IMG/VR virus record: IMGVR_UViG_3300043411_000858
Coordinates: 1 to 28,549 of that record
DNA length: 28,549 nucleotides
Source: a virus
Direction: 5' to 3' (one strand)
Below, piece by piece: positions 1-28,549 of the stretch. Below the pieces are notes generated by a model that saw only the letters and a program-made list of their open reading frames with translations, searched no databases and was not told the origin of the DNA. Every line of letters starts with the position of its first letter. Within the stretch, counting starts at the first letter, position 1. The position numbers were made by a program, and so were the translations under genes.

Positions 1-2
1 CC

Positions 3-254
3 CTCTACATCGGCCCTGAGTTTCAAGGGAAGGGTTATGGGAAGGACGCGCTTTACACGCTACTTCGGCACGGCTTTGAAGACATGAACTTATTTCGTAT
101 TTGGGGTGAGACTTTCGACGGGAATCCGGCTTTTTCCATGTTTAAGAACTTGGGAATGGTCTACGAGGGAACGCAACGAAAGTCTTACTTTAGAAACGGG
201 AAGTTTATCGACTCTCACCTAGTGGGGATGTTGAGAGAGGAATTCAAACCGTGA
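3..254 (+). CDS. GNAT-family N-acetyltransferase, C-terminal part (5' end outside window)
   Basis: The open frame runs in from the left edge to a TGA and gives 83 residues. It opens with IGPEFQGKGYGKDAL, the acetyl-CoA pyrophosphate-binding loop (Q/R-x-x-G-x-G/A) of GNAT enzymes, followed by the NLFRIWGE strand and the NPAFSMFKNLGM helix and turn typical of the RimJ/RimL type. The ending YFRNGKFIDSHLVGML is also standard for this group. RimL-like enzymes acetylate ribosomal protein N-termini or amino sugars; PseH of pseudaminic acid synthesis belongs to the same fold. The window also holds a nonulosonic acid synthase and a Maf-type protein, so a sugar substrate is attractive, but the fragment does not prove it. 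The gene overlaps the next one by GTGA, so the two are probably co-translated. Confidence 0.85.
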   Translation, partial: LYIGPEFQGKGYGKDALYTLLRHGFEDMNLFRIWGETFDGNPAFSMFKNLGMVYEGTQRKSYFRNGKFIDSHLVGMLREEFKP

Positions 255-466
255 CCGATATTCAGTTTCTAGCGATTCTTTTAGGGCTTACCATTATCAT
301 CGTTGCGGTTTTCTCGACGAGACAGCCAAAATGGGAGGATACGCCAGTCCCTAAACCCACTGAAAAGCCTCGAGACCATAAAAAACCCCGCATTATTAAG
401 CGTTCCGAAGAGGACGAATATCTCATCGAACGAAAACGGCTTGAGGAAAAAGGTTGGAGTCAGTAG
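251..466 (+). CDS. small single-span membrane protein
   Basis: The 71-residue product starts with GTG inside the GTGA overlap with the acetyltransferase frame. Residues 5-22 (QFLAILLGLTIIIVAVFS) form one strong membrane helix. The rest is highly charged, with a Pro/Lys-rich linker (residues 31-47) and a Glu/Arg/Lys-rich tail. I do not recognise the family. A short N-terminal anchor with a charged tail also fits an inner-membrane spanin or a regulator of lysis, and the endolysin gene is next door, but it lies on the other strand. The two genes converge and overlap by 7 bp at their stop codons, with no terminator hairpin visible between them. Confidence 0.6.
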   Translation: MTDIQFLAILLGLTIIIVAVFSTRQPKWEDTPVPKPTEKPRDHKKPRIIKRSEEDEYLIERKRLEEKGWSQ

Positions 467-831
467 GGAATAAAGATGCGGTTTCTTGACCTGGGTGCCC
501 GTAGCTGAAAGTGAACGTGCCTTGGTGTGTAAAGTTTGTTTTCCAGGTAAAACCCCAACGTTGCCACTAGCTCCAGGTTATCAATTACAAAGTCCCAGAT
601 TTTTTTATCCTTATCAGCAACGTCAACGGCAAGCCCTTCGGTGTGACAAGACCTTGGGTTAGCGGGATTGATTCGTTGTTGTTCGGCTTTGGTGCGAAAG
701 CCGGAAGTGACAAAGAAATCGCCGCCGTAAGCGTTTTCAAGCAGTGTGATTTTATCGGCGAGTAGCTGTAGGTTTCTTTTTTGATCAGGATTGAGCGGTG
801 AGCCGTCCGGGTTTAAATGCTTTGGCGTCAT
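460..831 (-). CDS. endolysin, M15-type D-Ala-D-Ala peptidase
   Basis: The 123-residue protein carries the zinc-peptidase signature of family M15. SGFRTKAEQQ (residues 43-52) is the conserved Arg-containing segment, H63 and D70 lie in the SCHTEGLAVDV motif, and H105/H107 lie in RHVHFQL. These give the His-Asp-His metal site expected of M15 enzymes, which cut peptide cross-links in peptidoglycan. There is no signal peptide, so release through the membrane should depend on a holin. The product is a single catalytic domain without a cell-wall-binding module, as is usual for phages of Gram-negative hosts. The start ATG is preceded by GAGG and lies 6 bp after the stop of the holin-like gene. It is the last gene of the leftward late operon. 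Confidence 0.88.
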   Translation of the reverse strand: MTPKHLNPDGSPLNPDQKRNLQLLADKITLLENAYGGDFFVTSGFRTKAEQQRINPANPRSCHTEGLAVDVADKDKKIWDFVIDNLELVATLGFYLENKLYTPRHVHFQLRAPRSRNRIFIPY

Positions 832-837
832 GGTGCC

Positions 838-1128
838 TCACAGTTTTTGAACTCCGGTTTGACAAAGAGTGCCCACGCAACGTTTTGCTTCCCGTTTTTT
901 GATTTTGATTGCGGCGCGTTTTTCTGCACTCGTCATCGTGGGGTTAGCTTTAATTTCAGAAACGGCACCCACGACGTTTTTGATGATTTCAATGATCGCG
1001 TCACTCCACGTCTTAGGCAGCCCTTTTTTAGCAAGCCACTCCGCGACGGCGGGAATGCCGACGGTAACAGCTAGATTAACGAGCGTCCCACCGAACAGCT
1101 TCCATATAAGAGCAAGAATTGCTTGCAT
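838..1128 (-). CDS. putative holin or small lysis-associated protein
   Basis: The 96-residue product has an N-terminal hydrophobic stretch (about residues 2-32, LALIWKLFGG then LVNLAVTVGIPAVAEWLA) and a very basic C-terminal half (AEKRAAIKIKKREAKRC). It lies directly upstream of the endolysin in the same operon, the usual place for a holin. The hydrophobic region reads more like amphipathic helices than two clear membrane spans, so the holin call rests mainly on context. A good AAAGGGA ribosome site precedes the ATG. Its start overlaps the end of the preceding gene by 53 bp in another frame, which is long but supported by that ribosome site. Two cysteines near the C-terminus (RCVGTLC) are notable. 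Confidence 0.55.
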   Translation of the reverse strand: MQAILALIWKLFGGTLVNLAVTVGIPAVAEWLAKKGLPKTWSDAIIEIIKNVVGAVSEIKANPTMTSAEKRAAIKIKKREAKRCVGTLCQTGVQKL

Positions 1129-1906
1129 AGATTTCCCTTTCGTTTATTCCACAAACACGTTTCCAAAGTGGTTCAGACAGACGGGGTGCTACGTAACTTT
1201 TAACGAGCCATTCTACGCCGAGCGCCACGGGCGTCGCGAGGATGAACCCCGTGGGAACTAGTGCGATCATGGTCGACCAGTACGACACGATGGGCAGCAA
1301 TCCCCGATAAGGCCCTCTGTCGCGTGGAAATAAATCCCGGTAGCGATACATAGGTGCGGTTGATTCGTATGGACTTGCGCTATCATCGTGCACAAAATGG
1401 AGGAAATACTCTCTTTCGTTAGGACTCCCAGTACAAAAAATAACCGGCTTTACCTCGTGATTAATCGAATGAACATCCGAAAGTCTGAGCGAGTACAGGA
1501 GCTCTTTTCCGAAAATAAATTCCCAGCTTCGATACTTTTCGCTCAGCCAGCTAGATAACGGCTCGAAATCACCAACCCCGCGCATTAGGTGTAATTTAGA
1601 TTTCCATTGGTTTTCCCATTCATCGTAAAGTTCGGCCGCTTCCTTTTTATGTCCTGTTCGACGTAGCTTTAAAACGGCTAGGTGGATCATTCCATTTAGA
1701 GACTCGTCGATCATGTCAGGAAGTCTTCCGGCTTTAACGTTCGCCTCGATCTTCCTTGACCTAGCTTTGGTGCGCGGAGAAATTTCTACCGAGTGAGATT
1801 GCATCGCGGGTTCTTCGTTAGGCCACACAAGGGCCGGTTCTTCCTCACCCCCAGAGGCCAGAACCGGCATCCACCCAACCATTAGGATGAATAGGATTAC
1901 CCTCAT
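1076..1906 (-). CDS. exported or membrane-anchored protein of unknown function
   Basis: This 276-residue product begins with a signal-peptide-like segment (MRVILFILMVGWMPVLASGG), with a possible cleavage after LAS. The middle, residues 40-200, is soluble and charged. A second hydrophobic stretch follows at about residues 205-235 (LLPIVSYWSTMIALVPTGF and onward), then a Cys-containing tail. I do not recognise the family. It is coupled by ATGA to the gene before it and sits between the tail fibre and the holin/endolysin pair, so a role in lysis, in the host envelope or as an accessory gene is possible. Being exported is unusual for a structural protein, which makes a moron (accessory gene) a fair alternative. 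Confidence 0.6.
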   Translation of the reverse strand: MRVILFILMVGWMPVLASGGEEEPALVWPNEEPAMQSHSVEISPRTKARSRKIEANVKAGRLPDMIDESLNGMIHLAVLKLRRTGHKKEAAELYDEWENQWKSKLHLMRGVGDFEPLSSWLSEKYRSWEFIFGKELLYSLRLSDVHSINHEVKPVIFCTGSPNEREYFLHFVHDDSASPYESTAPMYRYRDLFPRDRGPYRGLLPIVSYWSTMIALVPTGFILATPVALGVEWLVKSYVAPRLSEPLWKRVCGINEREIYASNSCSYMEAVRWDAR

Positions 1907-2244
1907 GCGAAAGCCGCCTTCACGTCGGACACGTAAGAAAGAACGCCTTCAGCAAGACGAACTCCCCTGGGGAGAAGGTCGACAGCCTTAACGATTTTTT
2001 CTTGAACCGATTTGTTTTGAAGGTCTAGTTTTGCTTTTCCTTCGGCTACAAGCACTTCAACGTTTTTCGCAAGTTCGCCCTTAGGCCATTCGGCTTTTAG
2101 TGCGTTCATGTCGAGAGAACCCAACGCAACGGCTTCGTCGGATAACTGGAACACGACGAACACGCCTTGCTTGTGAATGACTTTGCTTCCGACGTTAAGT
2201 AACTCTACTCCGAAGTGAACGAACTTTTTTGATTGGTCTAGCAT
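1903..2244 (-). CDS. hypothetical phage protein
   Basis: The 113-residue product is placed at the ATG at 2244 because AAGGAGC lies just upstream. An in-frame ATG at 2289 would overlap the tail-fibre gene and has no ribosome site. The protein has no signal peptide or membrane helix. Its C-terminal half is rich in Lys, Val and Leu (residues 55-110) and is probably helical. I do not recognise a family. It follows the tail fibre by 14 bp and is coupled by ATGA to the exported protein downstream, so it belongs to the end of the late operon. Confidence 0.65.
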   Translation of the reverse strand: MLDQSKKFVHFGVELLNVGSKVIHKQGVFVVFQLSDEAVALGSLDMNALKAEWPKGELAKNVEVLVAEGKAKLDLQNKSVQEKIVKAVDLLPRGVRLAEGVLSYVSDVKAAFA

Positions 2245-2258
2245 TTTAGCTCCTTTAT

Positions 2259-3638
2259 TTAGTTCCCGATTCTTACAATTGAAACCCATTGTTCTTCCGC
2301 GTTGCCCGTAGTTGAAACCGAAGTCCCGATATCGTGGTAAAGTCTTACGTCTATGTAGTCACCAGCCGCTAGCCGGATGTCGTCTGAGCCGGAAATCCAG
2401 AGATCCAAATTCAAGTTATTTACCTGACCGACAACCCCACCTAGGATTGAAACAAGTGAACCGTTTTTGTAGAGGCGTAGATTCATTACGTCGCCCAAGT
2501 CGACAACGCCAGATGACGGATCTAACCGAACACATGCCTTCACTGAATAGTAGCCAACCTGCGGTGCTGTGAATTTCCACGATGCACCAACCGTTACCGC
2601 GTTGTAGAGGTCCCACCCCTTGTCTTCGAAATCAATAATGGTGGCGCTTCCAGTCGATGTAGACTGAGCGGTGTTTGAACTAAATCTAGATGCAATTATG
2701 TCAGTCGAGAATGGTAGCAACGCTATCTGAGTGACGGCAGAATCCCATGTACCCGCAACGGTCTGGCTAGAAATCATTCTTCCGATAAGTCTGATTCCGA
2801 CGTTACTTCTGGCCGTTGTTGAGTAAAGAGTGCTGATAGAATCAGCGGCACCGGCACCGCCCTCGGCGGTAGACGATTGTCTTGTCCCTTCGTCGAACTG
2901 GGTGCTACACGCCGCCAGCTCCAACGTTCCTGCGTTGTCTAATAGGTAAACAAAGATGTACATCCCAACACCAGACGCGTGCCCCAATGTAGATCCAGAC
3001 GAAATAACTAAACTAGAAATAGATGTAGCCGTCCTAAGGGCTGGCGTTCCCGTTGCAGACGTAGAACTTCTGAAAGAACACTCTAGAACATTGGAAGAAC
3101 TAAGCGCGTTCCCATCGGCCCCAAGGACTGAAATTGTGAGGGTGTGTCCGACGTTATCAGCTACCGCAGCAATGGAATAGTTAGTGACCCCGCCACCGAC
3201 AGACCTCGCCTCTTCAAACGAAGTAACGCCACTTCCGTTTGTAAGCATTCGGTATCTCGAGGTTCCTCCGGACGACGGGAAGGTAAATGAATACGAAGTA
3301 GATGCCTGTGAAACTAGCGCGGTTGTTTTATTAGTGCTGTTTCCTAAATACAGGTATCTAAACGCCGAAGTAGAGGAACCGATATCGTAGGTTGCGTGTG
3401 TTTTTACGTTTACGGTGCTCGCAACGCTTCCATTTAGGGTGATGTCGTCGTTCGTAGCACTTCCCACTGTCGTGTTGCCGTTGAAAATTACGGCACCGGC
3501 TGCGGTTATTGCGGCTACGTTTAAATCTTTTGTACCGTCGGTAACTCCGTTTTTAGCGTCGGTAAAGTTCTGTTGAACTTGCGAGGCGTCGGCTGTCGTT
3601 CCGTTGGTTAGTGTGTATGTGTAGTCAAAATAAGCCAT
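2259..3638 (-). CDS. tail fibre or tailspike-type protein with C1q-like C-terminal domain
   Basis: The 459-residue product starts with a Thr/Asn/Ser-rich segment (TLTNGTTADASQVQQNFTDA) of a kind common at the N-terminus of phage fibre and virion-surface proteins. Next come short beta repeats of the type IFNGNTTVGSATNDDITLNG (residues 50-110), which suggest a triple-stranded fibre shaft. The last 140 residues (about 315-459) resemble a C1q/TNF-like jelly-roll, with ATIIDFEDKGWD, WKFTAPQVGYYSVKACVRL, LRLYKNG and GDYIDVRLYHD in the usual order. This fold often forms the receptor-binding knob. The start overlaps the preceding stop by one base (TAATG). It is the likely host-recognition protein. 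A plain structural beta protein without receptor binding cannot be excluded. Confidence 0.75.
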   Translation of the reverse strand: MAYFDYTYTLTNGTTADASQVQQNFTDAKNGVTDGTKDLNVAAITAAGAVIFNGNTTVGSATNDDITLNGSVASTVNVKTHATYDIGSSTSAFRYLYLGNSTNKTTALVSQASTSYSFTFPSSGGTSRYRMLTNGSGVTSFEEARSVGGGVTNYSIAAVADNVGHTLTISVLGADGNALSSSNVLECSFRSSTSATGTPALRTATSISSLVISSGSTLGHASGVGMYIFVYLLDNAGTLELAACSTQFDEGTRQSSTAEGGAGAADSISTLYSTTARSNVGIRLIGRMISSQTVAGTWDSAVTQIALLPFSTDIIASRFSSNTAQSTSTGSATIIDFEDKGWDLYNAVTVGASWKFTAPQVGYYSVKACVRLDPSSGVVDLGDVMNLRLYKNGSLVSILGGVVGQVNNLNLDLWISGSDDIRLAAGDYIDVRLYHDIGTSVSTTGNAEEQWVSIVRIGN

Positions 3639-5245
3639 TACTTGCCTCTTTTCTTTTCCATTCGGCGCCTCATGCTGTCCTCATCCGCTGCGACCTCTTT
3701 AAAAAGTCGTAGATCTGGTGAGTTTGCAGTGCTGTTTAAACCTGAAATTGATTTCGTTGAAGAAAGCCCTTTTTCGATTCGTCGTACAATCGGCGCAACG
3801 GAAGGACTAAGGCTTTGTAAACCTTTCCCAAGTTTATCCGCACCTAAAGCCATAACGTTCGGTCCGTAAGTTCTTGCGGCTTTGTTTGCGGCGCCCGCTG
3901 CAATTGCGGTTGCGGCTGCGGTGAGAGGATCGCCACTACTTAGCAGTGCTCCCGTCGATAACCCAGCCCCACCTGCGATTGTGTCGGTCAGCCCGATAGC
4001 CCTATTCGCAGCGTTTCTTGCGGTTTCTTTTGTGACGATAGAATCGGCGTTAGAAAGAAGGGAGTACTTTTTAAGGAGCCCTTGTAACGCGCCTTCGGCA
4101 CCATCAATTGCGCCAACGCTCACTGCCTCATCGACTGAGTTGTTGATCTGATCTTGAATAGACCCACGCATCTTAAGTAACGCAGCTTCTACGTCTGGAA
4201 ACTCATCAAAAGCTTTGCTTTTGTAAGCCTTTTTAAGTGAGGCATCTATTCCGCGTCGTAACTCCCAAGCCTTCTTAAGTGGTAAAGCGTCGCCATTGCT
4301 CAAGAGGATATCGAGTTCGTTTTGAATCTTAGCTACAGCACCGCTAGCACCAGGGGTTTTAGCTAGTTGATCGAAATTAAATTCGTCGGCGACTTCTTTA
4401 GCTACCCGTTGCAGATCAACAACCGCGCCACCTTGAAAAACTTCGTCGGTCTTATCAATGATTCCGCCGATACTAGGGCCTATCTCATCTAGTTTCTGAG
4501 CAATAGATTCGGCCATTTTCGCAGGCGTAGAGCCTACGGTGATAATTTTCTCGTCGAGTAGTTCGCGCCCAATTTGTTCTAGTCGGTCGTTACCTAAAGC
4601 CTTTTTCGTATCCGCTAACTTTGCGCCAGTAGCCTTAAATGCTTTTCTTTCGGCATACTCGGAAAGTGCTGCCCCTGCTTTTGGGATTTTCGATACGAGG
4701 TTCGATGCGCCCTGTACGGTTCCGCCCAGCGCCCCACCGATTGCAGCGTTTTTACCGCGTTCTTTTAATTGGAGTAGATCAATCTCCCCCTCTTTAGCGC
4801 CGGGGTTGTACGCCGCACCTAGAATCGCACCGGTCTTTGCAGCGTTGAGCATTTTTGCGCCGGTCGTAACTCCCTTTACGGCGCCCCCACCTAGAGCGAC
4901 ACCGCCCGCAACACCGCCGACAAGTTTCCCGCCGAGACTGGCTTTAGGGTTAACTTCTTCATCTCTTTTTAGATCGCGATATTCATCGTCACGAAGTTGA
5001 GTGTAAGAAGGTAAATAAGTCTCCGCGTCTTTAGTGCCAGTAAGCGTGTCGTAGACTTTTCCACCAGCCCTAACTAGTCCGGCCGTGATTTCAGGCAGAT
5101 AACCAGCGGATGCAGCGTTTAGGGTTTGTCTCCCAAAACTTGCGGCTGGTGATGGGCCTTCGGAAAAGATTTGGTCAAGGCTCGGCCGTGCCGCTGGTTT
5201 TTCTGAAAAAATATCATCTAGACTTGGCTTTTTATCGTTTGCCAT
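3638..5245 (-). CDS. large internal virion (DNA ejection) protein
   Basis: The 535-residue product begins with a tandem motif, KPSLDDIFSE then RPSLDQIFSE (residues 6-29). This is followed by an Ala/Gly-rich region with several weakly hydrophobic Gly stretches (about residues 100-180, for example LVGGVAGGVALGGGAVKG) and long amphipathic helices. A second Ala/Gly-rich segment lies at about residues 415-455. This composition is typical of podovirus proteins packed inside the capsid and injected with the DNA to form a trans-envelope channel. Its place between the tail fibre and three other putative internal proteins agrees. No lytic transglycosylase active site is visible. It overlaps the preceding gene by 14 bp. 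Confidence 0.65.
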   Translation of the reverse strand: MANDKKPSLDDIFSEKPAARPSLDQIFSEGPSPAASFGRQTLNAASAGYLPEITAGLVRAGGKVYDTLTGTKDAETYLPSYTQLRDDEYRDLKRDEEVNPKASLGGKLVGGVAGGVALGGGAVKGVTTGAKMLNAAKTGAILGAAYNPGAKEGEIDLLQLKERGKNAAIGGALGGTVQGASNLVSKIPKAGAALSEYAERKAFKATGAKLADTKKALGNDRLEQIGRELLDEKIITVGSTPAKMAESIAQKLDEIGPSIGGIIDKTDEVFQGGAVVDLQRVAKEVADEFNFDQLAKTPGASGAVAKIQNELDILLSNGDALPLKKAWELRRGIDASLKKAYKSKAFDEFPDVEAALLKMRGSIQDQINNSVDEAVSVGAIDGAEGALQGLLKKYSLLSNADSIVTKETARNAANRAIGLTDTIAGGAGLSTGALLSSGDPLTAAATAIAAGAANKAARTYGPNVMALGADKLGKGLQSLSPSVAPIVRRIEKGLSSTKSISGLNSTANSPDLRLFKEVAADEDSMRRRMEKKRGK

Positions 5246-6239
5246 TCAAGTGTTCCTGGATTTGCTGCATGGAATAGCCAGCGTCTAAAGCTTTTTGAAC
5301 TCTCGGATCACTATTCTTTTTCTTTACATCCGGTGCTCGGCCATCTTGACCTGTTACAGTCTTAACCTTCCCGTAGGCTTTTCCGGCTTGTGCTCTAAAA
5401 GATTCGATATCTTGAAGTCGATTTTGTCTTTTTTGTTCGATTACTTCTGGGCTATCACCCGCTCGCACAAAGTACTTAGCTTCCCCGTCTTTGAACTCAC
5501 TTGGTGATATCGCAGCGCCAGACTCTTTTCTTAGTACCGCAGTTAGAAAATTTCTCTCGGCTTGTGTTTGTTGTTGAACTTGCGATGACTGCATCGAGTT
5601 TGGAAGCATCGACGTTAGACCTTCTTTAACTCCAGACCTGTCGAAACCACCCTGTTCGAGTTTATTAAAAATGCTTTCGGCTTGTTCCATTCGTTTAGTG
5701 AATGCGGCAACATCAGATTGAACGGCGCTAGGAGTATTTAGATCCTCTTGTGATTTCTGCCCTTGCAGATTCGCGTTGTTTAGTTGGGCCTCTTTGAGTT
5801 TTCTTTCGGCCGGAGCACCCTCAAGCTGATTTAGGTTTAACGCTAGTTGAACGCGTTTATTCTGGTCGTCTAGCGTGTCGCCACGTCGGTAAGATATCGG
5901 TGTGTTTAACCCACCCTTTAGATCCGGAGGAGCTAGTCGAACATCCCCTTTTTCATCGGGAACGTAGCCAGCTTTTAACGCAGTCTCTGCAGTGATGGCA
6001 CCGGCCTGTTCCGACCTTTTTGTATTCGCCTCCAATACAGATTTTTCACCCTCGGCAACGGCGCCGACTTTTTGTGCGTCGATTAATTCACCTTGCTTTT
6101 GTATTTTTTGAAGCTCTTGCCACGCGACAGGAATTTTAAAGACGCTTTCAGCAATTTGAAGACCTTTATGTATTTTATCCCACGCGCTTTCTTCTTTTTG
6201 CGGTGCTACCTGATATGGATTTACGGATTGTAGGGCCAT
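5232..6239 (-). CDS. internal virion / DNA transfer protein
   Basis: The 335-residue product is helical and rich in Gln, Lys and Glu. Residues 225-295 carry AERNFLTAVLRKESGAAIS, then an SPSEF segment, GDSPEVIEQKRQNR and a final long helix. I recognise this block from virion proteins of several podoviruses and related prophages, where it sits with ejection proteins. The 3' end overlaps the next gene by 14 bp. The N-terminus MALQSVNPYQVAP resembles that of the gene just before it (MALQPIQVAP), hinting at a shared packaging or sorting signal. No enzyme motif is seen. A role in forming the ejection channel or in DNA delivery is inferred. Confidence 0.65.
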   Translation of the reverse strand: MALQSVNPYQVAPQKEESAWDKIHKGLQIAESVFKIPVAWQELQKIQKQGELIDAQKVGAVAEGEKSVLEANTKRSEQAGAITAETALKAGYVPDEKGDVRLAPPDLKGGLNTPISYRRGDTLDDQNKRVQLALNLNQLEGAPAERKLKEAQLNNANLQGQKSQEDLNTPSAVQSDVAAFTKRMEQAESIFNKLEQGGFDRSGVKEGLTSMLPNSMQSSQVQQQTQAERNFLTAVLRKESGAAISPSEFKDGEAKYFVRAGDSPEVIEQKRQNRLQDIESFRAQAGKAYGKVKTVTGQDGRAPDVKKKNSDPRVQKALDAGYSMQQIQEHLNGKR

Positions 6240-6248
6240 TTGATTCTC

Positions 6249-6689
6249 CTATGCTCGGCCGATTCTGCTTTTTGCTTTTTGTTGGGCTTCGAGTAGCGGA
6301 TTCATGATCGCCGGATTTTGTGCAATCTGTGGGGTCGCCTGTGCGGCAGATATCGACGATTGAAGGATGTCGTTTTGCCCTCCACCTGCACCCTGGAACC
6401 TACGAGAGATAGGTCCCATTTCGTCGGCGGTAGCGCCAAGTTGAGGTTTTGAAATCGCCTCTTGTCCGCCAGCTTCGGCTTTGTCGGCAATCCCGCCAAC
6501 CAAACTTCCAATTCCCATTCCACCGCTAATTCCACCGGCAATTAACGGAAGCGTCACCGGCGCTGCGGCACCAGCGGTTGCAATGGTGGCAGCGGCACCC
6601 AACACCGCCCCAATAATTCCCCCAAGGGCCCCGCCGCCCGAATCCTCTTGTTTTACGTTTGGTGCTACTTGAATTGGTTGTAGTGCCAT
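6249..6689 (-). CDS. small glycine-rich internal virion protein
   Basis: The 146-residue product has a long Gly/Ala-rich hydrophobic centre (residues 18-68: GGGALGGIIGAVLGAAATIA, then LPLIAGGISGGMGIGSLVGG). Such segments occur in ejection proteins that pass through the portal and enter membranes. The N-terminus MALQPIQVAP matches the start of the 335-residue protein downstream. The C-terminal 60 residues are polar and Gln-rich. The gene has its own ribosome site (AGGAGATAAAA before the ATG) and lies 9 bp after the previous gene. No enzymatic motif is present. Confidence 0.6.
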   Translation of the reverse strand: MALQPIQVAPNVKQEDSGGGALGGIIGAVLGAAATIATAGAAAPVTLPLIAGGISGGMGIGSLVGGIADKAEAGGQEAISKPQLGATADEMGPISRRFQGAGGGQNDILQSSISAAQATPQIAQNPAIMNPLLEAQQKAKSRIGRA

Positions 6690-6698
6690 TTTTATCTC

Positions 6699-7262
6699 CT
6701 AAAGTCTGGATTTAACGCCTTCGTATCGACCCATGATTGTTTGAATGTCATCCGGGTGAACTACTCCCGCCTGTCTCAACGCTAAATACTTATTGAAGGC
6801 GTTCGTTTCTTTGTTTGTGTCGAATTCTTTTTCCCTGAATGCTGCATCTAGCTCCGCAAATCTCACGGTCGATGCTTGTACTTGTTGTTTGAAACTCATG
6901 TCAGCGTCGAATAATTCTTTCGAGAAGAGGCGGCCCTTCTGTGCTTCGCCAGAACTGAAATCTTGAGAGGCAACGCGCTCTTGCGTTTGATAATTTCTCG
7001 CTTCCTTCATTTCTTGCCGTCGTTGGACCTCTTGCTTTTCCGCAAAGTCGACGTTTTGAACGGCTTCGTTAGTAGTGCGGTTCGCGGCTTCCTCGGTTTG
7101 CTGAGATGCTGCATTGTAAGCGCCGCTTTGAAGCATGCCTTGAGAGGCAAGTCGTCTTCGAAGCGTTTCCATGGCCTCATCACGCTGGGCGTTTCCTTGT
7201 TGTTTCGCCCGATTTCTAAGTGATTCGTACTCATCTAGTTTGGGTTGTTGCATCTCTGCCAT
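6699..7262 (-). CDS. coiled-coil virion-associated protein
   Basis: The 187-residue product is almost wholly polar helix, rich in Gln, Glu, Arg and Ala. It contains LRRRLASQGMLQSGAYNAA (residues 34-52), a pattern that recurs in internal or tail-associated proteins of podoviruses (SQGxLxSGxxxxA). The rest looks like a continuous coiled coil. It follows the nozzle gene with a one-base overlap and begins the cassette of four putative ejection proteins. I infer a virion role from position and composition only. Confidence 0.6.
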   Translation of the reverse strand: MAEMQQPKLDEYESLRNRAKQQGNAQRDEAMETLRRRLASQGMLQSGAYNAASQQTEEAANRTTNEAVQNVDFAEKQEVQRRQEMKEARNYQTQERVASQDFSSGEAQKGRLFSKELFDADMSFKQQVQASTVRFAELDAAFREKEFDTNKETNAFNKYLALRQAGVVHPDDIQTIMGRYEGVKSRL

Positions 7263-9181
7263 TATCTGACTCCACGTACGTTGTACGAAAAGCTTCCATT
7301 GGGAAGAACATGGAAGGCCTGATTTAAAGTGTTTTGGTTATCGAACTTAAATTGAATTTTTTTACCAGCGTAGGGCGATAGGCCTACTTTGATTGGTTTT
7401 CTCGTCGTTCCAGCACCCCAAGTGAACGCACCCCAAACAGCACTTCCCCAAACGGAACTTCCAGGGCTTAGGTAGACTTGCTGAGAAACGGTAGCGCCAG
7501 CATACGCGTCGACTCTGAAACTGATATTCATGTACCAGTTGCCTAAAGTCTCAACGGTTAGATAAAGAAACCTAAAATCTTTTTGCGACTCCCAGTGTTC
7601 TGGGTGCCCTTGAAATTCTTTAGTCCAGTAGTAGGAATTGATGGCTGATCCGTCGTCACCATATTGAGCCGCGTCCATCTCATAAACAAATCCGTTAGCA
7701 GTCCCTGATTGCGAGTAGAGTTTTCCGGCGTAAATTGTGAAGGCTGCAATAGATACGGGGTAAGAGAAGGGGACCCATGAGCCCGTCGTGTTGTCGTTGT
7801 CTCGTCTTTGGAAATCAAACTGATACACCTTGTTGTTTGTGGTGCTCACCCCAGTGGGAACGGCAAACCAAAGTTTGTTTTTAAACTCAATGCCGCAAGA
7901 CTTACTAATAGCGCCTCTTGCAAAGCCAAATACTTCCGGCTCAATTTTATCTGACTTACTCTCTGAATAAATTGCAGTGACGGGAAGGGCCGTCGCGTCG
8001 GGTTGTGTGTCGACGCCTGCGAATGCGAAAAATCCAGCAATTACGCCGTAGCGTTTACCGATAAACATTTTAAGTTGAGAGTAGTCGGGTTGGGCGTAGT
8101 GAGATGCGGAACCGTACTTTGATAGAGACTTAATGCGAATCCATTCGGTTGGATCAGTGCTTGGCATGTAGGTTAGCCAAATCGAGGAATCCTTTTGCCA
8201 TGCGACGTTGTTTGCATGAACCCCAATTGCCGTGATGTTTTCCCCGTCCCCGTCGCTAAAAAGAAGGTAGTTAGATGCAATGGGCACGATGAAAGGGTTA
8301 GCAAGTTCCGAGTAAGCACCTTTTGAGGGTTGTGTCGGATCATCCAGGAAAAGCCTCTCCTGGTGAACAACTCCCTTACTCCAATTAGGGGGCTCGGCAT
8401 TATCTACCGGTGCCGACGTAGAAAGTGAAACACCAGGAGTGGTGTCTGTGTAATTAGTAGTGGTGTTGTCATTTACCGTTGTGACTAATTTATAAACTCC
8501 GGTCGTAGTCGAATCTTTTCTGTAAAGTTTTCTAGCCACCACACCAAAAGACGTTGGCGCTAGAGGTAACGAAGTAAGAGACACCGACGCGCTCGTTGCG
8601 ATATTAAGTGTGGTTGTGAAGGTAGAAACGTTGCCTTCCGCCACATAGGAATTAACGTAAGAAACTTTGTAGTTCACATCTCCGCTGGGAACGAGATTTG
8701 CACCTGCAGTCCCTGAGATAACAGTCGGAGAAGAATTTGGTTGGGGGATTCCATGGCGAGTAAATTCAGTCCCGTTGTATTTGTAGGGAGTAGAGCCACC
8801 GTTTCCAAAAAAAGCGAGGTTCTGGTAAACGAGCATATCGACCCTGGTGCCAGCCGTAAAAACACTCTGAGCCGACGGAACAGTAGTGAACGTGGTTCCG
8901 GCAAGTTTGTACATCGTGCCGTTCCACCAGCCGACCATTATTTCAGTCGTGTCGTTTTGGCGGTAAGTAAAAAGGCCATCGCCAGAAAACGAGCCGACCG
9001 TAGTCGTATTGAATTTCTTCATTCCAAGCCGACTCTGTACACCGCCCCTGTCGTCGAATACGACATTTAGGCAATCGGGGGATTCGTTATCCGCAATGAT
9101 GTTTGGCTCGTATTTATTATTGAGCCCGCCGTCAAAGGCCTCTAGCGGATAAAGAACGCGAAATGTGTTTCGTTCTGCCAA
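7262..9181 (-). CDS. tail hub / nozzle (stabilisation) protein
   Basis: The 639-residue product starts with the pattern GGLNNKYEPNIIADNESPDC then LNVVFDDRGGVQSRLGM (residues 18-54). This is characteristic of the podovirus tail tubular protein B / P22 gp10-like family, which plugs the tail and binds the tailspike. The body is made of short repeated beta blades with Tyr and Trp at regular points, as expected of a beta-propeller. It follows the adaptor gene directly (stop and start adjacent at 9181/9182), matching the adaptor-nozzle order of T7 and P22-like phages. Length is in the expected range. Confidence 0.78.
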   Translation of the reverse strand: MAERNTFRVLYPLEAFDGGLNNKYEPNIIADNESPDCLNVVFDDRGGVQSRLGMKKFNTTTVGSFSGDGLFTYRQNDTTEIMVGWWNGTMYKLAGTTFTTVPSAQSVFTAGTRVDMLVYQNLAFFGNGGSTPYKYNGTEFTRHGIPQPNSSPTVISGTAGANLVPSGDVNYKVSYVNSYVAEGNVSTFTTTLNIATSASVSLTSLPLAPTSFGVVARKLYRKDSTTTGVYKLVTTVNDNTTTNYTDTTPGVSLSTSAPVDNAEPPNWSKGVVHQERLFLDDPTQPSKGAYSELANPFIVPIASNYLLFSDGDGENITAIGVHANNVAWQKDSSIWLTYMPSTDPTEWIRIKSLSKYGSASHYAQPDYSQLKMFIGKRYGVIAGFFAFAGVDTQPDATALPVTAIYSESKSDKIEPEVFGFARGAISKSCGIEFKNKLWFAVPTGVSTTNNKVYQFDFQRRDNDNTTGSWVPFSYPVSIAAFTIYAGKLYSQSGTANGFVYEMDAAQYGDDGSAINSYYWTKEFQGHPEHWESQKDFRFLYLTVETLGNWYMNISFRVDAYAGATVSQQVYLSPGSSVWGSAVWGAFTWGAGTTRKPIKVGLSPYAGKKIQFKFDNQNTLNQAFHVLPNGSFSYNVRGVR

Positions 9182-9823
9182 TTAAATGATTCCAAAGTTA
9201 GTAGTTAAGGCGTCCTCTTCCCTGGAAACTCGAGTAAACCCATCGGCACGCCTTCTAATTTTCACATGCCATTCGACCTCTGCCATTCCCGTGAACCACT
9301 TGTCTCGCCAAAACGTAGTAAGCGGGTGTCCCAAGTCTTTCGGACACATCCCGTAGGTAACGCCGTTGACCAATACGTCGTGATAGCGAGAGGGTGTTGA
9401 AAGAGTATCTGTGGCACCGGCTTTCACTGGCTCGTTGTAAGACCACGTTTTAATCACAAGCGCCGAAGTGTCGGGCGTTGGATAAAGTGTCATCGTGTCG
9501 TTGAAAAAAGTGTAGTAGACCGGGGTTCCTGATTGGGCGAGCCCTGTGGGATTTAGTTGGTCGAACTGTTCCTGCGTAATTTTTTGAAGCTTCGTTCCGT
9601 TGTAGGTGACTCGTAAAACATCTTGAGCGTAGGTGGGCTTTGAATAGTCAGCGGTTCCCGAAGTGCTCGTTTGGGTGGATGTAGATTCAATGCATCTTGT
9701 TTTTCTGGCAAGCTGCAATTCCGTCGCATACAGGATATTCAATATCTCAGTCTGAGACCAAAGGGTGTCAGAAACTGCGTTGAGGTTGTTCTGTGCGGCT
9801 TCAACTATTTCTGTGGGCGTCAC
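9182..9823 (-). CDS. head-tail adaptor (tail tubular protein A-like)
   Basis: The 213-residue product opens with TPTEIVEAAQNNLNAVSD and a helix ILNILYATELQLAR. The middle has the beta segment LRVTYNGTKLQKITQEQFDQ and PVYYTFFNDTMTLYPTPD (about residues 68-118), and the C-terminal part has SRYHDVLVNGVTYGM. This order is that of adaptor proteins that dock below the portal ring in podoviruses. A GTG start follows GGGGAG. It sits just before the nozzle gene, as expected. The 61 bp before it contain no gene; I see no clear terminator in them. Confidence 0.75.
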   Translation of the reverse strand: MTPTEIVEAAQNNLNAVSDTLWSQTEILNILYATELQLARKTRCIESTSTQTSTSGTADYSKPTYAQDVLRVTYNGTKLQKITQEQFDQLNPTGLAQSGTPVYYTFFNDTMTLYPTPDTSALVIKTWSYNEPVKAGATDTLSTPSRYHDVLVNGVTYGMCPKDLGHPLTTFWRDKWFTGMAEVEWHVKIRRRADGFTRVSREEDALTTNFGII

Positions 9824-9884
9824 GACACACTCTCCCCGTTAAAAAGGAAACAAAAAATCAACCCATCAAATAACTACGGATGAC

Positions 9885-10256
9885 TTAGGGCTTTGCGGTC
9901 TTTTTGACCGATTGCCGTGCGTCCTCATCGACCATGACCTCTAAGTGATTTTCAGAGGCGTGAACGTTGAGTTCATTCTTAGACTTAAATTCTTTTTTGC
10001 ACGCCATGCAGACATGTTCATTGAAGTTAGTGACGGCGGAACCGTCTGTGACCACTTCAAGGCGAAGCATTTTAGGAGCTAAATCTCTTCCCTGTGCATC
10101 ACGTCTAATTGGGGTGAAGCTTCCCATAAAACCAACGGCTTCGGGTTCTTCCATGACAACGAATTTCTTAGCCGGGATTGTGATCTCGTTTTCGTTGTAG
10201 ACTTCGGTGTAGTCCCGATTGTGATCGTTCCAGATTTTACATTTTCTAACTGACAT
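9885..10256 (-). CDS. virion-locus protein with a classical C2H2 zinc finger
   Basis: In this 123-residue product, residues 83-104 match the classical C2H2 zinc finger exactly: C83-x2-C86-x3-F90-x5-L96-x2-H99-x4-H104. The N-terminal 75 residues look like beta structure (KFVVMEEPEAVGFMGSF, MLRLEVVTDG), and the last 20 residues are polar. It lies between the tail-fibre-like protein gene and the adaptor gene, with a good ribosome site. A finger of this type could bind DNA or RNA or act as a protein contact in the virion neck. I do not recognise the N-terminal domain. Its use in phages is uncommon but not unknown. Confidence 0.7.
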   Translation of the reverse strand: MSVRKCKIWNDHNRDYTEVYNENEITIPAKKFVVMEEPEAVGFMGSFTPIRRDAQGRDLAPKMLRLEVVTDGSAVTNFNEHVCMACKKEFKSKNELNVHASENHLEVMVDEDARQSVKKTAKP

Positions 10257-10266
10257 TAATTACTCC

Positions 10267-10863
10267 TTAGTAAAAAGCGTTCCAAGCGCCGTTGTAGCCT
10301 TCGTGCTTTCCGGTTGTAGTGTTGTAGATAATCAGGCCGGCGACGGCCGTAATTGCGTCACGTTGTGTGGACGTCATTCTAGGCGGTAGCCAACCTTGGG
10401 TTGTGCTGTCGCCCTGTAATTGTGCCGACGCCTCTTGTGTGGCACTAAGACCAATGCCAACGCGCGTTTTGACGTAAGCATGATCGGGACGCTCCGACGC
10501 GGCCCCAGTGCCTACTCCACCAGAACCATCCGTTCCCCAACGAATGTTTCTTCCGCTGGCACCATAAATCAGCATCGCAAACACGTTGCCGTTCATCCCA
10601 AAACCAATGCGATCACCATTTGTGTCGTCGGCTAGATACTGGATATTGTCCGTGTATCGGTAGAAATCGGTGTACCGAGTAGTGGCTGAGTTCATTCGAA
10701 CCGCAGCGATTCCGCCACTGTAGTAGAGTCTGGTGAAGTTGGTGGAGGTTCCCACGGTAAGCGCGCTAGAAAACGTCTTTAGCCCTGCAATCGTTTCATC
10801 GCCTGTAAGGCCTACGAAAGCGCCCCCACCCCCGGAAGTCGCACTCCATCTGAAATAAGACAT
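10267..10863 (-). CDS. fibre-like virion surface protein
   Basis: The start is placed at the ATG at 10863 because GGGAGG lies 5 bp upstream. A frame-open ATG at 10908 would overlap the previous gene and lacks a ribosome site. The 198-residue product contains LTGDETIAGLKTFSSALTVG (residues 19-38), the repeat style of phage fibres. It ends with QGWLPPRMTSTQRDAI and GLIIYNTTTGKHEGYNGAWN, a segment common at the C-terminus of fibre and appendage proteins, where it may trimerise or cap the fibre. It is a second candidate surface protein besides the one at 2259-3638. Confidence 0.65.
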   Translation of the reverse strand: MSYFRWSATSGGGGAFVGLTGDETIAGLKTFSSALTVGTSTNFTRLYYSGGIAAVRMNSATTRYTDFYRYTDNIQYLADDTNGDRIGFGMNGNVFAMLIYGASGRNIRWGTDGSGGVGTGAASERPDHAYVKTRVGIGLSATQEASAQLQGDSTTQGWLPPRMTSTQRDAITAVAGLIIYNTTTGKHEGYNGAWNAFY

Positions 10864-10873
10864 GAAAGCCTCC

Positions 10874-11227
10874 CTAGTCTCCGCAGACCATTTTGAACGA
10901 AGCGCCACCGTCTACAGTCGCCGTGGATTCGATCTTCAAGAAACGAAACCCGTTAGGAATCGGCACATAGCAGTTAGTGGCGGCGCTTGCGATTGCGAAA
11001 TCGTTTGGAGTCGACACGGTGGATGAGTTAATCATCGGGTGTTTAACCCTTCGATACGTTCCGCCGCTTTCAGTACACACTTGAATGTGAAGCTGAGTGT
11101 TTGACGCCATCGATGGGACGGCTAAATAAACCTTTTCCCATTGTCTGTTCCCAAAATCGACTTCACTAGTAAGGGTTCCCCCGCTAGACATAGTCGCAGT
11201 AAATACGCTGACTGCACCGTGTGCCAT
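10874..11227 (-). CDS. small beta-rich virion protein
   Basis: The 117-residue product is rich in Ser, Thr, Val and short beta segments (EKVYLAVPSM, TQLHIQVCTESGG, GFRFLKIESTATVDGGASFK). This pattern suggests a beta-sandwich. It stands in a run of three small genes between the DUF115 protein and the zinc-finger protein, each with its own ribosome site. A role as a minor virion or appendage protein is inferred from location. I cannot name a family. Confidence 0.6.
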   Translation of the reverse strand: MAHGAVSVFTATMSSGGTLTSEVDFGNRQWEKVYLAVPSMASNTQLHIQVCTESGGTYRRVKHPMINSSTVSTPNDFAIASAATNCYVPIPNGFRFLKIESTATVDGGASFKMVCGD

Positions 11228-11239
11228 TAGGACCTCCTA

Positions 11240-11512
11240 TTATTTTCCGTAAACTGTGATAAAAAATCTGTCGCCAGATGCAGCGCCGGAAACCATGATA
11301 GATCCGTTTGCTGCAGCCGATGCGGCACTGATATTTGATCGGAACTTAACCAGACTGAATGTCGCCATCGACACCGGACCAACATTAAACGCGTCAACTC
11401 TGGCAAGGCCAGTCTCTACCACGCCACTTTGTGCGTCGGCTGTGACGTCAAAAATACAAACCCGTTTATTTCCGAACACCGTTTTATCAACTACCGTTAC
11501 TGAGTAAGCCAT
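11240..11512 (-). CDS. small beta-rich virion protein
   Basis: The 90-residue product begins VTVVDKTVFGNKRVCIFDVT, a pattern I associate with small conserved proteins in phage structural operons. The rest alternates beta strands with Gly/Ala/Ser turns and ends in DRFFITVYGK. It is probably a single beta-sandwich domain. It follows the DUF115 gene by 12 bp and has AAGGAG upstream. It could be a minor capsid or spike component, and so a possible target of the glycosyltransferase-like protein encoded just before it; that link is only positional. Confidence 0.6.
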   Translation of the reverse strand: MAYSVTVVDKTVFGNKRVCIFDVTADAQSGVVETGLARVDAFNVGPVSMATFSLVKFRSNISAASAAANGSIMVSGAASGDRFFITVYGK

Positions 11513-11524
11513 TTTAGTTTCTCC

Positions 11525-12538
11525 TTAAAATAAAGTTTTCTTTTCAATCACTGTCGGATTTTCACATTGCTCGCGCACGTGATCAGACAGTGAGTACATT
11601 GCGATAACGTCTTCCAAAGCCATTTGTCGGATCTGCATAATGTTCCCCTCTGGGTAACTTCCAAAAATCCCACCCTCAGTCGCATTGATGTAAATCCCTG
11701 GAACCGAGCAAACTCTCGACTCAAACCAACACTTAAAATTGTAGTAACTTGCCCACGTGCAAACACGGTTTCCAAACACGTCGGTAGCTCGCATTACTTG
11801 GCCTATGCTCTTGTCGTATTTCGATTGCCAGGCATGAAACTTCTTTGTGTAGGAAAAAGAAAAGTCAGCGCCTACAAAAACAATCGGGTTAGCTCCCATG
11901 ACGGCTTTTGCAATGTAGAAGGACGCGCCTAAAACATTCCCGCCAGAACTAACATACGTACTGAAGGGCTCCACCGAATCCATTGCGTCGGTAACTTCTT
12001 TGTCTGGAATGGGTGCGTTGTACCAAATGATTTCACCCTTCCATTTTTCGATAAGAAGAGGATTAGAACCAACGAAAGCGATGAGTTTTTTATCCTTTGT
12101 CGATTCAAAATACTCTTCCGGTGTTTTCGTTCCACCTTCTGAAACCTCTTCGATTGTGACGGGACCTGCGTCTAAGGTGACGTAGAAATCAGGCTTGATT
12201 CCTCGGTCTTCTAGAAATTGGTAATTATGCAAACAACTAATGACCGGGATTCCACGTGTGTCCTTAAGACAGTCGACATTCCCTTTTAAAGAGGGGCCGC
12301 TTCCTACGACGATGCACGGCTTGTGAAGTAGGTGATTAAAATACTTTCCAAGCCCTCGGTCTTTGAACGGACCAAAGCGTCTGTGGTTTTCTTTTGTTTG
12401 ATTAATCCACGTGTCTCGCCAGGTGCTGACAGTGATCGCGTCACCTGTGCATGCCTGTGCGTGAAGCTGACTTGGGGACGAAGGAGGTCCCGAAATCACT
12501 GGTTGAAATTCTAAATCCATTTCAATCGTCTTAATCAA
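11525..12538 (-). CDS. DUF115 / Maf-type glycosyltransferase-like protein
   Basis: The 337-residue protein carries the DUF115 (MptE-like, motility-associated factor) core. KPCIVVGSGPSLKGNVDCL (residues 73-91) gives the nucleotide-binding GSGPS loop, and GIPVISCLHNYQFL, GIKPDFYVTLDAGP (residues 113-126) and LIAFVGSNP follow in family order. Maf proteins transfer pseudaminic or legionaminic acid to flagellin; other members are pterin pyrophosphokinases. The presence of a NeuB/PseI-type synthase 7 kb upstream favours the nonulosonic acid role. The gene lies within the virion operon, after a terminator and before small beta-rich virion proteins, so a capsid or tail target is plausible. The first 70 residues are not typical of the core and could bind the acceptor. 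The exact sugar and acceptor are unknown. Confidence 0.8.
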   Translation of the reverse strand: MIKTIEMDLEFQPVISGPPSSPSQLHAQACTGDAITVSTWRDTWINQTKENHRRFGPFKDRGLGKYFNHLLHKPCIVVGSGPSLKGNVDCLKDTRGIPVISCLHNYQFLEDRGIKPDFYVTLDAGPVTIEEVSEGGTKTPEEYFESTKDKKLIAFVGSNPLLIEKWKGEIIWYNAPIPDKEVTDAMDSVEPFSTYVSSGGNVLGASFYIAKAVMGANPIVFVGADFSFSYTKKFHAWQSKYDKSIGQVMRATDVFGNRVCTWASYYNFKCWFESRVCSVPGIYINATEGGIFGSYPEGNIMQIRQMALEDVIAMYSLSDHVREQCENPTVIEKKTLF

Positions 12539-12550
12539 TCAACAAATCCT

Positions 12551-12588
12551 TTTAAAAAACGGGGTGAGGGAGGCAACGCCCCCACCCC
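12551..12588 (-). terminator. intrinsic terminator after the capsid genes
   Basis: On the minus strand GGGGTGGGGGC-GTT-GCCTCCCTCACCCC forms a GC-rich hairpin (12561-12588) with a few mismatches, directly followed by G and six T (plus-strand A run at 12554-12559). It lies between the putative decoration gene and the DUF115 gene. It would stop or reduce transcription after the capsid, giving high capsid and lower downstream expression. No new promoter is obvious between it and the DUF115 start, so partial read-through is likely. Confidence 0.8.
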
Positions 12589-12605
12589 TTGTGAAGGGAT
12601 ATCCA

Positions 12606-13091
12606 CTAGTAAATGGACACGTACAGTAGCGAGAGACTCGCTCCAGTTCCACCAGACGCGCCTGCGGAAAGAATCTTTCCGAAGACATGACCGTCATCAA
12701 TAGCACTCGTTGCGACCATTACGTCGGTGCAGAATTTTCCATCTGCAGCAAGTCGCGCTACTTGGTTAATAACAGGGGCCGTGCTAGCACGTCCGTTTGC
12801 CGCATCGACTACGCCTTTTTTCAAAAGCCAGCCGTAGGTTCCAGTGGTTAGCGATTCATGCTTGGCAAAGCCAGCGCACATTTCGCCACTCACAGCACCA
12901 GTTGCAACAACCGAGTGTCCACTCGTTCCCGAGTAAACAGCGCCGATGCCCATGGATACGCAGCCGTTGGCATAAACGTATTCATAGACTTCGCCGTCGT
13001 GAAACCGCTGCACACCAAGTTCAACACTTGGAGTCGCGGTCACAGCCGAGACAGATTCGAATAAGATTGGATCAGCTCCATAGAATCCCAT
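12606..13091 (-). CDS. putative capsid decoration protein
   Basis: The 161-residue product lies directly after the major capsid gene, where podoviruses and siphoviruses often encode a capsid decoration or head-stabilising protein. It is rich in Gly, Ala, Ser and Val, with beta segments (VYEYVYANGCVSMGIGAVYS, HSVVATGAVSGEMCAGFAKH) and no enzymatic motif. A terminator follows 17 bp downstream, so it is expressed together with the capsid. The call rests on position and composition. A fibre or other surface protein is the alternative. Confidence 0.6.
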   Translation of the reverse strand: MGFYGADPILFESVSAVTATPSVELGVQRFHDGEVYEYVYANGCVSMGIGAVYSGTSGHSVVATGAVSGEMCAGFAKHESLTTGTYGWLLKKGVVDAANGRASTAPVINQVARLAADGKFCTDVMVATSAIDDGHVFGKILSAGASGGTGASLSLLYVSIY

Positions 13092-13109
13092 TTTGATTCT
13101 CCTTTTAAA

Positions 13110-14027
13110 TTAAGCAGTGATAGCCGTTAAGCCAGCGTGCATTCTGTTATTGGACGACGCCAAAACCATTGCTGCAAAGATTTTTCCAACCTTTACATTC
13201 TGGTTAATTGGGGACATGAACGGCTCAAAACGGAAATTTTCATCTTTGTGCACATAGAGGTGTAGATATTCCTCGTTGAACATAAGGATGTGTCCGCTTG
13301 GAACTTTTGAGTCAGCGATGTAAGGAACACCGTTGAACATCAAGGAAGTAAAACCAGCTTCGGCCGTTTCAGAATCCATGAAACGTTGTTGCGGCTGTAG
13401 CAAGCCGTAGAAACGATCATAGTTCGCAGTGGTTGCGCAGATAACGGAAGGACTGTCTCCGTTGATAGACGCATTCGACCACTGAGTTTGAAGTGCCCCA
13501 ATGCTCAAGGTTGTCGTCGTAGCGTCTACGTTCGATTGCCACCAGGAATAGGTCGACTGGGAGATTCCGCCGTAGGTGTTAGACGTACTTACGAAAGTAC
13601 GAGCACCAACGATTGCTTTGGAATCTGTTCCCGCATTATAAAGACCTGCGGCAACGGTATCCTTGATGGATTTTTCTGCAATTTGAACTTTCGATTTAAC
13701 GAAGTTTAATTTCGCAGCATCTCCGCTATTCATCAACTCGTCACGACGAGAGATAGAAATCGCAGCGTAGATTTGAGCCCATTGGAACTCGGCACCACTG
13801 ATGACGTCGTTATCTGCAGTGTTTAGAGTATCGGCACCAGAATACCAGCCCACACTCGAGGTTTGAGCGTAGTTAAGCGGTTGGATTACCGAGCGTCCGC
13901 CGTCTAGCATGCTTTTCTTCTTTTGAAGACGCTGCAAGAGCGGGGTCGATTTAAAAATATTGTCTACTAACTTAGGGATGTATTTCTTCTCTGTGATTGC
14001 AGAGATCTGATCATACGTAAGAGGCAT
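13110..14027 (-). CDS. major capsid protein
   Basis: The 305-residue product has the layout of an HK97-fold capsid protein. The N-terminal arm (YDQISAITEKKYIPKLVDNI, then STPLLQRLQ) is followed by an E-loop-like region (GGRSVIQPLNYAQTSSVGWY, residues 43-62), the spine-like helix around residues 100-130 (KLNFVKSKVQIAEKSIKDTV) and a P-domain/A-domain sheet with MFNGVPYIADSKVPSGHILMF (residues 229-249). The ending has beta strands with FRFEPFMSPINQNVKVGKIF. It sits right after the scaffold gene and before the decoration gene and terminator, and has a strong AAGGAG ribosome site. Confidence 0.85.
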   Translation of the reverse strand: MPLTYDQISAITEKKYIPKLVDNIFKSTPLLQRLQKKKSMLDGGRSVIQPLNYAQTSSVGWYSGADTLNTADNDVISGAEFQWAQIYAAISISRRDELMNSGDAAKLNFVKSKVQIAEKSIKDTVAAGLYNAGTDSKAIVGARTFVSTSNTYGGISQSTYSWWQSNVDATTTTLSIGALQTQWSNASINGDSPSVICATTANYDRFYGLLQPQQRFMDSETAEAGFTSLMFNGVPYIADSKVPSGHILMFNEEYLHLYVHKDENFRFEPFMSPINQNVKVGKIFAAMVLASSNNRMHAGLTAITA

Positions 14028-14036
14028 AATTTCTCC

Positions 14037-14978
14037 TTAGCCAACGCCTAGTTCGTCTAGTGCGTCTTGGGTTATGTCGTCATACGATTTAGATCTGACA
14101 TTCTGAATGCGCCGAATATCTTGAGTGGGTTTCGTTGTCGTGGGTCCTAAACCAAGTTTCGTTTGTTTCTTGATTTCCTTCCCAGTTTGCTCCTTAACCG
14201 ACACCTCGTGACGCTTCAAATGCTCGTCATGTAAGTAATCGTTTGCGGCAGCGCGAAAAGAACCAATCTTGTTATCAATGGCGTGTTGAAGAATGCGGTT
14301 TTCTAAATCGAGACCACTTTCATCGCGACCATTCCAATCAAAGTGCGAGTACTTTTCCCGGTACTCACTTACCTGGCTGTCTAACTCAGTGTCTTTTTGT
14401 GCTTCGGCCTCAAAACGTTGGCGCTCTTCGTTAAGTCGCTTTTCTTGCTCACGTTCTGAAACCAGACTTTGCACAGTCTGCTTTAGCTCTTCTATCACCG
14501 GGTGTGCGGTTGGAGTTGCGGTGCCTTGCTCCTGGAGTCGTTGTTGATAAGCCTCTTGAACAGTGCTCCACCATTGCGGGTCGCGTTTGATGTAATCATC
14601 GACTTCCCGGTAGCGGCTCAACTGTTTTTCGAGTTCTTGAAACTTTGGATGCTTTGTCGCATCGAATTCTTTTTGCCACTTCTCACGTTCCTGAGTGAGT
14701 AAGGACGCGCGGTTTTGGTGAAACTCGCGCATCTTTTCTTCGTAGTCCCAGCCCTTTTGAGCAAAAGGGATCATCTCCTCAGGGGTGAATTCTCGCTTCA
14801 CGCCCTTGCGGATTAACTCGTAACGCTTTTCAGCCGCAGTTTTTGGCGCTTCGGTTACATCCTGAGTGTCGGCCGTAGCTACCTCAGGTGTCGCGCCCTC
14901 GGCTGATTCTACGGACGAAATGAGCGCGTCGACTTCTCCGATATTAGAAGGAACTGCACTTGTATCGAAATTATCCAT
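14037..14978 (-). CDS. capsid scaffolding protein
   Basis: The 313-residue product is acidic at the start, then a long charged helix rich in Glu, Gln, Lys and Arg (about residues 50-230), with a short basic end (KEIKKQTKLGLG and onward). This is typical of phage scaffold proteins, which guide procapsid assembly and then leave or are cut. The basic C-terminal helix-turn-helix-like tail is the usual capsid-binding part. It lies between the portal cluster and the major capsid gene, in the standard order. No protease motif is seen. Confidence 0.8.
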   Translation of the reverse strand: MDNFDTSAVPSNIGEVDALISSVESAEGATPEVATADTQDVTEAPKTAAEKRYELIRKGVKREFTPEEMIPFAQKGWDYEEKMREFHQNRASLLTQEREKWQKEFDATKHPKFQELEKQLSRYREVDDYIKRDPQWWSTVQEAYQQRLQEQGTATPTAHPVIEELKQTVQSLVSEREQEKRLNEERQRFEAEAQKDTELDSQVSEYREKYSHFDWNGRDESGLDLENRILQHAIDNKIGSFRAAANDYLHDEHLKRHEVSVKEQTGKEIKKQTKLGLGPTTTKPTQDIRRIQNVRSKSYDDITQDALDELGVG

Positions 14979-14995
14979 TAATCAATCTCTCCGAA

Positions 14996-15367
14996 TTACA
15001 TTGCGGGAACGCCACGAGGTCCACCCATTCCAGGGGACATTCCACGAGGGCCGGGCTTTGGTGCGACAGGCAAAGGTCCTTCTCCGCCAGGCGCAGGTGC
15101 TTGTGGTGCCGCGTCCGCTCCGCCACCTAAAACTTTAGAAAGAGCCGTCACAAAATCTCGGTAGCCTTGGATGAGGCTGTCTAGCTGAGAGGTGAGTTGC
15201 TCAGGAACGCTTTGAACGCCTCCCAAAACTTCTTTAAACTTCAACATGTCGGAATGAATTCCAGTGATGAGAGTTTGCACTCCCTTGGACTCTCCACCGC
15301 CGCCCTCTTGGGGTGCTGGTGCGGACATTTCGGGTTTTGGTTCGGCGCTAGGCGGTTGCATTTGCAT
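14996..15367 (-). CDS. small Pro/Gly-rich head-cluster protein
   Basis: The 123-residue product has low-complexity ends, Pro/Gly/Glu-rich at residues 1-30 and Pro/Gly/Ala-rich at residues 85-123. They flank one helical segment (about residues 31-82, VQTLITGIHSDMLKFKEVL and onward). The start at 15367 is backed by AAGGAG. It overlaps the end of the portal gene by 20 bp. Small proteins of this type between portal and scaffold occur in several podoviruses. I do not know the function. A role in head assembly is inferred. Confidence 0.65.
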   Translation of the reverse strand: MQMQPPSAEPKPEMSAPAPQEGGGGESKGVQTLITGIHSDMLKFKEVLGGVQSVPEQLTSQLDSLIQGYRDFVTALSKVLGGGADAAPQAPAPGGEGPLPVAPKPGPRGMSPGMGGPRGVPAM

Positions 15368-17219
15368 TTGGTGCTCCTTGTGGTGGAACAGGCGGCTGTG
15401 TTGCAGCTTTTTGTTTCATCCGTTCAATGATTTTTTCTTTATTCGGGTAGTCGACCTGATTTAGGTATTCCTCAGCGTCGATAATTCCGTATCCGTAAAA
15501 CTTTTCAGCCATCGCAGCTTTTTGTTGTTTGGCAAAGGGTAACGTCGTGCCGGTCGAAATCCTGATATCTAGCTTCGATTTGATTTGATATTCCTTGGGC
15601 GGTTGTTCGATGTACTGACCGGTGGCAGGGTCCATCGCGTATTCAATCACGGTCGCAACCTTTTGTACTTCACCTGATTCGTCGGTTTTTGTATCAACAC
15701 CAAACTTAAAATAAGTCGGCGCATTTTGGTTGTTAGTAAGTCTCACGACTCTAGGAATCGTGTAGCCCCCTAAAATCCTATCAACCATCAAGTCGCCAGT
15801 TTCTTTTAAGAAAATCTCAATGTTTCTGGATTTTCCACGAAGTTTTGTTTGCGCAGCCTCTTGAAGCTGTTCGATTGCGTAACCGGAAGAATTTTGAGAA
15901 GGAGCAACACCGCGAGAGGTGTCGTTGGTGCTTCCAAGTTTCGTGAGCACTCTCTCAACGAAAAATTGCAGCGTGTCCATGACGTAGGGTTGTAGCTGCG
16001 TGCCGGATTCTCTTCGTACTTCGGTGCCGCGAATTTTCTCAACGACAAGTCCCGGTGTGTTTGTAAGATTCTCTGTGTCGACACCAGAATCAGAATCAAC
16101 AATCCAGATTGGGTTTCCGGTGAGAATCAGAACATCTAGCACGTAACTCACAAGCTTATTGACGATAACTTGGGGGCTTTTTAGTTGTTCGACTTCGCCA
16201 ACGCCCCAAAACTCTCGAGGCATAATGTGGTCAACCAAACGCGAGTAGGGGAAGTTACCGTATTCGTTGTCCACATCCTGGAGGAGCACTCCATTTGCGA
16301 CTTCAATCTTTCGTCCGTTGGGATACTTCTTTTTCGTTTGATAAAGTTTTTTAGCAAGGCCGGTTTCTTCATCCGTTTCGCCCTCTAATTCCTCTTCGAT
16401 TACTTCGTCTGACTTTAGGTAGCAACAAACGCGAAGCACTTGGTCTAGTTGTTCGGCTGCAAGTTCGTTCCCGTAGTTGACCGGCACGCTGTTATCGGTG
16501 GGTGACTTTACTCGGATATCGTCTTGCTCTTCGCGGGCCATCTTTGCCATGGCAACGTCTGAGATATCGGGGGAGAGGTATTCTGCTACTTCTGGGAATT
16601 CTTTTTTTAGCTTTCCAACATCGGTTGGGATTGCAGTAATCGTGTGGTCACAATACTCATCGTTGATTTTGTTACGAGAGTTTGCGTCCGGGTAAAAGTA
16701 AAACGGGTCAACGGTTTCAAAAGCAAAATCTCCCAAGCCTTCTGAGAGTTCTTTTTTCCAAGGAACGCTGCCAATCGCAGTGCCGTAGATTGAGGCGTCT
16801 AAAATTGCTTCGGCTACGACGTAGCTCCAATTATTTGAATCCCATTTACTTCGTAGGATTTGAGAGAGGATTTCTGCGAATTCAAAATCGGACGGGTCTT
16901 CGGGGAGACACTCAATATTAGGACGGGTGTCGGTCAAGATAACTAGAACGCTTTGGATTTCGCTAAAGATGTAATTGAGTACTTCGGAGTGGCGATAAGA
17001 AGGACGTTTTTCTTTCCACTGCTTACCGCGAAAGAATTTGTAGTTTTCTAACCAATTGTGGTCGTAGGGTGCGCGTGCTTTTTTCGCAGCCGAAAAGAGT
17101 TTCTCGACAAGCTTGATAGCTTTTCGTTCCTCTTCGGTTGGACTGTAGCCTGGCTTTGGATCAGTTCCGCTTGGCGGACCTTGATGCTCGGCGAGTTGAT
17201 TCGACGGAATGGAAGCCAT
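15348..17219 (-). CDS. portal protein
   Basis: The 623-residue product has the features of a podovirus portal. YDHNWLENYKFFRGKQW (residues 52-68) opens the wing, followed by VLNYIFSEIQSVLVILTDTR with PNIECLPED. Then come the TVDPFYFYPDA strand (residues 168-178) and the long stem/crown helices with VNKLVSYVLDVLILTGNPIW. The C-terminal part has a QYIEQPPKEYQIKSKLDIRI segment. Portals form the 12-subunit DNA entry vertex and dock the terminase. The gene follows the terminase/FmdB genes after a short gap that holds a repeated element. The length is normal for the family. Confidence 0.85.
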   Translation of the reverse strand: MASIPSNQLAEHQGPPSGTDPKPGYSPTEEERKAIKLVEKLFSAAKKARAPYDHNWLENYKFFRGKQWKEKRPSYRHSEVLNYIFSEIQSVLVILTDTRPNIECLPEDPSDFEFAEILSQILRSKWDSNNWSYVVAEAILDASIYGTAIGSVPWKKELSEGLGDFAFETVDPFYFYPDANSRNKINDEYCDHTITAIPTDVGKLKKEFPEVAEYLSPDISDVAMAKMAREEQDDIRVKSPTDNSVPVNYGNELAAEQLDQVLRVCCYLKSDEVIEEELEGETDEETGLAKKLYQTKKKYPNGRKIEVANGVLLQDVDNEYGNFPYSRLVDHIMPREFWGVGEVEQLKSPQVIVNKLVSYVLDVLILTGNPIWIVDSDSGVDTENLTNTPGLVVEKIRGTEVRRESGTQLQPYVMDTLQFFVERVLTKLGSTNDTSRGVAPSQNSSGYAIEQLQEAAQTKLRGKSRNIEIFLKETGDLMVDRILGGYTIPRVVRLTNNQNAPTYFKFGVDTKTDESGEVQKVATVIEYAMDPATGQYIEQPPKEYQIKSKLDIRISTGTTLPFAKQQKAAMAEKFYGYGIIDAEEYLNQVDYPNKEKIIERMKQKAATQPPVPPQGAPNANATA

Positions 17220-17248
17220 TCCCTGCCCTTGTTAGGGTTTTTGGAGTT

Positions 17249-17283
17249 GCCGTCGAATGGGGGAGGTAGAGTAGTAAAAAGTA
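17249..17283. repeat. intergenic repeat copy A (before portal)
   Basis: This 35-bp stretch matches copy B at 18958-18993 with few differences. Both share GCCGTC, then GGGGGAGGTAGA (12 bp identical), then AGTAAAAAGTA, followed by A-rich DNA on the plus strand. Read on the minus strand it lies about 30 bp upstream of the portal start and 24 bp after the FmdB-like stop. A phage promoter, operator or processing site are all possible; no standard -10/-35 pair is evident. Confidence 0.7.
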
Positions 17284-17306
17284 GAGAGTAAAAAAAGGAA
17301 AAACCC

Positions 17307-17612
17307 CTAGTCGTCGTAGTTCGAGAGTTGGGGTTTCAGATGCTTTTCAGGTCTTTCGTTTCCAACTTCAATTAGACCACGATCACGAGCAATCTGTCTA
17401 GCCGCACTGTCGCCCTTTACCACGGTTCCTAGGGCCGGATGAAAGTATGCATCCTGTACCGCCGTTCCGTAAAGGTGTAATTTCTTCGGTGCAAATGCAC
17501 GCGTCATCGTGACGCCGGATGTAGGGCATAATTCTTGTCTTTCAAAATCCTTAAGCGGCTTAATCACCTCAAAAGTCCCGCTGCATCCGCTACATACGTA
17601 TTCGTAAATCAA
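17307..17612 (-). CDS. FmdB-like zinc-ribbon protein, degenerate
   Basis: The 101-residue product begins IYEYVCSGCSGTFEVIKPL, the FmdB-type start with the first zinc knuckle C-x2-C (C7, C10). The second knuckle is altered: CPTSG replaces the usual CPxCG, leaving a single Cys (about C29), so metal binding is doubtful. The TTG start sits in a TTGA overlap with the terminase stop and has AGGAGG 5 bp upstream, which decides the start. FmdB-like proteins are often seen beside phage terminase and portal genes; their job there is not known. The C-terminal 60 residues are not part of the usual family core. Confidence 0.65.
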   Translation of the reverse strand: MIYEYVCSGCSGTFEVIKPLKDFERQELCPTSGVTMTRAFAPKKLHLYGTAVQDAYFHPALGTVVKGDSAARQIARDRGLIEVGNERPEKHLKPQLSNYDD

Positions 17613-18904
17613 TTAGGCCTCCTAGCTCGTAGCCACTTAGAACGTTCCATTAAATCCATCGGCATCGGACCCGTTCCCGGAACCCTTGGAACTTTGGGAA
17701 TTATCTTAGGTCCGTCGAGCCTTAAGAGTTCACGGGATAAATACCGGTCCGCATCAAGACCGTGATCATTCTGAGAAACCGGCACTCTCGCACTGTCTTT
17801 CAAAGATTGATCGACCGACAATTCCTTTTGCTCAGGGTAATGATAAGTCGAATACTCATCAACCCCAGTGGGGCACATGTCCTTAAAAATAAAGAACCTG
17901 CCTTGCTTCATTAACGAATAATGTAAATCAATTCCGAAGCGAATGTCATTGTCCGCTGGACTTGCGGGAATTCCTTTGCGATTTAGTTCTTCAATGTGGG
18001 CCGGCTGCGATGGGTCACAAATCACTCTCTCGAAATGATAAATCCCGTGATAACTCCCAACGGTTTTCACAATGTCGTCAATGGTTAGGTAGTTTTTAAA
18101 GTACTCCCCGATTCGGTAGTGCCGTCCTTCGGGTGTGACGGCTCTTAAAACTAGGGCAAATGGATCCGGGAAGTATCCCCAGTCCACACCTGCATAAAAC
18201 TTCGTCCCCGGTGGCAACGGAAAGGATTGAATGAGGCATTCTTCGTAGAGATCGTAAACCAGACCTTCCATTTTCCCGAACACCCCGTCGTATTTCATCG
18301 CAAAGCGGCGTGGGTCTAGTAGTTTCTTTTGCCTCTCGTACTCAGCTTTAGGAAAGTAGGGGGAGTCAATGCTCCTGCAATTCACAAAATTAACGTCTTC
18401 GCGCTTTCCCTCTGTCGCCTCTTCACAAAGAGCGGCAAGCCAGTTCATCGCATACGGTGTGGTCGTTAAATCAATCGGTGCCTCTTTAAACGCCGCTCGT
18501 CCCATTACGTTTTCAAAGAAGTAGCGAGATGTCTTACCTGCCTCATCGACCCAGATACGACGAACGTTAGTGATACCTTCCATGGATTCCGGCTCGGTCG
18601 CGGTGCGAAGGTAGATAGTCGACCCCCAATGGGTTTTAAACTCACCTGATTGACGATTAAGACTGCCTAACCCTTTAGCAAAGGTAAGAAACTTTGGAAT
18701 CGTTGCTTGAGACAGGGTTTTGTAGGTATCGGCTGCGATAATAAAGTTGTCGTCTGGGCTTCGGTGTTTCAATAGCCCAAGGGAGTACATCTTAAGGCCG
18801 CCGCCCGTGGTTTTCCCAGATTGAATACCGCCCACGTAGACGTTGATGCGATTGTCTTTGAAATAGAAATGCTCTTGCTTTGGGAAAAGCTTAATTGTCG
18901 GCAT
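17609..18904 (-). CDS. terL: terminase large subunit
   Basis: The 431-residue protein has the full set of packaging-motor motifs. Walker A is GGIQSGKTT (residues 25-33), Walker B is RIWVDEAGK with D120 and E121, and a coupling segment DLTTTPY follows at residues 145-151. The nuclease domain shows AGVDWG with D241, VICDP with D297, and NDHGLDADRY with D380/D384. The ATPase drives DNA into the procapsid and the RNase H-like nuclease cuts the concatemer. The start at 18904 has no strong ribosome site, so expression may rely on an unusual leader; the repeat copy B lies 54 bp upstream. The likely small subunit lies about 6 kb away. Confidence 0.92.
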   Translation of the reverse strand: MPTIKLFPKQEHFYFKDNRINVYVGGIQSGKTTGGGLKMYSLGLLKHRSPDDNFIIAADTYKTLSQATIPKFLTFAKGLGSLNRQSGEFKTHWGSTIYLRTATEPESMEGITNVRRIWVDEAGKTSRYFFENVMGRAAFKEAPIDLTTTPYAMNWLAALCEEATEGKREDVNFVNCRSIDSPYFPKAEYERQKKLLDPRRFAMKYDGVFGKMEGLVYDLYEECLIQSFPLPPGTKFYAGVDWGYFPDPFALVLRAVTPEGRHYRIGEYFKNYLTIDDIVKTVGSYHGIYHFERVICDPSQPAHIEELNRKGIPASPADNDIRFGIDLHYSLMKQGRFFIFKDMCPTGVDEYSTYHYPEQKELSVDQSLKDSARVPVSQNDHGLDADRYLSRELLRLDGPKIIPKVPRVPGTGPMPMDLMERSKWLRARRPN

Positions 18905-18957
18905 AGTGTGGCGCTGCGTTCTAGCGGTTGCAGCAATGTGGGCGTTAAAAAGGCTAT

Positions 18958-18993
18958 GCCGTCAAAGTGGGGGAGGTAGATGAGTAAAAAGTA
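18958..18993. repeat. intergenic repeat copy B (before terminase)
   Basis: This is the second copy of the element at 17249-17283. It starts 13 bp after the stop of the nonulosonic acid synthase gene (minus-strand sense) and 54 bp before the terminase start. The shared order is GCCGTC, GGGGGAGGTAGA and AGTAAAAAGTA on the plus strand. On the minus strand it reads as a T-rich block, then CTACCTCCCCC, then GACGGC. Each copy follows a stop codon and precedes a key packaging gene. Confidence 0.7.
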
Positions 18994-19006
18994 AAAAAAG
19001 TAAAAG

Positions 19007-19999
19007 CTACTTCTGGCAAACGTCTTCATGCCAAAGGGATTGGCCTTGCTTAATCTCTATTCTAGCATTCTTTCCGTCAAACAATTGCCATTGCTCAGGG
19101 GGAGCGCCTCGGTAGTCTGGGGTTTTAGATCTAAAAATCCCAAAGTTCCTTCCCATCTCAAGCCGCTCGCCAACGTAAATATCCTGCGTTGCAATAAGAC
19201 GCCGCCTGTAAGTCGTTTGCATGTCGTCTTCGACTCTTGCCGGTCGCTTTGTTCTACCAAACGAGGTTACTTGAACACGTTTTAAACCCTCAATGAAAGC
19301 GCACATTTCCTCAGGGCTTACTGAAACAGGTGAATCTGGTGTGTCTGATAGTTCCCCTTTAAATAAATCAAAGTGACGCTCAAAAACTGTCGCACCAAAA
19401 GGAACTGACAGAAGGGAAGGGGTGCCGCATGTCGTGTGGTCTGAAATTCCAACGTCAATTCCTGGCCACTGTCTTCGCCACTCACTAAGCGCGTAGAGGC
19501 GATAGTCAGATGGGCTCGCTGGGTAAGCGCCGACGCACTCAAGGAGCGTTACATTTTTAGAGCCGTACTTATTAACGAAGGCCGTGATTTCTAAATCGTG
19601 AGCACAACCCGTAGAGGCAATAATAGGTTTCTCACTAACCAGTATCGCATGCCAAAGGCCAACGTGTTTAAACTCAGCCGAGGCAAGCTTATGTCTTTTT
19701 ACGAAAGGATTTAAAAACTCAACTCCGTCCGGCGAGAATGCTGAGCACATAAACTCAATCCCTACCGCTTCGCAATGCCTTGCAAGACTTGCAATCCACT
19801 CTCTTGGTAGCGAATAGGTGTTATCACCTGGAAATCCGTAGAGTTCGTCATGGGTAAATAATTGAAACTTTACAGCGTCGCAACCCGAAGCCTTTGCTCC
19901 GTCTATTTGTTTTAACGCCGCTTGTTTGTTTGCTGGCGTATCTAGGTATCTTTTCCAGTTAGCACCAACGTCGGCTATGACAAAAAGTCCATTAGGCAT
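19007..19999 (-). CDS. NeuB/PseI-type nonulosonic acid synthase
   Basis: The 330-residue protein has both domains of the sialic acid synthase family. The TIM barrel shows FVIADVGANW (residues 6-15), GCDAVKFQLF (39-48), PIIASTG (125-131), a strand ECVGAYPASPSD (154-165) and GISDHT (184-189), followed by the metal-ligand segment ERHF (H209). The C-terminal part (about 255-330) is a SAF/antifreeze-like domain with RRLIATQDIYVGERLEMG. These enzymes condense phosphoenolpyruvate with a six-carbon amino sugar to give a nine-carbon acid. The GPDH motif of NeuB is replaced by TPDSPVS, nearer to the PseI (pseudaminic acid) pattern, so the product may be pseudaminic- or legionaminic-like. It overlaps the XRE gene by 8 bp and lies just before terminase. 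Confidence 0.85.
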   Translation of the reverse strand: MPNGLFVIADVGANWKRYLDTPANKQAALKQIDGAKASGCDAVKFQLFTHDELYGFPGDNTYSLPREWIASLARHCEAVGIEFMCSAFSPDGVEFLNPFVKRHKLASAEFKHVGLWHAILVSEKPIIASTGCAHDLEITAFVNKYGSKNVTLLECVGAYPASPSDYRLYALSEWRRQWPGIDVGISDHTTCGTPSLLSVPFGATVFERHFDLFKGELSDTPDSPVSVSPEEMCAFIEGLKRVQVTSFGRTKRPARVEDDMQTTYRRRLIATQDIYVGERLEMGRNFGIFRSKTPDYRGAPPEQWQLFDGKNARIEIKQGQSLWHEDVCQK

Positions 20000-20240
20000 T
20001 TTCTTCTCGTTTCACAAGTTTCAATTCCATGTCAAAGATATCGGCAATACGCAAAACAGTCTCGACCTGCGGGTTCTTACCTTCTAGGAAAGTTCGAATT
20101 GCCGCAACGCTAAGCCCACAGCTATTTGAAATCGTATCGACAGCCATAGAAGTCATTTGGGATTTCACGACTTCAATTATCCTAGCCTTTGATTTATTAA
20201 TCCTCACCCGTTGCGAACTTGTCATTGGAAACTGAGCCAT
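19992..20240 (-). CDS. XRE/Cro-type HTH regulator
   Basis: The start is set at the ATG at 20240 because AAGGAG lies 6 bp upstream; a longer frame to 20267 has none. The 82-residue product has a helix-turn-helix at about residues 33-55 (AVDTISNSCGLSVAAIRTFL) and a following helix with ETVLRIADIFDMEL, the Cro/CI/XRE pattern. Two basic clusters (RVRINKSKAR and KLVKRE) flank the domain. It is co-translated with the nonulosonic acid synthase through an 8-bp overlap (ATGCCTAA). It could repress the terminase/synthase operon or read the adjacent RNA/operator region. The prophage repressor role is possible but no divergent partner gene is seen. Confidence 0.7.
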   Translation of the reverse strand: MAQFPMTSSQRVRINKSKARIIEVVKSQMTSMAVDTISNSCGLSVAAIRTFLEGKNPQVETVLRIADIFDMELKLVKREENA

Positions 20241-20260
20241 TTTTCTCCTTCTCTTTTTAA

Positions 20261-20408
20261 GAAACACCGAAAGCGGGGCCGGATTGGATACCGACCGTTC
20301 TGCGGAAGTTTGCGCAGACGGACCTCGCTAATTTCTCCCTGGGCTGCCCAGTTCGTGGTAGACGCGCATAGCTCCGTAAGAAGCCTACCCGCCCGCTCCC
20401 AGTGTTTC
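20261..20408 (+). ncRNA. highly structured RNA locus of unknown type
   Basis: This gene-free region folds strongly. Plus-strand GAAACAC (20261-20267) pairs with GTGTTTC (20402-20408), and after a 4x4 internal loop AGCGGG (20272-20277) pairs with CCCGCT (20392-20397): 13 base pairs closing a 148-nt domain. Inside are three hairpins: 20295-20321 (CCGT/ACGG plus CTGCG/CGCAG), 20339-20351 (CTGGG-CTG-CCCAG) and 20357-20389 (GGTAG/CTACC). A plus-strand terminator follows at once, so I favour plus-strand transcription; the folding itself would work on either strand. The region is far more GC-rich than its surroundings. Candidates are an antisense or immunity RNA, a packaging RNA or a leader of the XRE/synthase operon. 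I cannot assign a known family. Confidence 0.6.
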
Positions 20409-20410
20409 GA

Positions 20411-20480
20411 TTTGTGGGCCGTGCCTTGTGTGCTTTCCGTTTACCAGTCGCGGTTACTGGCACCCACAAAAGTTTTTATT
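20411..20480 (+). terminator. plus-strand intrinsic terminator of the structured RNA locus
   Basis: TTTGTGG (20411-20417) and GTGCC (20421-20425) pair with GGCAC (20459-20463) and CCACAAA (20464-20470), a 12-bp helix with a 3-nt bulge. AGTTTTTATT follows directly on the plus strand. An alternative inner hairpin CCAGT/ACTGG (20444-20460) competes with the top of the helix. The minus strand has no T run after the hairpin, so it serves plus-strand transcripts. It ends at the stop codon of the minus-strand Acb2-like gene. Confidence 0.65.
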
Positions 20481-20709
20481 CTTTAGACCGCTCAGCAATG
20501 TGTTCCGCAGGGCCACCGCGTTTAATCTGCGAATCGCGAATAGACTTACCCGTCCACATGTAGGCTTCTTCTATTTTTGTCATCACTAAAGACTTAGCTC
20601 TTCCGTCTTCTAGTTTGTTGCAAAGTGCTTCGATTCCCTCGAATGCCACCTTTAGTTCTTCTTGTTGCTTCATTGCCTGTTCGTCGTACTTTACATAGTT
20701 GAATCGCAT
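20476..20709 (-). CDS. acb2: Acb2-like anti-CBASS protein
   Basis: The start is set at the ATG at 20709, which follows AAAGGAG at the right spacing; the longer frame to 20760 has none. The 77-residue product matches the small helical hairpin family of Acb2 (related to the hairpin of Tad1) by size and by its core. YVKYDEQAMKQQEELK is the first helix, and GRAKSLVMTKIEEAYMWTGK (residues 36-55) is the second, with the recurring S-L-x-x-T-K-x-E-E-A-x-M-W pattern. Acb2 proteins form hexamers that bind cyclic nucleotides and so block CBASS, and some also block Thoeris-type signals. It lies beside a DNA methyltransferase in what looks like an anti-defence stretch. Activity depends on residues I cannot check here. 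Confidence 0.75.
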   Translation of the reverse strand: MRFNYVKYDEQAMKQQEELKVAFEGIEALCNKLEDGRAKSLVMTKIEEAYMWTGKSIRDSQIKRGGPAEHIAERSKE

Positions 20710-20735
20710 TGCTTTCTCCTTTATTAAAAGTTCAA

Positions 20736-20755
20736 TTGGAACAACATTATTCCAA
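20736..20755. promoter_or_regulatory. inverted repeat upstream of the Acb2-like gene
   Basis: TTGGAA (20736-20741) and TTCCAA (20750-20755) are perfect inverted arms around an 8-bp AT-rich spacer, in the 47-bp gap before the Acb2-like gene. The size and place fit a dimeric repressor site, but no promoter is clearly visible and the repeat could be chance. Confidence 0.35.
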
Positions 20756-20756
20756 C

Positions 20757-20996
20757 TCACTTCTCAATCTCCTCTATCTGAATTAAGAGCGCGGTATGGT
20801 CTAGTGATTCATCTTTATCAAATGTCCAGCTCCAATAGTCTGCACAACCTGCTTTTCGCCCATACACCCGCTTGCCTTCGCGTTCGAGTTTGGCGTTGCA
20901 GTAACTCGCGAGCGACACATAAAATTCTTTTGGCTTGGTTTCATCCAAAAACATGACCGCCTCACAAAGTTCTAGGGCCGTGAAAAACGGTTTCAT
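20757..20996 (-). CDS. hypothetical small phage protein
   Basis: The 79-residue product starts with MKPFFTALELCEAVMFLDE and shows no membrane helix or known motif. The middle is rich in aromatic residues (ADYWSWTFDKD), and there are three cysteines. The ribosome site AAGGGAT lies just upstream, and the ATG overlaps the stop of the preceding small gene (TAATG). Its first 10 residues resemble the decayed start of that preceding gene, suggesting a local duplication of the 5' end. Function unknown. Confidence 0.65.
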   Translation of the reverse strand: MKPFFTALELCEAVMFLDETKPKEFYVSLASYCNAKLEREGKRVYGRKAGCADYWSWTFDKDESLDHTALLIQIEEIEK

Positions 20997-21115
20997 TAGT
21001 TATCCCTTCGCTCGTGAACCCAGTGATTATTTTCATCTGGCTTACAGTGACACACCGGGCACTCTGTCCAGTCGTCGTCCCAATTTTCTTCGTTTGTAAT
21101 TTCATCGCAAGACAT
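20996..21115 (-). CDS. small zinc-knuckle protein, probably missing its original start by a frameshift
   Basis: The 39-residue frame from the ATG at 21115 encodes an acidic stretch and CPVCHC followed by HWVH (residues 19-34), a plausible small zinc site. Upstream in the same frame the sequence reads KPHFFTASELLA, which resembles the start of the neighbouring gene (MKPFFTALEL). An ATG at 21155, overlapping the previous stop as ATGA and preceded by AAGGAG, would give this start if one base were removed from the A/C/T runs at 21136-21155. As the sequence stands, that ATG yields only 17 codons. So either the gene is frameshifted or a homopolymer was misread. Confidence 0.5.
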   Translation of the reverse strand: MSCDEITNEENWDDDWTECPVCHCKPDENNHWVHERRDN

Positions 21116-21151
21116 GGCAAGCAGCTCCGAAGCCGTGAAAAAATGGGGTTT

Positions 21152-21370
21152 TCATTTCTTCTCCTTTTTCTCTGGGAAATATTTAGTGAGGAACATTTCT
21201 GCGACTTCGCCGAATTCGTTATCTAGAACCGAGTAATATTTTACTACGTCCCAAGTTTCCTTCACGAAGGGGTGGGAGTTGGCGTAAACGGAAGCGCTTT
21301 CCGATATACAGGGCGAGTAATTAAAATCCATGTCTTTAAAGTCTTCCGGTGTAAAAGGTCCTTCACTCAT
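21152..21370 (-). CDS. hypothetical small phage protein
   Basis: The 72-residue product is acidic and aromatic-rich, with no membrane segment. The segment SHPFVKETWDVVKYYSVLDN (residues 32-51) is probably helical. It starts within an ATGA overlap with the methyltransferase stop and has AGGAG 7 bp upstream, so the two are co-translated. The tail is basic (PEKKEKK). I do not recognise the family. A helper of the methyltransferase or an independent accessory gene is possible. Confidence 0.6.
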   Translation of the reverse strand: MSEGPFTPEDFKDMDFNYSPCISESASVYANSHPFVKETWDVVKYYSVLDNEFGEVAEMFLTKYFPEKKEKK

Positions 21371-22152
21371 CTTTCTTCTCCTCTGCGGGAATTATTTTTT
21401 TTACTTTCAAGGTGTTGATCGTATCTTTTCTGCGCCAATTTACAATATTCTGGCGAGATTTCTATACCGATAAAGTTTCTTCCAAGATTGTGTGCGGCTA
21501 TCGCCGTTGTTCCAGAGCCCATATATGGATCTAAAACAAGCTTTGCGTTTGTAGACGATATAATTCTTTCTATTAACGCAATAGGGTATGGGGCAGGATG
21601 AATGTTACTCATTTCTTGCGTAAAATCCCAGATGTCTCCAAATGCATTGGATTTTGGTGCAAGTTTAAACTTAGGTTTAGCAATCAAATAGATTACTTCG
21701 TATGTAGGTAGAAAATAGCCAGCGTTAAAATTTATTCCACCTTTGCGTCTCCAGATAATAATCTGACGTACTGGAAATCCAGATACAATGTCATGTCGAT
21801 CTTGTAATAGTCCTGCTTGAACACGCCACTTATGATTATAAAAGAACGCACCATCCTCCTTTAAGACTCTCATACACTCGGTCAAAACTTCGCGTTGCCA
21901 ATTGACATACTTATCGTGCGGCATCGAATCGTCATGGTGTGAATAACCTTTTAAAAGTGCTGCATTTGCCCACTTTCCGCCTCGTCCGTCCTTCATTCCA
22001 TTACCTGTAGAGTTTTTCAAATTATAAGGTGGGGAAGTGACAATTAAATCTATCGAGGATGACGGAATATTTTGCATCACTTTGACAGAATCGCCAGCAA
22101 CGAATTTATTTATAAATTCAGAAGGATAATGGGGTTTATTGGGGTTTTTCAT
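21367..22152 (-). CDS. DNA methyltransferase (N4-cytosine or N6-adenine, beta class)
   Basis: The 261-residue protein has the motif order of beta-class amino methyltransferases. The catalytic motif TSPPYNL is at residues 39-45 and the AdoMet site DPYMGSGTTAIAAHNLGRNF is at residues 208-227, so motif IV precedes motif I. NIHPAPYP (183-190) and IGIEIS (228-233) are also typical. TSPPY is commonest in N4-cytosine enzymes but some N6-adenine enzymes have it. There is no restriction endonuclease beside it, so it probably protects phage DNA from host restriction or alters regulation. The gene is visibly more AT-rich than its neighbours, lacks a ribosome site, and follows a truncated gene: signs of recent acquisition. 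Confidence 0.85.
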   Translation of the reverse strand: MKNPNKPHYPSEFINKFVAGDSVKVMQNIPSSSIDLIVTSPPYNLKNSTGNGMKDGRGGKWANAALLKGYSHHDDSMPHDKYVNWQREVLTECMRVLKEDGAFFYNHKWRVQAGLLQDRHDIVSGFPVRQIIIWRRKGGINFNAGYFLPTYEVIYLIAKPKFKLAPKSNAFGDIWDFTQEMSNIHPAPYPIALIERIISSTNAKLVLDPYMGSGTTAIAAHNLGRNFIGIEISPEYCKLAQKRYDQHLESKKNNSRRGEER

Positions 22153-22193
22153 TTTATAAGAATTATCAGGGAAATTAATTGTAAGTCATTAGG

Positions 22194-22268
22194 CTATAGG
22201 GAGTGTCCAGGCGTCGCCTTCTTTTCCAACTCCTCTAACTCTTTCAACAAGCTTTCAGTGGGGGTCAT
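22194..22268 (-). pseudogene. truncated 5' remnant of an Ead/Ea22-like gene
   Basis: This 24-codon frame starts in an ATGA overlap with the preceding gene. It encodes LLKELEELEKKATPG and then stops four residues later. Many Ead/Ea22-like and related phage accessory proteins start this way and continue KATPGPW. The break lies where the DNA becomes AT-rich towards the methyltransferase, so the gene seems to have lost its body when the methyltransferase segment came in. It may still be translated but is unlikely to function. Confidence 0.5.
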
Positions 22269-22687
22269 TCTCCGCTCCCAATCAACAAAGGAGGCATCGA
22301 GCCGCTTTTGTAGGTTTGTTCTATTTGTGGCCCCATCCACTGACCTACCGTCGCACCGTTCGGTAGAACAATGTGCGACATAAATTCTTCCTCGAAAGTT
22401 GCAATTCCGCTTTCGACTACTTCTAGTTTGGCTTTGATAGCGAGAGCCATACAGCGCCACTTCTGTCGTATCGCTTGGTTATACTTTTCATCAGAGTAGA
22501 AATCCTTTTTTGAGGGAAGCGGGAGCACGAATCGGACGCGCCGCCCTTTTGCTTCGAAGACAATCGTCGAAGATGTGCCAGTCCAACCAGACGCGAACGA
22601 AGTTGCGCCGTAACGACTCAAGGTTTTTTCAATCTCCGCCTTAGATTTCTCTGGTGGAACCGATGTGTGTTTTGCGTATTCGCTCAC
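22265..22687 (-). CDS. conserved phage hypothetical protein
   Basis: The 140-residue product starts with GTG (GTGA overlap with the tiny membrane gene before it) and reads YAKHTSVPPEKSKAEIEKTL, then RYGATSFASGW, GRRVRFVLPLP and AIRQKWRCMALAIKAKLEVV. I recognise this order (VPxxKSxxEIxxxLxRYGA, RxVRFxLPLP, RQ-WR-lxLxIKAKLE) from a family of unknown function widespread in phages of proteobacteria. The end has FMSHIVLPNGATVGQWM. It is soluble, with no membrane helix. The function is unknown. Its association with other early small phage genes fits. Confidence 0.75.
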   Translation of the reverse strand: MSEYAKHTSVPPEKSKAEIEKTLSRYGATSFASGWTGTSSTIVFEAKGRRVRFVLPLPSKKDFYSDEKYNQAIRQKWRCMALAIKAKLEVVESGIATFEEEFMSHIVLPNGATVGQWMGPQIEQTYKSGSMPPLLIGSGE

Positions 22688-22857
22688 TCCCCCACCTGCT
22701 TGTGGTGAATCAGCTGTTCTTGGCAGTCTAGAAGTCTTTGAATCGCCTCAACGCCGGGCTTATCATCCGGCGAGCACTTGGATAAACTAGTCCCGATGAA
22801 TGTGACCGCCGTTGCCCACATTAAGTTAATCAAAATCAAATGCCATTCGTTCTTCAC
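22684..22857 (-). CDS. tiny single-span membrane protein
   Basis: This 57-residue frame starts with GTG in a GTGA overlap with the previous gene and ends in a second GTGA overlap with the next, so both borders are tight. Residues 5-24 (WHLILINLMWATAVTFIGTS) form one membrane helix. The remainder is polar (RLLDCQEQLIHHKQVGE). Its last six residues and 18 bp of DNA are identical to the end of the gene upstream, which points to a duplicated junction. The function is unknown; small host-takeover or superinfection-exclusion proteins look like this. Confidence 0.6.
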   Translation of the reverse strand: MKNEWHLILINLMWATAVTFIGTSLSKCSPDDKPGVEAIQRLLDCQEQLIHHKQVGE

Positions 22858-23075
22858 TCCCCCACCTGCTTTCCTTGAATAGCGAGAAGGGCATCTTTAG
22901 CTTCCTCAACGGCCCCCACCCAAATCACCGGCTTATTTCCCCACGTTCCGTATTTGGAAATGCTAGTTAACGCCGTCACCGCAATCTCCAATTTCTTTTC
23001 TAGCTCATGCATCCGCTCTGCCATCTCTAACGGCTGCATGGTGCATTCGCGTTTTAATTGGGATTTAGAGGTCAC
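22854..23075 (-). CDS. hypothetical small phage protein (coiled coil)
   Basis: The 73-residue product starts with GTG three bases after the previous gene ends, with GGAG upstream. Residues 14-40 (QPLEMAERMHELEKKLEIAV and onward) form an amphipathic helix, followed by SKYGTWGNKPVIWVG and another short helix. An internal ATG at residue 13 is a possible alternative start. The last six codons (KQVGE and stop) are repeated in the next gene. The family is not recognised. Confidence 0.6.
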   Translation of the reverse strand: MTSKSQLKRECTMQPLEMAERMHELEKKLEIAVTALTSISKYGTWGNKPVIWVGAVEEAKDALLAIQGKQVGE

Positions 23076-23273
23076 TTAAATCTCCGTCCTTATCTCGTAT
23101 TCTTTCCCCATCTCAAAAGCATTTGTGTCCTCAGAGCGCCATTGAATCGTAGTCGGCCCGTCTTCTAGCGAAGCCAAGCTTCCGTTTCGAAGCAGCGTAA
23201 AAAGATAAACCGTCTTATTCCCATAGGGCGGCTCTAGCTTAAACTCTTGTTTCATTGTGCAGGTGAGTTTCAT
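23076..23273 (-). CDS. hypothetical small phage protein (beta-rich)
   Basis: The 65-residue product reads as a small beta barrel: LTCTMKQEFKL, YLFTLLRNGSLAS, FEMGKEYEIRTEI. It resembles a group of short phage proteins that begin MKCTxVxxxEY and end with FxPGKEYxVDF, mostly of unknown function. It has no membrane helix. The ATG overlaps the previous stop (ATGA at 23270-23273). The function is unknown. Confidence 0.6.
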   Translation of the reverse strand: MKLTCTMKQEFKLEPPYGNKTVYLFTLLRNGSLASLEDGPTTIQWRSEDTNAFEMGKEYEIRTEI

Positions 23274-23518
23274 TCTTCCACCTTGATGTGCGTTTTCCCT
23301 GGCGTTCTATTTATCTGAACCTTCCACTTCTCTGGTGCTGGCGTTCCATCCGGTTCCCAACCTAGCTTAGTCCAGACAGTTCGATATCGCCCCAAGTCCT
23401 CGCGCCACTCAAGCCAGCGTGTATATTTACCAAAATAAATCCAAGATTCCCCGTCCCGAATAAAAACCGGGAGGCCAATAGCAATTTTTCTTTCCATTTT
23501 TTCTTTTGGATCGCTCAT
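23270..23518 (-). CDS. hypothetical small phage protein
   Basis: The start is placed at the ATG at 23518, inside an ATGA overlap with the previous gene and after GGTGGGAA; an in-frame ATG at 23539 lies within that gene. The 82-residue product is rich in Trp, Tyr and Arg (YFGKYTRWLEWREDLGRYR) and ends basic. It has no recognised motif and no membrane helix. Confidence 0.55.
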   Translation of the reverse strand: MSDPKEKMERKIAIGLPVFIRDGESWIYFGKYTRWLEWREDLGRYRTVWTKLGWEPDGTPAPEKWKVQINRTPGKTHIKVEE

Positions 23519-23679
23519 TTCCCACCCAGCTTTAAACATTTCTTACAATCTACCGAGCGGGCTTTGTTGCTCTCACACACCCAGTGATAAACAAGATTTT
23601 CTTTGTAGTCGTAGAGTTTGTCCTGCTTACAAAGCAGCGTCATCTTGCCTTTGATTCGTTTCATTTTGTGGGTTGTCAT
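23515..23679 (-). CDS. small cysteine-containing phage protein
   Basis: The start is placed at the ATG at 23679, which has AAGGAGG upstream and overlaps the previous stop by ATGA; the open frame to 23805 is only overlap. The 54-residue product is basic and holds CESNKARSVDCKKC (about residues 36-49) with a further Cys near residue 17, a possible zinc site (HWVCE...CKKC). Many small phage proteins of this kind (YHWVCE...VTCKKC) are known but not characterised. Confidence 0.6.
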   Translation of the reverse strand: MTTHKMKRIKGKMTLLCKQDKLYDYKENLVYHWVCESNKARSVDCKKCLKLGGK

Positions 23680-24005
23680 AGGACCTCCTTGAGGACTCTC
23701 CAGCTTTTTAGTGTGTTTCCTTCGAACGAAACCATAACGGGAATATCTTTTAGGTCTTCGACGTTTCTGACTTTGGCGTCGTCTAATAATTCTTTGATTC
23801 GCCAAACAGTTTCAGCAAGCCTTCCCATTCTATCGGCCTCAGACCATTGGGCATTGTCAGAACGTTTAATCGACCAATCCCCCCAAAAATCGCCGACACC
23901 CCAGCCGTCACCGCCTAGAGTAAAACTAATCCCAATCATCGCCTCTTGATACCCGCCAAAACCAAAACGAACGTTTTGTATCTTTCCTAGTTTTTCTCCG
24001 CTCAC
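23676..24005 (-). CDS. conserved phage hypothetical protein
   Basis: The 109-residue product has the segments IQNVRFGFGGYQEAMIGISF, LGGDGWGVGDFWGDW and DIPVMVSFEGNTLKSWRVLKEVL. This is the pattern of a small family found in many phages of proteobacteria (FGGYQDAMxGxSxxxGGxGWGV...FEGNxLxxWRxLxEVL). The fold is probably alpha/beta. The function is unknown. A GTG start overlaps the previous stop (GTGA). It is coupled to the small Cys protein behind it. Confidence 0.75.
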   Translation of the reverse strand: MSGEKLGKIQNVRFGFGGYQEAMIGISFTLGGDGWGVGDFWGDWSIKRSDNAQWSEADRMGRLAETVWRIKELLDDAKVRNVEDLKDIPVMVSFEGNTLKSWRVLKEVL

Positions 24006-24385
24006 TTCTCCCCCTTTGGTTTTCTGACTTCGATGAATTCGTATTTAATCCCTAGCTTGCCCTCGAAGGTTTGTGGGCAGAAAACAACGTAAGGAGTGTC
24101 TGGAGCGTGTTTCTCTATGTCGGTAAAAACGCGAAACTTACCGTACATTCTTATTCTCGATTCCTTCGCTAACCTGCGACACTGTTTATGGTGGGCGAAA
24201 TATTCGGGCTGTAGTGCGGCTGCGTCCCATTTTTCTGGCTCTAGCTGTAATTCTGTTTCGAGATCCTCTTTAATCACGAACGTAGTGCTAGAATATGCAT
24301 AGCTTTCCTTGCCTTTAATTTCGTAACGATACCTAATCGGCCCATACACCCGCACCCTATCCCCAACTTTCAATGGCGTTTTCAT
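24002..24385 (-). CDS. hypothetical phage protein with SH3/KOW-like start
   Basis: The 127-residue product opens with LKVGDRVRVYGPI, a small beta-barrel start of the SH3 or KOW type. The middle is charged and contains FAHHKQCRRLAKESRIRMYG (about residues 63-82), and the end is beta (IKYEFIEVRKPK). There is no enzyme motif. It overlaps its neighbours by ATGA and GTGA. Function unknown; binding to nucleic acid is possible because of the basic stretch. Confidence 0.6.
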   Translation of the reverse strand: MKTPLKVGDRVRVYGPIRYRYEIKGKESYAYSSTTFVIKEDLETELQLEPEKWDAAALQPEYFAHHKQCRRLAKESRIRMYGKFRVFTDIEKHAPDTPYVVFCPQTFEGKLGIKYEFIEVRKPKGEK

Positions 24386-24585
24386 TTCGTCCTCATCCCA
24401 CTCTTATTTGGATTAACCGCTTGTGGTTTCTCGCCAGCACGCGGGCACTCAATGAGCATGATGTTCTCAGGCTCTAGCTTATCGACGTAGGTTTTCACCT
24501 CGTCGCGTGTTCCTTTAAAAACTGCGCCACATGCTTGAAACATTGGCGGTGCCCAAAGGCACATGATTGCGTAACAAGTTATCAT
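24382..24585 (-). CDS. hypothetical small phage protein
   Basis: The 67-residue product has a hydrophobic N-terminus (MITCYAIMCLWAPPMFQACG), then a helical, charged middle (TRDEVKTYVDKL) and a basic end. The ATG follows GGGAG at 7 bp. The N-terminal segment is too short and Pro-rich for a firm membrane-helix call. It has no recognised domain. It is coupled to the next gene by ATGA. Confidence 0.55.
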   Translation of the reverse strand: MITCYAIMCLWAPPMFQACGAVFKGTRDEVKTYVDKLEPENIMLIECPRAGEKPQAVNPNKSGMRTK

Positions 24586-24600
24586 CTACTTACTCCCTGC

Positions 24601-24816
24601 TTAGTGTTGTTCATCGGAAATCTGTTCCCCAATCCATTCGCCGCACCAGTCGGTCTTTAAAACGTCGGGCCAGTAACTATGCTTGATAGTGACCTTCCCT
24701 TTTTTCTCGTGATAAACGCGTGGCCTGCGGCGTCTACATTGTCCGTCTTGGACTTTGTTTAATATTTGTGCTTTTCGTTGGTGGAAGTAATCGCACTTCT
24801 CGCATGTCTCAATCAC
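24601..24816 (-). CDS. four-cysteine zinc-binding phage protein
   Basis: The GTG at 24816 is the start: AAGGA lies 6 bp upstream and it overlaps the previous stop by 8 bp. The 71-residue product holds CEKC (C5, C8), QCRRRRPR (C27) and TDWCGEW (C58). The order C-x2-C, GxCRRRxP and DWCGEW is that of a small family in many phages and prophages, presumably one zinc site. Its function is unknown. Confidence 0.7.
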   Translation of the reverse strand: MIETCEKCDYFHQRKAQILNKVQDGQCRRRRPRVYHEKKGKVTIKHSYWPDVLKTDWCGEWIGEQISDEQH

Positions 24817-25063
24817 CGGCGTTCCTTTTCTTATTTTTGTAGTAGAACATCGCCTCGACGTAGTCCTGAAACACAAACATTAGTTCGCCACGCGGACTGG
24901 AGTTATAAACCTCGGTCGGGGTTTTTATTATTCCTTGTGTCTCTTTGAGGTAGCTTGAGATGATCCGACACATAACCCTCATGGATACTTTTCGTTCACA
25001 AATCTCTTGGTACTCTTTATAAACTTTTTCACCAAGCATTTGTCTTGCGACGTCCTCAAGCAT
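24809..25063 (-). CDS. hypothetical small phage protein
   Basis: The 84-residue product is largely helical: LEDVARQMLGEKVYKEYQEI, then MRVMCRIISSYLKE, and at the end ELMFVFQDYVEAMFYYKNKK. No motif is recognised. It overlaps the possible small terminase gene by 8 bp (ATGCTTGA) and the four-Cys gene behind it by 8 bp, so the three genes form a translational unit. A partner of DNA packaging is a possible reading, based only on position. Confidence 0.6.
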   Translation of the reverse strand: MLEDVARQMLGEKVYKEYQEICERKVSMRVMCRIISSYLKETQGIIKTPTEVYNSSPRGELMFVFQDYVEAMFYYKNKKRNAGD

Positions 25064-25511
25064 CTTTCACCTCAATACCGGGTGGGAGGTTTTTGAGGTC
25101 GTCCGTGTGAATAATTCGGCGGCCTGAGGATTCCACTTCGATAACGAGAGGTTCGAATTTGAAGCCCCCTTCATCGGGTTGGGACCTCAACACTCCCTCA
25201 CTTGTTAGAATCGTGATTGCGGCTTTTAGTCTTATTCTTTCATCAACACTTTTTAGTGATTCGTTTAAGACAGTTGCCGCTTCCACTAAAGAGGCTTTAA
25301 TAATTTCAAGCGGTGCTTGGAATAGGGCTGCAAGGGCTTTCTTAAATCGGTCAGAGCGTTGCCTGTCGGTGATGCTACTCACGTTGTAACCAAGCGTTGA
25401 GGCCAAGGCCACGTTAGAAATACCGGGGTTATTAAGGCGTAGGTCTAGAATAGTCATGTCGACCGCATCTAGTCCGAACTCTTCCATGAAGTTTTTATCT
25501 AGGTGTTTCAT
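25056..25511 (-). CDS. putative terminase small subunit or HTH protein
   Basis: The 151-residue product has an N-terminal helix-turn-helix-like part, LDLRLNNPGISNVALASTLG then NVSSITDRQRSDRFKKALAA (about residues 24-63). A helical middle follows, with EIIKASLVEAATVLNESLKS and RIRLKAAITILTSEGVL, and a beta tail (EPLVIEVESSGRRII). Several small terminases have this order: a DNA-binding HTH, an oligomerising helical hairpin and a C-terminal segment that contacts the large subunit. It lies about 6 kb upstream of the large subunit, separated by small accessory genes, which is unusual. A general transcription factor is the alternative. Confidence 0.5.
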   Translation of the reverse strand: MKHLDKNFMEEFGLDAVDMTILDLRLNNPGISNVALASTLGYNVSSITDRQRSDRFKKALAALFQAPLEIIKASLVEAATVLNESLKSVDERIRLKAAITILTSEGVLRSQPDEGGFKFEPLVIEVESSGRRIIHTDDLKNLPPGIEVKDA

Positions 25512-25528
25512 ATTAGATCAGCGTGTCA

Positions 25529-25741
25529 CTACCCCTCTTTTCCGCTTTCTTCTTTAATCCATTTCTTCACGACACTAGGCATCCAACGTAATGCCTTAAC
25601 TAACTTGTATGAGGGCGGGCACTTCCCTACCTTACGAAGACGATAAACCGTTCGCGGGCTAACACCGATATATTTCGCTAGGTCATTCACCTTCCAAAGC
25701 CGGTTCTCATCAAGGCGTTTCATTGCCATAGTTAAGTCCAT
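25529..25741 (-). CDS. AlpA/excisionase-like HTH protein
   Basis: The start is placed at the ATG at 25741 because AGGGGAAC lies just upstream; longer starts overlap the previous gene. The 70-residue product holds a MerR/HTH_17 fold: LWKVNDLAKYIGVSPRTVYR (residues 15-34), then the wing LRKVGKCPPSYKLVKALRWM and the closing helix VVKKWIKEE. Proteins of this type are prophage excisionases or small activators such as AlpA. Given the tRNA attachment site in the same element, an excision or regulatory role is reasonable. No integrase gene is in the window. Confidence 0.7.
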   Translation of the reverse strand: MDLTMAMKRLDENRLWKVNDLAKYIGVSPRTVYRLRKVGKCPPSYKLVKALRWMPSVVKKWIKEESGKEG

Positions 25742-25778
25742 TGTTCCCCTGTCTCTGAAAATCCAAAGACCTAAATTC

Positions 25779-26075
25779 TTAAACGGTTTCATTTGGTTTG
25801 GGTGTCGGGATTTTAAACGGAATAATGTTCGGAGCGCCTTGGTTTTGAGTGGTTGGGCTTTTCTTAATCGGGGCCACTTCAAAAAGACGTTGTTGGACGC
25901 TCATTAGCCGTTGTTGTCGGTCTATTAGCTTTTGTTGATCCTGCATCACAAGGTGGCCCTTTTCCGCAAGAGATTGCCACAGTTTAAATTCTTTCGTTCT
26001 TCCCTGCAGTTCACCCACAAAATACCCGAACGAAAACCCTAGAATTATTCCCACCGCAGTAAACACAATTATCAT
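25779..26075 (-). CDS. membrane-anchored coiled-coil protein
   Basis: The 98-residue product has an N-terminal membrane helix (MIIVFTAVGIILGFSFGYFV). It is followed by a coiled coil rich in Gln (residues 42-68, LVMQDQQKLIDRQQRLMSVQ and onward) and a Pro-rich tail. The N-terminal anchor and helical stalk resemble inner-membrane spanins, but the gene lies in the early block, far from the endolysin, so I prefer a host-membrane function. It starts in an ATGA overlap with the gene before it, after GGGAGGGG. Function unknown. Confidence 0.6.
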   Translation of the reverse strand: MIIVFTAVGIILGFSFGYFVGELQGRTKEFKLWQSLAEKGHLVMQDQQKLIDRQQRLMSVQQRLFEVAPIKKSPTTQNQGAPNIIPFKIPTPKPNETV

Positions 26076-26323
26076 TTCCCCTCCCGAATTTTTAATTGAA
26101 GCGACATAACTTTGTAGAGTTGTGAAGCGCAGTTACAGGCTGCGTTCACAGTACTTGGATTAACCTTTTCCTTCGTTACTTCTTTCATCAAATGAAGCAA
26201 GTGCCCGGCTATACTCCTGGATAAGCTTTTCGATTGTTTCCGTCCCTCGTCCAACATCTTTGGCGAGTCGGAGTAACCCACTAAATGGGTTTCGTCTTTG
26301 TTGCCATTTTTTACAGTACTCAA
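26072..26323 (-). CDS. conserved phage hypothetical protein with a TTG start
   Basis: The likely start is the TTG at 26323, in a TTGA overlap with the sigma-like gene stop and with AGGAG 8 bp upstream; the open frame to 26368 lies inside that gene. The 83-residue product contains SKSLSRSIAGHLLHLMKEVT and ends VNPSTVNAACNCASQLYKVM. The TVNAACNCAxQxxxLLxLxL ending recurs in small phage proteins of unknown function. Two Cys (N-C-N-C) are a notable feature. The protein is helical. Confidence 0.65.
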   Translation of the reverse strand: MSTVKNGNKDETHLVGYSDSPKMLDEGRKQSKSLSRSIAGHLLHLMKEVTKEKVNPSTVNAACNCASQLYKVMSLQLKIREGK

Positions 26324-27000
26324 GTTTCTTGCTCCTGTTCTTCCGATACCATCTCTTGTGCAAACCATTCATCGAGGCTTGCTTCATTATCCGTTTCCAC
26401 TTTAAAGGATTTTTCTTCCGCCAATCCTCCAAACGCTTCCGGTTCCAACCAGGGTTCGATTGCTCCATTTTCTGATAGTAGGTCTTCCACGTTTTCTTCG
26501 AACAAATCTTTCCCTTGGCCGTCTTTCGGTACTTTGCTTGATAGCGCCTTGCGTACTCTGTTTTGTATTTCTTTGAGTTTCTGACATACCCTTCCTTCAC
26601 TAATGCCAAAGCAATTTCCGATCTCAATCGCATGAAATCCCCAAATCACCCTCAATACAAAGATGGCTCTCGAGGGTCCCTCAAGGCATCCGACAGCTTT
26701 CCAAAAATCCTTCCTATCGACTCCAAATTCCTCGCCTCCTGACTCAAGAGATAAGAGTACTCTTTCCTCGTTTTCTCCCCCCACCCGACCGAGCAATGGA
26801 TCACGGTTGACCCCATCAACAGGACGCCCATGAAGCCTTCGAATAGCTTCGATAACTCGCTGATATGCGGTTTGCTTCCAGTGGGGCTTTTCGAGATATC
26901 CCAAAAGAGCTTCACTAGCGATATCCTCACTCTCGGATTTAAATCCAAGTCCTCTAGCAATGCAGCGATATCGTCTAAGTCGTTTCTCATAGTCAGTGAT
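26320..27000 (-). CDS. sigma-factor-like protein with a probable ATC start
   Basis: In this frame the sequence from 27000 reads (M)TDYEKRLRRYRCIARGLGF and SESEDIASEALLGYLEKP, a region-2-like start. It ends in a region-4-like HTH, SRAIFVLRVIWGFHAIEIGN then FGISEGRVCQKLKEIQNRVR (about residues 110-149), and an acidic tail. The first ordinary start codon is a TTG at 26904, 32 codons in, with no ribosome site. An ATC directly after the previous stop (TAAATC) has GAAGGAG 8 bp upstream, so ATC is probably the start, giving 226 residues. It could redirect host RNA polymerase to phage promoters. Region 2 is weak, and no -10-binding residues are checked. The ATG at 26990 lies in another frame. Confidence 0.6.
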   Translation of the reverse strand: MTDYEKRLRRYRCIARGLGFKSESEDIASEALLGYLEKPHWKQTAYQRVIEAIRRLHGRPVDGVNRDPLLGRVGGENEERVLLSLESGGEEFGVDRKDFWKAVGCLEGPSRAIFVLRVIWGFHAIEIGNCFGISEGRVCQKLKEIQNRVRKALSSKVPKDGQGKDLFEENVEDLLSENGAIEPWLEPEAFGGLAEEKSFKVETDNEASLDEWFAQEMVSEEQEQET

Positions 27001-27312
27001 TTACTTCACTCCTTCAAACGTTAATGCCCGCACCACATCCTCAATTTTGTACGCTGCAAAAGCTATCGCCCCATGCTTCGTAGCCTCATCAATAAATTCG
27101 TATTGTTCCATAGATAACGCCCCTCCCAATTTCTTCACTTCAATAAAAAGCGGGCGCCCTTTCCAAATACCAAGAATGTCGGGAACACCTTTCTTTGAAT
27201 AACGATGCTTCCCCCGAGCCCTTCCATTCGGTGTGACCCAAAAGAAACAACCTTTTGCTGCGAGCCAGTCACAGATGTCCGACTTCACTTGTTGTTCTGG
27301 GGTTTTAGTCAT
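27001..27312 (-). CDS. VRR-NUC domain nuclease
   Basis: The start is set at the ATG at 27312, in an ATGA overlap with the previous gene. The 103-residue product has the PD-(D/E)XK core of VRR-NUC: an N-terminal helix (EQQVKSDICDWLAAKG), the beta segment FFWVTPNGRARG, then GVPDILGIWKGRPLFIEVKK with D45, E58 and K60, and a helix with QYEFIDEATKHGAIAFAA. Small phage VRR-NUC proteins of this size act on structured DNA, probably in replication or packaging repair. Length and active-site residues are intact. Confidence 0.85.
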   Translation of the reverse strand: MTKTPEQQVKSDICDWLAAKGCFFWVTPNGRARGKHRYSKKGVPDILGIWKGRPLFIEVKKLGGALSMEQYEFIDEATKHGAIAFAAYKIEDVVRALTFEGVK

Positions 27313-27758
27313 GGTGATAGTCTTTTCTTTGCTTTGCAGGGGTTGCACACAAAATTATCCATCGCGTTCGCCACTTGTAGCGCCCAACACTCAACGTCAT
27401 TCACTGGTTGGTGGCATTGGTTGCAGTACATCCTGGTTGAGATGCGGATATCTTGACCGGAGCTAGGGCGTCCACGGCGCGATCCCATTTGAGCGTTCAC
27501 TACCGCAACATTATCCTTAAGACATTGCAACGAGTGGCCCTTCTTTCGAAACCAATCATCGTCTATTCCCGGAAAGAACGTCGCGAGGTCTTTTGCGAGG
27601 GGATATCCTAGGTCTCTTATGATGTCCCTCACGATAGTCCTATCCGTGCCATTTTTCCGAATGACGGGTTTAACATGGTAGACTTTCTCGTAACTTGCCG
27701 AATAGGCGTCCATCACTTCCTGACAATGTCTTTCTAATTCGATTTCGTACAACTGCAT
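27309..27758 (-). CDS. hypothetical phage protein with C-terminal zinc site
   Basis: I choose the ATG at 27758, which follows AAGG and lies past the preceding gene; a GTG at 27788 would add ten residues. The 149-residue product reads LYEIELERHCQEVMDAYSAS and DRTIVRDIIRDLGYPLAKDL, then DDDWFRKKGHSLQCLKDN. C112/C115 (CNQC) and C138/C141 (CNPC) near the end make a likely zinc ribbon. The segment DDDWFRKKGHSLQCL recalls small phage and replication-associated proteins (WFREKGHSLxxF) of unknown function. It is upstream of the VRR-NUC gene, which may hint at DNA work. Confidence 0.6.
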   Translation of the reverse strand: MQLYEIELERHCQEVMDAYSASYEKVYHVKPVIRKNGTDRTIVRDIIRDLGYPLAKDLATFFPGIDDDWFRKKGHSLQCLKDNVAVVNAQMGSRRGRPSSGQDIRISTRMYCNQCHQPVNDVECWALQVANAMDNFVCNPCKAKKRLSP

Positions 27759-27769
27759 TGAACTTTGCC

Positions 27770-27964
27770 TTACGATCGTCCTTGCCACCCCTCTTCTTTT
27801 TTCCGGTCTTTAAAACCGAAAGAAAGGGAAGGGGTTAGCAACCAACTCCGATACTTGCTAGATCCGTTGAACACACCTCTCACTACTGCCTCGACGGAAA
27901 ACTCCGAGTTACACCTCGGGCCTTCTAGAAAAAGTAAGCGGTGATAAGCCTCGTGACCTATCAT
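27770..27964 (-). CDS. hypothetical small protein
   Basis: The 64-residue frame starts with ATG in an ATGA overlap with the frame before it, after a GAGG at a rather long 10 bp. It reads GHEAYHRLLFLEGPRCN, then EAVVRGVFNGSSKYRSWLL, and has a basic end. No motif is recognised. The DNA holds a small hairpin (CCGAG/CTCGG) and several structured stretches, so part of the region may act as RNA. Confidence that it is a real gene is moderate. Confidence 0.4.
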   Translation of the reverse strand: MIGHEAYHRLLFLEGPRCNSEFSVEAVVRGVFNGSSKYRSWLLTPSLSFGFKDRKKEEGWQGRS

Positions 27965-28119
27965 GGAAGTCTATCCTCGATGTGCCGGGAAACCTCTCGG
28001 TTCGATCCCAGCCTTGTCTCTGCCTCTTCGAGCTGCCTCTTACCTATTCAGGCGGGGGCCTTGCTTTTGTTAACTATTACCCGCGCCCGTTCGTCTTTAT
28101 TTGGATTCTCTGATTTCAC
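27961..28119 (-). pseudogene. small reading frame split by an in-frame TGA
   Basis: From a GTG at 28119 the frame gives 23 residues (ERARVIVNKSKAPA at its end), meets a TGA at 28048-28050 and then continues for 28 more as KRQLEEAETRLGSNREVSRH. It ends in an ATGA overlap with the next gene, the spacing seen throughout this operon. The second half looks like ordinary helical protein but has no start codon of its own. A nonsense mutation, read-through or a sequencing error are the options. TGA is a normal stop elsewhere in the window, so recoding of all TGA is excluded. Confidence 0.3.
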
Positions 28120-28145
28120 GAGTTTTAGAATCCCTTTTCCCTCGA

Positions 28146-28235
28146 TTAAAATTCTTCATCACTCCCATCGAGCCACATCAATACAAAGACCAGCACGATG
28201 AGAAAAACAAACAAGGGCCCAATCACGTCATCCAT
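28146..28235 (-). CDS. 29-residue single-span membrane peptide
   Basis: The ATG at 28235 has AGGGG upstream; the longer frame to 28334 covers a terminator and is not likely. The product is almost only a membrane helix (VIGPLFVFLIVLVFVLMWL) with acidic ends (MDD, DGSDEEF). It is the first gene after the terminator at 28292-28331. Such peptides occur near the start of phage early operons, with roles in exclusion or host membrane change. The family is not recognised. Confidence 0.5.
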   Translation of the reverse strand: MDDVIGPLFVFLIVLVFVLMWLDGSDEEF

Positions 28236-28291
28236 GATTGAACCCCTTTGATAAAAACTCTTTGAATCGTCGACAAACAACGGTGAACTAG

Positions 28292-28331
28292 AATAAAAAT
28301 AAAACGGGGCACGAGACAACCTACCGCCCCG
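28292..28331 (-). terminator. intrinsic terminator near the attachment site
   Basis: On the minus strand CGGGGC (plus 28326-28331) pairs with GCCCCG (plus 28305-28310) around a 15-nt loop, followed by TTTTATTTTTATT. It would stop leftward transcripts coming from the tRNA side before they enter the early genes. The loop is large and the helix only 6 bp, but all GC apart from the ends. Confidence 0.65.
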
Positions 28332-28409
28332 CACCCCGCTACTTCATTGTTTGCTACGAATGAAAATTTAAATTGTGAAGAAAAATTCTGGTTTATCGCA
28401 TAATTGCGG

Positions 28410-28460
28410 ACCAGCTTTGCAAGCTGGATGTCGAGGGTTCGATCCCCTTCGCCTCCACCA
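28410..28460 (+). tRNA. 3' part of tRNA-Ala(UGC); likely phage attachment site
   Basis: CCAGC-TTTGCAA-GCTGG (28411-28427) is a perfect anticodon arm with anticodon TGC (Ala). A five-base variable loop, a T arm GAGGG-TTCGATC-CCCTT (28433-28449), acceptor strand CGCCTCC, discriminator A and encoded CCA follow. The acceptor 5' strand and D arm are absent: upstream DNA (28380-28409) does not match GGAGGCG or a D loop. A 3' half tRNA joined to other DNA is the usual product of integration into a tRNA gene (attL/attR) or the attP of the element itself. It cannot make a working tRNA. Confidence 0.8.
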
Positions 28461-28549
28461 AGATACACCGGTATCTGGGAAGGTCTTTGAAAGTCTAAGG
28501 TTTTATCGGAGAGACCCAAAGGGTTGTTTCCTTGCTTTGCTTGCCGTCT
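28461..28549. other. DNA beyond the attachment site, possibly rRNA spacer
   Basis: No gene is visible in these 89 bp. An inverted repeat AGATAC/GTATCT follows the CCA directly, and GGTCTTTGAAAGT (28482-28494) resembles the short conserved boxes found between tRNA-Ala and 23S rRNA in rRNA operons. If so, this is host DNA and the element sits in a tRNA-Ala of a ribosomal operon. The match is short and the 23S gene is not in the window. Confidence 0.35.

Follow-up and report, generated by a model that had tools for sequence, protein, structure and literature searches.

In mycobacteriophages, virion glycosylation has been inferred from the genes (PMC11256854). Phage-encoded enzymes are proposed to glycosylate capsid proteins there, and those reported are glycosyltransferases alone. 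A lone NeuB/PseI-type synthase gene, pseI, has been described on viral DNA from ocean viromes and was read there as augmenting host motility (PMC6359870). In bacteria, the Pse and Leg pathways, such as the Campylobacter Pse pathway and the sps system of B. subtilis (PMC7439481), use a dehydratase, an aminotransferase, an acetyltransferase, a NeuB-type synthase and a cytidylyltransferase. The Maf flagellin transferases, represented by the Magnetospirillum enzyme 5mu5, CbMaf and PseD, have a central PF01973 fold with a GSGPS motif, and their genes are found with those for NeuB-type, PseB-like, PseH-like and CMP-sugar synthetase proteins. The central domain of Maf was described as resembling the sialyltransferase Cst-II (PMC11339370).

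The phage locus described here has features in common with all of these systems. It was found in a 28,549-nt fragment of a virus record, the window, from which part of the genome is missing. The phage Maf-type protein has the same central fold and GSGPS motif as the flagellin Mafs; however, it is about half as long, covers the central domain region only, and is encoded beside capsid genes, not flagellin. The sugar genes of the phage group comprise the same five enzyme types as the Pse/Leg pathways, but the aminotransferase is of class III, whereas PseC and SpsC are DegT-type enzymes, an extra Gfo/Idh-like protein is present, and no PseG/SpsG hydrolase was found. Unlike the mycobacteriophages, these phages carry a donor-sugar pathway together with a Maf-type transferase, and unlike the lone ocean-virome pseI, their synthase gene has a virion-gene context, most of the pathway and a transferase. 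We read the locus as a version of bacterial NulO protein glycosylation that has been taken up among the morphogenesis genes of a phage. A literature search, thin on subscription papers and preprints, turned up no phage described as combining Maf with a complete NulO pathway. We consider it probable that the phage synthesizes a nonulosonic-type sugar activated with CMP, which the Maf-type transferase attaches to a protein at the surface of the virion.

The synthase and the Maf-type protein in the late region

The late region of the window lies on the minus strand and begins with an HTH-like gene and the synthase gene (19007..19999). These are followed by the terminase large subunit (TerL; 17609..18904; phrog_2, 1.3e-42), a zinc-ribbon protein, a P22-type portal protein (15348..17219; PF16510, 1.2e-31), a protein in the scaffold position, the major capsid protein (MCP; 13110..14027; phrog_9953 major head protein, 5e-60), a 161-aa protein (12606..13091), the DUF115 protein (11525..12538), small proteins and the tail genes. 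One of the small proteins (11240..11512), encoded directly downstream of the Maf-like gene, is conserved and keeps this neighbor in relatives. The first-pass annotation had placed both the synthase and the Maf-like gene between structural genes. This was correct for the Maf-like gene, which lies between capsid and tail genes, whereas the synthase stands at the head of the late genes, directly upstream of TerL. The GC content was even across the window (0.44-0.49), giving no sign of a recent insert.

The 330-aa synthase matched the Pfam NeuB family (PF03102) with an E-value of 1e-43 and 149.9 bits, against a cut-off of 22.1, and its best PDB match was PseI (8h2c). A profile built from 23 phage homologues, which were 31-41% identical to the window protein, covered the full length of PseI including the C-terminal domain (E 3e-57), in agreement with the complete two-domain enzyme proposed at first reading. 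The same profile matched N. meningitidis NeuB at 8e-36. K44, Q46, K104, S186-D187-H188, E207, H209 and D222 were invariant in the homologues and aligned with the KxQ, KxxSxE, SDH and ERH (EkH) motifs of solved synthases (1xuu/8h2c) and with their Asp. In this family, residues at these positions bind PEP, metal and substrate. A loss of the metal and PEP residues, which the first-pass annotation had named as evidence against its reading, was therefore not observed. Some synthases of deep branches have no C-terminal domain (211-257 aa), with the core residues kept as judged by eye. The scores against the NCBIfam PseI and NnaB equivalogs, 151.8 and 153.1 bits, fell far under the cut-offs of 340 and 400, so the identity of the product is not readable from them. 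Annotated phages gave only three NeuB matches, all weak, and PHROG contained no match for either the synthase or the Maf-like protein.

The Maf-like gene starts at TTG, with AAGGA upstream, and encodes 337 aa. The protein contains the GSGPS and DFYVTLDAGP motifs noted earlier, with GSGPS, D123 and H104 conserved, and its PF01973 (MptE-like/Maf_flag10) domain scored 82.2 bits (E 5e-23) against a cut-off of 34.6. The NCBIfam PseD/Maf flagellin-modification domain was matched at E 1e-7; at 30.9 bits against a curated cut-off of 670, and with its length of 337 aa, the protein does not have the three-domain architecture of the flagellin Mafs. The solved Maf 5mu5 was its sole convincing PDB sequence match. 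The AlphaFold2 model, based on 37 homologues, reached a pLDDT of 94.5, and Foldseek against the PDB ranked Maf 5mu5 first (4.9e-12), followed by the archaeal MjHPPK (8sd5; 1.5e-5) and then by human sialyltransferases, enzymes that use CMP-sialic acid.

The Pfam family is named after pterin diphosphokinase, and MjHPPK, the second-best fold match, is a pterin diphosphokinase of the MptE type. The first-pass annotation had asked whether the DUF115 protein would group with such kinases. In the Foldseek ranking it sided with the Maf and sialyltransferase folds: the E-value for Maf was lower than that for the kinase by almost seven orders of magnitude, and sialyltransferases came after the kinase, so a pterin kinase was rejected as the leading reading. 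The closest models in BFVD were 'MptE-like' proteins of uncultured phages (6e-14), indicating that phage proteins with this fold had been recorded before, labelled as pterin kinases. Annotated phages gave no DUF115 match at 1e-3.

Gene placement and the sugar operon in relatives

Contigs chosen from IMG/VR in three independent ways agreed on the placement of the two genes. Among loci selected by MCP and with enough DNA, the Maf-like gene followed the MCP gene and the small gene within 2.5 kb in 39 of 42; in the three exceptions, MCP identity was at most 37%. Of 12 MCP-selected loci, 10 had the synthase upstream of TerL at a distance of no more than 3.5 kb, and TerL was next to the synthase in 44 of the 49 loci selected by NeuB. 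When unique proteins were pooled over the earlier selections, Maf-selected loci included, the Maf-like gene came after 69/73 unique MCPs and the synthase upstream of TerL in 23/30. TerL identities among the relatives go down to about 30%, implying a gene order that has long been kept rather than close kinship. Pairwise identities of NeuB, the CMP synthetase and the Maf-like protein tracked those of the portal (Spearman 0.82, 0.86 and 0.81, respectively). The association of the module with virion genes is conserved; chance association of the synthase and the Maf-like gene with them was rejected, since the placement held across the selections.

No isolate of the phage group was found. The nearest isolates by MCP, Stenotrophomonas phage BUCT555 and Myxococcus phage Mx9 (about 32%), had no Maf-like gene in the corresponding stretch, and a search of plasmids returned no match. 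The host search, a single scan of genome contigs with an MCP alignment, yielded only a distant relative from a marine MAG, L126 (MCP 33%), without a Maf-like gene. L126 is an 18-kb tailed-phage contig in a MAG labelled Euryarchaeota (SAT11), and it was probably mis-binned.

The window itself, at 28.5 kb, contained no CMP-sugar synthetase. The search suggested in the first-pass annotation was answered in the relatives, where the gene is present in an operon ending with a GNAT. In long relatives this operon has five genes, encoding a PseB-like dehydratase (204.5 bits to TIGR03589), a Gfo/Idh/MocA-like protein (206 aa), a CMP-sugar synthetase of the CTP_transf_3 family, a class III aminotransferase and a PseH-like GNAT acetyltransferase. 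At the left edge of the window (3..254, plus strand), where a GNAT of the sugar-acetylation type had been noted, the contig end leaves only the C-terminal 83 aa. This fragment is 64% identical to L023:1-711, and full-length homologues from relatives scored best against PseH (57.6 and 61.2 bits). In the closest relative, G014 (L116), the GNAT faces an endolysin gene, as at the left edge of the window. From this common order, the window most likely ends inside the sugar operon. The GNAT fragment would be the truncated last gene of the five, and the operon itself lies outside the window.

The set of dehydratase, aminotransferase, acetyltransferase, synthase and CMP synthetase is complete in relatives, but not in the truncated window. 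All six pathway genes were present in 12 of the 21 relatives read at length, and the others were mostly cut by contig ends. Three relatives, G016, G039 and G041, end in direct repeats of 114-123 bp, which mark a genome as complete, and each carries all six pathway genes and the Maf-like gene. In the deep-branch genomes G047 and G053 the synthase gene is inside the sugar operon, which ties the synthase directly to the pathway; in G022 it adjoins a GNAT gene. The two genes noticed at first reading are confirmed, and the interpretation gains strength because it now covers a conserved set of seven. The enzymes very likely form one CMP-sugar pathway with the Maf-type transferase.

Some genomes varied in gene content. 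In the G047 operon a SAM methyltransferase replaces the Gfo/Idh-like gene (L201:3260-3895, plus strand). In G007 a 417-aa MBL-fold protein (Lactamase_B_3, 1.7e-7), a possible sugar-tailoring enzyme, is encoded between the synthase and TerL (L124:11755-13008, minus strand). In G053 the aminotransferase shares its reading frame with an HNH_3 endonuclease domain (L215:8537-10165, minus strand). Five contigs of 48-63 kb (L252, L253, L254, L255 and L258) carry NeuB, a class III aminotransferase, a CMP synthetase and mostly PseB, with no Maf-like gene detected; these are possibly other phages or bacterial flanks.

The module might instead be an auxiliary one that alters the host surface (flagellin, LPS or capsule) during infection or lysogeny, affecting motility or superinfection exclusion. 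Maf enzymes act on bacterial flagellin (PMC11339370), the lone pseI of ocean viromes has been tabulated among auxiliary genes, under 'motility augmentation' (PMC6359870), and the GNAT and the MBL-fold or methyltransferase variants look like surface-sugar tailoring. However, almost every member has the transferase gene at one set place, between the capsid and the tail genes, and the synthase gene at TerL, both among late virion genes, and the phage protein corresponds to the central Maf domain region only (337 aa against about 640). A role at the host surface thus seems unlikely.

G032 (35.8 kb) encodes a Maf-like protein with every invariant residue, yet has no NeuB and no CMP synthetase. Its aminotransferase is degenerate, without the PLP-lysine motif (L200:12293-13243, plus strand). 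By sequence, the pathway has decayed in this genome while the Maf-like gene is intact; either a CMP-sugar of the host is used, or the transferase has a further role. Such a genome would fit a Maf-like protein that does not glycosylate, for example an assembly factor or the pterin kinase considered above, with the sugar operon serving something else. In addition to the ranking of the fold matches, the repeated co-occurrence of the transferase and the sugar genes in distant branches argues against this, and we regard it as quite improbable.

Candidate acceptors and the proposed pathway

The 161-aa protein encoded between the MCP and Maf-like genes gave an all-beta AlphaFold2 model of moderate confidence (pLDDT 70). 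Its Foldseek matches in the PDB were capsid decoration proteins, namely the phi29 head-fibre base gp8.5 (8.7e-5) and those of FCWL1, T1, HFTV1, TW1 and Pam3; the protein thus models as a capsid decoration protein, similar to a head-fibre base. This decoration-type protein is our first candidate for the glycan acceptor, with the chances evenly balanced.

A second candidate acceptor is the small protein g10874 (10874..11227, minus strand), in which Ser and Thr make up 21% of residues. In some relatives, a homologue or paralogue is encoded beside NeuB and TerL (L018:3229-3555, L083:1636-1980, L087:1171-1515 and L097:4016-4366), and it overlaps the NeuB stop by 4 bp in L018, L087 and L097. In those relatives the synthase is accompanied by a small protein of virion type. 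In the L018/L019 contig pair the MCP gene is split into two frames (L018:8280-9008 and 9238-9459), which could reflect an intron, a frameshift or an assembly error; the portal gene is also split in L018.

In the proposed pathway, the PseB-like dehydratase would act on UDP-GlcNAc, followed by the class III aminotransferase and then the PseH-like GNAT. The NeuB-type synthase would condense the product with PEP, and CTP-dependent activation would yield a CMP-activated nonulosonic-type (sialic-acid-like) sugar. In the cytoplasm of the infected cell, the Maf-like protein would then transfer the sugar to Ser/Thr of a protein on the virion surface. The likeliest acceptor is the small capsid decoration protein, whose gene immediately precedes that of the transferase. 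No gene of the set accounts for the expected release of the amino sugar from UDP, which counts against this scheme.

The first-pass annotation had suggested virion decoration with an acidic nine-carbon sugar, and had named pseudaminic and legionaminic acid as the sugars made in bacteria. The CMP-sugar gene set and the neighbor with a decoration fold support the virion part, and action on a virion protein seems likely to us. The sugar need not be either of these two acids. No protein of the set passed a Pse/Leg equivalog cut-off, the aminotransferase is of class III and not of the PseC type, and no hydrolase of the PseG or NeuC kind was found: PseG (TIGR03590) was absent from the 31 contigs tested, and the NeuC-type epimerase (PF02350) and the GT28-C domain (PF04101) from 12 contigs each. 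A specific claim to either acid is therefore unwarranted. The benefit of the modification may be shielding, stability or adsorption.

The early region of the window encodes an N6/N4 DNA methylase (PF01555, 2e-46; 21367-22152, minus strand), and some phages glycosylate their DNA, so the sugar could be placed on phage DNA instead of protein. However, a non-exhaustive look at the window recognized no base-hydroxymethylating enzyme, and the similarity of the transferase is to NulO transferases that act on proteins and glycans. DNA as the target therefore appears highly improbable.

A broader reading, to which we give somewhat less than an even chance, is that a widespread family of uncultivated phages makes its own, possibly new, nonulosonic-type sugar without the usual hydrolase and shows it on a capsid decoration protein by means of a minimal, single-domain Maf transferase, the sugar genes being the phages' own. 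If virions are indeed modified in this way, the group would provide a minimal Maf-type transferase for study and would tie a transferase to a surface protein of the capsid in a way that can be tested directly. Some virome pseI-type genes might then have to be reassigned from host motility to the virion, and sialic-acid-like virion glycosylation would belong to the core of the whole phage group, passed on vertically, and not be a chance auxiliary gene.
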